Source: Gammaproteobacteria bacterium (GTDB lineage: Bacteria; Pseudomonadota; Gammaproteobacteria; Steroidobacterales; JABDKV01). Taken from it: a stretch of 64,000 bases of DNA. Below the pieces are notes generated by a model. It saw only the letters and a program-made list of their open reading frames with translations, was not told the DNA's origin and searched no databases. The DNA lies in NCBI GenBank assembly GCA_013003425.1, contig JABDJB010000045.1, positions 62,001 to 126,000 on the forward strand, read 5' to 3'. Both the position numbers and the translations under genes were made by a program. Shown piece by piece: positions 1 through 64,000 of the stretch. The first letter of the stretch is position 1; each line of letters begins with the position of its first letter.

Positions 1-664
1 CCGCTGTTCCGATGCGGACCATGGTCGAACCGGCGGCTATGGCAGCCTCCAGGTCGCCGGATGTTCCCATCGATAGCGTGTCCAGACCGTGGCCTGCGGC
101 GCGCAATGTCTCGTACAGGTCCCGCGTACGCTCGAAATGAACGGCGGCAAGCCGCGCTTCGGTCTCCAGCGGTGGCATGCACATGAGTCCACGCAGGCGC
201 AGGCGCGGCATCGCAGCGATTGTGGCTGCCAGCTGGTCAATCCCGGTGATGGCCGCGCCCGGCCGCGCCGGGTCGTCGCTCAGCCGCACCTGGATACAGA
301 CATTCAGGGGCGGTTGATGTTGTCCGCGCTGGTCGTTCAGTCGTTGCGCAATACGCTGACGATCAACCGTCTGCACCCAGTCAAATTCGGTCGCAATATC
401 GCGGGTCTTGTTGCTCTGAACCCTGCCGATAAAGTGCCAGACGGCGCCGGAATCGCGCAGCTTCTGGATTTTGACGGTTGCTTCCTGTAGATAGTTTTCA
501 CCGAAGTCACGCTGACCTGCATCGAGGGCCGCTGATATCAGTTCCGGCGGTTTGGTCTTCGATACAGCAATTAGGCGGATTTCAGCGGGATCCCGGCCAG
601 CCTGCCCGGCGGCAGCGGCAATCCGATCATGGATTTTGCTAAGTGTGACTGTGACTTGCGTCAT
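1..664 (-). CDS. yggS: YggS-family PLP homeostasis protein (C-terminus outside window)
   Basis: This is a YggS/PROSC family protein, which binds pyridoxal phosphate and buffers its free level in the cytoplasm; no catalytic reaction is established for the family. The reading frame runs from an ATG at 664 leftward off the window, so only the first 221 codons are present. The PLP lysine is K36 in the motif AVSKTKP. GENYLQE, HFIGRVQSNK and the phosphate-binding stretch SMGTSGDLEAAI then MVRIGTA follow in the usual order. It diverges from pilT across about 110 bp. The yggS-pilT pairing is the standard arrangement in pseudomonads and relatives. Identity is very secure; only the C-terminus is missing. 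Confidence 0.95.
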   Translation of the reverse strand, partial: MTQVTVTLSKIHDRIAAAAGQAGRDPAEIRLIAVSKTKPPELISAALDAGQRDFGENYLQEATVKIQKLRDSGAVWHFIGRVQSNKTRDIATEFDWVQTVDRQRIAQRLNDQRGQHQPPLNVCIQVRLSDDPARPGAAITGIDQLAATIAAMPRLRLRGLMCMPPLETEARLAAVHFERTRDLYETLRAAGHGLDTLSMGTSGDLEAAIAAGSTMVRIGTA

Positions 665-773
665 ACTGGCGTATGGGGTGCTCGGCTATACTACGTCGCG
701 CGCAGTAGTCAGGCGCTCTGGGCGATGTTGTAACTCGTTGTTTTGCCTGATGTAACTCACGCAGGAAAATCCT

Positions 774-1814
774 ATGGCTGTTGACATTTCGCAACTTCTT
801 GCCTTTGGCGTCAAGAACAACGCCTCAGATCTGCATTTATCGGCCGGAATGCCGCCGATGATCCGGGTCGACGGTGATATGAAGCGCATCAATATGCCGT
901 CGCTGGAGCACAAAGAAGTGCACAGCATGGTGTACGACATCATGAATGACAAGCAGCGCAAGGACTTTGAAGAGTTCCTCGAGACTGACTTTTCATTCGA
1001 AATTCCGGGCCTGGCCCGGTTTCGCGTTAATGCCTATAACCACAACCGGGGCGCCGGCGCGGTGTTTCGTACCATTCCTTCAAAGATTCTCAGCCTGGAG
1101 GATCTCAACGCACCCAAGATCTTCAAGGAAATTGCGCTTACCGCGCGCGGCATTGTGCTGGTTACCGGGCCGACCGGTTCGGGTAAATCCACCACGCTGG
1201 CCGCCATGATCGACTACATCAACGACACGCGGCCGGATCACGTGCTCACCGTCGAAGACCCGATTGAATTTGTCCACGAAAGCAAGAAGTGCCTGATCAA
1301 CCAGCGTGAGGTGCACCGTGACACGCTCGGCTTCAACGAAGCACTGCGTTCGGCGCTGCGTGAAGATCCGGACGTCATCCTTGTTGGTGAGATGCGCGAC
1401 CTCGAAACCATTCGCCTGGCACTGACCGCCGCGGAAACCGGGCACCTTGTATTCGGCACCCTGCACACCAGTTCCGCTGCCAAGACCATTGACCGTATCG
1501 TCGACGTGTTTCCGGCCGGCGAGAAAGAAATGGTGCGCTCGATGCTGTCCGAGTCGCTGCGCTCGGTAATTTCGCAGACTTTGCTGAAAAAGAACGGTGG
1601 CGGCCGGGTTGCCGCGCACGAGATCATGATTGGTACGCCTGCCATCAGGAACCTGATTCGCGAAGGCAAGATTGCACAGATGTATTCGGCCATACAGACG
1701 GGGCAGCAGTCAGGCATGCAAACGCTTGATCAGTGCCTGCAGGACGTGGTCAAGGCCGGCCTGGTTTCCCGCGAGGAAGCCCGCTACAGAGCCGTGATTA
1801 AAGAGAACTTTTAA
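774..1814 (+). CDS. pilT: Type IV pilus retraction ATPase PilT
   Basis: Cytoplasmic hexameric secretion ATPase that powers retraction of type IV pili and so twitching motility. The 346-residue length is normal for PilT. Visible motifs are the Walker A GPTGSGKST at residues 132-140, an Asp box around VEDPIEF (160-166), Walker B around DVILVGEMRD (200-209), a His box around GTLHTSS, and the C-terminal AIRNLIRE motif at 290-297, which is the hallmark of true PilT. The ATG at 774 follows a good ribosome-binding site (AGGAAAA). A -10-like TATACT at 687-692 lies in the gap to divergent yggS, but I found no good -35 for it. The gene opens a three-ATPase run with pilU and a pilU-like paralogue. Confidence 0.97.
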   Translation: MAVDISQLLAFGVKNNASDLHLSAGMPPMIRVDGDMKRINMPSLEHKEVHSMVYDIMNDKQRKDFEEFLETDFSFEIPGLARFRVNAYNHNRGAGAVFRTIPSKILSLEDLNAPKIFKEIALTARGIVLVTGPTGSGKSTTLAAMIDYINDTRPDHVLTVEDPIEFVHESKKCLINQREVHRDTLGFNEALRSALREDPDVILVGEMRDLETIRLALTAAETGHLVFGTLHTSSAAKTIDRIVDVFPAGEKEMVRSMLSESLRSVISQTLLKKNGGGRVAAHEIMIGTPAIRNLIREGKIAQMYSAIQTGQQSGMQTLDQCLQDVVKAGLVSREEARYRAVIKENF

Positions 1815-1834
1815 TGGGGCATCAGGAGATCTGA

Positions 1835-2995
1835 ATGGAGCGGGACCAGGCAATAAAGCTCATGCGTGAGCTGCTGCAAAAGATGGTCGACAGCGAGGCC
1901 TCAGACTTGTTCATTACGGCGGGTTTTCCGCCGGCACTGAAAGTCGACGGCCTTGTAAAGCCTGTCGCCAATACGCAGCTTACTGCTGCCCAGAGCGCGT
2001 CACTGGTACGTTCGATCATGAACGACAAGCAGAGTAAGGAATTCGATGCCACCAAGGAATGCAATTTCGCCATCAGCCCAAAGCCAATAGGTCGTTTTCG
2101 CGTTAACGCCTTCGTACAGCAGGGCATGATGGGCGCGGTACTGCGCCGGATAACCACTGACATCCCCGAGTTTGATCAGCTGTGCCTGCCGCCGATACTC
2201 AAGGATGTGGTGATGGGCAAGCGCGGCCTGGTCATTATTGTCGGCGGCACCGGTTCGGGTAAGTCGACCACACTTGCTGCCATGATCGGTCATCGCAATG
2301 CCAATTCCCGCGGCCATATCGTCACAATCGAGGACCCGGTGGAATACGTGCATCCGCACCGTGGCTGCGTGATTACGCAGCGCGAAGTGGGCGTCGACAC
2401 CGAGTCATGGCACATGGCATTGAAAAACACCTTGCGCCAGGCACCCGATGTCATTCTTATCGGCGAAATTCGCGACCGCGACACCATGGAATACGGCGTG
2501 CAGTTTGCCGAGACCGGCCACCTCTGTCTCGCTACCCTGCATGCCAACAGCGCGAACCAGGCGCTCGATCGCATCATCAACTTTTTTCCCGAGGAGCGCC
2601 GAGACCAGCTGCTGATGGACTTGTCGCTGAACATCAAGGGTTTGATATCGCAGCGACTGATTCCAACGGAAAACGGCCAGGGCCGTATTGCAGCGATGGA
2701 AATCATGCTCAACTCGCCACTTATCGCCGACCTGATATTCAAGGGCGACGTCGCGCAAATCAAGGAGGTGATGGCGAAATCAAACCGGCTCGGCATGAAG
2801 ACCTTTGACCAGGCGCTGTTCGATCTGTACGAGGAAGGCCTCATCGGATACGAAGATGCGCTGCGTAACGCAGACTCGAAGAACGAGCTGCGCTTGCGTA
2901 TCAAGCTCGAGAGCAAGCGCGAGTTCCAGGCTACGGAAGAAGGTGGCCAGTCGCTGCGTATCATGGACGGCGAGCAGGGCGGTTCGAGCTTCTGA
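1835..2995 (+). CDS. pilU: PilT-dependent retraction ATPase PilU
   Basis: A second PilT-class ATPase of 386 residues. In the family PilU assists PilT in high-force retraction and affects twitching and surface sensing. Walker A is GGTGSGKST at about 137-145. The Asp box sequence IEDPVEYVH, Walker B with GEIRDRDTM and a His box (TLHANS) are all present, so ATP hydrolysis should be intact. In place of PilT's AIRNLIRE it has SPLIADLIFKGD, and it carries QREVGVDT where PilT has QREVHRDT; both are PilU-type features. It follows pilT by 20 bp with a clear AGGAG site before the ATG. The C-terminal tail beyond about 350 is charged and not conserved with PilT. Confidence 0.95.
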   Translation: MERDQAIKLMRELLQKMVDSEASDLFITAGFPPALKVDGLVKPVANTQLTAAQSASLVRSIMNDKQSKEFDATKECNFAISPKPIGRFRVNAFVQQGMMGAVLRRITTDIPEFDQLCLPPILKDVVMGKRGLVIIVGGTGSGKSTTLAAMIGHRNANSRGHIVTIEDPVEYVHPHRGCVITQREVGVDTESWHMALKNTLRQAPDVILIGEIRDRDTMEYGVQFAETGHLCLATLHANSANQALDRIINFFPEERRDQLLMDLSLNIKGLISQRLIPTENGQGRIAAMEIMLNSPLIADLIFKGDVAQIKEVMAKSNRLGMKTFDQALFDLYEEGLIGYEDALRNADSKNELRLRIKLESKREFQATEEGGQSLRIMDGEQGGSSF

Positions 2996-3013
2996 TAGCT
3001 CGGTAATTACCAG

Positions 3014-4069
3014 ATGAATACAAAACCGCTGTTCAAGCTGATGGTTGAGAAGCAGGCGTCCGACCTATTCTTCACCCCCTATGCGCCGGTGATGGTGAAG
3101 ATCGAGGGCAAGATCATGCCGGTCAACCAGACCGAATTGAGCCCGAAGATGATCAAGCAGGCCGCGCTGACATTAATGACCGACGACCAGGCCGATGCTT
3201 TTGCCCGCGAACTCGAAATCGATTTCGCAATTTCAGAGCCAGGCCTCGGACGTTTTCGCGTCAACGTATTTCACCAGCGCGGTAATCCGGCGATGGTGAT
3301 GCGTTACATTACCGGTGATTTGCCGCGTCTGGATGAGCTTGGCGTGCCAAAAGTGCTGAAGGACTTATCCCTGCGCAAGCGCGGGCTGATCCTGATGGTA
3401 GGCGCAACTGGCTCGGGTAAGTCGACCACGCTCGCGGGCATGATCAACCATCGCAACGAACACACCGCTAATCACATTCTGACGATCGAGGATCCGATCG
3501 AGTTTTTGCATCCCAACAAGCAGTCGATCATCAATCAGCGCGAAGTTGGTGTGGACACGATGTCTTACGAACGCGCGCTGAAAAGCGCCATGCGCGAGGC
3601 ACCCGATGTCATCCTCGTTGGCGAGATTCGCGATCGTGAGACCATGGAGGCATCGCTGGCACTGGCCGGAACCGGCCATCTCGCAATCTCCACGCTGCAT
3701 GCCAACAACACCGCAGAAACCCTGGACCGTATCATCAATATGTTTCCGCACGCGCAGCACGCGCAGATTCTGATGGATCTGTCGCAGTACCTGCGGGCGA
3801 TAATTTCGCAGCGGCTGATCTCCTCAAAAGACGGCAAGCGTGTCGCCGCAGTGGAGGTGATGATCAACACGCCGCATATTGCAGATTTGGTGAAGGTTGG
3901 CGACATAGCCGGTGTAAAAGAGGCGCACCAGGAAAGCAACGAGCCTGGCATGCAGACATTCGATGACTCTCTGTACGACCTTTATCGCCGCGGCGCGATC
4001 GAGCTCGACGCGGCCCTGATAAACGCCGACTCGCGTGCCAATCTCGAGGCGAAGATCAACTTCGCGTGA
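3014..4069 (+). CDS. Third PilT/PilU-family ATPase, PilU-like paralogue
   Basis: A third complete PilT-class ATPase (351 residues) directly downstream of pilU. Walker A is GATGSGKST at 130-138, followed by IEDPIEFLH, Walker B GEIRDRETM and TLHANNT, so the catalytic boxes are all there. It has the PilU-type QREVGVDT and TPHIADLVKVGD instead of AIRNLIRE. It therefore probably arose by duplication of pilU rather than pilT. The start codon lies 18 bp after pilU, with only a weak ribosome-binding site, so translation may depend on upstream reading. Its specific job is not known; it may form a PilT-dependent accessory motor or serve another pilus. Calling it a functional ATPase is safe; assigning a role is inference. 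Confidence 0.9.
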   Translation: MNTKPLFKLMVEKQASDLFFTPYAPVMVKIEGKIMPVNQTELSPKMIKQAALTLMTDDQADAFARELEIDFAISEPGLGRFRVNVFHQRGNPAMVMRYITGDLPRLDELGVPKVLKDLSLRKRGLILMVGATGSGKSTTLAGMINHRNEHTANHILTIEDPIEFLHPNKQSIINQREVGVDTMSYERALKSAMREAPDVILVGEIRDRETMEASLALAGTGHLAISTLHANNTAETLDRIINMFPHAQHAQILMDLSQYLRAIISQRLISSKDGKRVAAVEVMINTPHIADLVKVGDIAGVKEAHQESNEPGMQTFDDSLYDLYRRGAIELDAALINADSRANLEAKINFA

Positions 4070-4268
4070 TAAGCGCTCTCGCACGCCTGTGACCTTCCGC
4101 GCGAGCGACTTCAGTTTCCATCGTGGGGTTGTGGCACGAATGCAGATGGAGCTGACACTGCCCGCCGGCCCTGTTGTCAAACTGCAGCCCGATTCCCGGG
4201 ACAGCGCAGCTCATCTGCTACTGGTCGGGTAACGTACCACCAGCACCATCCCGCGTGTTCAACCTGAA

Positions 4269-4362
4269 GGGGCGGCTTCCGGCCGCGGCTGCTTGCAGCG
4301 AGCCTTGTTGGCTGCGGCAACTGGCAGGGTAAAACGTGGGAGCGGTGACCAGCCGTAAATGC
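4269..4362. repeat. REP-like repeat pair
   Basis: Two imperfect direct copies of a REP-like unit lie in the gap before the S9 peptidase. Copy one (4269-4302) contains GCGGC-TTCCG-GCCGC, a hairpin with a 5-bp stem, followed by a GCTTGC tail. Copy two (4336-4362) begins GTGGGAGCGG and continues with CCAGCCG. Both match the better preserved copy at 45843-45880. The family form GTGGGAGCGGCTTCCAGCC is a common extragenic palindrome in gammaproteobacteria. The rest of 4070-4442 holds no gene that I can support. Confidence 0.6.
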
Positions 4363-4442
4363 AGGGCTGCGCGACGTGGCAGATCTGTTCGATCGTGCCG
4401 GCTTGGGGTAGTCTCGGTGCTCCGTTTCTCAGGAGCTGCGGC

Positions 4443-6418
<1,976 letters not shown>

Positions 6419-6422
<4 letters not shown>

Positions 6423-7294
6423 AAGACGGTGGCCGCGTCGAAGACCGGGCCGTCAACGCAAACACGCTTCATCGCCGGGCCGTCCGGAGTGCGCACTTCG
6501 ACTACGCAACCGGCGCAGCCGCCGACGGCGCAGGCCATGTATTCCTCGAGTGAAACCTGGCAGGGCAGCTGCAATTCAGCGGCAACCTTCGCCGTTGCGC
6601 GCAGCATCGGGGTCGGGCCACAGGCGAATATTTCTACATCTGCCCTGGTTTTTGCATCCAGCGACTGCAGCCAGCTGCGCGCCAGGTCGGTGACAAATCC
6701 TTCGTAGCAACCGGCGTAGCCGCTACCGCTGGCCAGCCGGCTCGGCACGCCCCAGTCATCCAGCAGCGGCATGCATCCGATGGCGCCGTCAGGAATGCCC
6801 GGCACCAGTATTTTTGACGGTCGCGACCTGAACGGGAACGGAATTTCCGAGCCTATGAATACCATGGGCTGCCAGTGGCGCTTGTCGTCCTTGAGCCATT
6901 CGGCAAGGAACACCATGGGCGGTATGCCGACGCCGCCGCCAATGAGCACCGGACGTGGCCGCGCCGGATCCGGCCGAAAGGGCTGGCCGATCGGGCCCAT
7001 GATATTGAGAGTGTCGCCGGGGCGGCGCGACGCCAGGTGACGCAATCCTTCGCCGACGATCTTGTAAAGAAATTCCACCCAGCCTTCGTCGGCATTGGCC
7101 CGCATGATGGACAACGGCCGCCGCATCGGCACTGCCGGGTCACAGGTAATGTGGGCAAAGCTGCCGGGTTGTGCCGCCGCCGCGCACTTTGCGGCCTGCA
7201 GTCGCAAGACATACTGGCTGCCGGGATATTCCTGCTGTGACACAACGGCGGCGTCTTCGACGAATATCGTGCCGCGGTGAGCGGGCGAATGCAT
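6419..7294 (-). CDS. PyrK-like flavin/2Fe-2S electron transfer subunit
   Basis: A 291-residue protein of the ferredoxin reductase superfamily. It most resembles the dihydroorotate dehydrogenase B electron-transfer subunit PyrK, which passes electrons between NAD and a partner flavoenzyme. The FAD-binding strand is MRRPLSI, the nucleotide-binding loop is GGGVGIPPM, and the C-terminal 2Fe-2S ligands fall in CAVGGCAGC plus a later Cys in RVCVDGP. The ATG at 7294 lies 1 bp after the ruvX stop, so the two are translationally linked. No pyrD-type catalytic partner is visible in the window. In P. aeruginosa this position, next to ruvX, is held by pyrimidine genes (pyrR, pyrB, pyrC), which supports a link to pyrimidine synthesis. 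Another oxidoreductase partner cannot be excluded. Confidence 0.85.
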
Positions 7295-7295
7295 T

Positions 7296-7757
7296 TCAGC
7301 TTTGCTCCGTGTTGCGGGCCAGCCAGGATTCAAGTATCAGCCGGGCAGCGATACGGTCGCTGTCGTCGCGCCTGACCCGGCGCCGCAGCATCCCGCGTTT
7401 GCGTTTCTCGCGCAACTCGGCATCAGCCTGACGCGAAGTAAGGCTTTCGTCGACAAAGTGAATTGGCAGGCTGTAGTGCTGTTCCAGAGCAGCGCCAAAC
7501 TCGCGCGCGGCGGCGCCGACGGGGCTTTCGCTGCCGTCAGCGTGATGGGGAATGCCTACGATCAATGCCACCGGGCGCCACTCTTCAATCAGCTGGTCCA
7601 GTTGCTCCCATTGCGGCTGGCCGTTGCGGGCCCCGATAGTTGCAAACGCAGACGCGGTTGGCGGACTCAACTCACCGACGGCGACACCGATACGCCGGCT
7701 GCCATAGTCGAATGCAAGCAGTGTGCCGCGCGGCGCGCCGCCCGCCGGCTGCTTCAC
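7296..7757 (-). CDS. ruvX: RuvX/YqgF Holliday-junction resolvase-like protein
   Basis: RuvX (YqgF) is a small RNase H-fold nuclease. It has been linked to pre-16S rRNA 5'-end maturation and proposed as a Holliday junction resolvase. The 153-residue product shows the first acidic catalytic motif in FDYGSRRIGVAVG near the N-terminus, VDESLTS in the middle and a final aspartate in DSDRIAARLI. I chose the GTG at 7757 because it overlaps the yqgE stop as GTGA and gives the family's usual length; longer versions have a low-complexity arginine-rich leader. The yqgE-ruvX order is widely conserved in gammaproteobacteria. Confidence 0.93.
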   Translation of the reverse strand: MKQPAGGAPRGTLLAFDYGSRRIGVAVGELSPPTASAFATIGARNGQPQWEQLDQLIEEWRPVALIVGIPHHADGSESPVGAAAREFGAALEQHYSLPIHFVDESLTSRQADAELREKRKRGMLRRRVRRDDSDRIAARLILESWLARNTEQS

Positions 7758-8317
7758 GCGTGTCCGGCCTCGGGACTGATGCGGTCTATGTCGACGCCGA
7801 CCAGCCGGGCTGCCGCATGCCAGCGGTTCTTGAAAGGTGTAGTGAAAACTATCTCGCCACTGGCGGGGGCGCTGAGCCAGGCATTGGCCTGCATCTCTGC
7901 CTCGAGCTGACCGGCAGTCCAGCCGGCGTACCCCAGCGCGACGATTGATTCCTGCGGTCCGTCGCCGCTGGCGATGGCGGAAAGAATGTCGCGCGAGGTG
8001 GTGACGCCGATTTCGTCCGAGACCTGAAGCGTCGATTCCCATTTTTGCGTTGGGTGATGGAGCACAAAACCGCGCTCCTGCTGAACCGGGCCGCCGGACA
8101 ACACGGCGCGCTGTGACACTTTGCCTGCCGGCTCTGCCAGATCGAGTTGCTCGAATATCTCACCCATTTTTACCGTCAACGGGCGGTTAATTACGATACC
8201 GAGCGCGCCATCGGCATTGTGCTCAACCACCAGCGTCACGGTGTGATGAAAGTTGGGGTCACCCAGCGCCGGCATGGCAATGAGCAGCTGGTTTGTCAGG
8301 CCCTGAAAGTCAGTCAT
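7754..8317 (-). CDS. yqgE: YqgE/AlgH family protein
   Basis: A member of the YqgE/AlgH family (187 residues, the same length as E. coli YqgE). Its biochemical function is not established; algH mutations affect alginate production in Pseudomonas. Family features are LLIAMPALGDPNF near the N-terminus, a GIVINRP strand and a GYAGWTAGQLE motif toward the C-terminus. I prefer the ATG at 8317, which has a GAGGA site 10 nt upstream. An alternative ATG at 8365 would overlap tonB by 8 bp and has no ribosome-binding site. It is translationally coupled to ruvX by a GTGA overlap. Confidence 0.92.
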   Translation of the reverse strand: MTDFQGLTNQLLIAMPALGDPNFHHTVTLVVEHNADGALGIVINRPLTVKMGEIFEQLDLAEPAGKVSQRAVLSGGPVQQERGFVLHHPTQKWESTLQVSDEIGVTTSRDILSAIASGDGPQESIVALGYAGWTAGQLEAEMQANAWLSAPASGEIVFTTPFKNRWHAAARLVGVDIDRISPEAGHA

Positions 8318-8357
8318 ATGCCGATTATCCTCGTCTCGTTCGGTCGCAGACAAGTTT

Positions 8358-9248
8358 TTAGACATCCGATTCGGTCACGGGTTTCGTGCGTCCGCCAGGA
8401 CCGTCGATAAACTGCCATTCGTACACGAAACGCAGCACATCGTACTGATTTTGCAGGTCGATCGGGAACGGATCGAAAGGTGAGGACAGGCGCAGGATCT
8501 GTACTGCAGCTTCGTCCACGGCGCGCACCCGGGATGAGCGGCGCACGATAATGTCGTGCAGATGGCCGTCGGAGCGTACGGCGACCTCAAGCACCGGATT
8601 GCGCGCTTTCGCGCTCATCTCGTGCAAAGCGGGAAAATTGAGTGTGCCCACCTGTTCTATCTTGCGTTTCCACGCCGCCAGGTACCCCGCGATGTCAGAT
8701 TCGCGCGTGCTGACTGAAACGACGCGTTCGCGCGGGTCTTCATCGCGGCTGCGCATTTCATCGTAAATGTCACTGAGTGGCGTGGCAGAGTCCGGCGCCA
8801 TTTGCATCAGCAATGCTTCTTCCTGCTGTGTTGAGGCTTCGCGCAGTGAAATCAACGAAAATGCCGACAGCGACCTGGTAACGATCAGCTCGAGGGCGGG
8901 GTCGGACTCACCGGTGGCCGCTTCGTCGATCGCGCTGCCATCGGGGCGCCCCAACGCATCGGCTGGCGCCGGATCGCTGGCCCGGCTGGCCGGCGTAACC
9001 CGCTCACTGGTGTTGCCGGCGCCCAGGCTGTTTTCCAGCGCCAGGTAGCTGGCCTCGTCATCGGGTTGCGCCACCGGCGATACCGTTTGTACCAGCACCA
9101 CCTCGAGGGTCGGATCGACCTTGCTGTCGGGGAACAGGCCGGAATTGAATGACACGCCAAGTATCAACAGGCCGTGAAACAACGTGACCAGGAACAGGGT
9201 TGATACCAGCCTGTCATTGGCAATGTTTTCGGCAGCCGCAAAGCTCAT
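8358..9248 (-). CDS. tonB: TonB-family energy transducer
   Basis: A TonB-like protein of 296 residues that couples the inner-membrane proton gradient to outer-membrane transporters. There is one N-terminal membrane segment at about residues 17-37 (LFLVTLFHGLLILG), a long acidic, low-complexity periplasmic linker, and a C-terminal TonB fold with VLEVAVRSDGHL, DIIVRRSS and AVQILRLSSPFDPFP. The linker lacks the classic Pro-Lys/Pro-Glu repeats, so it resembles the TonB proteins found beside gshB and pilG in pseudomonads (TonB3-type). It may therefore serve pilus-related processes as well as transport. A perfect TATAAT lies exactly 6 nt before the ATG, so the mRNA may be leaderless. Confidence 0.88.
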   Translation of the reverse strand: MSFAAAENIANDRLVSTLFLVTLFHGLLILGVSFNSGLFPDSKVDPTLEVVLVQTVSPVAQPDDEASYLALENSLGAGNTSERVTPASRASDPAPADALGRPDGSAIDEAATGESDPALELIVTRSLSAFSLISLREASTQQEEALLMQMAPDSATPLSDIYDEMRSRDEDPRERVVSVSTRESDIAGYLAAWKRKIEQVGTLNFPALHEMSAKARNPVLEVAVRSDGHLHDIIVRRSSRVRAVDEAAVQILRLSSPFDPFPIDLQNQYDVLRFVYEWQFIDGPGGRTKPVTESDV

Positions 9249-9254
9249 CCGAAA

Positions 9255-9260
9255 ATTATA
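9255..9260 (-). promoter_or_regulatory. Extended -10 box of tonB, probable leaderless start
   Basis: On the minus strand the sequence TGGTATAAT carries an extended -10 motif. Its last base is separated from the tonB ATG (9248) by 6 nt. Transcription would normally begin 6-7 nt downstream, which is the ATG itself. No good -35 box is visible, which fits an extended -10 promoter. No Shine-Dalgarno sequence fits between the box and the start. Confidence 0.6.
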
Positions 9261-9326
9261 CCAACCTGGCTGTATTAATGATTGTGACGCAGTTCGCTGC
9301 AGCGGCCGGCGGGATTATGCCGTTGC

Positions 9327-10277
9327 TTACCGCGTGAGGCGTTTTTCCAGTGCGGCCATGTAATCACCGGCGATGTCCAGACCGAATTCGGCGTCCAGCT
9401 CCCGAATACAGGTCGGACTGGTAATGTTTATCTCGGTCAGACGGTCGCCAATTACATCGATACCGACAAATACCAGGCTACGCTCGACCATCGCCGGGCC
9501 AATCGCTTCCGCCAGCCTGATATCGGCTGCACTTAATGGCTGGCCGACGGCGGTGGCGCCTGCCGCAAGATTGCCGCGGTTCTCACCGGCTGCCGGAATA
9601 CGAGCCAGCGCATAGGGCACCGGCTCGCCATCTACCAGCAGGATTCGTTTGTCGCCGGCGCTGATATCCGGCACGAATGCCTGTGCCATGGCGAAACGTT
9701 TGCCGTAGTCGGTGAGAGTTTCGAGAATGACGTTGGTGTTAGGGTCTTTCGCCGACACCACGAAAATAGATTTTCCGCCCATCCCATCAAGCGGCTTGAA
9801 CACGACTTTGCCGTGGGCATCGGCAAAGCGTCGCATTTGTTTCATCGACCGCGTAATCAGCGTCGCCGGCGCCAGCTCCGGAAACCACGCAATCGCGGCC
9901 TTCTCATTGATATCACGCAGCGCCTGTGGCGGGTTGCTTACAACTACGCCGGCGCTTTCGGCAATCTCCAGGATGTAGGTTGCGTAGATGTACTCCATGT
10001 CGAATGGCGGGTCCTTGCGCATCAGGACAATATCGAGTTCCGCCAGTGGCGCAGTTCGTTCTTCGCCGATGTCGTACCAGTCGGCGAGATCGTCCTGAAC
10101 CGTCAGGGCCCGCATTCGTGCGCTGGCCACGCCGTCCTCCAGCCAGATGTCCTCCGGCAACATGTACCAGACTGACCAGCCACGTCGCCGGGCGGCAAGC
10201 AGCATGGCGAATGTGGAATCCTTGACCGGCTTGATGCTGCCGATCGGATCCATGACGACACCGAGCTGCACGGTCAT
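9327..10277 (-). CDS. gshB: Glutathione synthetase
   Basis: Glutathione synthetase joins gamma-glutamylcysteine and glycine using ATP, the second step of glutathione synthesis in the cytoplasm. The 316-residue product begins TVQLGVVMDPIGSIKP, closely matching the family N-terminus. It has an ATP-grasp core with KPLDGMGGKSIF and the C-terminal metal and substrate region ITSPTCIRELD. I chose the ATG at 10277 from family alignment; a TTG at 10301 would add 8 residues. It sits between tonB and the divergent pilG operon, as in P. aeruginosa. A glutathione S-transferase gene is present at 50837. Confidence 0.95.
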   Translation of the reverse strand: MTVQLGVVMDPIGSIKPVKDSTFAMLLAARRRGWSVWYMLPEDIWLEDGVASARMRALTVQDDLADWYDIGEERTAPLAELDIVLMRKDPPFDMEYIYATYILEIAESAGVVVSNPPQALRDINEKAAIAWFPELAPATLITRSMKQMRRFADAHGKVVFKPLDGMGGKSIFVVSAKDPNTNVILETLTDYGKRFAMAQAFVPDISAGDKRILLVDGEPVPYALARIPAAGENRGNLAAGATAVGQPLSAADIRLAEAIGPAMVERSLVFVGIDVIGDRLTEINITSPTCIRELDAEFGLDIAGDYMAALEKRLTR

Positions 10278-10443
10278 CGGGCGGCTCGGCTGGTTGCGCA
10301 AACCGGCGTTTGTCCGCTACCGGTGTCGCTGCGGGTTGGCTTTGGTGGCATCTGGCTCATCCTTCGCAAAAGCCTGCGTTACAGGGAATTATCCCTATCA
10401 CCATCGGGCCGGCGGGCGCAACCGCGACGGCGATCGTCCCATT

Positions 10444-10627
10444 CCGTAAAATACGGTATTGGAGCGTAGCCCCGTTGGGGCCAATGTGGTAAAAAACCTG
10501 TGTTTTCCGGCTAATCTGGTCTGAACGGGGGCGGTGCCCCGGGCGGGCGGCCGAGCCCGACTCACCGGGGTTCGGCAGCACATTTCGTTTTTTTAGGAAC
10601 GCGGGCGAATCCCGCCGATATCGGAGG
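10444..10627 (+). promoter_or_regulatory. Structured leader upstream of pilG
   Basis: The 354-bp gap between gshB and pilG has no supportable gene but contains a series of hairpins on the pilG strand. These are CCGTA-AAA-TACGG (10444-10456), GCCCC-GTT-GGGGC (10469-10481), GGGGC-GGT-GCCCC (10528-10540), and a 9-bp stem with one G-U pair (10550-10558 with 10568-10576). That stem is followed after 11 nt by seven T residues (10588-10594). Then come GCGGG-CGAAT-CCCGC (10601-10615) and the palindrome CCGATATCGG (10615-10624), which overlaps the GGAGG ribosome-binding site. This looks like a 5' leader able to attenuate or mask translation. I could not match it to a known riboswitch class, and no clear promoter was found. 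Confidence 0.45.
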
Positions 10628-10631
10628 TCAT

Positions 10632-11027
10632 GTGGCGGAAGCGCAGCAGCGCGGGCTTAGCGGGCTCAAGGTACTCGTCATCGATGACAGCAAGACCATA
10701 CGGCGTACTGCCGAGACGCTGCTGTCCAAGGAAGGATGTGAGGTGTTCACAGCCGAGGATGGTTTCGATGCGCTATCGAAGGTTGCCGATCATCACCCCG
10801 ACATCGTGTTCGTCGACATCATGATGCCGCGGCTGGATGGTTACCAGACCTGCTCGCTGATCAAGCACAACAAGTTATTCAAATCCACACCGGTCATCAT
10901 GCTGTCGAGCAAGGACGGCCTGTTTGATCGTGCGCGCGGCCGCATCGTCGGGTCCGAGCAGTATCTGACCAAGCCATTCACCAAGGATGAGCTGCTCGGC
11001 GCTATTCAGCGTCATGTCAGCCGCTGA
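10632..11027 (+). CDS. pilG: Twitching motility response regulator PilG
   Basis: A single-domain CheY-like receiver (131 residues), the first gene of the Pil-Chp chemosensory operon. It receives phosphate from ChpA and in the family promotes pilus extension. The phosphoacceptor aspartate is in VFVDIMMP, the acidic pair is in VIDDSK and the conserved lysine is in LTKPF. Start: a GTG at 10632 follows GGAGG closely. The overlapping ATG at 10630 is in another frame. It is divergent from gshB behind a long structured leader that includes its ribosome-binding site. Confidence 0.93.
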   Translation: MAEAQQRGLSGLKVLVIDDSKTIRRTAETLLSKEGCEVFTAEDGFDALSKVADHHPDIVFVDIMMPRLDGYQTCSLIKHNKLFKSTPVIMLSSKDGLFDRARGRIVGSEQYLTKPFTKDELLGAIQRHVSR

Positions 11028-11063
11028 TCCTGTGTATTGCCACCTGCAAAACGGATTCATGCC

Positions 11064-11429
11064 ATGGCGCTCGTGCTGATCGTCGACGATTCGCCGACCG
11101 AGGTGCACGTAATGAAGACGGCGCTGGAAAAGCACGGCTTCACCACCGATTCGGCTGGTGATGGTGAGGAAGGTCTGGCAAAGGCACGAGACAACCGGCC
11201 CGACCTCATTCTCATGGACGTCGTGATGCCGGGTCTGAACGGCTTCCAGGCCACCCGCGAACTGTCGCGCGACCCGGCAACCGCTGCCATTCCGATTGTG
11301 ATGGTGACTACCAAAGACCAGGAGACCGATCGCATCTGGGGCTTGCGCCAGGGCGCAGTCGATTACCTGGTCAAGCCGGTCAGCGAGCAGGAGCTCGTCG
11401 GCAAAACACGCGAAGTCCTGGGCGGCTGA
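11064..11429 (+). CDS. pilH: Twitching motility response regulator PilH
   Basis: The second single-domain receiver of the Pil-Chp pathway (121 residues). PilH in Pseudomonas acts as the counterpart of PilG, either as a phosphate sink or by favouring pilus retraction. The acidic pocket is in IVDDSPTE, the phospho-aspartate in LILMDVVMPG and the lysine in LVKPVSE. The ATG at 11064 gives the standard N-terminus MALVLIVDDS; an upstream TTG at 11037 would add 9 unlikely residues. It lies 36 bp after pilG and 2 bp before pilI, in the same operon. Confidence 0.93.
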   Translation: MALVLIVDDSPTEVHVMKTALEKHGFTTDSAGDGEEGLAKARDNRPDLILMDVVMPGLNGFQATRELSRDPATAAIPIVMVTTKDQETDRIWGLRQGAVDYLVKPVSEQELVGKTREVLGG

Positions 11430-11431
11430 CG

Positions 11432-11989
11432 ATGACCGAATCCGAGCTGCGCGCCTGGAAAGACAGACCGTTTGAACTACTGCAGGAACTGGAGCGACGC
11501 AGTCGGGCCGCTGCAGTCGGTAGTGATACGCCAGGCAGTGCCAGCGATGAATGGGTTGGAGTAGCGTTTCGCATTGGCGAACTCGATTTGCTGGCGTCGC
11601 GCGACGAGGTGCGCGAAGTGCTGCCGATACCTGCCACGACGCGGGTGCCTGGCGCGGTGTTCTGGATCAGCGGCCTGGCCAATATTCGCGGCCAGCTGCT
11701 GCCGCTTACCGACATGCGCGCATTCATGCATACACAGAGCAGCCGTCCTACCCGTGCATCGCGAGTGCTGGTGGTCAATCACCGCCAGATACCCGCCGGC
11801 CTGATTGTCGATGAGGTGCTCGGGTTTCGTCGCTACGCCGATTCGGAGAGGGCGCCGATGAGTGAAGTGGCCGCACATGAATACAAGACCCTGATTACCG
11901 GCGCGTTCAGCCGCGATGGCAAAGTGATACCGGTGTTGGGATTGACTGATTTAGTGGAGAGTGAGCGTTTTCTGCAGGCTGCGGAATAA
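11432..11989 (+). CDS. pilI: CheW-like adaptor PilI
   Basis: A CheW-domain adaptor of 185 residues that couples the receptor PilJ to the kinase ChpA. The first roughly 35 residues are charged and variable; then the CheW fold starts at WVGVAFRIGELDLL and includes the conserved ISGLANIRGQLLPLTDM stretch near 90. It lies 2 bp after pilH and upstream of pilJ, which is the standard Pil-Chp order. The ATG at 11432 has GGCGG upstream within pilH. Function is assigned by family and context. Confidence 0.93.
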   Translation: MTESELRAWKDRPFELLQELERRSRAAAVGSDTPGSASDEWVGVAFRIGELDLLASRDEVREVLPIPATTRVPGAVFWISGLANIRGQLLPLTDMRAFMHTQSSRPTRASRVLVVNHRQIPAGLIVDEVLGFRRYADSERAPMSEVAAHEYKTLITGAFSRDGKVIPVLGLTDLVESERFLQAAE

Positions 11990-12019
11990 ACGCGGAACAA
12001 ATTGACGGAAAATACGGCT

Positions 12020-14029
12020 ATGGCGAACAAGACATCGGGTACGAAGCTCCTGCCAGTGCTGGGCGGGCTGTTGTTGGTGATACTGGGACTGGCGGCAGCA
12101 AGTATCTACCTGACGCGCCCGGATACCACGGGCAGCCAGGCACTGCAGACCACGCTGCAGCGTGAGTCGCTTGCGGCTGCTGCGGCGCTGCGGGCGCAAC
12201 AGGCCATGGGTGGCGACGCGACGGCGTTTGGCGAACTCGAATCGATGCTGCCGCAAATGCGCAACGTCGGCGCTCCGACGCAGACTGCCGCATTGCGCAG
12301 CAGCTGGAATGATCTTGTCACCAACACCGACGCATTGCTGGCTGGACGCGAATCGGTTGGCATCGTACAGCGGGCTGCAACCAGCGTGACGAGCGATCTA
12401 CCGGCGCTGCTTACCGAGATGGGAGAGCTGGCGGCGATGCCCGGCCAGGCACGCCTGATCGATGAGATGCAGCGCTTTGAGATCAACGCGCAGCGGCTGG
12501 AGCAGGATATCGTGGCACTGGCAGCGGCAGCGGGTGAACCTGCCCGGCTGGCCGGGCGGCTGGCTGGCACCGATGAGTACCTCAGCCAGTTTGTGCGGGC
12601 GTTATCGCAGGGTGACGCAACCCTGGGCATTTCCGCTGTGCAGGGTGCCGCGCCGCAGGCAAAGGCGGCAGACATCAAGGGTATTTACGATCGACTCAGC
12701 GCAGCGGTGCGCGAGAGTATTGTCACAGCTGAAAAGTTCGGTGGGTTGCTCGGCAATGCTGACGCCATTGCAGCCGCCAGCGATGTCATCGTCGATGACA
12801 CCACCACGTCCGGCGCCGACACGGCAAGCGTTGCGCTGCCCTGGTTTGTGCCGCTGGCCCTGCTCGCCGGCGCGGCATTGCTGTTCCTGATAATCGCGCT
12901 GTTATCGCGTCGGGCTGCAGGGGCGCAAAAAGCCGCAGCATTCGAGGTTGAACAAAGCACCCGCAACCAGGACGCAATATTGCGCCTGCTGGACGAGCTG
13001 GGCAGTCTTGCCGACGGCGACCTGACCGTTCAGGCGACGGTTTCCGAAGATATTACCGGCGCTATTGCCGATTCGATCAACTACGCTATCGAGGCCCTGC
13101 GTGATCTGGTGACTACCATTGACGAGGCGGCTTCCCAGGTTGATGAGGCCGCACGCCAGACCCAGGCATCTGCATCACACCTGGCACAGGCAAGCGAGAA
13201 TCAGTCGAGCCAGGTCACTGCAGCGACAAAGTCGATTTCCGACATGGCCGAGTCGATCGAAGAGGTGTCGCACAATGCAGAGCGCTCATCTGAAGTTGCC
13301 CGGCACTCGGTCGAGGTCGCGCACAAGGGTGGCGAAGCCGTGCGCCGCACGATTGACGGCATGAACACGATACGCGAGACGATTCAGGAGACCTCCAAGC
13401 GAATCAAGCGGCTGGGCGAGAGCTCGCAGGAGATTGGCAACATAGTCGAGCTGATTAATGACATCGCGGAGCAAACCAACATTCTGGCATTGAATGCCTC
13501 GATTCAGGCATCGATGGCTGGCGAGGCCGGGCGTGGTTTTGCTGTCGTTGCCGACGAAGTGCAGCGGCTGGCTGAGCGTTCGGCCAATGCGACGAAGCAG
13601 ATCGAAGTGCTGGTAAATACCATTCAGTCTGACACCAACGAAGCAGTTGTTTCGATGGAGCGCAGCACTACCGACGTAGTCAGCGGTGCATTGCTGGCCG
13701 AGAATGCCGGCAGCGCCTTGGACGAAATCGAAAAAGTTTCGAACCAGATTGCCAGCCTGGTGCAGAATATTTCCGGCAGCGCACGGACCCAGGCAACCGC
13801 CGCGGCCGACATGACACGCAACATGGGTGTATTACAGGAAATCAGTTCACAGACGGCAGAGGGCAGCAATGCCACGTCAACGGCAATTGCCAAGCTGGCC
13901 GAGATGGCAACGGAACTGCGTCGCTCGGTAGCAGGCTTTACCCTGCCCGACAAACCGCCAGCTTCGGTACCGGGGATGAGCGCACCACCAGGGAAGGCCA
14001 GGAAATCTGCTGCAGAAGTGACGGGCTAA
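12020..14029 (+). CDS. pilJ: Pilus chemoreceptor PilJ (methyl-accepting chemotaxis protein)
   Basis: A 669-residue inner-membrane chemoreceptor for the type IV pilus. It senses a periplasmic or pilus-linked signal and controls ChpA. An N-terminal membrane helix (about 10-32) precedes a helical PilJ-type periplasmic domain. A second helix (about 275-297, WFVPLALLAGAALLFLI) is followed by a HAMP-like linker and a long coiled signalling domain. Its hairpin tip has the PilJ signature ASIQASMAGEAGRGFAVVAD in place of the classic chemoreceptor sequence. I chose the ATG at 12020; a TTG at 12002 would add 6 residues. No pilK methyltransferase gene follows; chpA starts 9 bp downstream. Confidence 0.94.
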   Translation: MANKTSGTKLLPVLGGLLLVILGLAAASIYLTRPDTTGSQALQTTLQRESLAAAAALRAQQAMGGDATAFGELESMLPQMRNVGAPTQTAALRSSWNDLVTNTDALLAGRESVGIVQRAATSVTSDLPALLTEMGELAAMPGQARLIDEMQRFEINAQRLEQDIVALAAAAGEPARLAGRLAGTDEYLSQFVRALSQGDATLGISAVQGAAPQAKAADIKGIYDRLSAAVRESIVTAEKFGGLLGNADAIAAASDVIVDDTTTSGADTASVALPWFVPLALLAGAALLFLIIALLSRRAAGAQKAAAFEVEQSTRNQDAILRLLDELGSLADGDLTVQATVSEDITGAIADSINYAIEALRDLVTTIDEAASQVDEAARQTQASASHLAQASENQSSQVTAATKSISDMAESIEEVSHNAERSSEVARHSVEVAHKGGEAVRRTIDGMNTIRETIQETSKRIKRLGESSQEIGNIVELINDIAEQTNILALNASIQASMAGEAGRGFAVVADEVQRLAERSANATKQIEVLVNTIQSDTNEAVVSMERSTTDVVSGALLAENAGSALDEIEKVSNQIASLVQNISGSARTQATAAADMTRNMGVLQEISSQTAEGSNATSTAIAKLAEMATELRRSVAGFTLPDKPPASVPGMSAPPGKARKSAAEVTG

Positions 14030-14038
14030 GGTCCGCTG

Positions 14039-17000
14039 ATGTCGGTACAGGTTTGCGATACCGCGGAGGGTCTGCGCTGGATTGGCGCCGAACTGACCGC
14101 TTCGCTGCGTGAGGCGCGCGCCGGACTGGAGCGTTTTGTCGAAGCACCCGAGCAGCGCGAGCCGCTGGCGGAAGTCTCCGCCGAGTTGCACAAAGTGCAT
14201 GGCGCACTGCGTCTGGTCGAGGTGCACGGCGCGGCGCAGCTGGCCGAAGAGATGGTCTACGTTGCCACAGCGCTTTACGAAGAGAGCATAAAAGATTCGC
14301 GCGAGGGCCTGGATGCCTTGTCACGCGCCATGGTGCAGATGCCAACCTACCTGGATCGGGTGCAGAACGGCGGCCGTGATATTCCACTGGTGCTGCTGCC
14401 ATTGCTGAATGACCTGCGCGCGGTACGCGGCAGCCCGTTGCTGTCGGAAAATACGCTGTTCATTCTCAACATGGATTCCGGCGGTGAGCCGGTTGGTAAA
14501 CCGGAACCCAGCGGTGAGGATGTCGTCGCCGTTGCGAAAAAACTGCGTCCGCGCTACCAGGCGACCCTGCTTGGCTGGCTGCGTGGCGAACATATCGACA
14601 GCAATCTGGCCACCATGGGCGCGATTGCCGAGAACATCCAGCAGGCAGCATCGAGTGAGGCCTTGTATCAGTTGTTCTGGGTGGCGGGCGCGATTACCGA
14701 GACCCTGCGCGATGATGGCCTCGACAGCAGCGTCGCGGTAAAGCGATTGCTCGGCCAGTCGGATCGCTGCCTGAAGCGGCTGATCGATGAGGGCGAGGCA
14801 AGTTTCAACGTCGATCCGCCGTCGCAGCTCATCAATAACCTTCTTTACTATGCCGCGCGCGCCAACTCGAATGGGCCGCTCATCACAGAGGTCAAGCAGT
14901 CGTTCAGCCTGGCCGAAGTTCTGCCCGGTGCCGATCAGGTAGAAGCTGCGCGCAGCAGCCTGGCAGCGCCCAGCACCCACCTGATGGAAACCGTGGGTGC
15001 GGCTATCCGGCAGGATCTCGGGCAAGTCAAAGACGTGCTCGATATCTACGTCCGTACCGGCAAGAAAGATATGGCCGACCTTGCGGCACAGAACGACACC
15101 CTGAAGCGCATTGCCGACACCCTGGCAATGCTGGGCCTCGGTGATCTGCGTGCAGCGGTGCTGGCCGAGCGCGACCGTATTGCGCAGTGGGTCAGCGGCG
15201 AGACACAGGTCGCCGACGACGAAATGATGGCTTCGGCCGCAGTACTGCTGTCGATCGAGGATGGCCTCGATCACGAGTTGCTCGATTTGGTCCGGCCCGA
15301 TCCGGTGGTCCGTGATGACGATGACGCGACGGATGACTCGCAGTCGCTGCGGGAGAGCGACTTCCGCGCGGTGGCGCGGGCGGTAATCCGCGAATGCCTG
15401 GTGAACCTGTCGCGGGTAAAAGAATCGATATCGCAGTTTGCTGCTGCAAATACCCAGGCGCTGGACAACGTTGCGGATTTGTTGCGGGCGATAAACGCTG
15501 GCCTGCTCATGCTCGGCAAGACACGCGCAGTGAGCGTTATCGACCGGGTAGCCGACTACACGCGTGGCGAACTGCGAGGCAGCGAGCCGGAGGACGTCAC
15601 TGATGACCATCTGGACCGCCTGGCCGACGCAATCGTCAGTGTGGAGTATTACCTCGATTCGCTACACAAGGATCGTGGCGACCCGTGGTACATGCTGGAC
15701 AACGCCGATGCCTGTCTCGATGTAATCGCTCCGGCCGGGCGCGAAGCTGCGGTCGAGATCGAAACGCCGGCAGCAGAACCGGAGCCGGCACCGGCCGCGA
15801 CGCCGGCGCAGACCGAACCCGTGGTAATCGACAGCGACAGCATCGATCCGGAGCTGCTGGAAACCTTTATCGACGAGGCTCGCGAAGAGATATTCGCTAT
15901 CCGGAAGAACCTGCCGGTATGGATTGAGTCGCAGGATGAAGAGCCAATAGTGTTGCTGCGTCGCTCCTACCACACCCTGAAGGGCAGTGGCCGCATGGTG
16001 GGCGCGCAGCGCATAGGTGAGTTTGCCTGGGCGCTGGAGGATCTTTGTAACAGGGTGCTCAACGGCACGGTGCCAGCCAGTACCGGTGTAATACAGGTCA
16101 TGCAGGATGCAGCGGACACGCTGCCTTCGTTGCTCGAGCAGCTGGAAGTCGGTACTGAACCACAAGGTGATGTTGAAGGCATTGCGAACCGGGCTCAGGC
16201 CCTGGCGCGAGGCGAAGAGCCAGCGGCAGCGGTACAACCGCCAGTTACGCCCGCCGCTCCCGTGGCGCCAGAGGCGCCGGCACGCGGTATGGACCCGGTG
16301 CTCTACGAGATTTTCCGTAATGAAACCGATGTGCACCTGCAGGCCATCGACGCGTTCCTGACCGATGCTGCAGAAGCGGGTGGCCCGTGTCCGGCGACCG
16401 ACACCCTGCAGCGCGCATGGCACACGCTCAGTGGCAGCGCCAATATGGCCGGCGCGCGCGATGTTGCGGCAATTGCTGACCCGGTCAACAAGTACATCCG
16501 CGGTGTTCACGACGAAGACTCGCAAATGCCGGAGGAAGCGCTGGCAGTCCTGGGTGATGCGGTCAGCACGATTCGGGCGATAGTCGAAACGATCAATGAG
16601 GATGCGCCAGCGCCGGATACGACAGCGTTGGCTGAGCGCATTGCAGCGCTCGAAGTAGCAGACGAGCCTGCGTCGGAACAGGTTGCCGCTCATGTAGCTG
16701 CACCACCTGTGGACGAGGGTGCAGACGAGATCGCATCGATATTCGGTGACGAGGCAACACAGATCCTGGAAGCCGCCGATATTTCCTTCCAGGGGCTTGG
16801 CCAGGCCGCGACCAACCGCGTGGCGATCAGCGAACTGCAGCGTCAGCTGCACACACTCAAAGGTGGCGCACGCATGGCGGGTGTCAGTCCTATCGGCGAC
16901 CTCTCGCACGAGCTCGAATCACTGCTGATCGCTGTTGAAGGTGGTCGCGTCGAGACCGATGGCAGGGTATTGGGTGTTGTCCAGGAAAGTCTCGATCGCA

Positions 17001-19078
17001 TGCACGCGATGGCCGACGCATTGCGTGGCCGGCGTGAAGTGCGGGAGGCAGACGATCTGCTGGAGCGTATCCATGCCCTGGCGGCGCCGGTTGCCGCGCC
17101 CGCCGCTGAGCAGTTCGCCCGACCGCCGGAACCGGAGCCGGAGCCGGCAGAACCGGTGGCTGCAGCACCACCTCCGGAACCGGAGCTGCCCGCAGAAGAG
17201 CCTGCAGAGTCGGACGAGCAGCTTTCGGCCGCTAAAGAGCTGTTCACCGATGAATCCGGCGAGCGCCGCGAGTTTGCGCGGGTCTCGGCAGAGCTGCTTG
17301 ATGATTTGCTAAACAACGTCGGCGAAGTGAGCATTTATCACTCGCGGCTGGAACAACAGATCAGCACGATAGGTTTCAATACCGCCGAGCTGGCGCAGAC
17401 GGTAACGCGCCTGCGCGAACAGCTGCGCAAGCTGGAAATGGAAACCGAAGCGCACATCCTGCACAAGCATCATGACGATACCGAGACGCGCACCGAATTC
17501 GACCCGCTGGAGATGGATCGTTACTCGCTCATCCAGCAGCTGTCACGCGCGCTGGCAGAATCGGTCAGCGACCTGAGCAGTATCCAGGGCCTGCTGGAGG
17601 AGCTCACCCGCGATGCGGAAACCCTGCTGGTACAGCAGTCACGGGTAACCACCGAATTACAGGACGGACTCATGCGTACCCGCATGATTCCGTTCCAGCG
17701 TCATGTTCCACGCTTCAGCCGGCTGGTGCGGCAGATCGCTGGCGAAACAGGAAAACGTGCGGAGCTGAAAGTCGACGGAGGTGGCGAACTCGACCGGCAG
17801 GTGCTCGAGCGCATGTTGCCGCCGTTCGAGCACATGCTGCGTAACGCCGTGGTGCACGGTATCGAGCCGGTAGACGAGCGTGAGCGCATGGGCAAGCCGG
17901 CCGTCGGCACCATCGACATCAGCCTGGCTCGCGAAGGCTCGGAGATGATCATCGTATTTCGTGATGATGGCCGTGGTCTTGACGTAGATCGAATACGCGA
18001 GCGTGCCAGTGCACAGGGCCTTATCAACCGCAGCGCCGCGCTGAGTGACAGTGAAATCCTGCAGCTGGTACTCGAGCCGGGCTTCAGTACCGCGACCGAA
18101 GTGACGCAGGCGGCCGGACGCGGCGTCGGCATGGATATTGTGGCCAACGTGGTCAAGCAGCTCGGTGGCTCGCTCGATATCGCCTCCACCCCGGGTCAGG
18201 GCGCAACGTTTACGGTACGCCTGCCGCTGACGCTGGCCATCAGCCAGGCATTGCTGGTGCGCACCCACGAGGAGTTGTATGCCATTCCGGTGCCAACGCT
18301 TGCTGGCGTTGCGCGCCTGCCGGTTGGCGAGCTGCGCGAATATCTTGAGGCCAGTGAGCCGCAGCTCGAATACGGCGATCACCTGTACAGGTTCCAGCAT
18401 CTTGGTCACCTGCTCGGCGGGCACGGTACCGATCTCGATGGGGCCGGCAGTTCAGTGCCGCTGGTGCTGGTTCGTGCCGGCGAGCATTCCACCGCGCTGA
18501 TTGCCGACGAGATTGTTGGCAGCCGCGAAATCGTGGTCAAACCTGTGGGGCCGCAAATCGCCGCAGTACGCGGTGTCGCGGGGGCCACCATACTTGGCGA
18601 TGGCAGCATCGTGGTGATACTGGATGTCAACGCGCTGGTACGCAGTGCACGTCCTGCCCGGGTGCTGCAGGAGCCGCCACCGCAGCCACGCGACGAGCGC
18701 CCTGCGGTGCTGGTAGTTGACGACTCAATAACCGTGCGCCGGGTGACCCAGCGGCTGCTGGAACGCAACGATATGCGCGTGACGACGGCCAAAGATGGTG
18801 TCGATGCTGTCGCCGCCATGCAGGAATTTTTGCCCGACCTGATACTGCTGGACATCGAAATGCCACGTATGGACGGTTACGAGGTTGCGACCCATGTGCG
18901 TAACAGCCCGCGACTGCAGGGTGTTCCTATCGTCATGGTGACCTCGCGGGTTGGCGACAAGCATCGCAATCGTGCTATCGAGATCGGGGTCAATGCCTAT
19001 CTCGGCAAGCCCTACCAGGAGGCGCAGTTGCTGGAAGCGATCAGACCACTGCTGGCACAGCGGGCCGCCGTATCATGA
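14039..19078 (+). CDS. chpA: Hybrid chemosensory histidine kinase ChpA/PilL
   Basis: A 1679-residue CheA-type hybrid kinase, the core of the Pil-Chp system. Histidine phosphotransfer-like sites are seen at H645 (HTLKGS), H795 (HTLSGS, with the usual Lys replaced by Ser) and H938 (HTLKGG). A degenerate N-terminal site HKVHG lies near 51-54. Acidic Pro/Ala/Glu linkers separate these modules. After about residue 1080 come the dimerisation helices, then the ATPase domain with HMLRNAVVHGIE, DDGRGLDV and GRGVGMDIV. A CheW-like domain follows, and a receiver with VVDDSITVRR and LLDIEMPRMDG occupies about 1556-1676. Its stop overlaps the chpC start as ATGA. Fewer transfer domains are obvious here than in P. 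aeruginosa ChpA, though diverged ones may be hidden. Confidence 0.95.
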   Translation: MSVQVCDTAEGLRWIGAELTASLREARAGLERFVEAPEQREPLAEVSAELHKVHGALRLVEVHGAAQLAEEMVYVATALYEESIKDSREGLDALSRAMVQMPTYLDRVQNGGRDIPLVLLPLLNDLRAVRGSPLLSENTLFILNMDSGGEPVGKPEPSGEDVVAVAKKLRPRYQATLLGWLRGEHIDSNLATMGAIAENIQQAASSEALYQLFWVAGAITETLRDDGLDSSVAVKRLLGQSDRCLKRLIDEGEASFNVDPPSQLINNLLYYAARANSNGPLITEVKQSFSLAEVLPGADQVEAARSSLAAPSTHLMETVGAAIRQDLGQVKDVLDIYVRTGKKDMADLAAQNDTLKRIADTLAMLGLGDLRAAVLAERDRIAQWVSGETQVADDEMMASAAVLLSIEDGLDHELLDLVRPDPVVRDDDDATDDSQSLRESDFRAVARAVIRECLVNLSRVKESISQFAAANTQALDNVADLLRAINAGLLMLGKTRAVSVIDRVADYTRGELRGSEPEDVTDDHLDRLADAIVSVEYYLDSLHKDRGDPWYMLDNADACLDVIAPAGREAAVEIETPAAEPEPAPAATPAQTEPVVIDSDSIDPELLETFIDEAREEIFAIRKNLPVWIESQDEEPIVLLRRSYHTLKGSGRMVGAQRIGEFAWALEDLCNRVLNGTVPASTGVIQVMQDAADTLPSLLEQLEVGTEPQGDVEGIANRAQALARGEEPAAAVQPPVTPAAPVAPEAPARGMDPVLYEIFRNETDVHLQAIDAFLTDAAEAGGPCPATDTLQRAWHTLSGSANMAGARDVAAIADPVNKYIRGVHDEDSQMPEEALAVLGDAVSTIRAIVETINEDAPAPDTTALAERIAALEVADEPASEQVAAHVAAPPVDEGADEIASIFGDEATQILEAADISFQGLGQAATNRVAISELQRQLHTLKGGARMAGVSPIGDLSHELESLLIAVEGGRVETDGRVLGVVQESLDRMHAMADALRGRREVREADDLLERIHALAAPVAAPAAEQFARPPEPEPEPAEPVAAAPPPEPELPAEEPAESDEQLSAAKELFTDESGERREFARVSAELLDDLLNNVGEVSIYHSRLEQQISTIGFNTAELAQTVTRLREQLRKLEMETEAHILHKHHDDTETRTEFDPLEMDRYSLIQQLSRALAESVSDLSSIQGLLEELTRDAETLLVQQSRVTTELQDGLMRTRMIPFQRHVPRFSRLVRQIAGETGKRAELKVDGGGELDRQVLERMLPPFEHMLRNAVVHGIEPVDERERMGKPAVGTIDISLAREGSEMIIVFRDDGRGLDVDRIRERASAQGLINRSAALSDSEILQLVLEPGFSTATEVTQAAGRGVGMDIVANVVKQLGGSLDIASTPGQGATFTVRLPLTLAISQALLVRTHEELYAIPVPTLAGVARLPVGELREYLEASEPQLEYGDHLYRFQHLGHLLGGHGTDLDGAGSSVPLVLVRAGEHSTALIADEIVGSREIVVKPVGPQIAAVRGVAGATILGDGSIVVILDVNALVRSARPARVLQEPPPQPRDERPAVLVVDDSITVRRVTQRLLERNDMRVTTAKDGVDAVAAMQEFLPDLILLDIEMPRMDGYEVATHVRNSPRLQGVPIVMVTSRVGDKHRNRAIEIGVNAYLGKPYQEAQLLEAIRPLLAQRAAVS

Positions 19079-19548
19079 CTGCCGCGGTCGAAGAGCTGTA
19101 CAGCCTGCTGGTGCCTCTCGCGGAGGGCCGGCTGGTGGTGCCGCGTGCCTGTATTGCGGAAGTCGCCGGATACAACCAGCCCGAGCCGGTCAACGGAGCG
19201 CCACACTGGCTGCTTGGCAGGATGGAGTGGAATGGTCGCACCATTCCGCTTATCTCGTTCGAGGGCGCCTGCGGTGAGGCAATGCCACGCACCGGCCCGC
19301 GTTCACGCGTGGTTGTCTTCCGCGCAATCAGCGACAAGTTGCGTACCGGCTATTTCGGGCTGGTAACGCAGGGCTTTCCGCAGCTGGTGCGGGTAAATCC
19401 CGCGGTGCTCGCTCCCGATACCGGTTCCGACTGGCCGGCCGACAGCCCGGTGTTGTGCCAGGTGCGGATGGTTAACCAGCGCCCGCTGATACCCGATCTG
19501 GAGCTTCTGGAAACGATGATTGCCGTGGAGCTGGACAAGGCGGCCTAA
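19075..19548 (+). CDS. chpC: CheW-domain protein ChpC
   Basis: A second CheW-like adaptor (157 residues) at the end of the Pil-Chp operon, coupled to chpA by an ATGA overlap. CheW features include LYSLLVPLAEGRLVVP at the start and WLLGRMEWNGRTIPLISF in the middle. ChpC in the family is thought to link extra receptors to ChpA; this is not tested here. Its stop shares the tetranucleotide CTAA with the stop of convergent rsmE, so there is no terminator between them. No cheB-like chpB gene or cheR-like pilK gene is present in the operon. Confidence 0.88.
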   Translation: MTAAVEELYSLLVPLAEGRLVVPRACIAEVAGYNQPEPVNGAPHWLLGRMEWNGRTIPLISFEGACGEAMPRTGPRSRVVVFRAISDKLRTGYFGLVTQGFPQLVRVNPAVLAPDTGSDWPADSPVLCQVRMVNQRPLIPDLELLETMIAVELDKAA

Positions 19549-20279
19549 CCGGCGTCGCCCCAGCGCGACTGCAGTATCGCCAGTGCTGCCAGGGCTGCGG
19601 TTTCCGTTCGTAATACCCGTGGCCCTAGAGACACCGCTGCAAAGCCGCGGCCAGCCGCCAGCTCCTGCTCGCGCCCGCTCAGCCCGCCCTCCGGCCCAAT
19701 CAACAAAGTGACATTGTCGTGCTTTGCCCCGAGGGCACCCAGGCCAGTTGTACTGCCTGGTTGCAGCATCAGACGTGTCGCGGATTCATCAGTCGTGCGC
19801 AACCAATCATCGATCGACATCGGTGATGCCATTGCGGGAATGCGATTTCGGCCGCACTGCTCACACGCCGACACCGCGATTTTCAGCCAGTGCGCATGAC
19901 GGCGTGCAGCGCGTTTTTTGTCCAGCCGCACAACGGTATGGTCGGTCAGCAATGGCACAATGCTCTGCACGCCGAGTTCGGTCGCTTTCTGGATCACCTG
20001 GTCCATGCGTTCGCCGCGGGCGATGCCCTGTGCCAGCGTCATTGCCAGGTGCGACTCGGCTTCGCGCGCGCTGTGTGCGCCAATCGACAATACTGCTTCG
20101 TCGCGCGTCGCGCGCTCCAGGTTTGCGGCGTATTCCCCGCCGTTACCGTCGAAAGCGGTAAGGGCGGCTCCGGCACGCAGGCGCAAGACCCGTGTCAGGT
20201 AGTGCGATGTTGCTGCGTCGACGGTAATGCTGTTGTGCCCGGCCAGCGGCTGTCGCACAAATACCCGGTGTGATCGCAT
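19545..20279 (-). CDS. rsmE: 16S rRNA (uracil-1498-N3)-methyltransferase
   Basis: RsmE methylates N3 of U1498 in 16S rRNA using S-adenosylmethionine, acting on the assembled 30S subunit. The 244-residue length is typical. The N-terminal PUA-like part contains HYLTRVLRLRAG. The SPOUT methyltransferase part includes QKATELGVQSIVPL and the knot motif LLIGPEGGLSGRE, followed by SLGPRVLRTETAA. It diverges from ampD across 51 bp and ends tail-to-tail with chpC with a 4-bp overlap. Confidence 0.95.
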   Translation of the reverse strand: MRSHRVFVRQPLAGHNSITVDAATSHYLTRVLRLRAGAALTAFDGNGGEYAANLERATRDEAVLSIGAHSAREAESHLAMTLAQGIARGERMDQVIQKATELGVQSIVPLLTDHTVVRLDKKRAARRHAHWLKIAVSACEQCGRNRIPAMASPMSIDDWLRTTDESATRLMLQPGSTTGLGALGAKHDNVTLLIGPEGGLSGREQELAAGRGFAAVSLGPRVLRTETAALAALAILQSRWGDAG

Positions 20280-20318
20280 ACGCTATTTTGTCCAGCGCAT
20301 CGTCGCGGCGCAAGGCGG

Positions 20319-20324
20319 TACAAT
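20319..20324 (+). promoter_or_regulatory. -10 box of ampD, probable leaderless start
   Basis: TACAAT ends 6 nt before the ampD ATG at 20331, so transcription would start at or next to the start codon. The 6-nt gap cannot hold a ribosome-binding site and none is seen further upstream. A convincing -35 box is not visible. The same spacing occurs before tonB, the metallophosphoesterase at 54066 and the repeat protein at 62566. Confidence 0.5.
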
Positions 20325-20330
20325 GCCGCC

Positions 20331-20912
20331 ATGCCAGTCGACATTGATACGGAAACCGGGCTGATCCGACAGGCCCGTCAGGTCGCTTCCAGCAATTACG
20401 ATGCCCGTCCTGAGGGATGCGCGCCGGAGCTGGTAGTGGTGCATGCCATCAGCCTGCCGCCAGGCCAGTTCGGCGGGCCACACATAGAGCAGCTGTTTAC
20501 CAACAGCCTGCAGCCATCGGCGCACCCCTATTTTGCCCGGATCGCTGATTTGCGGGTATCGGCGCACGTGCTGGTGCGCCGCGATGGCGAGCTGGTCCAG
20601 TTCGTGCCGCTCGACCAGCGTGCATGGCACGCCGGCGAGTCCTGTCACAATGGTCGTGCTGCCTGTAACGACTTTTCGATTGGTATCGAGCTCGAAGGCG
20701 ATGACGAAACGCCGTTTACCACAGAACAGTACGAACAACTTGCAGCGTTGTGCCTGGCGCTCGAGCCCGTCTATCCGGGCATCCGTCTTGACCAGATCGT
20801 TGGTCACTGCCACATCGCACCTGACCGCAAGACTGATCCCGGCCCGAATTTCGACTGGCAACAGCTTGCTGCGCTGTTGGGGCAGCCGGCCCGGGACGGG
20901 GTGTTAGGATAG
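20331..20912 (+). CDS. ampD: 1,6-anhydro-N-acetylmuramyl-L-alanine amidase AmpD
   Basis: A cytoplasmic zinc amidase that cleaves the stem peptide from anhydro-muropeptides during cell-wall recycling, which lowers the AmpR inducer level. The 193-residue protein has the zinc histidine in VVVHAISLPPGQFGG, the HAGES motif, and the C-terminal HCHIAPDRKTDPGPNFDW, where His and Asp complete the site. All catalytic residues look intact. AmpE follows 27 bp downstream, the classic ampDE pair. The likely promoter suggests a leaderless message. Confidence 0.96.
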   Translation: MPVDIDTETGLIRQARQVASSNYDARPEGCAPELVVVHAISLPPGQFGGPHIEQLFTNSLQPSAHPYFARIADLRVSAHVLVRRDGELVQFVPLDQRAWHAGESCHNGRAACNDFSIGIELEGDDETPFTTEQYEQLAALCLALEPVYPGIRLDQIVGHCHIAPDRKTDPGPNFDWQQLAALLGQPARDGVLG

Positions 20913-20939
20913 CCGCATGATGGCGATAGTGGTGCATGA

Positions 20940-21845
20940 ATGAACCTGCTGGCGTTGGCGCTGGGGCTGTTCATCGAGCGATTCCTGACGCACCTGTTTC
21001 ACCTGCGCGAGGCACGCTGGCTCGATAGCTATTTTGACCGCGGCCTGCGCCTGCTGGGCAACGGCTGGCTCAGCCACGTCGGCGCAGCCCTTGTCGTACT
21101 GGTGCCGGTAATTCCCGTTGCCGCCTTCACTATCGTGTTTCGCGAGACGTTGCTCGGCCTGCCTTACCTGGCATTCGCCGTAATCATGCTGTTGTTCTCG
21201 CTGGGCCCGCGTGACCTGGAGGACGAGGTCGAGGATTACGTAGAGTCGTTGCAGTCCGGGGACGCGGCGCGAGCCGACCGGATTGCCAAGGAACTGCTCG
21301 AGACAGAAGCGCCCCGGGAAAAGAAAAAACGATCGCTGGCGATTGAAGAAGCAATATTTGTGCAGTCAAACAATCGCCTGTTTGGTGTAGTCCTGTGGTT
21401 CATGCTGCTGGGCCCGGCGGGTGCCTGGCTGTTTCGGGTAACAGACATGTTTCGGCGGCGTGCGATGTTCGAAGCGGGGCGGGCCGCTGAGGATGATGGC
21501 ACCACGCCGCGCTACCTGGAGGTGGCGCAAAGGGTGCACGGCGTCATTGCCTGGCCGGCAGCGCGGCTGCTGGCTCTGTCATTTGCGCTCGCCGGCAGTT
21601 TCGAGAGCGCCGTTGCCGACTGGCGCGAGTACTACAATGACTGTGCCGAGAATTTTTTCCATGTGAACGACGATGTAATTGCCTGCGCCGGTCTGGGCGC
21701 CCTGGGCAATGTAGTCGGTGAAGCCGGCGACCCGGGCAGCCTGGAGATTCGTGGCGCGCGCAGCGCAATGAGCCTGGTATCACGCACGCTGTGGATCTGG
21801 CTGACCGCAATAGCAATTCTGACCATTTTCGGATTTGCCGTGTGA
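20940..21845 (+). CDS. ampE: AmpE-like inner-membrane protein
   Basis: A 301-residue integral membrane protein of the AmpE (CobD/CbiB-like) family, encoded next to ampD. Its role in beta-lactamase induction signalling is proposed but unclear. About four membrane segments are visible, for example VGAALVVLVPVIPVAAF near 41-57, a pair around 150-165, and a C-terminal helix ending FGFAV. The charged loop containing EAPREKKKRSLAIEEAIF is typical of AmpE. The TGA stop overlaps the btuF start as GTGA, so the three genes ampD, ampE and btuF are read together. Confidence 0.88.
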   Translation: MNLLALALGLFIERFLTHLFHLREARWLDSYFDRGLRLLGNGWLSHVGAALVVLVPVIPVAAFTIVFRETLLGLPYLAFAVIMLLFSLGPRDLEDEVEDYVESLQSGDAARADRIAKELLETEAPREKKKRSLAIEEAIFVQSNNRLFGVVLWFMLLGPAGAWLFRVTDMFRRRAMFEAGRAAEDDGTTPRYLEVAQRVHGVIAWPAARLLALSFALAGSFESAVADWREYYNDCAENFFHVNDDVIACAGLGALGNVVGEAGDPGSLEIRGARSAMSLVSRTLWIWLTAIAILTIFGFAV

Positions 21846-22726
21846 AGCTCCTGCCCGCGATGCTGGTTGCTGCCTGCCTGGGTGGCTGTACCGGCGAACG
21901 GCACGAAGGCCCGGCAGATATCGGCCCGGCCAGTCGCATCGTCACGCTCGCGCCGCACCTGACCGAGCTGGTTTTTACTGTCGGCGCCGGCAATCAGCTG
22001 GTTGGCGTGGTGGCGCACAGCGATTACCCGGAGGCGGCGCAGTCCCTGCCTGTTATTGGTGATGCGTTTCGTATCGACCCGGAGCGCCTGGCAGCCGTCG
22101 AGCCTGACCTGGTGCTGGCGTGGGCGGGGGGTAATCCTGCAGAGACGGTCAACCAGCTGCTCGATCGCGGTTATCGCGTAGTCAGTCTGCCAGCTGACGC
22201 GCTGACAGACGTGGCTGCCAACCTGGTGCAGATCGGTGCGCTGACAGGGCACGAAACTGTGGCCCGGGCAATGGCCGACGAGTACCTGCAGGTGCTGGAG
22301 CAGCGTCGTCGGCAAAGCATGACCGGCAGGCCTCTGCGGGTGTTCTACCAGATCTCGCCGCAACCACTTTATACGGTAGGCGGACGCCATCCGATCAGTG
22401 AAATGATCAGGCTGTGCGGGGGGCAGAATGTCTTTGCCGACCTGGAACAGCTGGCACCGGCTGTCAGCCTCGAGGCGGTACTGGCCCGGGATCCGCAGGT
22501 GATTATCGCTGCCATGCCCGGTGGCGAGCTGCAGCAGTGGCACCGCTGGGCCGACATGGCAGCGGTTGCGGGCGAGGCGCTGTATACAGTCGATGCGTCG
22601 CTGGTGAGTCGGCCGAGCACCCGCATGCTGCAGGGGCTACAGCAGCTTTGTGCCCACCTGGAGGCGGTGCGTATCAGCAGCCCCGACGCAGAGACGCCCC
22701 CTGTTGCTATTGAACCTCGGCCTTGA
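21842..22726 (+). CDS. btuF: Cobalamin ABC transporter substrate-binding lipoprotein BtuF-like
   Basis: A 294-residue periplasmic binding protein of the vitamin B12/iron-siderophore class (TroA-like fold). The GTG at 21842 overlaps the ampE stop and gives a lipoprotein signal with lipobox LGGC, so the protein is probably anchored to a membrane. SRIVTLAPHLTELVFTVGAG and LVGVVAHSDYPEAA are typical of BtuF. The C-terminal part has GGRHPISEMIRLCGGQNVF. A riboswitch-linked btuB and a cobalamin adenosyltransferase lie within 6 kb, and a btuD-like ATPase at 31843, supporting B12 as substrate. It overlaps the convergent DUF11 gene by 20 bp. Confidence 0.88.
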   Translation: MKLLPAMLVAACLGGCTGERHEGPADIGPASRIVTLAPHLTELVFTVGAGNQLVGVVAHSDYPEAAQSLPVIGDAFRIDPERLAAVEPDLVLAWAGGNPAETVNQLLDRGYRVVSLPADALTDVAANLVQIGALTGHETVARAMADEYLQVLEQRRRQSMTGRPLRVFYQISPQPLYTVGGRHPISEMIRLCGGQNVFADLEQLAPAVSLEAVLARDPQVIIAAMPGGELQQWHRWADMAAVAGEALYTVDASLVSRPSTRMLQGLQQLCAHLEAVRISSPDAETPPVAIEPRP

Positions 22727-25340
22727 ACCGCAGTTCGAATTGACGGTCACCGGCCGCAGCGGCCAGGAAACTTCCGCCAAGCTGCACCTGGAAGTGGGTG
22801 ACGGCAGGGTCAGTGCCATTACCGCTGTCTACCGGTGTGTAACTGAACGAGACGCCACCATCGTTTGAAAAGCGAATGTCATCAGTGGCGTCGCCCAGGC
22901 TGATAAAACTGTAGCTGAGCCCGCTGGCTGGCGAGCCATCGACAAATGCGACCGGACCAGGGTTCGTCGCATCAAAATCGCTGACGACCAGCGCCAGGTT
23001 TGCCGGAATCTGGTCGGTGACGATAAGCGATCCCGAGTCGGTAAGGCCGGTGCCGGCGTTGCTGACCTCGATGCGGTACTCGACGATCGCGCCCGGCAAC
23101 GCTTTGGGATTGCCGCCGGTGCTAAACGGATCTGACAGGGTGGTAACCTGCTTGAATGAGCTGATTACCGGAACGGCAGGATTTATGTCGGCCGAGTCAG
23201 AGTCATTGGCCGGATTCGGATCGATCTGGAACAGCGTCAGCACGCTGGCTGTATTAGTGATAGTGCTGCCATCGACGTCGGTATCGACATCCGCATTAAT
23301 TTGCAAAATGGTTGATGCGCCCGCAGCGAGTGTGCCGATAAACCACACCCCGCTGGATGGGTCATAGACACCGGTCGCTGTCGAGCTGCTGGTGTAGGTA
23401 ACGCCGGCCGGTAACACGTCGCTTATCTGCAGTATCGATGCATTGCCCGTCCCGGCATTGCTCACAGTAATCGTGTAAGCGATGTTGTCAGCAGGTGCCG
23501 GCGCAGGGTCGTCGACGATTTTGACAACGCCGATATCAGCAACAACCGATGGCGAAGATGCATAGCAGTCTACCGCCTCGTAATCGCTGCCATTGTCCAG
23601 CGCGCGCGGGTTGAAGCCGGTGCCCGTATTCTTGTCGATCTCGTAAAGAATATTCTGCGTACCGCTGGTGCCCCACAGCTGGCCAAAAGCGTCCGTACCC
23701 AGGCCCTCGATATCCGGGACGGTCAGCAACGCGATATCGGTGGTTGCACCGTTAGCCTTGTCGATAATAATCAGCCGGTCGGAATTCCCGCCCGAGTTGA
23801 GGACGGCATACATGACGCCGGTGGTGGGGTCGACCGCAATATCGTCGACGATGTCATTACCCAGTACCGGCTGTATTTCGACGTAATCGACGCCAGGCCC
23901 GAATGCATTCGGGATGTGGGCGCCGCTGACCGGGTCGATCACCAGCAGAAGGTCATTGCCACCGCGGCTGTGCGAGCCATAGAGTAAGCCGCTGGTCGCA
24001 TCCCAGGCCAGTCCGTCGATATCATCCAACGTGATGTTGCCGGCCGAGCCACTGCCGGTGCCAAACGACTGCGGTCGATTGGTGAACACACCACTGACGG
24101 TGCTGATCGTTCCCAGCCGCCCGGCATTGGCACCATAGAGCACGCCGGCAGCAGCGTCCCAGGCTATAGCCTCCACGGCGCTGGTGCCTGTGCCGGAGCC
24201 GATGTCGGTTTCGTTGGTAGCCGGGTCAGGATCCGATGTGTCGATACGGGTGAGCAGGTCGTCACCACCACCGCCGCCGCCACTATCGGCAACCAAGTAG
24301 CATAGCTGGTTGCTGTTAAGGGGCCGGACGCTGGTCGTTTCCGAAGCGGTGTCGTTGTTCGGGTTGGCATCAGGCTGGTCACCGGTAACCGATGCTGTGT
24401 TGGTGATTGAACCGCCGACAGCAGGCATGGTTACCACCAGGTAAATCATTGCGTTATTGCCTGCGCTGACTGCACCGATGTTGCAGGTGACGGTGCCAAG
24501 GTTCTCACTGCAACTGCCCTGGCTCGCCGAGGCGGAGATAAAGCCGACGCCGGCCGGCAACACATCGGTAACCGTGACGCCGGTGGCGTCGAGCGGACCA
24601 TTATTGGTGACCGTAATTGTGTAGTTCACTATGTCACCATTCGCTACCGGATCGGCGGCGTCGGTTTTTGTGATAGCCAGGTCGGCGGTGTTTGGTACCA
24701 CCGTGACGTATTCAATAACCAGTATCGGCGCGTTGGCATTGCTGCCGTTGTGTGATTCGGCCGTGCGCTGGCAGGCCGACGACGTACAACCGCTGCCCGG
24801 CTCGATCATGATCAGCATGTCGTTGCCGCTGGCCCATCCGGGGCGATCAGTGATTTCCTGAATGATGTTGGCGATGTTGCTGGTGCGTTGGTCGGGGCCG
24901 GCCGCGCCGACAGTGTTCCACGGCGGAACGTTGTTCCAGGCTGTATTGGCAGCCGTACGTGGACGGTTCGATAATTCATGCGTGCCGCCGCCGATGCCGC
25001 CCGCATCGTCGCTGGCTTCGCCAAAAATGTTCAGGTTTGTGCTGCCGCTATCGGTTTCGTCAACCGTGAACTGGATGTAGGCATTCAGAATGGTAACGCC
25101 GGCCGGCACGGCAATATTGCGAAACCGCATGCCAATCAGCTGTGGCTGACTGCCCTCATAGGCCAGTTCCAGGTCGGAGCTGCCGCGACTGACACTGCCA
25201 TCGCTTGCCGGCAGGTCTTCCTCAGCATCGTCAGTGTTGCTGTTGACCTGCACGCTCACTGTCACCGCCAGCGCGGCCGACGGCAGGGTCATGGCCGTGA
25301 AGGCCAGAAAAATGCAAAGAAGTCGAAGCAAGGGCGACAC
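22707..25340 (-). CDS. Large secreted DUF11-repeat protein
   Basis: A predicted secreted or surface protein of about 877 residues with unknown function. A signal peptide ends near SAALA-VTV. The first 170 or so residues form a beta-rich domain seen at the start of many exported proteins. A DUF11 repeat follows (ADLAITKTDAADPVANGD, then VTDVLPAGVGF). Next is a propeller-like stretch with repeated GLLYGSHS, GVMYAVLN and GQLWGTSG strands (DUF6923-like). Two or more DUF11-type modules then run to the C-terminus. No sorting motif or membrane anchor is visible at the end. There is no ATG: GTG 25340 gives the best signal peptide, and TTG 25412 is the alternative. A possible own promoter, TTGTGA-16-TATGTC, lies in the gap to pduO. 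It does not look like a cobalamin protein despite its position. Confidence 0.75.
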   Translation of the reverse strand: MSPLLRLLCIFLAFTAMTLPSAALAVTVSVQVNSNTDDAEEDLPASDGSVSRGSSDLELAYEGSQPQLIGMRFRNIAVPAGVTILNAYIQFTVDETDSGSTNLNIFGEASDDAGGIGGGTHELSNRPRTAANTAWNNVPPWNTVGAAGPDQRTSNIANIIQEITDRPGWASGNDMLIMIEPGSGCTSSACQRTAESHNGSNANAPILVIEYVTVVPNTADLAITKTDAADPVANGDIVNYTITVTNNGPLDATGVTVTDVLPAGVGFISASASQGSCSENLGTVTCNIGAVSAGNNAMIYLVVTMPAVGGSITNTASVTGDQPDANPNNDTASETTSVRPLNSNQLCYLVADSGGGGGGDDLLTRIDTSDPDPATNETDIGSGTGTSAVEAIAWDAAAGVLYGANAGRLGTISTVSGVFTNRPQSFGTGSGSAGNITLDDIDGLAWDATSGLLYGSHSRGGNDLLLVIDPVSGAHIPNAFGPGVDYVEIQPVLGNDIVDDIAVDPTTGVMYAVLNSGGNSDRLIIIDKANGATTDIALLTVPDIEGLGTDAFGQLWGTSGTQNILYEIDKNTGTGFNPRALDNGSDYEAVDCYASSPSVVADIGVVKIVDDPAPAPADNIAYTITVSNAGTGNASILQISDVLPAGVTYTSSSTATGVYDPSSGVWFIGTLAAGASTILQINADVDTDVDGSTITNTASVLTLFQIDPNPANDSDSADINPAVPVISSFKQVTTLSDPFSTGGNPKALPGAIVEYRIEVSNAGTGLTDSGSLIVTDQIPANLALVVSDFDATNPGPVAFVDGSPASGLSYSFISLGDATDDIRFSNDGGVSFSYTPVDSGNGTDPAVTHFQVQLGGSFLAAAAGDRQFELRFKAEVQ

Positions 25341-25521
25341 CTGGATGCGAATAACCCCGGTGACATTCCCTTGCCGGCCCGCGGTACGTTCCGGCGGGCG
25401 CTGCCGGTACAAAAAATCCTATCAACTCATTGACATAGCGAATGAGAAACAGGTCACAATCGGGCGGATGCCGTCAGCCGCGGGTGGGGCGGATGACTTC
25501 CAGGCGCGCTAAAACAAGGGG

Positions 25522-26079
25522 TTACGGCGGCGGCTGGCGATCGCGCTGCCACAGCACTTCGCGTCCGTTCTCGTGGCGTGCCAGCACCCGGCCGATGACA
25601 AACAGCAGGTCGGACAGCCGGTTGAGGTACTGCAGCGCCACCGGGTTGAGATCCGTGTCACGGCTGGCCGTCCAGGTGCGGCGTTCAGCGCGCCGGCAAA
25701 CCGTGCGCGCCAGGTGACAGGCGGCCGCAGCAGGGCCACCGCCTGGCAGGATGAATTCCTTGAGCGGCGGCAACGCTTCATTGTGTTGATCGAGAAGGTC
25801 TTCCAGGCGTGTTACATACGAGGCGCTGAGCAGAATGGTGCCAGGCAGGCACAGCTCACCGCCGAGGTCGAACAGGTCGTGTTGCACCACGACCAGGCAA
25901 TCACGAATCGCATCGGGTACATCTTGTGCGAGCACCATACCGATAATGCTGTTCAGTTCGTCGACGGTACCGAATGCCTCGACCAGCGGATTATCCTTTT
26001 CGACCCGGCTGCCATCCCCCAGGCCGGTGGTGCCACTGTCTCCGGTTCGCGTATAGATCTTGCTCAGTCTGTGTCCCAC
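25522..26079 (-). CDS. PduO-type cob(I)alamin adenosyltransferase
   Basis: A 185-residue ATP:cob(I)alamin adenosyltransferase of the PduO/MMAB type, which makes adenosylcobalamin in the cytoplasm. Family motifs are KIYTRTGDSGTTGLGDGSRV at the ATP site, AFGTVDELNS and FILPGGG, and the arginine-rich helix with ARTVCRRAERR. It begins 15 bp after the end of btuB and is therefore likely to be under the same cobalamin riboswitch. It is not homologous to the CobA/BtuR type, so I leave the symbol empty. Confidence 0.93.
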   Translation of the reverse strand: MGHRLSKIYTRTGDSGTTGLGDGSRVEKDNPLVEAFGTVDELNSIIGMVLAQDVPDAIRDCLVVVQHDLFDLGGELCLPGTILLSASYVTRLEDLLDQHNEALPPLKEFILPGGGPAAAACHLARTVCRRAERRTWTASRDTDLNPVALQYLNRLSDLLFVIGRVLARHENGREVLWQRDRQPPP

Positions 26080-26094
26080 TGGTTTGTGCCTCAG

Positions 26095-27870
26095 TTAATG
26101 CAACCGGTAACGAGCGGCCAGGTACAGGCCGCGGCCGGCCGAGCGAAACCCGGCGGCAGTCTGGTAATTGGTGTCGAGCAGGTTCTCGATTTTTCCCTGC
26201 AGCGACCAGTTTCGGGTCAGCTGCATTTGGGCGCTGAGATTTGCCAGCACATAACCAGAATTGATTGTATCGCTAAACGGTGAATCCCTGCGTTGTGAAG
26301 TAGCCAGCACATCGAAACCCAGGGTGTAAACGTCAAAGACCCGCGAGGCGTTGAGTGTCAGGCTGCGCCTGGCGCGACGCGCCAGTTGTGTGTCGTTTTG
26401 CAGGTCGTGCGGATTCTGCAGCAGCACACTGGCCGCGACACGCCAGTAGTCATTGCGCCAGCGGTAGCCGGCATCCAGTCCGGTTATCCGTGCCCGGGCG
26501 ATATTCACATTGCTGCCTGCAAAGCTGACTGGGTCAAAGACATACTCAATCAGGTTGTCGATGGTGTTACGAAACGCCGTAATGCGCAGCGTGTGGGGGC
26601 CCATGACCCGGTCCAGGCCAAATTCCATGCTGGCCGATTGCTCTGGCTGCAGCTGCGGGTTGCCGCCGAAGCCGAAACGGTCAGTGGCATCGGGCGCGCG
26701 AAATGCCGAGCCGATGGCCCCGATCAGCCGCCAGCCATTGGCAAACCGATGGCCGTACTCCGCATTCCATGTCGTGTTGTTCCCGGCTGTTTCGTGGTCG
26801 GTGTAGCGGGCTGCCAGCAGCAGTTCGCCATGGCTGAGGTCAATGTAGTCCTGCAGGTAAAGGGCATCGATATCGGTGTTTTCATCGAAGCCCGTGCCAA
26901 AACTCAGCGCACGTGTTTGCTCGCGCGCGGCATACAGACCGGCAACGATGTTGTGCATTCCAGCCTGCACGTTGTTCTGCCAGTCAACCACATTGCGATC
27001 GGTGCGGGCCGTATCGGCGCTCTGCTGCTGATCGATGTCATCAGCAATGGCACTGAGCATGATGCTGCTGGACCAGCCCGCTGCCGGGGACAGCGTAACG
27101 GTCAAGGCGGTGGCGCGATTGCGATAATCCTGGTCGACAGGATTGACAAAAAAATCGAGGTACTCGGTATTGCCCTCGCTCTGCCAGTGACGCAGTGACA
27201 GGTCGGCGCCGCCAATCGTTGTTGCCGCGTTCAGTCCGGCCGACCTGTTGGTATAGCCCCGATCAGGCGCGCCATCGGTGTCGCGAGTAGGAAAACCGTC
27301 GCTGCTTAGCGTGCCAATGGATGCCGACACCGTCTGTTCGTCATTCCCCAGCCCGGCGCTGAGTGCGGCGCTGCGGGTGCCGTAGCGACCGCCACCGATG
27401 CTTAGCTCCAGTCCTGCGTTCTGGCGCGTGATGATATTGACAACCCCGCCGATGGCTTCAGAGCCGTACAGGGCAGAGCGTGGTCCTTTGACAATCTCGA
27501 TGCGTTCGATCAGGTGCGGCACAATGTTCTGCAGAGCAGCGCCGCCAATGGTGCCGGGGTTAATCTCGACGCCATCGACAAGAACCAAAGCATGATTGCT
27601 GTCGCTGCCGCGGATGAACAGGGAAGTCGCCTGCCCCGGCCCACCGTTGCGGCCGAGTTCCAGACCGGCGTGAAACCGTAGCAGCTCGGCAATATCGCTG
27701 GCCATGCTGCGTTCGATCTGCTCGCGATCAATCACAACCGTCGGCGCCAGAACCTCATCTGCCGGCAGCTCCATGCGGGTTGCCGTAACTACTATGGGTT
27801 GCAGCTGATCGCCAGCCGCCAGCGGGCCGGAAAGGACAGGGAAGAGAAATAGCAGTGCAAGTTTTTTCAC
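26095..27870 (-). CDS. btuB: TonB-dependent vitamin B12 receptor BtuB
   Basis: An outer-membrane TonB-dependent receptor of 591 residues that imports cobalamin. The GTG at 27870 lies 5 nt after GGGAGG and gives a signal peptide ending near PLAAG. The TonB box region is PIVVTATRM, the plug domain contains LFIRGSDSNHALVLVDGVEIN and IEIVKGPRSALYGSEAIGGV, and the rest is a beta-barrel that ends with an aromatic-containing strand. The strong match to BtuB, an upstream cobalamin riboswitch and a cobalamin adenosyltransferase downstream make the substrate assignment firm. TonB at 8358 could energise it. Confidence 0.94.
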   Translation of the reverse strand: MKKLALLFLFPVLSGPLAAGDQLQPIVVTATRMELPADEVLAPTVVIDREQIERSMASDIAELLRFHAGLELGRNGGPGQATSLFIRGSDSNHALVLVDGVEINPGTIGGAALQNIVPHLIERIEIVKGPRSALYGSEAIGGVVNIITRQNAGLELSIGGGRYGTRSAALSAGLGNDEQTVSASIGTLSSDGFPTRDTDGAPDRGYTNRSAGLNAATTIGGADLSLRHWQSEGNTEYLDFFVNPVDQDYRNRATALTVTLSPAAGWSSSIMLSAIADDIDQQQSADTARTDRNVVDWQNNVQAGMHNIVAGLYAAREQTRALSFGTGFDENTDIDALYLQDYIDLSHGELLLAARYTDHETAGNNTTWNAEYGHRFANGWRLIGAIGSAFRAPDATDRFGFGGNPQLQPEQSASMEFGLDRVMGPHTLRITAFRNTIDNLIEYVFDPVSFAGSNVNIARARITGLDAGYRWRNDYWRVAASVLLQNPHDLQNDTQLARRARRSLTLNASRVFDVYTLGFDVLATSQRRDSPFSDTINSGYVLANLSAQMQLTRNWSLQGKIENLLDTNYQTAAGFRSAGRGLYLAARYRLH

Positions 27871-27954
27871 GCGTGCCTCCCGCACACTGGAGCTGAACCG
27901 GGGGGAGGATGCGTCGATTATCGACTGCACCGCCCGCCGCGGCATGGGTCATTG

Positions 27955-28142
27955 GCGCCAGGTCGGTCTCCGGGCTGACGAGCGGCTGTGCCTGACGTGT
28001 CACCTTCCCATGCAATAAGCACAGTGGCTGCGGAAAAAACCGCTGATACGTCACGGTCGCTTTCAGCGACCGACTCGAACACCGTTGCGGGGGCAGCGCC
28101 GGAATGGCCCTGAGGCTGTGCCGGCTTCCCGTTACCTGGCGC
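27955..28142 (-). ncRNA. Cobalamin riboswitch upstream of btuB
   Basis: On the minus strand the segment carries the conserved elements of a cobalamin (B12) riboswitch. The P1 stem is a perfect 9-bp pairing between GCGCCAGGT (28142-28134) and ACCTGGCGC (27963-27955). In order there follow GGGAAGCCGGCACA, GCTGCCCCCGCAACGGT (to 28081), the B12-box sequence GCAGCCACTGT (28031-28021), GGGAAGGTGACAC (about 28009-27997) and AGCCCGGAGACC. The GTG of btuB lies 85 nt downstream. Binding of cobalamin should shut down btuB and pduO, probably at translation. Confidence 0.95.
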
Positions 28143-28234
28143 GCTGGGATGATGGTTGAGTTGTATCCGGCGTGTCAAGAAGCCGGGCCGGTTGCGTTAC
28201 ACTGCTGATGCGCAAAGTGTGAGGAATCAATGTA

Positions 28235-29008
28235 GTGCACGGCAATACTCGAATGGCCAAAGCCCTGGAGGCCGCTGCTGCCGCGGCTGAAATCCAGCGT
28301 GGTTATTTTCGCGCCAACCTCGAAGTAGAAATAAAGGCTGACAAGACGCCAGTTACCGTCGCTGATGTGGAAAGTGAAGGCGCTATTCGCGAAGTGCTGA
28401 CGAGTGCTTTCCCCGATGATGGTTTTTACGGTGAGGAAACCGGTAGCAGCGCGATGGATGCCGACTACGTCTGGCTGGTAGACCCGCTGGACGGTACAAA
28501 GAGTTTTGTTCGCGGTTACCCGTTCTTCTCGGTGCAGATTGCTTTACTGCATGCGGGCGAAATTGTGCTTGGTGTGTCAAACGCCCCGTTGTTTGACGAG
28601 ATAGCGCACGCAGAAAAAGGTGCGGGTGCCTTTATCAACGGTGCCGCTGCGCACATCAGTGATGTCGGCAGCGTGGCCGATGCCAGCCTGTCACTGGGAA
28701 ACACCCACAGCATCGCGCGCACACCGGCGTGGCAGCGGCTTGGTGAACTGGTGGCGGAGTCATCGAGGATTCGTGGCTACGGCGATTTCTATCACTATCA
28801 TTTACTGGCCGCCGGTCGTATCGATGCGGTCATCGAGTCCGACGTGAATATCCTGGACATCGCGGCGCTCAGTTTGCTTGTTACAGAAGCTGGCGGCATT
28901 TTTACTGACCTGCAGGGGCAGTCAGTGACGCTCGGGACAACCAGCGTTCTGGCTGCCAACCGGCAGCTGCACGGGGTTATCTTCGAGCGCCTCAATGGCA
29001 GCGCATAA
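28235..29008 (+). CDS. Inositol monophosphatase-family phosphatase, histidinol-phosphatase-like
   Basis: A Mg-dependent phosphatase of the inositol monophosphatase superfamily (257 residues), closest in appearance to HisN-type histidinol-phosphatases. The metal-binding motifs are all present: GEETG at about 68, WLVDPLDGTKSFVRG near 80, and the C-terminal LDIAALSLLVTEAGG. The substrate cannot be settled; inositol phosphate, histidinol phosphate or 3'-phosphoadenylate-type substrates are possible. A GTG at 28235 has GAGGA 9 nt upstream; an internal ATG at 28253 is the alternative. A -10-like TACACT lies at 28198-28203. It diverges from btuB over the riboswitch and overlaps the next gene by 14 bp. 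Confidence 0.85.
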   Translation: MHGNTRMAKALEAAAAAAEIQRGYFRANLEVEIKADKTPVTVADVESEGAIREVLTSAFPDDGFYGEETGSSAMDADYVWLVDPLDGTKSFVRGYPFFSVQIALLHAGEIVLGVSNAPLFDEIAHAEKGAGAFINGAAAHISDVGSVADASLSLGNTHSIARTPAWQRLGELVAESSRIRGYGDFYHYHLLAAGRIDAVIESDVNILDIAALSLLVTEAGGIFTDLQGQSVTLGTTSVLAANRQLHGVIFERLNGSA

Positions 29009-29453
29009 GCGACCGCTGATACTGCCACCAATGTATTTCGCTGCTGTTGGCGTGGCCATGGTGCTGGCGAAAAAATTTTTAACGCTGTTTACGCTGCTGG
29101 AGCCGCCGGTCAGCTACCTTGGTGCGCTGGTTCTGGTGGGCGGGCTGGCGATCGTCATAGCCGGTGTGGTCCTGTTCAGAAAGGCCAGCACCGGGTTGGT
29201 GCCGTTTGACAAGGCAACGACCGTCGTAACCAGCGGCATCTTTGGTCATACGCGTAATCCGATGTATCTGGGCATGACGGTGAGCCTGACCGGCGTGGCG
29301 ATAATCACGGGCGACCTGAGCGCGTTCCTGCTGCTGCCGGTATTTCCGCTGATAATGCATTACCGATTTATCCTGCCCGAAGAGCAGTTCATGGAACAGT
29401 CTCTGGGTCGGCCTTATCTTGAGTACAGGAAGCGGGTAAGACGCTGGCTCTAG
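28995..29453 (+). CDS. Isoprenylcysteine carboxyl methyltransferase-like membrane protein
   Basis: A 152-residue integral membrane protein resembling the ICMT/phospholipid methyltransferase family. Three or four membrane segments are seen, and the C-terminal half has the family motif GHTRNPMYLGM followed by a helix and FILPEEQFMEQ, YLEYRKRVRRWL. In this family the motif binds S-adenosylmethionine; the bacterial substrate is unknown. It starts inside the end of the upstream phosphatase gene, so the two are probably co-expressed. It converges on the sigma factor gene with an 18-bp gap. Confidence 0.82.
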   Translation: MAAHKRPLILPPMYFAAVGVAMVLAKKFLTLFTLLEPPVSYLGALVLVGGLAIVIAGVVLFRKASTGLVPFDKATTVVTSGIFGHTRNPMYLGMTVSLTGVAIITGDLSAFLLLPVFPLIMHYRFILPEEQFMEQSLGRPYLEYRKRVRRWL

Positions 29454-29471
29454 TCGTGCCGGCCGTTGCGT

Positions 29472-30896
29472 TCAGCCATCGGAGTCGAGCAGGGCGCCGA
29501 GCTCGTCGCCGTATTCATCCAGCAGCCGATTTGCGGCCATTTTTTCCAGCTGGCGCACGCGCTCGCGGCTGAGACCGACCGCAGCGCCGACGTCGCGCAG
29601 GCTGGGCTCGTCGCCGGTGTCAAAGCCGTGTCGCAACCGCAGTATATTGGCGTCGCGATCAGGCAGGCGGCTGACAATCTCGCGCGTGGTTTCAATAACG
29701 TCATGCTGGTGCAGCAGCTCTTCTGCAGACGGCTGCACGCTGTCGGGAATCAGGTCTGCCAGTTCCGAATCACCGTCACTGCCGACAGGGGTTTGCAACG
29801 AGACCGGGTCGGCCAGGCCGAGCAGCTGGCGTACCTTCCACTGCGGAAATCCGGATACTTCAGCGAGCTCGGCAACCGCAGGTTTGCGGCCGTGGATCTG
29901 GAAGAATTCACGCTGGCAATTTGCCAGGACGCGCTTTTTTTCGTTGATGTGCGCCGGCAGCCTGACGGTGCGTGACTTGTCGGCAACCGCGCGACCAACG
30001 GCCTGCCGAATCCACCAGGTTGCGTAGGTAGAGAATTTGAAGCCGCGGCTGTAATCGAATCTCTCGACGGCTTTCAGCAGACCCAGGTTGCCTTCCTGGA
30101 TGAGGTCGTCAAGTGGCAGCCCCATTCCGTTGTAACGCCGAGCGATGGATACGACCAGTCGCAGATTGGCACGCGCCATTTCATTGCGGGCCCGGCGCAT
30201 GACGATCTCAGTGACGGCTACAGTACGGTCAAGGTCGAGCAATACATCGGCCGGCACACCGTACTCTGACTCGGCCGCAGCGAGCTGCCGTTGCGCATGC
30301 GCGAGTCCTGCGCGGCGGCTGCCAAGTTCTGCATTGTGCTCATGCATCAGGTGCGCAAGTATCGTCGCATTGAGGGGGCGGACGGGGGTGGCGTCGTCGT
30401 GGGTCGCCGCACGCAGCCCGGCTGTGACCAGCTGGCTGGTGGCGCGTTCGACCTGCTCACGCACCCGGGCCGCCGCGCTGCGTAACAGCCCGACCAGGCT
30501 GTCCTGGTAGTCGGGATTAAGCGGCAGTGCAGCGAGCAGCTTGCGTAACGGCACGATCGACGGCCGGCCGCTGTCCCGTAGAGCCGCCTCGATGCTCTCC
30601 AGGGCAAGGCTCACCCTGTCTGCGTAGCCTTCGGTTTCACTGCTGGTAAAGATCGCTGTCGGCCTGATTTCTTCACTGCGGACGCGCTGCAGGTCTGCTT
30701 GCAGCTGCTGCAGCGCCGGCCGGAATCGTGCCAGCCGCCGGCGGGTCCTGCTGCGGCCACGGGCGATTCGACGTGCGATACGCACTTCCTGAGCAGCATC
30801 GATAAGGTCATGCTGGCCAACCGCGTCGAGATAGCGGCCGAGCGAGTCGCCACTGGCGGCAGGTGACCTGGGGGCCTTGTCAGATGCATCTTTCAT
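29472..30896 (-). CDS. RNA polymerase sigma-70 family factor, unusual group 2-like
   Basis: A 474-residue sigma-70 factor. Region 1.2 is near 18-50 ([20 protein letters not shown]). Region 2 begins at about 244 ([19 protein letters not shown], then [20 protein letters not shown] and [15 protein letters not shown]). Region 3 has [14 protein letters not shown], and region 4 (about 405-460) has [21 protein letters not shown] non-conserved stretch of about 190 residues, arginine- and leucine-rich, separates regions 1.2 and 2, as in RpoD. The autoinhibitory region 1.1 of RpoD is absent. It is therefore neither a standard RpoD nor RpoS; an alternative stress-type sigma is the best guess. Its own promoter is not clear. 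Confidence 0.88.
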
Positions 30897-31021
30897 TCTG
30901 CGTTTCCATGTTGAAACCGAAGGATGCTGTTAATTTGCGGGCGTTGACGGCGCAAATCAATCGCACGCTGAAACAGTTTTGTAACAAGACAGTTACAAAT
31001 TCAGTGGCAACACCTGTGTGC

Positions 31022-31843
31022 TCATTGCGGAGACGGCTGGCATGTGGGGCAGAAGTAGAGGCGCCTGCCGGCGAACGTCTGACGCACGATGTCGTCGCCA
31101 CAGCAAAAGCAGGGCGCATCCTCGCGGCTGAAAACGGCAAAACGTCGCGGCGAGAACCCGTCAGCACGCAACTTGCGTATTCGTGATTGCGCGATGGTGA
31201 TGCCGCCGCTGCGATACGAGCGTCGCGCAACCGCAAGTGTCTGCCGTGCCAGGCGCTGCAGCGCGGGCGCTTTCAGCCCGGCCGGCTGCCAGGCCGGATG
31301 CAGCCTTGCCGCGTGAAGTACTTCAGAGCGCAGGTAGTTGCCGTTGCCGGCCAGGAACGACTGATCCAGGTACAGGGTGCCAAGCTTCCGACCGCAAAAC
31401 GCGGGCTGCCGCAAACGCGCGTAAATCGAGGCGCTGTCCAGCCCGGCATCCAGAATATCGGGCCCCAGGCGCCTCAGGTAGGGATGACCCTGAAGCTGGC
31501 GCGCCGTTAGCACAGCAACATCGGATGCGCTGTAAAGCAGCGCGCTGTGCGTTTTTGTATGCAGGGCGACGCGCAGGCTGCGCCCGGTTTCAGGACGGTC
31601 GCCGCGACGCACGACATACCAGCGCCCGTAGAGCTGATTGTGGCTGTACAGTGTCAGCCCGTTGGCGAATCGTGTCAGCATTGCCTTGCCACGCGTGTCG
31701 ACGACAGTCACGCGGCTGCCGCGCAGGCGTGGTTCAAAACGGCGAAGCTCAGGGAAAGAAAAGCTGGCGTTGACTATTCGCTGATCAAGCAGCACCGTCG
31801 CAACCTCGTCGGCGGCGCGACGAATTTCCGGCCCCTCCGGCAT
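31022..31843 (-). CDS. nei: Fpg/Nei-family DNA glycosylase, endonuclease VIII-like
   Basis: A 273-residue DNA glycosylase/AP lyase of the Fpg/Nei family that removes oxidised bases. The N-terminus PEGPEIRRAADEV is the endonuclease VIII form, with the catalytic Pro after Met removal followed by Glu. The helix-two-turn-helix contains GNYLRSEVLHAARLHP. The C-terminal zinc finger is CFCCGDD...YFCPTC with the Arg loop QTFAGRR. It matches Nei more than MutM. The start codon overlaps the end of btuD as ATGA, which couples a repair gene to a transport gene. Confidence 0.9.
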   Translation of the reverse strand: MPEGPEIRRAADEVATVLLDQRIVNASFSFPELRRFEPRLRGSRVTVVDTRGKAMLTRFANGLTLYSHNQLYGRWYVVRRGDRPETGRSLRVALHTKTHSALLYSASDVAVLTARQLQGHPYLRRLGPDILDAGLDSASIYARLRQPAFCGRKLGTLYLDQSFLAGNGNYLRSEVLHAARLHPAWQPAGLKAPALQRLARQTLAVARRSYRSGGITIAQSRIRKLRADGFSPRRFAVFSREDAPCFCCGDDIVRQTFAGRRLYFCPTCQPSPQ

Positions 31844-32613
31844 CAGGCGTGTACGAACAGGCTGCGGTTTGCGTTCGCCACGCGTTCGATCGGCGTCCCG
31901 TAGAGGTCACTTAAGTTTTGTGCGGTCATGCACTCTTCGACGGTGCCAGACATCCATGCGCCGTTACGCTGCGGACCGAAAAGCAGCACGACACGATCGG
32001 CAAACTGCGCCACCAGGTTCAGGTCATGCAGACTGGCCAGGACAGCCTTGCCTTGCGCACAAAGCTGGCTGAAACAACGCAGTGCACCGAGCTGGTGTTG
32101 CGGGTCAAGATTGTTGAGCGGTTCGTCCAGCAGGTAAAGCAGCGGCTGCTGGGCCAGCGTTGCTGCCAGCGCGATTCGCTGGCGTTCGCCACCGGATAAC
32201 GTGTGCAGCTCACGGTCGCCAAACCCGGTCATGTCCACGCGCTGCAAGGCATCAGCAGCGACAGCGATGTCGTCGCGTGATTCCCATTCGAAAAACCCCA
32301 GATGCGGATTTCGGCCAAGCAGAACTGCCTGCTGCGCCGTGGCCGGGAAAGCGTCTTCCTGTTGCTGGGTGAGCAGGGCGATCTTGCTTGCGACACTGCG
32401 CCGTGACAGCGAATCCAGCGGCTGGCCCAGCAGGGTAATGCCGGTAGCGCTACGCAGCCCGGCCAGCGTGTGTAACAGCGTGGTCTTCCCCGCACCATTG
32501 CAGCCGATCACGCAAACCAGTTCACCGGGATGGACCTCCAGATCGAGGCCGGCAATCAGTTGGATGCTGCCAATAGCAACGTCCAGTTCGCGGCATCCCA
32601 GCAGCTCCTGCAT
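31843..32613 (-). CDS. btuD: ABC transporter ATPase, BtuD/FecE-like
   Basis: An ABC ATPase of 256 residues of the cobalamin/iron-siderophore importer class. Walker A is GCNGAGKTT near 37-45, the signature is LSGGERQR, and Walker B is LLYLLDEPLNN followed by the H-loop in LASLHDLNL. It resembles BtuD, but no BtuC-type permease is encoded beside it; btuF is 9 kb away on the other strand. It could instead serve another importer. The start overlaps by 1 bp (TGATG) with the stop of the upstream membrane gene, and it is itself coupled to nei. Confidence 0.82.
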   Translation of the reverse strand: MQELLGCRELDVAIGSIQLIAGLDLEVHPGELVCVIGCNGAGKTTLLHTLAGLRSATGITLLGQPLDSLSRRSVASKIALLTQQQEDAFPATAQQAVLLGRNPHLGFFEWESRDDIAVAADALQRVDMTGFGDRELHTLSGGERQRIALAATLAQQPLLYLLDEPLNNLDPQHQLGALRCFSQLCAQGKAVLASLHDLNLVAQFADRVVLLFGPQRNGAWMSGTVEECMTAQNLSDLYGTPIERVANANRSLFVHA

Positions 32614-33380
32614 CAGTTACTCCAGCGCACTTCGGCGGCGGTAAGTGGGCCGACAATGACATCGCGCAGGCTCGCCGGCGTTTCGGCAAGCGTTGAAGTG
32701 AGCGGGATGCGCCCGCCCATCAGCTCCGCAAATGTTTGCGGGTGCAGCGGGTTGCGCAGCGGTTCGGCATAGCCGTGCGGGTGCAACGGCAGGTTAGTGA
32801 CGGGGGTGTATTTATCTGTGGCGCCCAGCGTGTGGAACAACTCGTGCGCAATCACGACGTTGTTGCTGCCGGCCATTCGTCGACTGGCAAAAGCATTGAC
32901 TACGCCCACCAGGCCTTTTTGCAGCCCCAGCGAATGTGCCAGCACCGGATTTTGTGCCGGGTCGTTGTAAATGAGGAAAATACGAATATCGGGATCCGGC
33001 CCGGGCTGCTGGCGTTGCTGCTGCCAGGCCCAGTAGCGCAGTTTCAGGCTCCAGTACATGACGCCGGCTATGTTGCGGTCAGCCGGCGGTTGCGGCGGCG
33101 AGTCAGCAACGGGCTGGCCAAGCTCAATGCGCAGCGGTTCGGCGTAAGTTACGCCGTAGCGCAACCCTTCGCGTTTGACGAATTCCTCGACATCGGCAAA
33201 GTGCCCGGGTTCGAGCGCACCGATATAGCGCGTCGAGACCTCGCTGTTATCGCCGTTAATCGGGTAAATGCCGACATACAGCGTGTCATCCCAGTCGGTG
33301 GTTCGCGCCCGCGCCAGCCAGGCGCCAAGAGCGACAAACAGCAGAAGGTAAATCAGCAGCAGGATTCGTAAGTTTCGCAT
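32613..33380 (-). CDS. Membrane-anchored HExxH protein, putative metallopeptidase
   Basis: A 255-residue protein that I do not recognise by name. It has an N-terminal membrane anchor (residues 5-22, RILLLIYLLLFVALGAWL) and a soluble outer part. The zinc-binding motif H179-E-L-F-H183 is followed by TLGATD189KY, where Asp could be a further ligand, so a gluzincin- or metzincin-like metallopeptidase is plausible. Nothing else indicates substrate. It lies in a tight chain, overlapping btuD by 1 bp and the CPXCG gene by 1 bp, so it is co-translated with both. Function is inference from the motif alone. Confidence 0.7.
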   Translation of the reverse strand: MRNLRILLLIYLLLFVALGAWLARARTTDWDDTLYVGIYPINGDNSEVSTRYIGALEPGHFADVEEFVKREGLRYGVTYAEPLRIELGQPVADSPPQPPADRNIAGVMYWSLKLRYWAWQQQRQQPGPDPDIRIFLIYNDPAQNPVLAHSLGLQKGLVGVVNAFASRRMAGSNNVVIAHELFHTLGATDKYTPVTNLPLHPHGYAEPLRNPLHPQTFAELMGGRIPLTSTLAETPASLRDVIVGPLTAAEVRWSN

Positions 33381-33571
33381 CAGGCGCTGTCGACCGCGAC
33401 GTCGTACAAGGCATTTTCGCCATCGAGCTGGAAGCTCAGCTGCATCGGGTTACAGCACACATGACAATCCTCGATTATCGAGCGATCCGGTGCGGTGACA
33501 TCGATCGTCACCGTATGTTGTTCCCAGCACGTGGGACAGCGGACAGTGCAGTCGATCAGTAAATCCTGCAT
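33380..33571 (-). CDS. CPXCG-type cysteine-rich small protein
   Basis: A 63-residue cysteine-rich protein of the CPXCG family, probably zinc-binding and of unknown function. It has a first pair in CPTCWEQ and a second in the conserved block IIEDCHVCCNPM, as in family members. The ATG at 33571 overlaps the pdxH stop as TGATG; a GTG one codon upstream is also possible. It overlaps the following membrane HExxH gene by 1 bp. The family is common beside unrelated genes in gammaproteobacteria. Confidence 0.85.
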   Translation of the reverse strand: MQDLLIDCTVRCPTCWEQHTVTIDVTAPDRSIIEDCHVCCNPMQLSFQLDGENALYDVAVDSA

Positions 33572-34221
33572 CACGGCTGCAGCCGGCTGGCAGTCCAGGC
33601 GTCCGGATGAGCAACACCGTTGTCATCGATGGCTACAGTGCGAATCCAGCGGGCCCGATCGTGCAGCCGGTTATCGCCCTCGACCCAGAGCTCGACTGCG
33701 GTGGCCCACAGGTGATAGCCACCCCAGTGCGGTGGGCGCGGCACCGGATCGACGCCCGCAAAGCGCTGTCGCGCCTGCTCCATTTGTTGGCTCAGCGCAG
33801 CGCGTGTTGCTACCGGTTCACTTTGCGCGCTGGCCCAGGCTGAAAGTTGCGACTCGCGTGGCCGCCCGGCGAAATAGCCGTCGCTCTCGTCATCCGGGGC
33901 GCGCAGGACGATTCCTTCCACACGTGCCTGCCGACCAGGCACATCCCAGTGAAAAACAGCAGCGGCATTTGCAATCTGTTGCAGCTCGTCGCCCTTGCGC
34001 GAATTGTAATTACTGTAGAAAACCAGGTAGCCGTTTGTAACATCGAGCTTCTTGCACAGTACCACTCGGGCCGAGGGCAATATTTCGCCCTTTTGCATTG
34101 CCACGGTGCCCAGTACCATGGCGTTGCTGTTTGGCGTCAGCGCCCGGTCACGCGCGTCGGCCAGCCAGTCAGATACAACCTGGAGGGGGTTAGCGGGAAG
34201 TGAGTCTTGCAACGGGTTCAT
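33571..34221 (-). CDS. pdxH: Pyridoxamine 5'-phosphate oxidase
   Basis: PdxH oxidises pyridoxine or pyridoxamine phosphate to pyridoxal phosphate with FMN and oxygen, the last step of vitamin B6 synthesis and salvage. The 216-residue product has ARVVLCKKLD for FMN binding, FYSNYNSRKGDEL, FAGRPRESQLSAWAS and the C-terminal signature PHWGGYHL followed by WIRTVAI...RLQP. I use the ATG at 34221 because it gives the family's N-terminus; it overlaps the end of the upstream hydrolase gene by 32 bp. The product would supply PLP to the threonine synthase and be buffered by YggS. Confidence 0.95.
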   Translation of the reverse strand: MNPLQDSLPANPLQVVSDWLADARDRALTPNSNAMVLGTVAMQKGEILPSARVVLCKKLDVTNGYLVFYSNYNSRKGDELQQIANAAAVFHWDVPGRQARVEGIVLRAPDDESDGYFAGRPRESQLSAWASAQSEPVATRAALSQQMEQARQRFAGVDPVPRPPHWGGYHLWATAVELWVEGDNRLHDRARWIRTVAIDDNGVAHPDAWTASRLQP

Positions 34222-35278
34222 GGTCTGATGGGAAAACGCGATAGTCTCCATTGAATGGTACCCAGAAAATGTCATCTGGCAGCTGCGCATCGCGCAGCGC
34301 GAGCCGCAGATCGGTAATCGGCTGGGTCTGGCCGTCGTCGCCGAGGCGGAATGTACCGAAGTGTATGGCCATACTTTGCGCTGCGCCAAGCAACAAATGC
34401 GCCGACACGGCTTCTGCCGGATCGATATGCTGAGGTGCCATGAACCAGCGCGGCAGGTAGTTGCCAATCGGCAGAATCGCCAGGCGCGGCGCACCTAAAC
34501 GTGCGCTGATCTCGGTAAAGTGCGGCCCCATGCCGGTGTCACCGGCAAAATAAACGGGGCCGTGGACGGTGTTGATTACGTAGCCGGCCCATAACGCACG
34601 GTTGGTGTCGAACAGGCCACGTCGCGACCAGTGCTGCGCCGGCACGGCGTATATGGTGACGCCATCAACGTCGTACTCCTGCCACCAGTTGAGTTCTTCG
34701 ATCTGCAGCGTATCGGTGTTATCCAGGAGGTGACGGTTACCGAGCGGAACCAGGAACAGCGGATCGTGTGCTGCAGCCAGATCGCGAATCGTGGCGCTGT
34801 CCAGGTGGTCGTAGTGATTGTGACTGATAAGTACGACATCGATCGGCGGCAGGTCGGCGAAGCGCATACCGCTCGGGCGGAATCGCTGCGGGCCGGCAAA
34901 CGGCACCGGGCTGGCGCGTTCCGACCAGATCGGGTCGGTAAGGATATTCAGGCCGTCAGCCTGGATCAGCACGCTGGCGTGATTGACGAAGGTGACGCGC
35001 AGTTCTGCGCTGCGGCGCGGTGGGACGTGATAGACAACATCCGCCTGATCTGACCACGCGCCAGGTTCGCGGGTTACCGCCCAACGCAGGATTTCCAGCG
35101 CTGACTTGTTGATGGTCGCACTTGCCGGGATATTGGCAAAGCGCTTGCCGTCGAAATTATCGCTGATGGGGCCGTCATAGGGCGGTGTGAGGGATGCGGC
35201 TGTGATCAATGCGCCGACTACGGCAGCGCCACCCGCGATGGCAATCAGCCGTATGCGCCAGCGCTGTTGCCTGTTCAT
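34190..35278 (-). CDS. Metallo-beta-lactamase fold hydrolase, NAPE-PLD/UlaG-like
   Basis: A 362-residue metal hydrolase with an N-terminal membrane anchor or signal (IAIAGGAAVVGALITAASL). The zinc motif is SHNHYDHLD, followed by FAGDTGMGPHF and HFGTFRLGDD. The sequence pattern, with VNHASVLIQADGLNILTDPI before the metal site, matches the N-acyl-phosphatidylethanolamine phospholipase D-like group, so a lipid or phosphodiester substrate is possible. The ATG at 35278 overlaps the stop of the ggt gene as ATGA. The active site appears complete; substrate is unknown. Confidence 0.88.
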   Translation of the reverse strand: MNRQQRWRIRLIAIAGGAAVVGALITAASLTPPYDGPISDNFDGKRFANIPASATINKSALEILRWAVTREPGAWSDQADVVYHVPPRRSAELRVTFVNHASVLIQADGLNILTDPIWSERASPVPFAGPQRFRPSGMRFADLPPIDVVLISHNHYDHLDSATIRDLAAAHDPLFLVPLGNRHLLDNTDTLQIEELNWWQEYDVDGVTIYAVPAQHWSRRGLFDTNRALWAGYVINTVHGPVYFAGDTGMGPHFTEISARLGAPRLAILPIGNYLPRWFMAPQHIDPAEAVSAHLLLGAAQSMAIHFGTFRLGDDGQTQPITDLRLALRDAQLPDDIFWVPFNGDYRVFPSDHEPVARLTSR

Positions 35279-36795
35279 CCGCCTACGCGGGCGCCGCCGG
35301 TGCGGCGACTGTCCGATGCAGCATGCATCCGCCCGTCGGCATCGAGTTGCGCCGCGCCGACACCGCCAAAAAACATAGACAGGCTGTCGAACTGGCGTAA
35401 TGGCAGACGGCAGTCGCCGGAATCGAGACCAGGTTCCAGGGCAATACGTGGTCCGGCATCGGCAAATTCGACATGCAGGCGCGGGTGCTCTATCGCGGCC
35501 TCCAGCGTCAGGCCGGCATGCACCAGGTTGAGCAGTGTGAGGCTGATCGCTGTCGTTATCCGGTCGGCTCCGGGCGATCCGATTGCCAGAACCGACCCGG
35601 CATCGCTGCGCGCCACGGAGGGCGCCATATTTGATGTCAGCCTGGTGCCCGGTGGTCCGGGTACCAGGCCACGCTTGTTCAGCTCCAGCTCGCCCAGCCC
35701 GTTGTTCATCCACAGCCCGGTGCCCGGTGGCATAACGCCCGAGCTGTAGCCAGCCGACATCGTTGTCGAGCATGCCAGCCCGTCGGCGTCGACTGACGAT
35801 ACGTGTATGGTCGATGGGGATAACAGTGCATGGGGATTGTCACGGCACAGTTGCAGCAGCTGGGCGATATCTGTCGCAATATCTTCGCTTAGGTCCAGCT
35901 GACTGCGGCGATAACCATAAACAGCGTTCTGCACTTCAGCGGCGCGAGCTACATCGGCAGCTGTCCAGGCGCCGTGAGGACGTCCCTCCATCAGCTCCAG
36001 CATGGCACAAAGCGCAGCACCACCTACGGCCGGGGGCGGATTCGTCGCAATCGTCCAGTCAGCCACCCGGAAGCAAAGCGGTTCGCGTCGCACCAGTTCG
36101 TACCCGGCCAGGTCGCGGGCGTTGACCAGGCCTTCATTTGCTTCCATGTCGGCAACGATGCGGCGCGCGATCTCGCCAGTGTAAAAGGCAGCTACCCCTT
36201 CGTCAGCGATTCGTTTCAGTGTTTCGTCCAGATGGGGGACGTGAATCAGTGCGCCGGCCGGCTTCAGAGTGCCGTCTTCATCGAATAATGCCTTGCGGCT
36301 GTCTTCGTGCCATGAAAATACCGACTCGCCACAATGCACCAGGTAGTTATACGACGCCTGACCCAGAGGAAAACCGTCGCGCGCATGCTCGTAGGCTGGC
36401 TGCATCAGGGCCTCCCACGGCAGGCTGCCATACTCACGCCAGCAGCTTTCCAGCATGGCAAAGCCGCCCGGGGTTGCGACCGAGCCATGTCCGATAACGG
36501 TGGACATGCCACCGCCGTATGTCATGTGTACTTCCCAGGCGCCTCGGCCGAAACGGTCTGGTGGTATGCCGTTGCCCGGCATGGTCAGCACACCGTCGAA
36601 GACGGTGGCTTGCTGCTGCGCCGGCCAGACAGTGGCAAAGCCGCCGGCAGCGGGTGAAACCACGCCCGGTTCTGTCGCCAGCGAGACCATTGTGGATGCG
36701 ACGGCCGCGTCTACGGCATTGCCGCCCTCAGCGGCAATGCGAATGCCTGCCTCGGCGGCGATGCTGGAACTGGCTGCTACGGCTACCCGGGTCAC
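35275..36795 (-). CDS. Gamma-glutamyltransferase-family protein
   Basis: A 506-residue Ntn-hydrolase of the gamma-glutamyltransferase family. The N-terminal block is AAEGGNAVDAAVAS; the predicted autocleavage site and catalytic threonine fall in SPSTIHVSSVD, and SSGVMPPGTGLWMNNGLG and GSPGADRITTAI form the usual C-terminal motifs. A GTG at 36795 with AGGA 7 nt upstream is chosen. There is no signal peptide, unlike E. coli Ggt, so it is probably cytoplasmic and may be a hydrolase of other gamma-glutamyl or acyl compounds. It is coupled to the downstream metallo-hydrolase by an ATGA overlap. Confidence 0.87.
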   Translation of the reverse strand: MTRVAVAASSSIAAEAGIRIAAEGGNAVDAAVASTMVSLATEPGVVSPAAGGFATVWPAQQQATVFDGVLTMPGNGIPPDRFGRGAWEVHMTYGGGMSTVIGHGSVATPGGFAMLESCWREYGSLPWEALMQPAYEHARDGFPLGQASYNYLVHCGESVFSWHEDSRKALFDEDGTLKPAGALIHVPHLDETLKRIADEGVAAFYTGEIARRIVADMEANEGLVNARDLAGYELVRREPLCFRVADWTIATNPPPAVGGAALCAMLELMEGRPHGAWTAADVARAAEVQNAVYGYRRSQLDLSEDIATDIAQLLQLCRDNPHALLSPSTIHVSSVDADGLACSTTMSAGYSSGVMPPGTGLWMNNGLGELELNKRGLVPGPPGTRLTSNMAPSVARSDAGSVLAIGSPGADRITTAISLTLLNLVHAGLTLEAAIEHPRLHVEFADAGPRIALEPGLDSGDCRLPLRQFDSLSMFFGGVGAAQLDADGRMHAASDSRRTGGARVGG

Positions 36796-36847
36796 TGTGT
36801 TTTCCTGGCCCCCGATGTGGCGGGCCGCACAGTTTACACTGCCTTGC

Positions 36848-37249
36848 TCAGAACGGCTCCCGGTCCGGTGGCACAAAGCCGTGGCGGGCATCGGGATGTG
36901 CAAGCCGTTCGTCACTGTAGTGACGGCCGATCAGCCGGCGGCCTGACTCGAACAAGGGCCGCGCCCGCAGGCGGAACTGCGGCCAGCTTTCGCCAGGGGC
37001 CGCCGCCGCGCGGTGCCTGGCAATCAGCTGCATGAAGGCAACCGTCAAAGTGTCATGATATTTGTCGAAATCCCCATGGGATTCGGCAAGCCCACGCAAG
37101 GCAGCACGACACCGCCCGGTGGCCTGGGTGAGTTCGAATTCCTGCAGGTAGATCCATGCCAGCCGTATGTGGTGTTCGTGTGTAAATGGCTCATTCCAGT
37201 CACAAGCCTCGACCCGCTCACGGAATGTCCTGTCACTTTCACTGATCAT
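36848..37249 (-). CDS. Conserved hypothetical protein (133 aa)
   Basis: A 133-residue soluble protein that I do not recognise. It is rich in His, Arg and aromatic residues, with a striking FTHEHHIRLAWIYLQEF near residue 22 and KYHDTLTVAFMQL near 70, and looks all-helical. The ATG at 37249 is preceded by GAAGG 11 nt upstream and a -10-like TACACC. It lies 52 bp upstream of the gamma-glutamyltransferase gene on the same strand and may be read with it. Two clusters of His/Glu could bind a metal, but this is only a suggestion. Confidence 0.7.
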   Translation of the reverse strand: MISESDRTFRERVEACDWNEPFTHEHHIRLAWIYLQEFELTQATGRCRAALRGLAESHGDFDKYHDTLTVAFMQLIARHRAAAAPGESWPQFRLRARPLFESGRRLIGRHYSDERLAHPDARHGFVPPDREPF

Positions 37250-37312
37250 GTGTTTTTGGCCTTCACCGGCTGCAGTGGTGTAAATTGCCCGCTGGCCCGG
37301 CAAGGTGCGCAC

Positions 37313-38101
37313 GTGCCCCACGCAAACGTCAACGGCATCGAATTATATTACGAAGATCGCGGCGCCGGCCGTCCTTTGGTGCTGGTGCATGGTCTGGGTA
37401 CCAGCAGTGCCGACTGGCAGTACCAGTATCCTGCGCTGGAATCGCGCTACCGTGTAATCGCTCCGGACCAGCGCGGCTTTGGCCGCTCCACCCGCCCGCC
37501 GGGTCCGTATTCAATCGAAGGATATGCGGCGGATTTGTGCGCGCTGCTGGACTACCTGGAAATTGACCGGGCCCACTTCTGTGGTATTTCGATGGGCGGT
37601 GCAGTGTCGTTCCAGTTAGCCGTTGATGATCCGCAACGGGTACGCAGCCTGGCGATCATCAACAGCCAGCCGAGTTTCGAGCTCAACACATTCAGGAAAC
37701 GGATGATGGCCGCATCGCGGCGCTGGATGGCGCGCCGGCTGGGGCTGGAGCGTGAGGCGCGTATCCAGCTCTATCGCAACTTCCCGGGGGCCGCCAACCG
37801 TGAGGCACGACGCCGCCTGCAGGGCCGGTTCAGGAATGATCTTGCGCCTTACCTGGCAGCCATCGATGCGGTAGCCGGCTGGACGGTCGTGGACCGGCTG
37901 GACCGTATCACAGCGCCCGTCCTGTTCCTGGCCGGTGAGCACGACTTTACTCCGCCGCAAGAGAAGGCTGCATTTGCTGCATTGATGAGTAATGCGAGAG
38001 TGCAGGCGTTCCCTGGCGCGCGCCACGCCATGCACCTGCAAAAGCCGGATGAGGTCAATGCCGCACTGCTGGCATTTTTTGGCGAGGTTGACGCGGGGTA
38101 A
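37313..38101 (+). CDS. Alpha/beta hydrolase
   Basis: A 262-residue alpha/beta hydrolase of the haloperoxidase/esterase type. The oxyanion motif is LVHGLGTSSADW, the nucleophile serine is in CGISMGGAVS, the aspartate in LAGEHDFTPP and the histidine in GARHAMHLQKPDE. The chosen GTG at 37313 has AAGG 8 nt upstream and gives the usual family start; an earlier frame opening overlaps the divergent gene. It is a single gene between divergent and convergent neighbours. Substrate is unknown. Confidence 0.88.
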   Translation: MPHANVNGIELYYEDRGAGRPLVLVHGLGTSSADWQYQYPALESRYRVIAPDQRGFGRSTRPPGPYSIEGYAADLCALLDYLEIDRAHFCGISMGGAVSFQLAVDDPQRVRSLAIINSQPSFELNTFRKRMMAASRRWMARRLGLEREARIQLYRNFPGAANREARRRLQGRFRNDLAPYLAAIDAVAGWTVVDRLDRITAPVLFLAGEHDFTPPQEKAAFAALMSNARVQAFPGARHAMHLQKPDEVNAALLAFFGEVDAG

Positions 38102-38111
38102 TAGTCAGCCG

Positions 38112-38582
38112 TCAGCCGGCGCGGTTGAAGACCAGTTTTTGTCCGTCGATTACTACGATCATGCGATCGCGTTGCGACGAAAGGATAGGCGCGGTTTCCT
38201 GGTAAGTGCCGGCGGCCTGTTCGATGGCGCCATCTTCAGTCTGCCGCTTCAGTGCCTTGACGGTGAGGTTGAGCGTCTCGACATCGCCGTTCCAGGCGCC
38301 GCACATATACGTGCGCGTGCTGTCGCCAAACTGGTTAAATACAAAAGAACCGTCGTTGCCCAGCTGCAGCTCGGCTCGTTCCCCGTCGACTGCGTCGGTA
38401 TGCCAGGTTCCGGGAAGCTGCGCGGCCTCAAGCGGGTGAGTAATCTCTACATCGCTGCGCGCCGCGTCCGAATTGGCCCGGTCGCTGTAGCTGATGACGC
38501 CATCAGCCTGGTGGCTTGCATACAAATCAGCATGTGCGATACCGACACAAAGAAACAACATGCAAGCCAGGCCAAAACGCAT
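38112..38582 (-). CDS. Small secreted protein with DUF4124-like start
   Basis: A 156-residue exported protein with a signal peptide (FGLACMLFLCVGIAHA). The mature start ADLYASHQADGVISYSDR resembles DUF4124 (a short motif before SDR). The C-terminal 100 residues contain TWHTDAVDGERAELQLG, a possible small beta-barrel fold. The ATG at 38582 is preferred over an adjacent GTG. A -10-like TACTAC lies about 25 nt upstream. It converges with the alpha/beta hydrolase, separated by only 10 bp. Function is unknown. Confidence 0.72.
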   Translation of the reverse strand: MRFGLACMLFLCVGIAHADLYASHQADGVISYSDRANSDAARSDVEITHPLEAAQLPGTWHTDAVDGERAELQLGNDGSFVFNQFGDSTRTYMCGAWNGDVETLNLTVKALKRQTEDGAIEQAAGTYQETAPILSSQRDRMIVVIDGQKLVFNRAG

Positions 38583-38831
38583 CACTGAAAAACCACCGTA
38601 GTACTTAACGAAACTTTGGCTACGTTATCAGCGTTGCATGTTTGTTGCTGTGATCAGTTGCGCGTTTCGAATGACGAAGTATCAAACATAAGTTTCACGA
38701 CCGTGATCGTTGTCACGTTGTTGCAGGACGTCTTCCAGTTATGTCAAGGCATAGGGAGAAAAACACTTTACACAAAGCGGTGCAGTCACGCGGCAGGCGC
38801 ACTAGAATCGGGGCAACATGGAAACAGACTC

Positions 38832-39521
38832 ATGCGGGCAAATCACGCTTTCCTGGCAGTAGCCGTCCTGGCCGGGCTGTTGCCGCTGGTCGGGGCGAAC
38901 GCGGCTTATGTATTGTCAGCCAGCGCGGGCTTCGTGCCGGAGTGCAATCCTTACCTGTCCGGCTGCACCTCGGTCAGTGCCACCGGTCGCAATCCGCCCG
39001 GCAGTTTCGTTTACAAGGGCACCATGATGCCGGCCGCTGTGTTTATGCTGGTGTACTGGTTCCTGGCCGGTCGCTGGCTGGCCGCGCACGGTGACAGGTC
39101 GCTGCGCTGCCGGGCGCTGCCGTGGCTGGGTCTGGTCGCTGCTGTATTCCTGGTGGTTTACACTACGGTGCTCGGCCATGTTGGCGAATGGTTTGCGATC
39201 CAGCGGCGCATCGGCGTCGTGGGTTACCTGTCGGCAACATTTTTTGGTCAGCTGCTGTTTGTCAGCCGTATCGCAACCCTGATGCGCGAGGGTCGCCTTG
39301 CTATTCCACGATGGATCTATGTGGCAAAGCTGTCGCTTTGCGGTGCAATGCTGTTGCTGGGGCTTGCAGTAATACCGGCGCCGCTGTTCTTGTCTGACAT
39401 GGACACCGTGGAGCGGGTGCTGGAGTGGGACTTCTCTCTGCTGCTCGTGCTGTTCTTTCCGCTAACAGCATTTGCATGGCATTACGATCGCTTTGGCGCG
39501 GACTTCTTCGTCAGAAAGTAA
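38832..39521 (+). CDS. Frag1/DRAM-like integral membrane protein
   Basis: A 229-residue membrane protein with about six membrane segments. The first half carries the sequence SASAGFVPECNPYLSGCTS and GRNPPGSFVYKGTMMPAA, which resembles the extracytoplasmic loop of the Frag1/DRAM/Sfk1 family with its paired cysteines. Later helices include LVAAVFLVVYTTVLGHVGEW and AMLLLGLAVIPAPLF. The ATG at 38832 lies 23 nt after a -10-like TAGAAT (38803-38808). It overlaps the end of the convergent zinc-ribbon gene by 11 bp. The roughly 250 bp upstream hold no gene. Role unknown. Confidence 0.75.
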   Translation: MRANHAFLAVAVLAGLLPLVGANAAYVLSASAGFVPECNPYLSGCTSVSATGRNPPGSFVYKGTMMPAAVFMLVYWFLAGRWLAAHGDRSLRCRALPWLGLVAAVFLVVYTTVLGHVGEWFAIQRRIGVVGYLSATFFGQLLFVSRIATLMREGRLAIPRWIYVAKLSLCGAMLLLGLAVIPAPLFLSDMDTVERVLEWDFSLLLVLFFPLTAFAWHYDRFGADFFVRK

Positions 39522-40629
39522 TTACACCCGACTCGCTGCCCAGCACCAGCACGATCACAACCACGATTGCTGCTGCTACTGCGGCCGCCGCGATCTTGAA
39601 CTTGCTGTAGGGTCGTTCGCCCTGCACTTTGCCGGTGCGGCCGTTGACCACAAAGCGGTAGACCTTGTTGCGAAACCGGAATGCTGCCGACCATACCGGC
39701 AGCAGCAAGTGCTTGAAGGTAGTCTCGCTGTGGCGTGTATCAACGTGAGTGATGCGTTGCAGGTCGCCACCGATGTCACGGGCAACATCCTGGCGAATCA
39801 CGCGATCCATAATTTGTATTGCGGTTTTGAATCCTTCGTCCAGGCCGACCTGGTAGGCTTCACTGCGAAAACCGCTGAGGTAACGCTCGTCATAGCTGAC
39901 CAGGTTGGCAAGATCCCACGGCGCAAGCCGGTCGGTAATCTTGCGTGGCAGCGAGCGACTGGCGCCGACCAGCACGTCATCGAAAAATCGCGACACTCTG
40001 CCGGATGCCGGTCTCCAGCGCACTTTCTGCACCATGCGGGTGCGGGTAACGCGTCTGCCATTGACAACTGTGGTGTAGGTTTGTGGCACGTGATAGATCG
40101 TGCCGCGCTGTCCGCGATAACGGCTCACCGTTGCGCTGTCGTAAGTCCAGTACGGCACGTAAACACCGGTAAGCCTCGCATCACCCTCGGCGTAACGACG
40201 CAGCGAACCAGGCGCAAACCACAGCTTGCCCAGCCATTTCCTGAAGCTGGCGAGGGCTTTTTCTTCGTCGATCTCGAACGGCAGCAGCGATTCCGGCTTT
40301 ATGTGGCGCTCGGTGCCGGTGCCTTCGACCACCGGGGTGCCGCAAAACGGGCACTCGCCGGCATGAATGTGCGAACCCAGGTCAAACTCGGCCGCGCAGG
40401 ATTCGCACTGGGTCGTTTCGCGCTCTTCGGCCGGCGGTGCCTGTGCCAGCTCGCTAAGCGCCTCGCGGAAACCGTATTCACGCAGGACGCCGCTGCCGGA
40501 CTCGATATCCGTCGTATGCCCGCAGTACGGGCAGCTGATCTGATCAGTGCCGGGCTGAAACGTCTGCAGCGCCCCACAGCGTTCGCACGGAAACTGATCG
40601 GTACCGGGCGCGCGTACCTCGCTTGGCAC
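39511..40629 (-). CDS. Zinc-ribbon membrane protein (YdjG-like)
   Basis: A 372-residue protein with two N-terminal zinc ribbons (CERC...CPYC near 15-36 and CESC...CPFC near 74-97), a soluble middle domain, and a C-terminal membrane helix (AAAVAAAIVVVIVLVLG). It is often annotated as a TFIIB-type zinc ribbon or mis-annotated as primosomal protein N'. It resembles YdjG, which in Bacillus is encoded with PspA and an SPFH protein. The middle has YVPYWTYDS and a SLPRKITDRLAPWDL stretch conserved in such proteins. The start is a GTG at 40629 with a weak ribosome-binding site; the SPFH gene ends 23 bp upstream. It is the last gene of the cassette. Confidence 0.8.
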   Translation of the reverse strand: MPSEVRAPGTDQFPCERCGALQTFQPGTDQISCPYCGHTTDIESGSGVLREYGFREALSELAQAPPAEERETTQCESCAAEFDLGSHIHAGECPFCGTPVVEGTGTERHIKPESLLPFEIDEEKALASFRKWLGKLWFAPGSLRRYAEGDARLTGVYVPYWTYDSATVSRYRGQRGTIYHVPQTYTTVVNGRRVTRTRMVQKVRWRPASGRVSRFFDDVLVGASRSLPRKITDRLAPWDLANLVSYDERYLSGFRSEAYQVGLDEGFKTAIQIMDRVIRQDVARDIGGDLQRITHVDTRHSETTFKHLLLPVWSAAFRFRNKVYRFVVNGRTGKVQGERPYSKFKIAAAAVAAAIVVVIVLVLGSESGVITF

Positions 40630-40652
40630 GAAAAAAGCTCAGCCGGCCCGGC

Positions 40653-41759
40653 TCAGCCCTTTGGCACCGGTGGCGGCAGCTGGGCGAAAATAGCGGCCAG
40701 CTCGTCGACCCGCTCGGCCGCGGTCCACTCTTCCAGGCCCTGGCGCCAGACCAGCGTGTCGCGATTGACGTCGCCGGTTTCCAGCTTGTTACGAATCTCC
40801 GCCTTGGTGAACGGTCCGGTCTGGTGTCCCTCGCTGGCCAGGTACCACGGAGTTTCCTGTGGTACCGGTGGTGGCGTCGCGTTGCCGCCGCCACCGCTGC
40901 CGGCGGACATCGTGTCGACCATCTGCTTGGCCATGCCGAAACCCATACCCATGCCCATGCCGGCAGCAGCACCGCCGCCGGCCGGGTTTTCTGCCGCTGC
41001 GGTCATCGCTTCGGCCGCCTGGAATGTAGCGTAGTCACGCAGATTGCCAATGAGGCCCATGCTGGTGCGCTTGTCCAGCGCCTGCTCGACCTCCGACGGC
41101 AGTGAAATGTTTTCTACCAGCAGCTTGCGCAGGTCCAGTCCATACGAGCCGAACTCGGGGGCAATCTTGTTGGTAACGAAGTCACTGAGATCGTCATAGT
41201 TGGCGGCCAGGTCCAGTATCGGAATGCCTGACTGGCCGAGACTGGTGGCGAACCACGAGACGATGTGATTGCGCAGCTGCGCGGTTATTTCGTCAGTGGT
41301 AAAACGTCCGTCGGTACCGACGACCTCTTTCAGAAAAGTCACCGGATCGCCAATGGCTACGACGTAAGTGCCATATGAGCGCAGCCTCACCGGGCCGAAC
41401 TCCTTGTCGCGCAGCATGATCGGGTTTTTTGTACCCCACTTCAGGTCAGTGAACTGACGCATGTTGAAGTAATAGACTTCCGCCTTGAACGGGCTGTTGA
41501 AGCCGTGCGGCCAGCTCTGCAGCGTGGTCAGGATCGGCAGGTTGTTGGTATCGAGCTTGTACAAGCCGGGCTCGAAGATATCCGCAATCTGGCCTTCGTT
41601 GACGAACACCGCGATTTGCGACTCACGTACCGTGAGCATTGCGCCGTACTTTATTTCGTTGCCGTACCGCTCAAAGCGATACACCATGGTGTCGCTGGTG
41701 GCGTCTGTCCATTCGATTACATCGACGAACTCACCAAAGATTTTGTCCCAGAATGCCAT
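40653..41759 (-). CDS. SPFH-domain protein with C-terminal GYF_2 domain (YdjI-like)
   Basis: A 368-residue SPFH (band 7-like) protein similar to the 'virion core protein'-like group including Bacillus YdjI. The SPFH part covers about 1-250 (MAFWDKIFGEF, LTVRESQIAVFVNEGQ, then FNSPFKAEVYYFNMRQF). A Gly/Met-rich linker follows, with GMGMGMGFGMAKQM. The C-terminal domain (WYLASEGHQTGPFTKAEIR, then LVWRQGLEEW) is a GYF_2 domain. SPFH proteins oligomerise on membranes; the GYF_2 domain usually binds proline-rich partners. It lies 3 bp after telA and 23 bp before the zinc-ribbon gene. Confidence 0.88.
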   Translation of the reverse strand: MAFWDKIFGEFVDVIEWTDATSDTMVYRFERYGNEIKYGAMLTVRESQIAVFVNEGQIADIFEPGLYKLDTNNLPILTTLQSWPHGFNSPFKAEVYYFNMRQFTDLKWGTKNPIMLRDKEFGPVRLRSYGTYVVAIGDPVTFLKEVVGTDGRFTTDEITAQLRNHIVSWFATSLGQSGIPILDLAANYDDLSDFVTNKIAPEFGSYGLDLRKLLVENISLPSEVEQALDKRTSMGLIGNLRDYATFQAAEAMTAAAENPAGGGAAAGMGMGMGFGMAKQMVDTMSAGSGGGGNATPPPVPQETPWYLASEGHQTGPFTKAEIRNKLETGDVNRDTLVWRQGLEEWTAAERVDELAAIFAQLPPPVPKG

Positions 41760-41762
41760 GCT

Positions 41763-42914
41763 TCAGCTCCCTGTCTTGCCGCTGGCGCGGGCAGAGGCCG
41801 CCGCCAGTGTTTCGCGTAATTGTGTTTCCATTTCCTGCAGCTGGGTGACCGCCTCTGCGCGGGCACGTTTGCCTTCATCGGCAATCTGCAGGCTCTCTTC
41901 GATCGTGTCGATCAGGTTCTGGTTTGCCGTCTTGACCGACTCTACATCGACCACGCCGCGCTCCAGCTGTCGCCGGGTCTCGGCATTGGCCGTCTTCAAT
42001 GCTTCTGATGTCGACTCGAGCAGCTCGTTGGTCAGGTCGGTTGCGGCCTTGACGCTATCGGCAGCCTGCCCCGAGCGATAGATCGTCACGGCCGTGGCCA
42101 GCTGCTGGCGCCATAGTGGAATAGTGTTGGCCATAACCGAATTGATCTTTGTGACCAGGCCCTTGTCGTTTTCCTGCACCAGGCGAATACCGGGCAGGCT
42201 CTGCATGGTGATCTGGCGGGTCAGGCGCAGGTCATGGACGCGCCGCTCGAGATCGTCACGAGCGCTGCGCAGGTCACGCAGCTCCTGCGCTTTGATAACT
42301 TCATCGGTAGTGGCCGTGGCCTGTTCCAGCGCTGGTATTTCATGCGTATCCAGCCGCTGTAGCCGCTCCTCGCCAGCCGCGATGTACAGCTCCAGCTCAT
42401 GGAAGTACTCGAGGTTGGCATCGTACAGCCGGTCGAGCATTGTTATGTCGGTGAGCAGCTTCGTCTTGTGGCTGTCGAGATCGTTGGTGATCTTGTCAAT
42501 CTGGCGACGTACACCCTCGTAACGCTGCAGGAACTTGACCACCGGCTTTGCCTTGCCAAACAGGCGGGCAAAAAAGCCGGGTTTCTCCAGCGGGTCGGTA
42601 TCGAAGCCACGCAGGGTGGTGACCATCTCGCTGAGCGCATCACCGGCGGCGCCGAGGTCCTTGTTCTTGACCCCTTCGAGCATCTGGTCGGAGACCGTGG
42701 TCAGCTGTTCCTGGGCTTTGCTGCCGAAGAATATGATCGAATTGGAATCGCGCAAGTCCAGTTCGGCGATTAGCGCTTCCAGTTTCTGGCGATCTTCACC
42801 CTGGCTCTCGGCGTAGGGCACCACCTCGTTTTTCAGCTCGGGCACGGAAACGGCGGTTGCGCCCACCGTGGCCTGGGTCTGTACGGTTGTCCTGGTGTCA
42901 GTCTGGTCACTCAT
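41763..42914 (-). CDS. TelA-like toxic anion resistance protein
   Basis: A 383-residue, highly helical protein of the TelA (KlaA/YaaN) family, described as toxic anion (tellurite) resistance proteins and also implicated in envelope stress and antibiotic tolerance. Family features are LFGKAKPVVKFLQRYEGVR, RQIDKITNDLDSHKT, MLDRLYDANLEYFHELELYI and LPGIRLVQENDKGLVTKI. The N-terminal 30 residues are disordered. It follows xpaC by 24 bp and precedes the SPFH gene by 3 bp, so it is in the middle of the operon. The membership is clear; the substrate is not. Confidence 0.93.
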   Translation of the reverse strand: MSDQTDTRTTVQTQATVGATAVSVPELKNEVVPYAESQGEDRQKLEALIAELDLRDSNSIIFFGSKAQEQLTTVSDQMLEGVKNKDLGAAGDALSEMVTTLRGFDTDPLEKPGFFARLFGKAKPVVKFLQRYEGVRRQIDKITNDLDSHKTKLLTDITMLDRLYDANLEYFHELELYIAAGEERLQRLDTHEIPALEQATATTDEVIKAQELRDLRSARDDLERRVHDLRLTRQITMQSLPGIRLVQENDKGLVTKINSVMANTIPLWRQQLATAVTIYRSGQAADSVKAATDLTNELLESTSEALKTANAETRRQLERGVVDVESVKTANQNLIDTIEESLQIADEGKRARAEAVTQLQEMETQLRETLAAASARASGKTGS

Positions 42915-42938
42915 AAGTCTAGCTCCGGGGCAGGAAAA

Positions 42939-43781
42939 TCAGATTACGCCTTCTTTTTTCAGTTGCGTGGAAAGCACCTCGATCTGCACGTCCAGATCGA
43001 GCTTGTCGTGTTCGAGTAGTTTCTGGTGCTGTTCTTCGAATACACCTTCGATTGTGTTCAGCACATTGCGGAAATTGCCCTCAAGTTCGTCAACCTGCGC
43101 GCCCCGGCGATGTGAGCGGGCGTATCCCTCGGTGACTCGGCGGGCACCGTCCAGGTAGACATTGAGAAATTTTCGCGCGCGACGAATATCGCCGGGATCG
43201 TCTTCGATAAGGCCGAGGATCTTGCGTGCCTGTTGCGTTATGCGGCGCAGGCGATTGGTCAGTTCGGCATTGCGGATATCGCGGCGCGCCGAATCGATAC
43301 CAAGAATCTTGCTCTCGGCCTCTTTCAGCGTGGCAATGATCTCCTCGGTGGTGTAACCGTGGCTGCCCAATTTTGATAATTTGCTGCCGGCCGGGTCGCG
43401 GCCGTAAAACAGAGTGCTGCCGATAAACGCCAGCAGCGCGATTACAGCGGCGAACGGAAGAGAGTGGCCAATGGCAAGCCAGCTGCAGATGAAGGTGCCG
43501 AGGCCGGCAAACATCGAGCCGATGGCCTTGAGTGGCGTGCGCGAAGCCCGCGCGATCTTGCGTTTATTAAACTCCGCCTCGGCAACCAGTCCCTTGCGCA
43601 TGAAACGGGCAGCGGCGATGAACGAGGCGAAGGCGCCGCCAAAAATGAGCAGCTTCGAAAGCGAGCCCATAAACAGCACGACAATCAGCGCCGGCACCAG
43701 CGGCATGGCCAGCAGGTACAGCAGGTAGGCGCGACCGGGCCAGCGCGCCTTGTGCTTGTCGTGCTTGTATACCTCGGGCAC
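42939..43781 (-). CDS. XpaC-like membrane protein
   Basis: A 280-residue protein of the XpaC family, annotated as 5-bromo-4-chloroindolyl phosphate hydrolysis protein after the Bacillus gene, with no proven enzyme activity. Two membrane-helix pairs lie in the N-terminal half (YLLYLLAMPLVPALIVVLF, then SMFAGLGTFICSWLAI and AAVIALLAFIGSTLF). The C-terminal half is a long helical stretch with KEAESKILGIDSARRDI and ARKFLNVYLDGARRVTEGYA. It starts with a GTG at 43781, 3 bp after the small lipoprotein gene. In Bacillus, xpaC is also next to a telA homologue (yaaN). Confidence 0.88.
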   Translation of the reverse strand: MPEVYKHDKHKARWPGRAYLLYLLAMPLVPALIVVLFMGSLSKLLIFGGAFASFIAAARFMRKGLVAEAEFNKRKIARASRTPLKAIGSMFAGLGTFICSWLAIGHSLPFAAVIALLAFIGSTLFYGRDPAGSKLSKLGSHGYTTEEIIATLKEAESKILGIDSARRDIRNAELTNRLRRITQQARKILGLIEDDPGDIRRARKFLNVYLDGARRVTEGYARSHRRGAQVDELEGNFRNVLNTIEGVFEEQHQKLLEHDKLDLDVQIEVLSTQLKKEGVI

Positions 43782-43784
43782 CGC

Positions 43785-43913
43785 TCAGCGCTCCGACTTT
43801 ATATATATTGGCCCGTCAGTGGCATTGACGTGCAACAGGGCTGAGCACGAAGCAAAGCCCATGGTCACAACCAGCAATACGGCACCGAGGAAACGCCGCC
43901 ATGTATCCGACAT
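43785..43913 (-). CDS. Small predicted lipoprotein (42 aa)
   Basis: A very short predicted lipoprotein at the head of the TelA/XpaC cassette. The 42-residue product has a basic start (SDTWRRF), a hydrophobic stretch GAVLLVVTMG and a lipobox-like FASC with Cys at 23, followed by a 19-residue mature part ending YIKSER. The stop lies 3 bp before the xpaC start. I saw no strong ribosome-binding site. Tight spacing and the signal sequence support it, but size keeps confidence moderate. It could be a small envelope subunit or sensor of the cassette. Confidence 0.55.
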   Translation of the reverse strand: MSDTWRRFLGAVLLVVTMGFASCSALLHVNATDGPIYIKSER

Positions 43914-44071
43914 TGTTATTGAATCAGCCCAACTACAAACCCAGGCCGGCCGGGCACAGAGCCGGTGGCCGGGGCCGCACATTATAGAGGAATGCGCCGC
44001 CCCGCACTGTCAAGGAAAGCCACGGGGCTGCTAAAGCGTTAGAATCGGCGTCCTGTCGGGGGTGTGAATTC

Positions 44072-45094
44072 ATGAATACAGGCATTTTGAGCGTTGTCCG
44101 GACGATCCTGGCCGCGGCGACGATAGTCCTGGCGAGTGGGGTAAGTGTGGCTGCTGAAGACAATTATGGGTTAGTGATACATGGCGGGGCAGGGACCATC
44201 GAGCGCAAGAACCTGACGCCCGAGGCCGAGGAGCAGATTCGTGCGGTATTGACCGATGCGCTGCATGCCGGCCACCGCATCCTTGCCGGTGGTGGCGACA
44301 GCGTCGATGCGGTGGTCGCCGCGGTGACGGTGATGGAAGATTCACCATTGTTCAACGCCGGCCGTGGTTCCGTTTACACCTGGGAGGAAACTCACGAACT
44401 CGACGCCTCGTTGATGGACGGGCGCGATCTCGGAGCGGGTGCGGTCGCTGCGGTGCGCAACGTGCGTAATCCGATCGTGCTGGCGCGGCGGGTGATGGAA
44501 GATTCGCCACACGTCATGCTGGCGGGTGTCGGCGCAGAGGAGTTCGCGCTCGAGTCCGGCGTCGAGCTGGTCGACAACAGCTGGTTCAATACCGATTTTC
44601 GCCTGCAGCAGCTTAACAAGGCAAAGAAGGCAGCAGATCCACAGGCAATGCTTAATCCGCTCGATGCGGACGACAAGTTTGGTACCGTCGGTGCAGTCGC
44701 CCTGGACAAGAGTGGCAATCTCGCTGCCGCGACGTCGACCGGTGGCACCACAGCCAAACGCTGGGGCCGGGTGGGCGATTCGCCGATCATCGGTGCCGGG
44801 ACCTATGCCGATAACGCAAGCTGTGCAGTTTCGGCCACCGGTCATGGCGAGTATTTCATTCGTCATGCCGTGGCGCATGACATCTGTGCCCGGTTTGCCT
44901 ATCAGGACACGTCACTGGTTGCCGCGGCCGACTACGTTGTGATGGAAAAACTCGTTGCTGCCGGTGGCAGTGGTGGCGTAGTCGCGATCGATACCAAGGG
45001 CAACATTGCCATGCCGTTCAACAGCGAAGGCATGTATCGCGGCTATCGGCTCGGTGCCGGCAATCCGGTGGTACTGATTTTCAAGGAAGACTGA
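44072..45094 (+). CDS. Periplasmic isoaspartyl peptidase / L-asparaginase (Ntn type)
   Basis: A 340-residue plant-type asparaginase/isoaspartyl dipeptidase of the N-terminal nucleophile superfamily. A signal peptide (TILAAATIVLASGVSVAA) predicts export. The active form arises by autocleavage before the threonine in DDKFGTVGAVALD. HGGAGTIERKN, NAGRGSVYTWEETHELDAS and STGGTTAKRWGRVGDSPI(I)GAG are the standard motifs. It degrades isoaspartyl peptides or asparagine. A -10-like TAGAAT at 44040-44045 lies 26 nt upstream. The following lipoprotein gene overlaps its stop (TGATG), so the two are one unit. Confidence 0.93.
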   Translation: MNTGILSVVRTILAAATIVLASGVSVAAEDNYGLVIHGGAGTIERKNLTPEAEEQIRAVLTDALHAGHRILAGGGDSVDAVVAAVTVMEDSPLFNAGRGSVYTWEETHELDASLMDGRDLGAGAVAAVRNVRNPIVLARRVMEDSPHVMLAGVGAEEFALESGVELVDNSWFNTDFRLQQLNKAKKAADPQAMLNPLDADDKFGTVGAVALDKSGNLAAATSTGGTTAKRWGRVGDSPIIGAGTYADNASCAVSATGHGEYFIRHAVAHDICARFAYQDTSLVAAADYVVMEKLVAAGGSGGVVAIDTKGNIAMPFNSEGMYRGYRLGAGNPVVLIFKED

Positions 45095-45807
45095 TGCGGG
45101 TGCGAATGTGCGTGTTGCTGCTGTCGCTGGCCTTCTGCGCCTGCGTAGCGACACCGGTTAAGGACAAGAAGGCGCAGGCGACCCTGGCACGTATCGAACA
45201 GCAGTTGCTCGATGCCCGCGTGCTGAGAATCGATTACGAGATCGAGGCGCGCGGCGCGGTGTCGGCTGATATCAGCGGCGACCTGCTAATGCAGCAGCCG
45301 GCACTGGCAGCCTTGCGGGCGACAGGCGATTTCGCGACGCAGCCGGTACAGCCATTGCTGGTTGCCGACGGCACGACGATGCGCGGCGGAACGGCCAGTT
45401 ATTTCTCGCAGCCGGCGCCGGCGCAATTGCGTGACGGGCTGCTGCTGGGACTGACGCGAATGGGTGTCCTGCACAACATCGCGATGTTGACTCAGGACGC
45501 GCCGCCGGATGCGACTGACGGCAGCATTCGCGACTGGGTGACCGTGGCGAACGTTCGCGCTATCGACCAGCCACGCCGAATCGGCGGCCGCACCGTTGCC
45601 GGACTGCATTTTGATTTGATTGTCGCCGGCGAACCTGCCGGCGCCGTGACGTTGTGGTACGAGCCTGATACCGCCCTTCCTGTTGCCCGCGAGCAGCTGG
45701 TGCAATTCGAGACCGGCGAAATGCGGGTGGTCGAGCGCTATACCGTCAGTATCGACGGAATTATCGGCCCATGCCGGTTTGACACCGGGGCGCTGACTTC
45801 AGACTAA
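45094..45807 (+). CDS. Hypothetical exported protein, probable lipoprotein
   Basis: A 237-residue protein of unknown function. The start overlaps the asparaginase stop. The N-terminus VRMCVLLLSLAFCACVATP has a lipobox-like LAFC or FCAC, so it is probably a lipoprotein. The remainder is beta-rich with LDARVLRIDYEIEARGAVS and FDLIVAGEPAGAVTLWYEPDTALP, resembling LolA- or DUF2092-like periplasmic proteins that bind lipids, though I cannot show homology. It is probably co-expressed with the peptidase. Confidence 0.75.
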   Translation: MRVRMCVLLLSLAFCACVATPVKDKKAQATLARIEQQLLDARVLRIDYEIEARGAVSADISGDLLMQQPALAALRATGDFATQPVQPLLVADGTTMRGGTASYFSQPAPAQLRDGLLLGLTRMGVLHNIAMLTQDAPPDATDGSIRDWVTVANVRAIDQPRRIGGRTVAGLHFDLIVAGEPAGAVTLWYEPDTALPVAREQLVQFETGEMRVVERYTVSIDGIIGPCRFDTGALTSD

Positions 45808-45810
45808 GGT

Positions 45811-45880
45811 GCGGCCAGCCGCGACTGCCAGCGACAGGTTCCTGTGGGAGCGGCTTCCAGCCGCGACAGCTTGCGACCAG
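45811..45880. repeat. REP-like element, one full and one partial unit
   Basis: A full REP-like unit at 45843-45880 begins TGTGGGAGCGGCTTCC and folds as GCGGCT-TCC-AGCCGC (45850-45864), followed by GACAGCTTGCGACCAG. A partial direct copy lies just before it at 45811-45837 (CCAGCCGCGACTGC). It is in a 201-bp gap between convergently unrelated genes and matches the units at 4269-4362. No RAYT transposase was seen in the window. Confidence 0.65.
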
Positions 45881-46008
45881 TTCTTTGAGACCTATTTGAC
45901 AATAAGCCGTGCGATGCACGCGAGCTGTGATGCATTTCAAGGTGTCTGCGCCCGGTCGGTGCTAACTTGCCAACCAAGTTTAAGGACCTGACTCCGGAGC
46001 TGCCCCAC

Positions 46009-46311
46009 ATGGACATAGTTGTCGCCGAAAGAGCGCTGGTTGCCGAATCCCCCGAGGGTGATCGCACGCCGATCCAGGTGCGAATCGGCCGCCCCTACAA
46101 GGTTGCCGAAAAGACCTGGACCTGTCCGCTCAAACTCGATGGTCTTGGCAGCGTCAGCGACGGGCTCGGTACCGATTCGTGGAGCGCACTGACGGTGGCG
46201 ATCGGCGTTGCCCGGCAGCAGTTGAAAATATGTGTCGAAAAAGGCGCGCGGCTGCTGTGTCGCGATGACGACAGCGAAATCGAGCTCGACGACCTGTTCC
46301 CCCAGTTTTAG
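46009..46311 (+). CDS. Small conserved hypothetical protein, DUF6968-like
   Basis: A 100-residue acidic soluble protein. The ATG at 46009 has GGAG about 9 nt upstream; a start at 45967 would extend it. The order of conserved-looking elements, an N-terminal IVVAERAL, a central TWTCPLKLDGLG and DSWSALTVAIGVARQQL, resembles the DUF6968 family, but I am not certain. No catalytic motif is visible. A perfect hairpin follows 15 bp after its stop. It stands alone between the lipoprotein gene and the M14 peptidase gene. Confidence 0.6.
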   Translation: MDIVVAERALVAESPEGDRTPIQVRIGRPYKVAEKTWTCPLKLDGLGSVSDGLGTDSWSALTVAIGVARQQLKICVEKGARLLCRDDDSEIELDDLFPQF

Positions 46312-46326
46312 CGTCCTGACAACAAG

Positions 46327-46345
46327 TCGCCGCGTTTCGCGGCGA
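46327..46345. terminator. Perfect 8-bp stem hairpin
   Basis: TCGCCGCG-TTT-CGCGGCGA forms a perfect 8-bp stem with a 3-nt loop, 15 bp after the stop of the gene at 46009. No run of T follows, so it could be a factor-assisted terminator, an RNA-stabilising hairpin or a REP-like relic. Confidence 0.4.
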
Positions 46346-46447
46346 TTATGGCAAGAGCCGGCCTTGCGGGCGCCAGCCCCGTCACCTAACCTGTGCTCCT
46401 GGGCCCTGCGACCGCAGGCTATAACTACAAGACGAGGCAACTCCCTG

Positions 46448-49093
46448 ATGCTGCGCTCCCTAATTGCCGCCTGCCTGCTGGCGTGCCTGCTGCCGTCCGT
46501 GTCCGGTGCCGCCAAGCCCGGGTTCTCACACGATATCGTTGTGGTCAACGCATTTTTTGACGACCCGGCGATGGTCGCTGCGGTAGCGCAGGAGCGCGAA
46601 CCGTGGCAGGTGGATTACCACAAGAACTTCATCACCATCGAGGCAACGCAGCAGGACTATGACGCACTGGTAAAAGCAGGTTTTCGCGTCGAGATAGACC
46701 AGCGCCTTACCGGGCAACTGAACCGCAGCTACACACGCCTGCCGGGCCAGAATCGCGGCATCGCAGGCTTTCCCTGCTATCGCACAGTGGCGGAAACCTA
46801 TGCTGATGCTGCGGCGCTGGCGCAGGACAATCCGGGGCTGGTCAGCTGGCTCGATATCGGCGACAGCTGGGAAAAACAAAACGGGTCGGACGGCGAAGAT
46901 CTGCGCGTACTGGTGCTTGGCAACGATGCCGGTACTGGCGACCGGCCAAAACTGTTCGTTATGACCGCGGTGCACGCGCGCGAGCTGGCTACCGCTGAAC
47001 TCAACACGCGTTTTGCCGAGTACCTGGTAGACAACTATGGCGTTGACGCCGATGTTACCTGGCTACTCGACGAGCACGAGATACATCTGTCGCTGCAATC
47101 GAATCCGGATGGGCGTAAACAGGCTCAAACCGGGTTGTTCTGGCGCAAGAACACAAACCAGAATGCGTGCGGGACGACTTCAAACAGTCGTGGCATCGAT
47201 CTCAACCGTAATTTCCCCTATCAATGGGGTTGTTGTGGTGGCTCCAGTTCCAGTCCGTGCAGCGAGACCTATCGCGGCACCGCGGCGGGATCGGAGCCGG
47301 AGACCATGGCAATCCGCGACTATGTGAGCTCCATTTTTCCCGACCAGCGTGCCGACGACCTGGTGACACCGGCGCCTGACGATGCTACCGGCGTATTTCT
47401 CGACGTGCACAGCTATGGCCAGCTGGTGTTGTGGCCGTGGGGCTGGGGCCCAACCGTTGCGCCAAATGGCACCGCGCTGCAGACGTTCGGGCGCAAGCTC
47501 AGCTGGTTCAGCGACTATTACCCCGAGCAGGCGATTGGTCTTTACCCGACAGACGGTACCACCGACGATTTTGCCTACGGCGAACTCGGTCTGGCGGCCT
47601 ATACCTACGAGCTGGGAACATCTTTTTTCCAGGATTGCAGCACGTTCGAAAACACTATCCTGCCGGATAATCTCGAATCGTTGCTTTACGCAGCCAAGGT
47701 AGCGCGAACGCCATACCAGACGCCGGCCGGGCCGGACACGCTGGCGCTGAACCTGTCGGCCGGTGCGGTTGCGCCAGGCGATACCGTGCAGCTGACGGCA
47801 GTTGCTGATGACACGCGGTTCAATAATTCCAATGGAACCGAGCCTGTGCAGTCCGTCAGTGCAGCGGAGTTTTACCTGGACAACCCGCCATGGTCGGGGG
47901 CCGCGGCGACGGCGCTGCCGGTCAGTGCCGCTGATGGCGCTTTTGATTCGAGCTCCGAGACTCTCACCGCCAGCATCAATACCGCTGGCCTGGCGATGGG
48001 ACGGCACATTATTTACCTGCGCAGCCAGGACAGCGCTGGCAACTGGGGTGCGGTGAGCGCGGCTTTTGTCTATGTCGTCGATCCGGCAATAGCACCGGTC
48101 ATCAGCGGTACCGTCACTGCCGCGGGCAGCGGGCAGCCTGTTGCTGCAAGTATTGATGCGGGCGCGCCGTTCGTCGCCACCAGCGATGTAAGTGGCACCT
48201 ATTCGTTGCTGTTGCCGGCGGGCGAATACAGTATCACCGCAACACCTGATTCACCCGACTACGCGCCGGCGACCGTAAGCGGAATCACCGTTGCAGAGGG
48301 ACAGTCGATTGTGCAGGACTTTGAGTTACTGCCGTACTGCGACGTGTTCAGCGATGACGCCGAAAACGGCGATCAGGGCTGGTCGGCCGCGGCACCCTGG
48401 GCTATTACTGACGAAGCCGCGAATTCGCCCACGCGTTCGTGGAGTGATTCCCCGGGCGGCGAGTATTCTGACAACATAAACAGCACGTTGACCTCACCGA
48501 CTATCATGGTGACGGACCTCAGCGATTTGCGGCTGGAGTTTGCCAGCCTGTGTCGTACGGAGGCGAGCTACGACTACTGCATCATCGAGGTCAGCGACAC
48601 TAATGGTGCCAGCTGGTCAGAAGTAGCGCGTTACGACGGCGTTGCCGCCGACTGGCAGGACCAGGTTATCAGTCTCAGCCAGTACGCAGGTGCCGCAAAC
48701 TTCCAGGTGCGTTTCCGCCTGCAAAGTGATTTTTCGGTCACCGAGGATGGCTGGTACCTTGACGACATCCGGCTGCGCGGTGCCGGGAGCCAGTGCGTGC
48801 TCGCCGGCGACACCGATGCCGACGGCGTAATCGACACGCTGGATAATTGTCTGACGGTTGCCAACAGCGATCAGCGCGATACCAACGCCGATGGTCTTGG
48901 CAACATGTGCGACCCGGACGTCGATAACAGTGGTTTTGTCGATCTGCAGGATCTGGCGCTGTTCCGCGCGAGCTTCCTTGCCGCCGGCGACCTCGATACC
49001 GATCTTAACGGCGATGCCAACACGGACTTGCAGGATCTGGCCATACTGCGGGCGTATTTTCTCTCGGCCCCGGGACCGGGCGCCACGCAGTAG
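46448..49093 (+). CDS. Secreted M14 zinc carboxypeptidase with Ca-binding tail
   Basis: An 881-residue secreted carboxypeptidase of the M14 family. The ATG at 46448 has GAGG 10 nt upstream, a -10-like TATAAC at 46420-46425, and a signal peptide ending VSGA. The zinc ligands are H176 and E179 (HARE) and the later His in LDVHSYGQ. SNPDGR, DLNRNFPY and the catalytic Glu in YTYELGTSF complete the site. Further C-terminal are a beta-sandwich, a carboxypeptidase-regulatory-like domain (SGTYSLLLPAGEYSITATPD), an immune inhibitor A-like beta domain, and a tail with DTDADGVIDTLDNC and DVDNSGFVDLQDL, which are thrombospondin type 3/dockerin-like calcium loops. It probably degrades proteins outside the cell. 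Confidence 0.92.
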   Translation: MLRSLIAACLLACLLPSVSGAAKPGFSHDIVVVNAFFDDPAMVAAVAQEREPWQVDYHKNFITIEATQQDYDALVKAGFRVEIDQRLTGQLNRSYTRLPGQNRGIAGFPCYRTVAETYADAAALAQDNPGLVSWLDIGDSWEKQNGSDGEDLRVLVLGNDAGTGDRPKLFVMTAVHARELATAELNTRFAEYLVDNYGVDADVTWLLDEHEIHLSLQSNPDGRKQAQTGLFWRKNTNQNACGTTSNSRGIDLNRNFPYQWGCCGGSSSSPCSETYRGTAAGSEPETMAIRDYVSSIFPDQRADDLVTPAPDDATGVFLDVHSYGQLVLWPWGWGPTVAPNGTALQTFGRKLSWFSDYYPEQAIGLYPTDGTTDDFAYGELGLAAYTYELGTSFFQDCSTFENTILPDNLESLLYAAKVARTPYQTPAGPDTLALNLSAGAVAPGDTVQLTAVADDTRFNNSNGTEPVQSVSAAEFYLDNPPWSGAAATALPVSAADGAFDSSSETLTASINTAGLAMGRHIIYLRSQDSAGNWGAVSAAFVYVVDPAIAPVISGTVTAAGSGQPVAASIDAGAPFVATSDVSGTYSLLLPAGEYSITATPDSPDYAPATVSGITVAEGQSIVQDFELLPYCDVFSDDAENGDQGWSAAAPWAITDEAANSPTRSWSDSPGGEYSDNINSTLTSPTIMVTDLSDLRLEFASLCRTEASYDYCIIEVSDTNGASWSEVARYDGVAADWQDQVISLSQYAGAANFQVRFRLQSDFSVTEDGWYLDDIRLRGAGSQCVLAGDTDADGVIDTLDNCLTVANSDQRDTNADGLGNMCDPDVDNSGFVDLQDLALFRASFLAAGDLDTDLNGDANTDLQDLAILRAYFLSAPGPGATQ

Positions 49094-49095
49094 GT

Positions 49096-50805
49096 TTAGT
49101 CGCCTATCCGGCGGTTGAATACCAGGACGCCTGCACTGCGATCGATGTTGATGTCGAAGTGGCGCAGGAACGACTGACCGAGCAGGCCATCGACGCCGCC
49201 CATTGATTCGAGTATCACCGCCTCGACATTGTCGACCCGCGCTCCGCTGACGTCGATCGACTGCAGCCGCGCCGTGGTCGTATAGATCCGACCGTTGGCG
49301 GTTTCCAGTGCGACAACCGGGGCGCGGAAAAAAATATCATTAATGCCAAGACGCAGCGCGGTCGCGGACGTTATCGCGGTGTAGCTGGCTCCGGTATCGA
49401 ACAGGAAGCGATAGGTTTCGGTTGAACCGTTGATTCGTGCGTTGACGAACAGCGTGTTGCGGCGGCGCTGGATTGGTACGGTGGTGACAGGTGGCGTGTT
49501 GCGCCTGGCCCGCAGCCGCTGCAGCAGCGGATCGATTTCCGCAGCCAGTGCAGGATCCAGCGCAAGGGCCTGCTCCAGTGAGGCCAGCGCACCCTGCATA
49601 TCACCGCGCCTTGCCAGCAGTTCACCGAGCAGGCGGTGATAGGGCGCGTAGTCCGGGTCGGCAGCAAGCGCTTCGCGCAGCAAAGACAGGCTGGTGCCGC
49701 TATCCTGGCCGGCTGCAAGCGCGTTTTCGATGACCAGCCTGCGCACCCTGTGGGGCTCAGGATCTGACAGCGCAAGCAGATCATTGAGCGCGCCACGCAG
49801 GTCGCCAACGGCCTGAAGAGCCTCGACCCGCATCAGACGCAGGCTGTCGCTCAGGCCAACCGTTACGGCAGCATCATCCAGCAGCGCCAATGCTGCTGCC
49901 CAGTCGGATTGTTGTAACAGTTGCTGCGCAGCAAAGGCGTAGGCCTGATGCATCAGCCGGCTGCCGTGCCGCCGGGTGTATTCGTCAAGATGCAAAGTCT
50001 GTCGACCGAATTCCACTGCCTGTTCGTAATCGCCAACCGCAATTCTGTTTTTTAGCCAGGCAATGCGGCCGACGCTGGTCTGCCGGTAGTAATAGTCGGC
50101 GTACTCAGTCAATGTCATCGGTTGCGGCGCGCGTTGTGCCTGTGCGAGCAGGGCGTTTACCGGGCCAATGTCGAGCGCCACCGCAGTCGTCGCGCTGTGG
50201 TCGCCCCGAACCAGCCCAAGCAGAGCCTGTTGTGCGGGATCAACGATGGCACTGGCCGGTCCCTCGCCGGTAAAGGAGCCGATGCTCAGCTGGTAGTTAT
50301 ACGCTCCGAGTTCATCACGCACGCCAGCCGCCGCCACTGTTGCCCGGTACGGCGGGCCGCCGGTAAGCAGAAGCAGTTCCCGTCCCATGTATAAAGAACC
50401 ATCGCTGGTATCTGGCTGCAGGGTCTGCGTGTCGGGCAGCGGGCGGTCCAGCTGCAGCAATGCTATCCCGGTACGTTCGTCTGCAGCCAGCACTACCGGT
50501 GCCTCGGCCTGGTGGCCGGATGCCGACCGGGCCGTCAGTCGCTGCGCACCGACGAAAGCAGCGATAGGGGCGAGCAGGGTGCGTTCGTCGCCTACTATCG
50601 TAGCCAGCGCTGTAACAGTTCGTTCGCCATGACGCGCGACCTGCAGTGCAACTGTTGCCGGCGCCGCTTCGATGGCAGTTTCGGCTGCAACCGGCTCAGT
50701 CTGCAGCTGCAGACCCGGGGCCGGATCCGGTGACGGTCTCTGCGCCCACTGGGCCAGCAGCAGCCCGCCGGTCAGGCCAATCAGCAACAAGACTATGGTG
50801 CGCAT
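49096..50805 (-). CDS. Retropepsin-like aspartic protease with TPR and degenerate trypsin-like domain
   Basis: A 569-residue membrane-anchored or exported protein with three parts. The N-terminal helix is TIVLLLIGLTGGLLLAQW. Residues of about 45-220 resemble a trypsin/DegP-type fold but lack a catalytic serine motif; where GNSGSP is expected there is TGEGPASAIV. The middle region has TPR-like helices (YEQAVEFGRQTL, DYAPYHRLLGELLARRGD). The C-terminal 100 residues are a retropepsin with catalytic FDTGASYTAI (Asp470) and GLLGQSFLRHFD. Its start is ATG 50805. It ends 2 bp from the stop of the M14 gene. A role in processing exported proteins is inferred. Confidence 0.85.
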   Translation of the reverse strand: MRTIVLLLIGLTGGLLLAQWAQRPSPDPAPGLQLQTEPVAAETAIEAAPATVALQVARHGERTVTALATIVGDERTLLAPIAAFVGAQRLTARSASGHQAEAPVVLAADERTGIALLQLDRPLPDTQTLQPDTSDGSLYMGRELLLLTGGPPYRATVAAAGVRDELGAYNYQLSIGSFTGEGPASAIVDPAQQALLGLVRGDHSATTAVALDIGPVNALLAQAQRAPQPMTLTEYADYYYRQTSVGRIAWLKNRIAVGDYEQAVEFGRQTLHLDEYTRRHGSRLMHQAYAFAAQQLLQQSDWAAALALLDDAAVTVGLSDSLRLMRVEALQAVGDLRGALNDLLALSDPEPHRVRRLVIENALAAGQDSGTSLSLLREALAADPDYAPYHRLLGELLARRGDMQGALASLEQALALDPALAAEIDPLLQRLRARRNTPPVTTVPIQRRRNTLFVNARINGSTETYRFLFDTGASYTAITSATALRLGINDIFFRAPVVALETANGRIYTTTARLQSIDVSGARVDNVEAVILESMGGVDGLLGQSFLRHFDINIDRSAGVLVFNRRIGD

Positions 50806-50836
50806 GAAGTTTGGGAGTGCGCGCAGCGCGGATGGT

Positions 50837-51445
50837 TCAGGCCGCGTCGATACCGACGTAGCCAGGTGTTGCCGCGATACGAGCGAGCCAGCTGTTGACC
50901 GCCGGGTATCCTGACAGGTCAAACCCGCCTTCGTCAGCAACATGGGTGTAGGCATACAGCGCGATATCCGCAATGCTCATGGTGTCATCGACGAAATAGC
51001 TGTTGCTGGCAAGATGCTGCTCCATCACATCGAGAGCGGCGTATCCGCCGGTCATCTTTTGTTCCATCTCTGCCCGGCGCGGGCTGTCGACATCGGTATG
51101 CATCAGGATAAAGCGGGCGACTGCGATAAACGGCTCGTGGCTGTATTGTTCAAAGAACATCCACTGCATGACCTGCGCCGCCGGCAGCGGATCGGTGGGC
51201 ATGTAGGGCGTGCCGTGGCGGGCCAGGTAGTACAGGATCGCGTTTGATTCCCACAGGACTTCACCATTCTCCAGCTGTAGCGCGGGAATACGTCCGTTCG
51301 GGTTCTTGAGCAGAAACTCCGGCGTGCGGGTTTCGCCTTTCATGATATCGACGTCGATACGCTCGTACTCGATACCCAGCAGCGACAGGAGCAGGCGTGG
51401 CTTGTAGCTGTTGCCGGACGGAAGATAGTCATACAGGCGGTACAT
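50837..51445 (-). CDS. Glutathione S-transferase family protein
   Basis: A 202-residue cytoplasmic glutathione transferase. The thioredoxin-like domain starts MYRLYDYLPSGNSYKPRLLL with a Ser/Asn-type active-site region, and NPNGRIPALQLENGEVLWES contains the cis-Pro and glutathione-binding residues. The C-terminal helical domain has VDDTMSIADIALYAYTHVAD. A strong GAGGAG precedes the ATG. It lies 11 bp after the YheT-like hydrolase gene and probably shares its transcript. The substrate is unknown. Confidence 0.92.
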   Translation of the reverse strand: MYRLYDYLPSGNSYKPRLLLSLLGIEYERIDVDIMKGETRTPEFLLKNPNGRIPALQLENGEVLWESNAILYYLARHGTPYMPTDPLPAAQVMQWMFFEQYSHEPFIAVARFILMHTDVDSPRRAEMEQKMTGGYAALDVMEQHLASNSYFVDDTMSIADIALYAYTHVADEGGFDLSGYPAVNSWLARIAATPGYVGIDAA

Positions 51446-51456
51446 GCGTTTGCTCC

Positions 51457-52470
51457 TCAGGCGGCGTCGCGCCTGGCTGGCCGGTAGCCGGTGGCGGCAC
51501 AGAACTTCCGGATTAGCACATCGTCAGCCCAGGTCGGGCCGAAGCTGGAATACAGGTAACCGCAGTGACCACCGAGCTCGGTAGTGAGAATCTCGAGATT
51601 TGCGGGCCGGGCCAGTTGTGCCAGTTCGGTGATCGGGATAATCGGGTCATCTTCGGCTGCTACCAGCAGGGTAGGTGCGGTAAGCGGAGCCAGTGCGTCG
51701 CCCAGCAGTGAGTAGCCGTTGAGGTAAGTCATCAGGTCCGGGAAGTTGCTGCATTGTGTTACCAGAAACTCGGTGAGTGCACGCATGGTGCGTTGCTGAT
51801 CCAGAATTTCCAGGTCGTACAGGTGTGGCCAGAAGCGGTGCTTGCGCCGCAGTGACCTGCGCCACTTGCGCATGAAGTAATAGTTATAGCTGGCCGGACC
51901 ATTCTCCAGCGCATCGAGTGTCGCCGGTGGATGCAGCACCGGGCACAACGCGACCACCTGTGCCAGCGCAAGCCCGGCAGCGTCGGCACGTGCAGCAATA
52001 CGCATCGAGAAGTTTGCGCCGAGCGAAAAACCTCCCAGGCACAGCGGCCTTCCGTCGACAAGTCGCTGGATCTCGCCGACCGCGTCGACCATTTCATCGA
52101 TGCGGCAGGAATGAAAAATTCCTTCGTTGAGCTCATGCGTGTTGCCGTGGTCACGCAGCTGCAGTCGCCACACGTCGAAACCGGCGTTGTACAGCTCGCT
52201 GCAGGCCGACAGCATATACAAGGAATTGGCGCTGCCTTCCCAGCCATGGATCAGCACGGCAACCGGTGCCGCCGCCGCCGGGCGCGCGCGCAGGCATTTC
52301 AGCCGGACGCCGTCGCCGGTGGTAATGATTTCCACACGCGAGGCATCGATCAGCCGGCGGGCGCGATGCGCAACAAAAGGCTTGCGCAGCGGAATGCTCG
52401 CTAATATCGATTGGAAATGCGGATTCCGAAACGGACCGCTCGGCAGGAATTCGGGCAGGCTGGCACTCAT
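51457..52470 (-). CDS. YheT-family alpha/beta hydrolase
   Basis: A 337-residue hydrolase of the YheT/ABHD1-3 (abhydrolase) family. It has NPHFQSILASI near the start, the oxyanion-side LIHGWEGSANSLYM, the nucleophile in GGFSLGANFS, an aspartate in AAEDDPIIP and a histidine in ELGGHCGYL. The start ATG 52470 gives the family's N-terminus. Homologues act on lipids or esters; substrate here is unknown. It is followed by the glutathione transferase gene 11 bp downstream. Confidence 0.9.
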   Translation of the reverse strand: MSASLPEFLPSGPFRNPHFQSILASIPLRKPFVAHRARRLIDASRVEIITTGDGVRLKCLRARPAAAAPVAVLIHGWEGSANSLYMLSACSELYNAGFDVWRLQLRDHGNTHELNEGIFHSCRIDEMVDAVGEIQRLVDGRPLCLGGFSLGANFSMRIAARADAAGLALAQVVALCPVLHPPATLDALENGPASYNYYFMRKWRRSLRRKHRFWPHLYDLEILDQQRTMRALTEFLVTQCSNFPDLMTYLNGYSLLGDALAPLTAPTLLVAAEDDPIIPITELAQLARPANLEILTTELGGHCGYLYSSFGPTWADDVLIRKFCAATGYRPARRDAA

Positions 52471-52544
52471 TGGGCGAACTATATCCGAATCCACCGGTTT
52501 TGCACTCGCCGGGCGGAACCCGCGGGCGTCGGTTGTGGCGGGGG

Positions 52545-53051
52545 TCAGCCGTGCAGTTGCTTCGTATAGGCCGAATCCCTGTACGTTTCTGTGTCCGCGA
52601 TGTCGGGACAGGCCAGCCACCAGTAGCACAGTGCCGTAAGGGCGCCGGCTGCGCCGCCATAAAGCAGCCATTGAGCAGCTTCTGCACCGCTGTGCTCTAA
52701 CATCGCATGCAGCGCATGCTGACTACTGGTGCCGACATCAATCAGGATCACGCTGAAGTACAAGGCAAACGGCAGCGCCCCGGCGCCGGCTCCCAATCGC
52801 GCCATGTGCATTGGTTTTTTCCAGCCGCGGTGATTGGCATAACTGATCAGCAACAGGCCCAGCGTCAGCATGACCGGGTAGGCGAACACGGTTGCTGCTA
52901 CGCCGACCGTAAAGGCGAACCACATCAGCTCGTGGAAGCTGCCTCGAGGGAGTATCTGGTCTGCATCAAAGGCTCCCAGCACCACGGTGACCAGGAGTAT
53001 CGCCGCCAGTGCGCCAAATGGTGCAACCACTATCGCCAGCAGCTTGCGCAT
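52545..53051 (-). CDS. Hypothetical membrane protein downstream of GbsR-like regulator
   Basis: A 168-residue membrane protein with four predicted helices (AIVVAPFGALAAILLVTVVL, AATVFAYPVMLTLGLLLISY, ALPFALYFSVILIDVG, GGAAGALTALCYWWL). I do not recognise the family. The ATG overlaps the stop of the GbsR-like regulator gene as TGATG, so it is the last gene of a three-gene operon. The operon is headed by another small membrane protein, so the regulator probably controls both. Confidence 0.75.
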   Translation of the reverse strand: MRKLLAIVVAPFGALAAILLVTVVLGAFDADQILPRGSFHELMWFAFTVGVAATVFAYPVMLTLGLLLISYANHRGWKKPMHMARLGAGAGALPFALYFSVILIDVGTSSQHALHAMLEHSGAEAAQWLLYGGAAGALTALCYWWLACPDIADTETYRDSAYTKQLHG

Positions 53052-53569
53052 CAACTGGTGGTGAGCTTGCGGATCTTGTTGCCCATCTTCAGGACTTTCT
53101 TCTGGGCCGGCAATGGCAGGGTAGAGACCTGATCGAACAAGCGCGCCATGGATTCCATCAGCTCGTGCAGTTCTTTCATCCGGCTGACCGTGTAGGCATC
53201 GATATCACCGCTTTCTGCCTCGGTGACGCACTCACGCAGCATTTCCAGGGTGGGGTCTACTTCACGCCGTTTACGATGTTCGATGATAGCGCGCACCATT
53301 GCCCAGACGTCTTTTTCCGACTCGAAGTAGTCACGCCGGTCGCCAATGCGGTGAATGACACGCACGATGCCAAAAGCCTGCAACTCGCGCAGACTGGTGC
53401 TGACGTTGGAGCGTGCAAGCCCAAGTGCATCACTGATCTGCTCGGCATTCAGCGGTTCTTCCGACAGGAACAGCAAGGCGTGAATCTGTGCGACGCTGCG
53501 ATTTATCCCCCACCGACTGCTCATCTCACCCCAGTGCAGGATGAAACGGGTATTGATCTGGTCACTCAT
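53051..53569 (-). CDS. GbsR/MarR-family transcriptional regulator
   Basis: A 172-residue winged-helix regulator of the GbsR-like branch of the MarR family. It shows WGEMSSRWGINRSVAQIHAL for dimerisation, the recognition helix region LGLARSNVSTSLRELQAFG, the wing VIHRIGDRRDYFES, and a helical C-terminus (MKELHELMESMARL). The ATG at 53569 overlaps the upstream membrane gene by 8 bp, and its stop overlaps the downstream membrane gene. A perfect 12-bp inverted repeat lies over the operon promoter and is the likely autoregulatory operator. Confidence 0.92.
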   Translation of the reverse strand: MSDQINTRFILHWGEMSSRWGINRSVAQIHALLFLSEEPLNAEQISDALGLARSNVSTSLRELQAFGIVRVIHRIGDRRDYFESEKDVWAMVRAIIEHRKRREVDPTLEMLRECVTEAESGDIDAYTVSRMKELHELMESMARLFDQVSTLPLPAQKKVLKMGNKIRKLTTS

Positions 53570-53972
53570 GTGAAAGCCTGTTCTGTAGCTGATGCTGGCG
53601 CGTTTCCTCGGCTTCTTGCCTGCGGCGGTCGTCGAGGGCATGACGGCGCCAGCGACTGATGATGTACATGTTGGCAAGATGCAGTGCGCCGAGCACCAGC
53701 AGCACCCAGCCCAGCCGCGTTGCGAGTATTTCAATCGCCGCGGTGATATTTGCCGGGTTGCCGCCACGCTGCAGCGTCAGCAGGACATAGCCGGGGATAA
53801 ACAGGTAAAAGCCCACTATCAACAGATGGTTCAGTGAACTGGCAAGTTCTTCGTTGTCACCGAAACTGGCCCGCAGAAACGCCAGGCCATTGTTGCTCAG
53901 GGTATGTGCCACCCAGATAGTCAGCAAAATGCTCGTCGCGATATAGGCAAGGTGGGTGAGCAGCGGCAGCAT
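53562..53972 (-). CDS. Small hypothetical membrane protein heading the GbsR operon
   Basis: A 136-residue membrane protein with three helices (THLAYIATSILLTIWVAHTL, HLLIVGFYLFIPGYVLLTL, LGWVLLVLGALHLANMYII) and a charged, Arg/Glu/Gln-rich C-terminal tail. The family is unknown to me. AGGATAAAG precedes the ATG. It is the first gene after the palindrome-bearing promoter and overlaps the regulator gene by 8 bp, so it is likely the main target under control. Confidence 0.8.
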   Translation of the reverse strand: MLPLLTHLAYIATSILLTIWVAHTLSNNGLAFLRASFGDNEELASSLNHLLIVGFYLFIPGYVLLTLQRGGNPANITAAIEILATRLGWVLLVLGALHLANMYIISRWRRHALDDRRRQEAEETRQHQLQNRLSHE

Positions 53973-53987
53973 GTCTTTATCCTGTGA

Positions 53988-54017
53988 CTGTAATTTCTGA
54001 CGTCACAGAAATTACAG
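53988..54017. promoter_or_regulatory. Perfect 12-bp inverted repeat, putative GbsR-like operator
   Basis: CTGTAATTTCTG (53988-53999) and CAGAAATTACAG (54006-54017) are exact reverse complements, separated by ACGTCA. The 30-bp palindrome covers the -10 region and the predicted transcription start of the leftward promoter. It begins 15 bp upstream of the first gene (ATG 53972). It also lies upstream of the divergent metallophosphoesterase. Confidence 0.75.
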
Positions 54018-54037
54018 AAACAGATGACGAATGTCAA
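54009..54037 (-). promoter_or_regulatory. Sigma-70 promoter of the GbsR-like operon
   Basis: On the minus strand TTGACA (54037-54032) is followed by exactly 17 nt and TAATTT (54014-54009). The -10 box lies within one arm of the palindrome, so repressor binding would block polymerase. Predicted transcription start is near 54002, giving a leader of about 30 nt with a ribosome-binding site. Confidence 0.7.
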
Positions 54038-54053
54038 GCGCGCGGATGAGGGC

Positions 54054-54059
54054 TAGAAT
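54054..54059 (+). promoter_or_regulatory. -10 box of the metallophosphoesterase, probable leaderless start
   Basis: TAGAAT ends 6 nt before the ATG at 54066 and there is no ribosome-binding site in between. A clear -35 is not visible on this strand. The arrangement repeats that seen at tonB, ampD and the gene at 62566. Confidence 0.5.
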
Positions 54060-54065
54060 TCAGCC

Positions 54066-55022
54066 ATGACCCAGACCGTGACACCGTTGCCGCCGCAGCG
54101 CGATCAGCTGGCCAGCCGTATTGGCCGGGTTCACCTGCGTCAGCGGCTGGGTATCGAGCAGGTTTATGAGTCAAAGGTTTTTGGCCAGGGGCGCAACCTG
54201 CTGCACCTGGAAAACCTTAAATCCTTCGACAAGCTCCTCGCCCTGCTGCTGAAAGCGACATTCCTGTTCAACCGCGGGCGCAGCAACGCTCGCGGTATCG
54301 TGTTGCGCGAGAATATTTTTGCCCTGCCAAACCTGCCACGCGCGTTTGACGGTTTTCGTCTGCTGCACGTTTCCGACCTGCATCTGGACATGGCCAGCGA
54401 CATACCGGCTGTGCTGATCGAGGCCGTCAAAGGGCTTGAATTTGATTGTTGTGTTTTGACGGGCGATTTTCGCGCCGAAACCTTTGGCGAATTTGCTGAC
54501 TGTTGCGCAGCGTTGGCGCGAGTCCGCCCGCACCTGGGCGATAAGGTTTATGGCGTGCTGGGTAATCACGACAGCATCCAGATGGTGCCGGCCATCGAGG
54601 AGCTGGGAATAAACCTGCTGCTAAACGAATATGCATTACTCGAGCGTGATGACGCAGCGTTATATCTTGCCGGCGTTGACGATCCGCATTACTTCCGCGC
54701 CGATAACCTCGAAAAAGCCGCGGACGCGATTCCTGAAGAGGCGGTTTCGATACTGTTGTCACACTCGCCGGAAATCTACAAGAATGCTCTGCACGCGGCG
54801 TTCGACATCATGCTGTGCGGTCACACCCATGGCGGGCAGATTTGCCTGCCGGGCGGATTTCCGCTGTACCTGAATGCCAATTGCCGGCGAAGTGTGTGTC
54901 GCGGTGCGTGGGAGTACCACGGCATGCAGGGTTATACCTCGGCGGGTTCAGGCAGCAGCATCCTGGACGTGCGTTTCAATTGCCCACCCGAAATCGTGGT
55001 GCATACGCTGGTACGAAGCTGA
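54066..55022 (+). CDS. Metallophosphoesterase (YkuE/YaeI-like)
   Basis: A 318-residue calcineurin-like phosphoesterase. The metal-binding motifs are HVSDLHLD (near 103), LTGDFRAE, GNHDS, LLLSHSPEIY and the C-terminal CGHTHGGQICLPGG. This final sequence is typical of the YkuE/YaeI-type group, which act on phosphoesters such as those in lipids. The N-terminal 75 residues are extra, helical and without clear membrane anchor. Its stop overlaps the cysZ-like start (TGATG). Confidence 0.9.
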   Translation: MTQTVTPLPPQRDQLASRIGRVHLRQRLGIEQVYESKVFGQGRNLLHLENLKSFDKLLALLLKATFLFNRGRSNARGIVLRENIFALPNLPRAFDGFRLLHVSDLHLDMASDIPAVLIEAVKGLEFDCCVLTGDFRAETFGEFADCCAALARVRPHLGDKVYGVLGNHDSIQMVPAIEELGINLLLNEYALLERDDAALYLAGVDDPHYFRADNLEKAADAIPEEAVSILLSHSPEIYKNALHAAFDIMLCGHTHGGQICLPGGFPLYLNANCRRSVCRGAWEYHGMQGYTSAGSGSSILDVRFNCPPEIVVHTLVRS

Positions 55023-55753
55023 TGCCCGCCACGTTACTGAAGGGCGCGTCCTACGCGTTCGCCGGGCTGACGCACCTGGCCGACCGCGAGCTGCGGGTGT
55101 TTGTACTCGGCCCGCTGCTGACAAACATTGTTCTTTTCTCGCTGGCGATCTGGTGGGCGGCCGGCACCTTCGATAGCTGGATTGACTGGCTGGTGCAGTG
55201 GTTGCCCGGCTGGCTCGACTGGTTACAGTGGCTGATCTGGCCAATATTCGTGCTGGCGTTGGTGCTGCTGGTCTTCTACACATTCACAATGATCGCGAAC
55301 ATTGTCGGGGCGCCGTTCAACGGTTTGCTGGCAGAGAAAGTCGAGCAGAGCCTGAGGCCGGACATGCCACGCCCGGCGGGCAGGCCTTTGTGGCAGGAAG
55401 TGCCTTACGCCGTGGCGCATGAGTTTCGTAAATGGGCCTACATACTGCCGCGTGCGCTGCCACTGCTGCTGCTTTTCCTGATCCCCGGCCTCAATGCATT
55501 CGCACCGCTGCTGTGGTTCGGTTTTGGCGCGTGGATGCTGGCAATGGAATATGTCGATTATCCGATGGGCAACCATGGTCTCAGTTTTCGCCGGCAGCGT
55601 GAGCTGCTGGGCGAGCGGCGTATGCTGGTACTCGGGTTTGGCGCCGGAGTGCTGATCATGACGCTTGTTCCGCTGCTGAACTTCCTGTCGATGCCAAGCG
55701 CCGTCATTGGCGCCACGCTGCTTTGGAGTGAGCAGCTTGATAATCAGCGCTGA
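55022..55753 (+). CDS. CysZ/EI24-like membrane protein
   Basis: A 243-residue inner-membrane protein of the CysZ (EI24) family, known as sulfate transporters in E. coli. Features are GLTHLADRELRVFVLGPLLTN at the start, a WLIWPIFVLALVLLVFYTF helix, VGAPFNGLLAEKVE, AVAHEFRKWAYILPRA and AMEYVDYPMGNHG. Sequence features support sulfate transport, but related proteins have other roles. The start overlaps the metallophosphoesterase stop. Confidence 0.88.
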   Translation: MPATLLKGASYAFAGLTHLADRELRVFVLGPLLTNIVLFSLAIWWAAGTFDSWIDWLVQWLPGWLDWLQWLIWPIFVLALVLLVFYTFTMIANIVGAPFNGLLAEKVEQSLRPDMPRPAGRPLWQEVPYAVAHEFRKWAYILPRALPLLLLFLIPGLNAFAPLLWFGFGAWMLAMEYVDYPMGNHGLSFRRQRELLGERRMLVLGFGAGVLIMTLVPLLNFLSMPSAVIGATLLWSEQLDNQR

Positions 55754-57008
55754 CAAGCCCGGATACGTATCACACCTGCGCGGTTTGGGTTCGGGTATCG
55801 AGTACCCTGCAGACCAGCTGATGAACCTGGATCCGGCCGACGGCCGCCCCGTCGAAATGGTCATAGATATAAAGCGGCTGAAGCGCGAGCAACCGGATTG
55901 CGCCTGGTACAAGCCGGAACGAAATGACATGTGGCGTTTTGGCGGTCTGCTGGGGCTCGACAGCAACGATGCCGGCAACGCGAGGTGGATAACAAGCGGT
56001 GGTGAAGGCGCTACCCCGTTGCTCGAATACGCGGACTATCCACTGGCGAAAAAGGTCGGCTTCCGGCTGCAGGTGAAAGAAGAGGGCAGGCCGGTGCCTG
56101 GGTACGGTGCCAATCCGACGCTCAGTTTCAAGGATCGCGGCATGGCCATGGTCGTTTCGATGGCGCGTCTGTTCGGACTGGACAGACTCACCGTACCCAC
56201 GCAGGGTAACGCCGGTGATTCACTCGCCGACTATGCGGTGCGCGCGGGGCTGGCCGCAGCGATAGTGATGCCGGATGACACGCCGATGCCGGTGCTGGGA
56301 CGGGTGGCAGCGCTGGCGCGCATGCATGAACGCATAGAGCTCGACCTGGTACAGGGCACGATCCGCGAAGCCGGGCAGCTGATGAAAGAAAAATACCTTC
56401 CACGGGGTTACTTCAATGTCGCGACTTTCCAGGAGCCGGGCTGGCGTATCGAGGGAAAGAAAACACTGGGTCTGGAGCTGGCTGAGCCGGTCAGCGCCGG
56501 TAGCCGGTGGGAATTGCCCGATGTCATCGTCTATCCGACGGGTGGCGGAACCGGCCTGCTCGGCATGTGGAAAGCATTTGATGAGTTACAGGCTCTCGGG
56601 CTGATCGACAGCCGCCGTCCGCGCATGGTGGCGGTGCAAAGCGATGAGACCGCCCCACTGGTCGAAGCAATGACGACGGGAGCCGACGATACCGCCGCTG
56701 TTGCTCCCGGTCATACTATTGCTACAGGACTCAATGTGCCCGGCGGTATCGGGCATTTTCGGGTGCTGCAGATCCTGCGAGCCAGCGACGGTGTGGCGGT
56801 GAGTGTCAGTGAGCAGGAAATTGCCACGTCCGTGGCGGCAACATGGCGGGACAAAGGCTGGTGGATTTCACCGGAAGGGGCGGCAAGCTTCGCAGCGCTG
56901 CCGCAGCTTGCGCAAAGTGGCGTGGTGCAAACAGGTCAGCGGGTCGTGTGCGTAAACACCGCGTCTCTGGAAAAATACCTGCCGGGCCTGCGTCACCTGC
57001 TGGTTTAG
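55737..57008 (+). CDS. thrC: Threonine synthase-like PLP enzyme
   Basis: A PLP-dependent threonine synthase-type enzyme of about 423 residues, which converts O-phosphohomoserine to threonine. The PLP lysine is in GANPTLSFKDRGMAM. VPTQGNAGDSLADYAV, PTGGGTGLLGMWKA and VCVNTASLEKYLPG are present. The TTG at 55737 has GGAG 8 nt before it. A GTG at 55728 or a TTG at 55707 are alternatives; all overlap the end of the cysZ-like gene. It may be a paralogue of the main thrC, which is not in this window. Confidence 0.85.
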   Translation: MIISADKPGYVSHLRGLGSGIEYPADQLMNLDPADGRPVEMVIDIKRLKREQPDCAWYKPERNDMWRFGGLLGLDSNDAGNARWITSGGEGATPLLEYADYPLAKKVGFRLQVKEEGRPVPGYGANPTLSFKDRGMAMVVSMARLFGLDRLTVPTQGNAGDSLADYAVRAGLAAAIVMPDDTPMPVLGRVAALARMHERIELDLVQGTIREAGQLMKEKYLPRGYFNVATFQEPGWRIEGKKTLGLELAEPVSAGSRWELPDVIVYPTGGGTGLLGMWKAFDELQALGLIDSRRPRMVAVQSDETAPLVEAMTTGADDTAAVAPGHTIATGLNVPGGIGHFRVLQILRASDGVAVSVSEQEIATSVAATWRDKGWWISPEGAASFAALPQLAQSGVVQTGQRVVCVNTASLEKYLPGLRHLLV

Positions 57009-57016
57009 GCGCTCCG

Positions 57017-57415
57017 TCAGGTAACTTTGATTTCCTCAATCTGTTCCATCGTGCCGCTGGTTGTTTGCATGCCGCCTTCGATAACGGCGCCTTCGGCGAC
57101 CGCGATGTTGGCGCCTGCCAGGCTGCCTTTGACCAGCGCACTGCGTGATACTTCGATGCGACCCTCGGCCAGCACATCGCCGTTGAGATTGCCGGCGATC
57201 ATGACATCGGTCGCACGGATCGTCCCTTTGCAGCGGCCGGTATCAGTCAGCGTGACCGAGCCCTTGATCTCGCAGTCGCTGTCCAGCTCACCGCTGATGA
57301 TGACATTCCCGGTGCCTTTCAGCCGCCCGGTAACACGCATGCCTTCGGCGATGACCGTAGTCTGCTGCGACGGCATTTCCTTTTCGCTGAAACGACGCTG
57401 TCTCTTCTGAGCCAT
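57017..57415 (-). CDS. Bactofilin
   Basis: A 132-residue bactofilin (polymer-forming cytoskeletal) protein. It has a short charged N-terminus, a beta-helix core built from repeats such as VTGRLKGTGNVIISGELD, CEIKGSVTLTDTGRCKG and VMIAGNLNGDVLAEG, and a short tail. Bactofilins self-assemble without nucleotides and shape cell wall or appendage sites. GAGGGG precedes the ATG and a TAAACT box lies further upstream. It faces threonine synthase tail-to-tail with an 8-bp gap. Confidence 0.92.
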   Translation of the reverse strand: MAQKRQRRFSEKEMPSQQTTVIAEGMRVTGRLKGTGNVIISGELDSDCEIKGSVTLTDTGRCKGTIRATDVMIAGNLNGDVLAEGRIEVSRSALVKGSLAGANIAVAEGAVIEGGMQTTSGTMEQIEEIKVT

Positions 57416-57442
57416 TAGCCGTACCCCTCGTAAATGATTCGT

Positions 57443-59641
57443 CTAGTTTACACTGGCTGGCGGCCTGCGTGCGTGCAAGGCAGCAGGTCCAAGCCCCATT
57501 TCCCGCAGCAGGCGGTGTGCCCCGTCCACGGTCTCCATAATCCATAACACGTAGCGCATATCCACGCAGATGGTGCGCGTTATCTCCGGTTCGAAGTACC
57601 AGTCAGCATTGATCGACTCGTAGTTGCCGTCGAACAGCAGGCCCACGAGTTCGCCTTCGGCGTTCAGTACCGCAGAACCGGAATTGCCGCCGGTAGAATC
57701 GAGTGTGGCAAGAAAGTTGACCGGTACCGTGCCGAGTTCGGCGTCGGCGAATACACCAAAATGCTCGCGACCGATGGCCGCCAGCAGCGCCGCCGGCGCG
57801 TCGAAAGGTGCCTGCCCGGTGTGTTTGGCGGCAACACCGGCAACCGTTGTGAACGGCGTATAGCGAACACCGTCGCGTGGCTGGTAACCGGTTACCTGGC
57901 CAAAGGTTACGCGTAATGTGCCGTTGGCGTCCGGGTACAGCGGCTTACCCTGTTGCTTTAACCATTGCCCCAGCGCCTCCATGTATTGCGAACGCGCCAG
58001 CTGGAATCGTCCCTGGAAACGTTTCTCGGTTTCTTCGCGTGCCAGGTCGTCGGCATAGAGTTTGACTGCGAGACGAATGAAGGGGTCCTCGCTTGATTCC
58101 AGCGAATCCGGTGAGGCCTGCATGAGTTCGATGCGAGTCGCTGTATCGCCCAGCCTTGTCCGCGAGTACATGTCGTCCGCAAGGCGACCGATACGTTTGC
58201 TGTCGAACTTTTTGCCGTCGAGATCAAACCACCGGTCGAGTGGCGCAACACGCTGGTCGGCCTGCAGCTGTTCGTTGTAAAGCGCCAGGTGATGCAGTAA
58301 CAGCGCCTGGTCTGCCTGCGCATCGAAGGAGCTTTCGATACGTTCGAGACTTTCACGTATACGCGGCCAGTCGCGTTCCTGGTAGCCTGGTTCACGACCG
58401 GCGTCCGGCTTTTCCTTTTCCTTGCTCAAGCGGTATATCCGGGTAGCAGCCGTAAGCAGCGTGGCCCGGCGGCGCAGGAAATCCCGGTAATACATCCGTT
58501 GTTCGCGACCGCTGCGATATTCACTTACCAGCTTGTCGAGGTCAGCCAGTGGCGCGTTTGCAAATTCCTGCTGTTCCAGCCACAGGCTCAGCTCGCGCTC
58601 ACGCTGTTTCTTGCGTGCAACAAGACCGCTGCGATCGAATCCCTCGATCATGCCGCCGTAGTTCTTGATGACGTTGTTGAGGCCCTGTACCAGCGAGTTG
58701 TACTTTATTGCGGCGTCTGGCCGCTGCGCGGTCTGGTCGTTGATCAACCCGAGCATTTGCTCGTAAAGCTGCTTGCGTAGCGGGTAATACCAGCGGCTGA
58801 TCTGGGCAGCTTCGCTGGCGAGGCGGTGACGATAAGTCTGACCCGGGTAGCCCAGCGCCATGGTGAAATCGCCTTCCGCAAGGCCGCCGGTGGCGACGGT
58901 CAGGTGATGTTCGGGCCGGTACGGTTCGTTGTCACGCGAGTAGGCTGCCGGTTTGCCGTCGGCGGCAACATAGGCGCGCAGGAACGAGTAGTCGCCGGTG
59001 TGTCTTGGCCACATCCAGTTATCGATGTCGCCGCCAAACTCACCAATATTGCGAGCAGGTGCATATACCAGCCGCACGTCGAGAATTTCCAGCTGCCGGA
59101 TCAGGAAAAATGACAGGCCATCGAAAAATGCGTGCACCTTGCAGCGGTAGCGCGGCTCGTTTTCGCATTCAGCGACCAGTTCTTTCTCGCGCGACTCGAG
59201 TGTTTGTTTGCGTAGCAGGCCGTCTATGCCGTCGTCCAGACCACCCAGCATCTTTGTTGATACATCTTCGACCTGCACAGTCACAAGGATGCGCTGCCCC
59301 GGACCGCCCGGCAGCTCTTCGTCGTACGCTTCGGCAAGGTAACCGCTTTCGATCAGGTTTGAATCGGGCGTCGAGTTGTGTTGCAGGATTTGTTGCACGC
59401 AGTGGTGGTTGGTGACAACCAGTCCTTCCGGCGAGACAAACGATGCCGAGCAGTAGCCCAGCCCGACGATCGCGCCCATCGGGTAATCCGTCAGGTCGCT
59501 CAGGTCTTGTGGCGGGATCTTCAGGCCAGCCTGTTTGAGCTGCGCCGCCAGCTGTGGCAACTGGCGCGGTTGCCACATGCCCTCGTCGGCATGCGCGGCA
59601 CACAGCAGTATCAGCAGCAGTAGCGCGGGGTATCGGCTCAT
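57443..59641 (-). CDS. S46 family dipeptidyl peptidase, DPP7-like
   Basis: A 732-residue periplasmic serine exopeptidase of the S46 family (DPP7/DPP11). The signal peptide ends at AAHA-DEG. The catalytic triad is His in VTNHHCVQQ, Asp in GGDIDNWMWPRHTGDYS and Ser in GNSGSAVLN. The S1 pocket position 18 residues after the catalytic serine is Gly (FDGN), as in DPP7, rather than the Arg of DPP11, so it should prefer hydrophobic or small P1 residues over Asp/Glu. It releases dipeptides, complementing the S9 and M14 peptidases. The specificity is inferred by alignment from memory. Confidence 0.92.
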   Translation of the reverse strand: MSRYPALLLLILLCAAHADEGMWQPRQLPQLAAQLKQAGLKIPPQDLSDLTDYPMGAIVGLGYCSASFVSPEGLVVTNHHCVQQILQHNSTPDSNLIESGYLAEAYDEELPGGPGQRILVTVQVEDVSTKMLGGLDDGIDGLLRKQTLESREKELVAECENEPRYRCKVHAFFDGLSFFLIRQLEILDVRLVYAPARNIGEFGGDIDNWMWPRHTGDYSFLRAYVAADGKPAAYSRDNEPYRPEHHLTVATGGLAEGDFTMALGYPGQTYRHRLASEAAQISRWYYPLRKQLYEQMLGLINDQTAQRPDAAIKYNSLVQGLNNVIKNYGGMIEGFDRSGLVARKKQRERELSLWLEQQEFANAPLADLDKLVSEYRSGREQRMYYRDFLRRRATLLTAATRIYRLSKEKEKPDAGREPGYQERDWPRIRESLERIESSFDAQADQALLLHHLALYNEQLQADQRVAPLDRWFDLDGKKFDSKRIGRLADDMYSRTRLGDTATRIELMQASPDSLESSEDPFIRLAVKLYADDLAREETEKRFQGRFQLARSQYMEALGQWLKQQGKPLYPDANGTLRVTFGQVTGYQPRDGVRYTPFTTVAGVAAKHTGQAPFDAPAALLAAIGREHFGVFADAELGTVPVNFLATLDSTGGNSGSAVLNAEGELVGLLFDGNYESINADWYFEPEITRTICVDMRYVLWIMETVDGAHRLLREMGLGPAALHARRPPASVN

Positions 59642-59700
59642 CGTTTTAAAAAAAATCTGCCGGGTCGCGAAGTTTAGCGCACTTGGTGGTTGTGCTCAGC

Positions 59701-60903
59701 CTATCCGAGCACTGCCTTCCAGCGGCTCAGCCAGTTAGGCACATCGGCACCCCGCATCGGGCGCGAGATGAAATAGCCCTGGCCTTCATCGCAACCCAGC
59801 TCCGAAATCAGGTCCCAGTCTTCCTGGCGTTCGACTCCTTCGGCTACGAGGTGCAGGCCGAGTTTCTGGCCAAGAGCGATACTGGATTCGACGATATAGC
59901 GCGCCTCTGCGTCATTCGCGGCATCGCGAATAAAAGACTGGTCGAGCTTCAGTTCGCTGAACGGGATCGTCTTGAGCTTCAGCATGGTCGAATAGCCGGT
60001 ACCGAAATCATCGATCGACAGCGAAAAGCCCTTCATGCGTAACCGGGTCAGAATCTCGAGCATCGCCAGGGGGTCTTTGGTCAGCCAGCTCTCGGTGATT
60101 TCGATCACCACCTGGTGCGGCAGGATGCCTGCTTTGCGCGTCTGCTCCTCGAACCACTCCGGCAGGTCATAGTCGCCCAGCGACCGGGTCGACACGTTCA
60201 CGGCGACTTTCAGGCGCAGACCGGCGTCGAGCCATTCCGCGCACTGGTGAAATGCATGGTGAATTATCTTGGCTGTCAGCGGGCCGATCAGGTCGTGTTT
60301 CTCAGCAGTGCTTATAAAGTGCGCCGGCGACAGCAGGCCGCGCTCGGGGTGCATCCAGCGCGCCAGCGCTTCGACTGCCACGAACTCCAGCGACTTGACC
60401 TGGATTTTTGGCTGGAAGTGCACGATAAACTCATCGGCTTCTATCGCCCGGCGCAACTCTGGTTCGTCCACTGGCTCTATCTGCTTTTTGGCCGTTTTTT
60501 TCGGCAGCGGTGGTGGCTCGGTGGTGACGATATCCAGCAGCTCGCTGACTTCGAAGGGTTTGCGCAGGCTGCCGAGCAGGCGCAGTCCGCGTCCGGTGGC
60601 AAGCCGTTCGGCGGCCCCCAGAATTCGCGATTCAACGTTACTGATCAGCACGATCGACGCCTGGCATTTTTTCTCTGCCAGCTCGTGCATCACCTGGATG
60701 CCGTCGCGCTCCGGCATCATCAGGTCGAGCAGTACAATCGAGTGCTGATCGGTCAGTTCGCGAAAGAATACATCCGGGTTTCGCGCTACCGTCGGGGAAA
60801 AGCCGGCACGGCGCAGCGCCGCCGCCATGAAGGCAGCCATTTCCGCGTCGTCGTCGAGGACGATGACCCACGGCTTGGTATCGACGGTGGACGTTGTTTC
60901 CAT
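59701..60903 (-). CDS. REC-EAL c-di-GMP phosphodiesterase
   Basis: A 400-residue response regulator with a receiver domain (about 12-125; phospho-Asp D60 in VLLDLMMPERDG, Lys in LRKPFE) and an EAL domain (about 145-395). EAL residues needed for c-di-GMP hydrolysis look intact: EALARW (178-183), NVSTRS, EITESWL, DDFGTGYS, KLDQSF and the downstream VAEGVERQ. It should lower c-di-GMP when phosphorylated. The cognate kinase is not in the window. A diguanylate cyclase gene lies 2 kb to the right. Confidence 0.93.
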   Translation of the reverse strand: METTSTVDTKPWVIVLDDDAEMAAFMAAALRRAGFSPTVARNPDVFFRELTDQHSIVLLDLMMPERDGIQVMHELAEKKCQASIVLISNVESRILGAAERLATGRGLRLLGSLRKPFEVSELLDIVTTEPPPLPKKTAKKQIEPVDEPELRRAIEADEFIVHFQPKIQVKSLEFVAVEALARWMHPERGLLSPAHFISTAEKHDLIGPLTAKIIHHAFHQCAEWLDAGLRLKVAVNVSTRSLGDYDLPEWFEEQTRKAGILPHQVVIEITESWLTKDPLAMLEILTRLRMKGFSLSIDDFGTGYSTMLKLKTIPFSELKLDQSFIRDAANDAEARYIVESSIALGQKLGLHLVAEGVERQEDWDLISELGCDEGQGYFISRPMRGADVPNWLSRWKAVLG

Positions 60904-61061
60904 AAACTACCCAGGTTCCGGCAGACGGAGTGTGGCGCTGCAGCCGCTTTCGCTGAAGGACCTGGTTCGCGCTTTTTGGCTCAAGTGCCGGCGCCGGCCA
61001 GTGCAGTGCAACAAAGTGTTATGCTAGGAACAGACCCGAGGCGGCCGCGAGCGAGAGCGCA

Positions 61062-62510
61062 ATGGTGACCCATGCCACTCATTTTCATGACCTGAGCAGT
61101 GACACGCGTCACCTGGAAGAACTGTTTACCAAACAGAAACAGGCATTTAGGCAGTCACCCAACCCGTCACTGGCCGACCGGCGCGACGCCCTCGATCGCC
61201 TCATCGAGGTTCTGGCTCGCGATGCTGCCCGTATCGCAGAGACGATATCGGCAGACTTCGGGTGCCGAGCCCAGGCAGAAACCCTGTCCGCCGAGATTAT
61301 GGTAAGTCTCGAGGGCCTGCGTTACGCCCGGCGGCACCTGCGCCGCTGGATGCGACCGAAGCGGGTCGGTGTCGGGCGCATGATGCTGTCGACACGAGCG
61401 TGGAAGGAGTATCAGCCGAAAGGCGTGGCCGGCATCATTGCACCGTGGAATTATCCGTTGCTCATGGTCATCAGCCCGCTTACTTATGCCCTGGCGGCTG
61501 GCAACCGGGTAATGGTCAAACCGTCCGAATTCACGCCTCGCACCAGCGAACTGATTGCCGCGATGCTGGGCGAGGTGTTCGATGAAGATCACGTTGCCGT
61601 GATCACCGGTGAAGCCGACGTTGGCATTGCATTTTCGCGGCTGCCCTTTAATCACCTGCTGTTCACCGGTTCGACAGGTGTCGGCCGGCACATCATGCGG
61701 GCGGCAGCCGAAAACCTGACACCGGTTACGCTGGAACTGGGCGGTAAATCCCCGACTGTGATTACCCGCGGTATCGATATGTCGATGGCTGCGGAACGAA
61801 TCTGTTTTGGCAAGGCGCTCAATGCCGGCCAGACCTGCACCGCGCCGGACTATGTGTTGTGTCCGCATGACCTCCAGGACGAATTTGTTACTGCTATGCA
61901 GGCAGCGTTCGCAAAAATGTATCCGACATTGGCCGACAATGATGATTACAGCTCTGTCGCCAGCGATCGGCAGTACGAGCGGCTGCAGGACCTGCTGCAC
62001 GATGCGCTGACCAAAGAAGCGAAGATTGTCGAGATCAATCCGGCCAAAGAAAAACTCTCGCATGAGTCACGCAAGATGCCGCTTTATGTCCTGCTTGATG
62101 TGCACGATGACATGCGGGTAATGCAGGATGAAATTTTCGGACCACTGCTGCCGGTTGTGTCCTACGACAGCATCGACGATGCGATCGACTACATTAACGC
62201 TCGGCCACGGCCGCTGGCGCTGAATATTTTTGACAATGACGCCGGCCGAACCCGCCGGGTAATCGAGAACACGCATTCCGGTGGCGTATGCATCAACGAT
62301 GCAGTAATGCACGTCGCGGTCGATGACCTGCCGTTCGGCGGCACCGGCGAATCCGGCATGGGGCGTTATCACGGCGAAGAAGGATTTGCCACGTTTTCCA
62401 ACGTGCGCGGCGTATTCCGCCGGCCACGCTGGCTGAATACGGCGCGGGTGTTGTATCCGCCGTATGGCACGAAATTACAGGAGTTTATGCACCGCTTTAC
62501 GCTGCGCTGA
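61062..62510 (+). CDS. calB: Coniferyl aldehyde dehydrogenase-like enzyme
   Basis: A 482-residue NAD(P)-dependent aldehyde dehydrogenase. The sequence AGIIAPWNYPLLMVISPLTY, MVKPSEFTPRTSELI, FTGSTGVGRHIM, the Glu in LELGGKSP and the Cys in NAGQTCTAPDYVL are the standard sites, and the layout matches coniferyl aldehyde dehydrogenase (CalB), which also acts on long-chain aldehydes. A membrane-binding C-terminal tail (LNTARVLYPPYGT) fits this branch. The ATG at 61062 is used. It stands alone; upstream is a possible -10 TATGCT. Confidence 0.85.
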   Translation: MVTHATHFHDLSSDTRHLEELFTKQKQAFRQSPNPSLADRRDALDRLIEVLARDAARIAETISADFGCRAQAETLSAEIMVSLEGLRYARRHLRRWMRPKRVGVGRMMLSTRAWKEYQPKGVAGIIAPWNYPLLMVISPLTYALAAGNRVMVKPSEFTPRTSELIAAMLGEVFDEDHVAVITGEADVGIAFSRLPFNHLLFTGSTGVGRHIMRAAAENLTPVTLELGGKSPTVITRGIDMSMAAERICFGKALNAGQTCTAPDYVLCPHDLQDEFVTAMQAAFAKMYPTLADNDDYSSVASDRQYERLQDLLHDALTKEAKIVEINPAKEKLSHESRKMPLYVLLDVHDDMRVMQDEIFGPLLPVVSYDSIDDAIDYINARPRPLALNIFDNDAGRTRRVIENTHSGGVCINDAVMHVAVDDLPFGGTGESGMGRYHGEEGFATFSNVRGVFRRPRWLNTARVLYPPYGTKLQEFMHRFTLR

Positions 62511-62553
62511 TAGTGCAGCGCACCATATTCAGGCGGGGTTCAGCCGGGCCCGC

Positions 62554-62559
62554 TAGAGT
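62554..62559 (+). promoter_or_regulatory. -10 box of the His/Arg/Tyr-rich repeat protein, probable leaderless start
   Basis: TAGAGT ends 6 nt before the ATG at 62566. No ribosome-binding site is visible, and the spacing repeats that found before tonB, ampD and the metallophosphoesterase. Confidence 0.45.
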
Positions 62560-62565
62560 TACCGC

Positions 62566-62982
62566 ATGAACAAGTTACTGCTTTCGGCAATGCTGGCCGC
62601 GTTGCTGCCCCTGTCGATGCCGGATGCCACGGCTGGTGAAACCAGGTTTCGTGACGTCGCACCGCGCTCCGAGCATTCGCGTCACCAGACAAACCGTCAC
62701 CAGACAAACCGGCACCAGACAAACCGGCACCAGACAAACCGGCATCGCAGCTCCCGCTACGACCGCTACCGTCCAAACCGCCAGTACCGCAGCTCGCGCT
62801 ATCGTTACCGGCCACATTCAAACTACGTCTATCGCCCATTCCCGCCCCCGGCGCGATACTCGAATCATTACCGCTACAGTCGTTACCACTATGATCCTTT
62901 CTATGATCACTACTGGCGCGGCGGCGACGGGCTGCGGATTTCCCCGCATGGCCTGACGATCTTCCTCGATCTCGACGACTGA
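62566..62982 (+). CDS. Small secreted His/Arg/Tyr-rich protein with HQTNR repeats
   Basis: A 138-residue predicted periplasmic or secreted protein. The signal peptide is LLLSAMLAALLPLSMPDATAG. The mature region has four tandem copies of a 5-residue unit (HQTNR) encoded by 15-bp repeats, followed by an Arg/Tyr/His/Ser-rich stretch (YDRYRPNRQYRSSRY) and a C-terminal SPHGLTIFLDLDD. It is very basic except for the acidic end. Possible roles are metal or nucleic acid binding, or a structural matrix, but nothing is proved. A -10-like box immediately precedes it. Confidence 0.72.
   Translation: MNKLLLSAMLAALLPLSMPDATAGETRFRDVAPRSEHSRHQTNRHQTNRHQTNRHQTNRHRSSRYDRYRPNRQYRSSRYRYRPHSNYVYRPFPPPARYSNHYRYSRYHYDPFYDHYWRGGDGLRISPHGLTIFLDLDD
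62680..62739 (+). repeat. Four tandem 15-bp repeats
   Basis: Four nearly identical 15-bp units (CGTCACCAGACAAAC, with a T-to-G change at the third base in units 3 and 4) occupy 62680-62739 inside the small secreted protein gene. Each unit encodes RHQTN in frame, so gain or loss of copies changes length without a frameshift. Confidence 0.9.
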
Positions 62983-63009
62983 ACCGGCGATAGATTACTA
63001 TCGGCAGTC

Positions 63010-64000
63010 ATGACTGCCAGGGACAAGGAGCTCGAGGCACTGCGGCGCCAGCTCGCTGAACAACGCGCCGAAGCGACGGCCAACGAACTGATCCTGAAAC
63101 GCGCGCAAAGCCGTGAGCTGAGCGTGCTCGAAGCTACCTCTCTGCTGTCTCTTTTCGAATTCCTGACAGTCGGGCTCGGCGACTCCTACGGCATACCGGC
63201 CTGCACTGTCGTGCTGTGCGATCCGGAGCACGAAGTTCGCCATCTGCTTTCGGCCCTGAATAATTCCTCCGTGCCACCGGGCGTCTTTCTGGTCGATCAG
63301 TTACGCGACGTGCCTGGTCTTTACGAAGGCCTCAACAAACCCTGGCTCGGGCCGGTTTCCGACCTTCATCGGCAAGTTTTCCCGCGCGGCGCCGACGTGC
63401 GCAGCGTGGCGATTGTTCCCCTGATGCGTGACAGGTTTGTCATGGGCAGCCTGAATCTGGGTGCCGGCGATGCTGCACGATTCACCGCGGATCATGCGAC
63501 TGACATACTCGAGCACCTGGGTGTCATTGCTTCCTTTGCCCTGGAGAACGCAGTCAACCGTGCGCGCCTGCGCCTCAGCGGCCTGACCGACGCACTGACC
63601 GACTGGCACAACCGGCGCTATCTCGAGGTGCGCCTGGTGGAAGAACTGGCGCGTGCGCAACGCAATCGCCAGACGCTTGGCTGCCTGATGATCGATATCG
63701 ATCACTTCAAGGAGGTCAACGACACTCATGGACACATGGTCGGCGACGAGGTGCTGCGGGAAGTGGCGCGCAGGGTTGCCACACAGGTGCGCGGCAGCGA
63801 CGTCGCCGCACGCTTCGGGGGCGAGGAGTTCGTCGTTTTGCTGCCGGATACCGGCGAGCGGCTGGCACGAAACCTCGCCGAGCGGGTACGCCGGGTCGTC
63901 CGCGCAACGCCGGTCCAGGTCAGCGACGACCTGGCGATGACCGTGACGATTTCGGTCGGGGTTGCCGCCGTCAGCCCGCAGCGTCACGGGGATCCGCGGG
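63010..64000 (+). CDS. DUF484/GAF-like diguanylate cyclase (C-terminus outside window)
   Basis: A diguanylate cyclase cut by the window end; 330 codons are visible. The N-terminal part has a coiled-coil start (ELEALRRQLAEQRAEATANE) and a DUF484/GAF-like region (IPLMRDRFVMGSLNLGAGDA, here IVPLMRDRF). The GGDEF domain has LTDALTDWHNRRYLEVRL, LMIDIDHFKEVNDTHGH and the active site GGEEF at 270-274. An inhibitory I-site (RGSD) lies exactly 5 residues upstream, predicting product inhibition. It should make c-di-GMP. A near-leaderless TACTAT lies 8 nt before the ATG. Confidence 0.9.
   Translation, partial: MTARDKELEALRRQLAEQRAEATANELILKRAQSRELSVLEATSLLSLFEFLTVGLGDSYGIPACTVVLCDPEHEVRHLLSALNNSSVPPGVFLVDQLRDVPGLYEGLNKPWLGPVSDLHRQVFPRGADVRSVAIVPLMRDRFVMGSLNLGAGDAARFTADHATDILEHLGVIASFALENAVNRARLRLSGLTDALTDWHNRRYLEVRLVEELARAQRNRQTLGCLMIDIDHFKEVNDTHGHMVGDEVLREVARRVATQVRGSDVAARFGGEEFVVLLPDTGERLARNLAERVRRVVRATPVQVSDDLAMTVTISVGVAAVSPQRHGDPR

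Follow-up and report, generated by a model that had tools for sequence, protein, structure and literature searches.

XpaC was named for a dye-phosphate assay and TelA for tellurite resistance, and loss of TelA affects the resistance to nisin and to other envelope drugs. Both stress proteins are widespread, and their function is unsettled. In Bacillus, Listeria and Lactococcus XpaC is encoded directly ahead of TelA (xpaC-yaaN), a pairing that an earlier note on the DNA studied here had named for Bacillus. The B. subtilis genes belong to the sigma-W regulon, and in L. lactis, xpaC and telA1 respond to envelope stress with a CesSR-linked induction (PMC3139573). Disruption of lmo1967 is described as raising the sensitivity to nisin and tellurite (cited in PMC12791056). 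A second B. subtilis operon of the same sigma-W regulon, pspA-ydjGHI, is separate from xpaC-yaaN (PMC3498285). Besides PspA it encodes the SPFH protein YdjI, the zinc-ribbon/TM protein YdjG and the TPM protein YdjH; YdjI, itself a soluble protein, depends on YdjG and YdjH to be located at the membrane and recruits PspA (PMC8581546). In the Ter-dependent stress systems (TerC/TerD/TerF/TelA), finally, TelA has been described as a sub-membrane component (PMC7824862).

In the window, that is, the whole stretch of 64,000 nucleotides analysed here, members of the first two systems stand in a single row. ORF calling finds five genes on the minus strand with gaps of 3, 24, 3 and 23 bp, exactly as had been claimed, headed by a short hydrophobic frame (Table 1). 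The identities proposed for the four larger products were borne out by Pfam and by invariant CxxC pairs. XpaC scores 118.6 bits against a curated cut-off of 29.8 (PF10112) and TelA 382.6 bits against 30 (PF05816), and the SPFH protein exceeds the cut-offs of both Band_7_1 (329.5 bits) and GYF_2 (66.9 bits). According to hydropathy, XpaC carries a cytosolic domain behind three hydrophobic segments; TM segments were detected neither in TelA nor in the SPFH protein, which ends with a Gly/Met-rich linker and the C-terminal GYF_2 domain. The last protein, for which Pfam gives weak zinc-ribbon matches only, consists of two ribbons, an alpha/beta domain and a C-terminal TM helix. Its ribbon cysteines (C15/C18/C33/C36 and C75/C78/C93/C96) are invariant in an alignment of ten homologues, and it matches an Enterococcus homologue encoded beside SPFH and TPM genes (E=8e-24). 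With two ribbons, a TM helix and a gene adjoining that of an SPFH protein, it is YdjG-like. The TTGACA and TATAAT elements of the putative promoter are conserved in four members of the genus at a spacing of 20–21 bp, which is more than usual for sigma-70; a sigma-E-like promoter was not found by a pattern search.

Table 1. Positions of the operon features in the window.
Feature	Position	Strand	Basis or remark
42-aa single-TM microprotein (the "lipoprotein" of the earlier note)	43785..43913	-	MSDTWRRFLGAVLLVVTMGFASCSALLHVNATDGPIYIKSER; head ORF
XpaC-family membrane protein, 280 aa	42939..43781	-	PF10112 E=4.5e-34; hydropathy; alignment
TelA, 383 aa, soluble	41763..42914	-	PF05816 E=2e-114; without TM
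SPFH (Band_7_1) + GYF_2 protein, 368 aa	40653..41759	-	PF13421 E=1.1e-98, PF14237 E=1.4e-18
YdjG-like zinc-ribbon protein, 372 aa	39511..40629	-	CxxC pairs; TM residues 346-364; homologue beside SPFH/TPM
Putative promoter TTGACA-N21-TATAAT	43981..44013	-	upstream of microprotein

With xpaC-yaaN the locus shares the position of XpaC directly ahead of TelA and the hydrophobic character of XpaC, since hydropathy finds one N-terminal hydrophobic segment in the B. subtilis protein and two in that of Listeria. However, XpaC has 204–219 aa there compared to 280 aa in the window, and the Bacillus and Listeria loci read contain neither a head microprotein nor SPFH–zinc-ribbon genes. With pspA-ydjGHI it shares the combination of an SPFH protein (YdjI) with a zinc-ribbon/TM protein (YdjG), and an Enterococcus SPFH–zinc-ribbon–TPM locus ties both by sequence. 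It differs in that PspA and TPM (YdjH) are missing from the operon, in which TelA and XpaC are found instead, and in that the SPFH protein of the window has a GYF_2 domain where a C-terminal zinc ribbon is described for that of B. subtilis (PMC11237479). The statement that there is no PspA holds for the operon, in which none was detected with Pfam, but not for the genome, where two PspA genes are located elsewhere. The likeness to the Ter-dependent systems lies in TelA; TerD gave no match in this genome while the controls were positive, and the operon lacks Ter metabolite genes.

By sequence search no solved structures were found for XpaC, TelA or the zinc-ribbon protein, and only the GYF domain of the SPFH protein has a solved relative, in a gliding protein of Myxococcus (7z3c). 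The AF2 model of TelA is an all-helical long hairpin of low confidence (pLDDT 63). A PspA/ESCRT-III-like fold of TelA is unsupported because this model is weak and Foldseek returned no PDB match at E<=0.001. The model of the zinc-ribbon protein (pLDDT 71) has an alpha/beta middle domain, a candidate for a YpeB-related/NTF2-like domain, again lacking a PDB match at E<=0.001; hits to pores and secretins were discarded in view of low probabilities and TM-scores near 0.1.

The operon is not peculiar to the window genome; it recurs in Gammaproteobacteria and Rhodobacterales. In a scan of named genomes TelA was encoded in 13 of 13 loci with XpaC ahead in 12, and SPFH and zinc-ribbon genes followed TelA in most of those loci which were sufficiently long. 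Among 40 sampled relatives, 11 possess TelA; seven of the ten relatives' loci read contain all four large genes and two more end at a contig edge. A class-wide sample gave PF10112 in 24 of 274 genomes. In the 20 loci read from this sample XpaC is followed by TelA at a distance of no more than about 510 bp, and an SPFH gene comes next in 11 of them, followed by the zinc-ribbon gene in eight (two others are cut by the contig end). The earlier note had regarded the module as refuted if relatives scattered these genes or if the small frame was unconserved, yet the genes stay together and the frame is conserved. What has to be given up is the idea that the merging is a local novelty, as the merged operon is widespread. 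No publication naming TelA, XpaC and SPFH together was found in the literature searched, and a prior description of the four-gene operon is possible. The Rhodobacterales show the same gene order plus a DUF2927 gene between TelA and SPFH (L028:5991-6950; L081:6029-7057), the product of which has in L028 the N-terminal signal of a lipoprotein (LAGC), judged by its sequence. Two small genomes (L079, L080) encode a protein downstream of TelA that resembles the window's SPFH protein in its GYF_2 region over a short stretch, the remainder being unrecognised.

Frames as small as the one at the head of the operon are easily overlooked, and the 42-aa ORF indeed belongs to no Pfam or NCBIfam family. It is a genuine gene under purifying selection, because profile ranks, pN/pS, the excess over shuffled sequence and the tight spacing to XpaC all agree on this. 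A hydrophobic ORF of 27–64 aa lies directly before XpaC in 33 of 33 aligned loci of the gammaproteobacterial type (among them L026, from a record titled Rhodospirillales). When profiles were built leaving out the clade in question, the microprotein ranked first of all six-frame segments in 31 of the 33 loci, with E values from 4e-3 to 3e-13 (8.3e-11 for the window ORF). The pooled pN/pS amounts to 0.23 for the genus of the window and to 0.24 for a second clade. When the same stretches were shuffled by dinucleotides, 0.49 such ORFs were expected in the 33 loci, where 31 were observed; this test slightly favours the ORF, since the stretch is anchored on its own stop. Thus, the short frame recurs at the same place, as had been proposed for a check, with profile matches in other families as well. 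The frame stops close to the start of XpaC, at a distance between -8 and +12 nt in 26 of the 33 loci, and ATGA or GTGA overlaps are frequent.

Is this microprotein a lipoprotein, as it had been labelled? Its conserved core comprises 27 columns with Gly8 in 33 of 33 and Gly17 in 28 of 33 sequences, positions 4 and 5 being mostly basic. Cys21 is present in 22 of 33; elsewhere Trp, Ile, Val, Leu or Phe takes its place between unchanged neighbours (SCQALL compared to SWQALF). A canonical lipobox, defined by the pattern [LVI][ASTVI][GAS]C, occurs in eight of the 33 loci, and the box of the window itself reads FASC, with F at -3, outside this pattern. On these two counts a lipoprotein character was rejected for the family as a whole, which is probably not one of lipoproteins, although Cys-bearing lineages may have this character. 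The suggested role as an outer partner loses its support together with this label. A single membrane-anchored helix, oriented N-in by its basic residues, suits all members at the level of sequence, and some lineages, that of the window among them, could have lipidation in addition.

It would be a different matter if the TM stretch were a signal peptide, cleaved ahead of the Cys and leaving a periplasmic or outer-membrane lipopeptide of 20 residues which senses envelope damage. The Cys is conserved in the genus of the window, it occurs in two thirds of the loci (22/33), a basic N-terminus precedes the hydrophobic stretch, and in the Rhodobacterales operons the larger DUF2927 gene, placed between TelA and SPFH, starts like that of a lipoprotein. 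We consider such a true lipoprotein unlikely, however: 11 of 33 loci replace the Cys by W, I, V, L or F with the flanks retained, several Cys members have Thr at -1 and canonical lipoboxes are confined to the eight loci, just 5–12 residues would follow the Cys in the mature part of ten members, and the invariant Gly8 would sit inside the supposed signal peptide. XpaC Cys99 and Cys122 are confined to loci whose microprotein has the Cys (7/7 and 6/6 in the alignment), a co-occurrence which was considered as a sign of Cys pairing between both proteins but may reflect shared ancestry.

Presence or absence of the SPFH–zinc-ribbon genes makes no difference to the association of the microprotein with XpaC–TelA. 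It is found in six loci without SPFH–zinc-ribbon genes (L061, L065, L068, L070, L073, L077) and therefore belongs to the XpaC–TelA half. CydX, AcrZ and KdpF are small single-TM subunits of membrane complexes. The microprotein resembles them in being short, in having one predicted TM helix and in presumably being co-expressed with a membrane partner, an analogy of architecture with no sequence relation shown. Overlap or tight spacing with the XpaC start would also suit a regulatory leader peptide, the translation or membrane insertion of which controls xpaC translation in the manner of arrest peptides while the peptide has no job in a complex. Known arrest motifs occupy a fixed position ahead of the stall site, but here the tail behind the conserved core varies from 0 to about 30 residues, and it is the TM core that is conserved, strongly and at the amino-acid level across families. 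A mere leader is thus very unlikely, and we prefer a subunit of XpaC.

Outside the gammaproteobacterial type, a different one-helix head ORF of 27–29 aa ranks first in 30 of 35 other alphaproteobacterial loci with leave-one-out profiles; these loci come mostly from family f228 and from named Rhodobacterales records. Homology between the gammaproteobacterial and Rhodobacterales microproteins was not detected (hhalign probability 2%), so that a single family is not supported and either extreme divergence has occurred or the same role has been filled twice. The head ORF is missing in five of the 35. Three of these five, read at length (L140, L141, L142), show TelA, then a solute-binding-like gene whose product has a lipoprotein-like N-terminus, and then XpaC. 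In the Firmicute loci read (Bacillus, Listeria) no microprotein was found before XpaC by profile; hence, it is not needed everywhere. Genome G216 possesses a second, divergent XpaC–TelA–SPFH–zinc-ribbon locus (L137:8097-9932, minus strand) with an M50B-type peptidase gene upstream, and there yet another one-helix ORF of 27 aa was found at -87..-4.

That two separate modules have been joined, as the earlier note put it, is well founded, because each occurs alone and the B. subtilis counterparts are separate operons. Among the genomes with XpaC–TelA, eight lack an SPFH protein of the window's family above the cut-off, and in the same eight no zinc-ribbon match was obtained, from a search set without an internal positive control. 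Genomes of this kind nevertheless carry the microprotein. In genome G286 about 310 kb separate the SPFH–zinc-ribbon pair from XpaC–TelA. The pair is found alone on Vibrio and Comamonas plasmids, and on an Enterococcus plasmid it is accompanied by a TPM gene, which corresponds to the composition of ydjGHI.

We read the locus as a two-module envelope-protection operon with the microprotein as a small subunit of XpaC and TelA as the protein recruited, a reading which, taken as a whole, has about an even chance of being right. In the first module, the single-TM microprotein and XpaC would form a membrane base holding the soluble coiled-coil protein TelA. The microprotein would be inserted N-in/C-out, pack through its invariant glycine and be translationally coupled to XpaC. 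In the second, the SPFH–GYF_2 protein would be anchored in the membrane by the YdjG-like zinc-ribbon protein. Because YdjI, YdjG and YdjH bring PspA to the membrane in B. subtilis, the SPFH–zinc-ribbon pair, co-expressed with TelA, may by analogy help TelA to reach damaged membrane, where XpaC and the microprotein would be its receptor. From this we infer a physical microprotein–XpaC complex, its topology and the recruitment of TelA; the operon as such probably protects the cell membrane.

The link between the modules could also be looser, both being merely co-transcribed as membrane-stress genes with no contact between SPFH–zinc-ribbon and XpaC–TelA. This is compatible with the microprotein as an XpaC subunit, as it concerns the inter-module link, and it would agree with the occurrence of each module without the other and with their separation in B. 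subtilis and G286. The recurrence of the merged order with short gaps across Gammaproteobacteria and Rhodobacterales speaks against it, and we regard it as possible but somewhat doubtful. Under the reading with recruited TelA, the merged operon points to a general role of the SPFH–zinc-ribbon pair as a scaffold by which coiled-coil stress proteins are recruited to the membrane, TelA replacing PspA. One may go further and tentatively propose, with similar doubt, that proteobacterial XpaC is a two-subunit protein with an obligate, overlooked microprotein of 27–64 aa, both together being the membrane receptor of TelA, and that the scaffold is interchangeable and in Firmicutes serves PspA, in Proteobacteria TelA. 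The conserved microprotein is a new component of a known type of stress operon, with a function that we infer, and as a conserved membrane partner it offers a small entry point to TelA and XpaC.

One further connection of XpaC to SPFH systems was seen in G286. There, L139:5682-7445 on the minus strand encodes a 587-aa fusion of an NfeD1b-type protease/NfeD membrane protein with the C-terminal half of XpaC, which is 55% identical to the window XpaC over 136 aa. The fusion gene adjoins two stomatin-type SPFH genes and represents an independent link by fusion.
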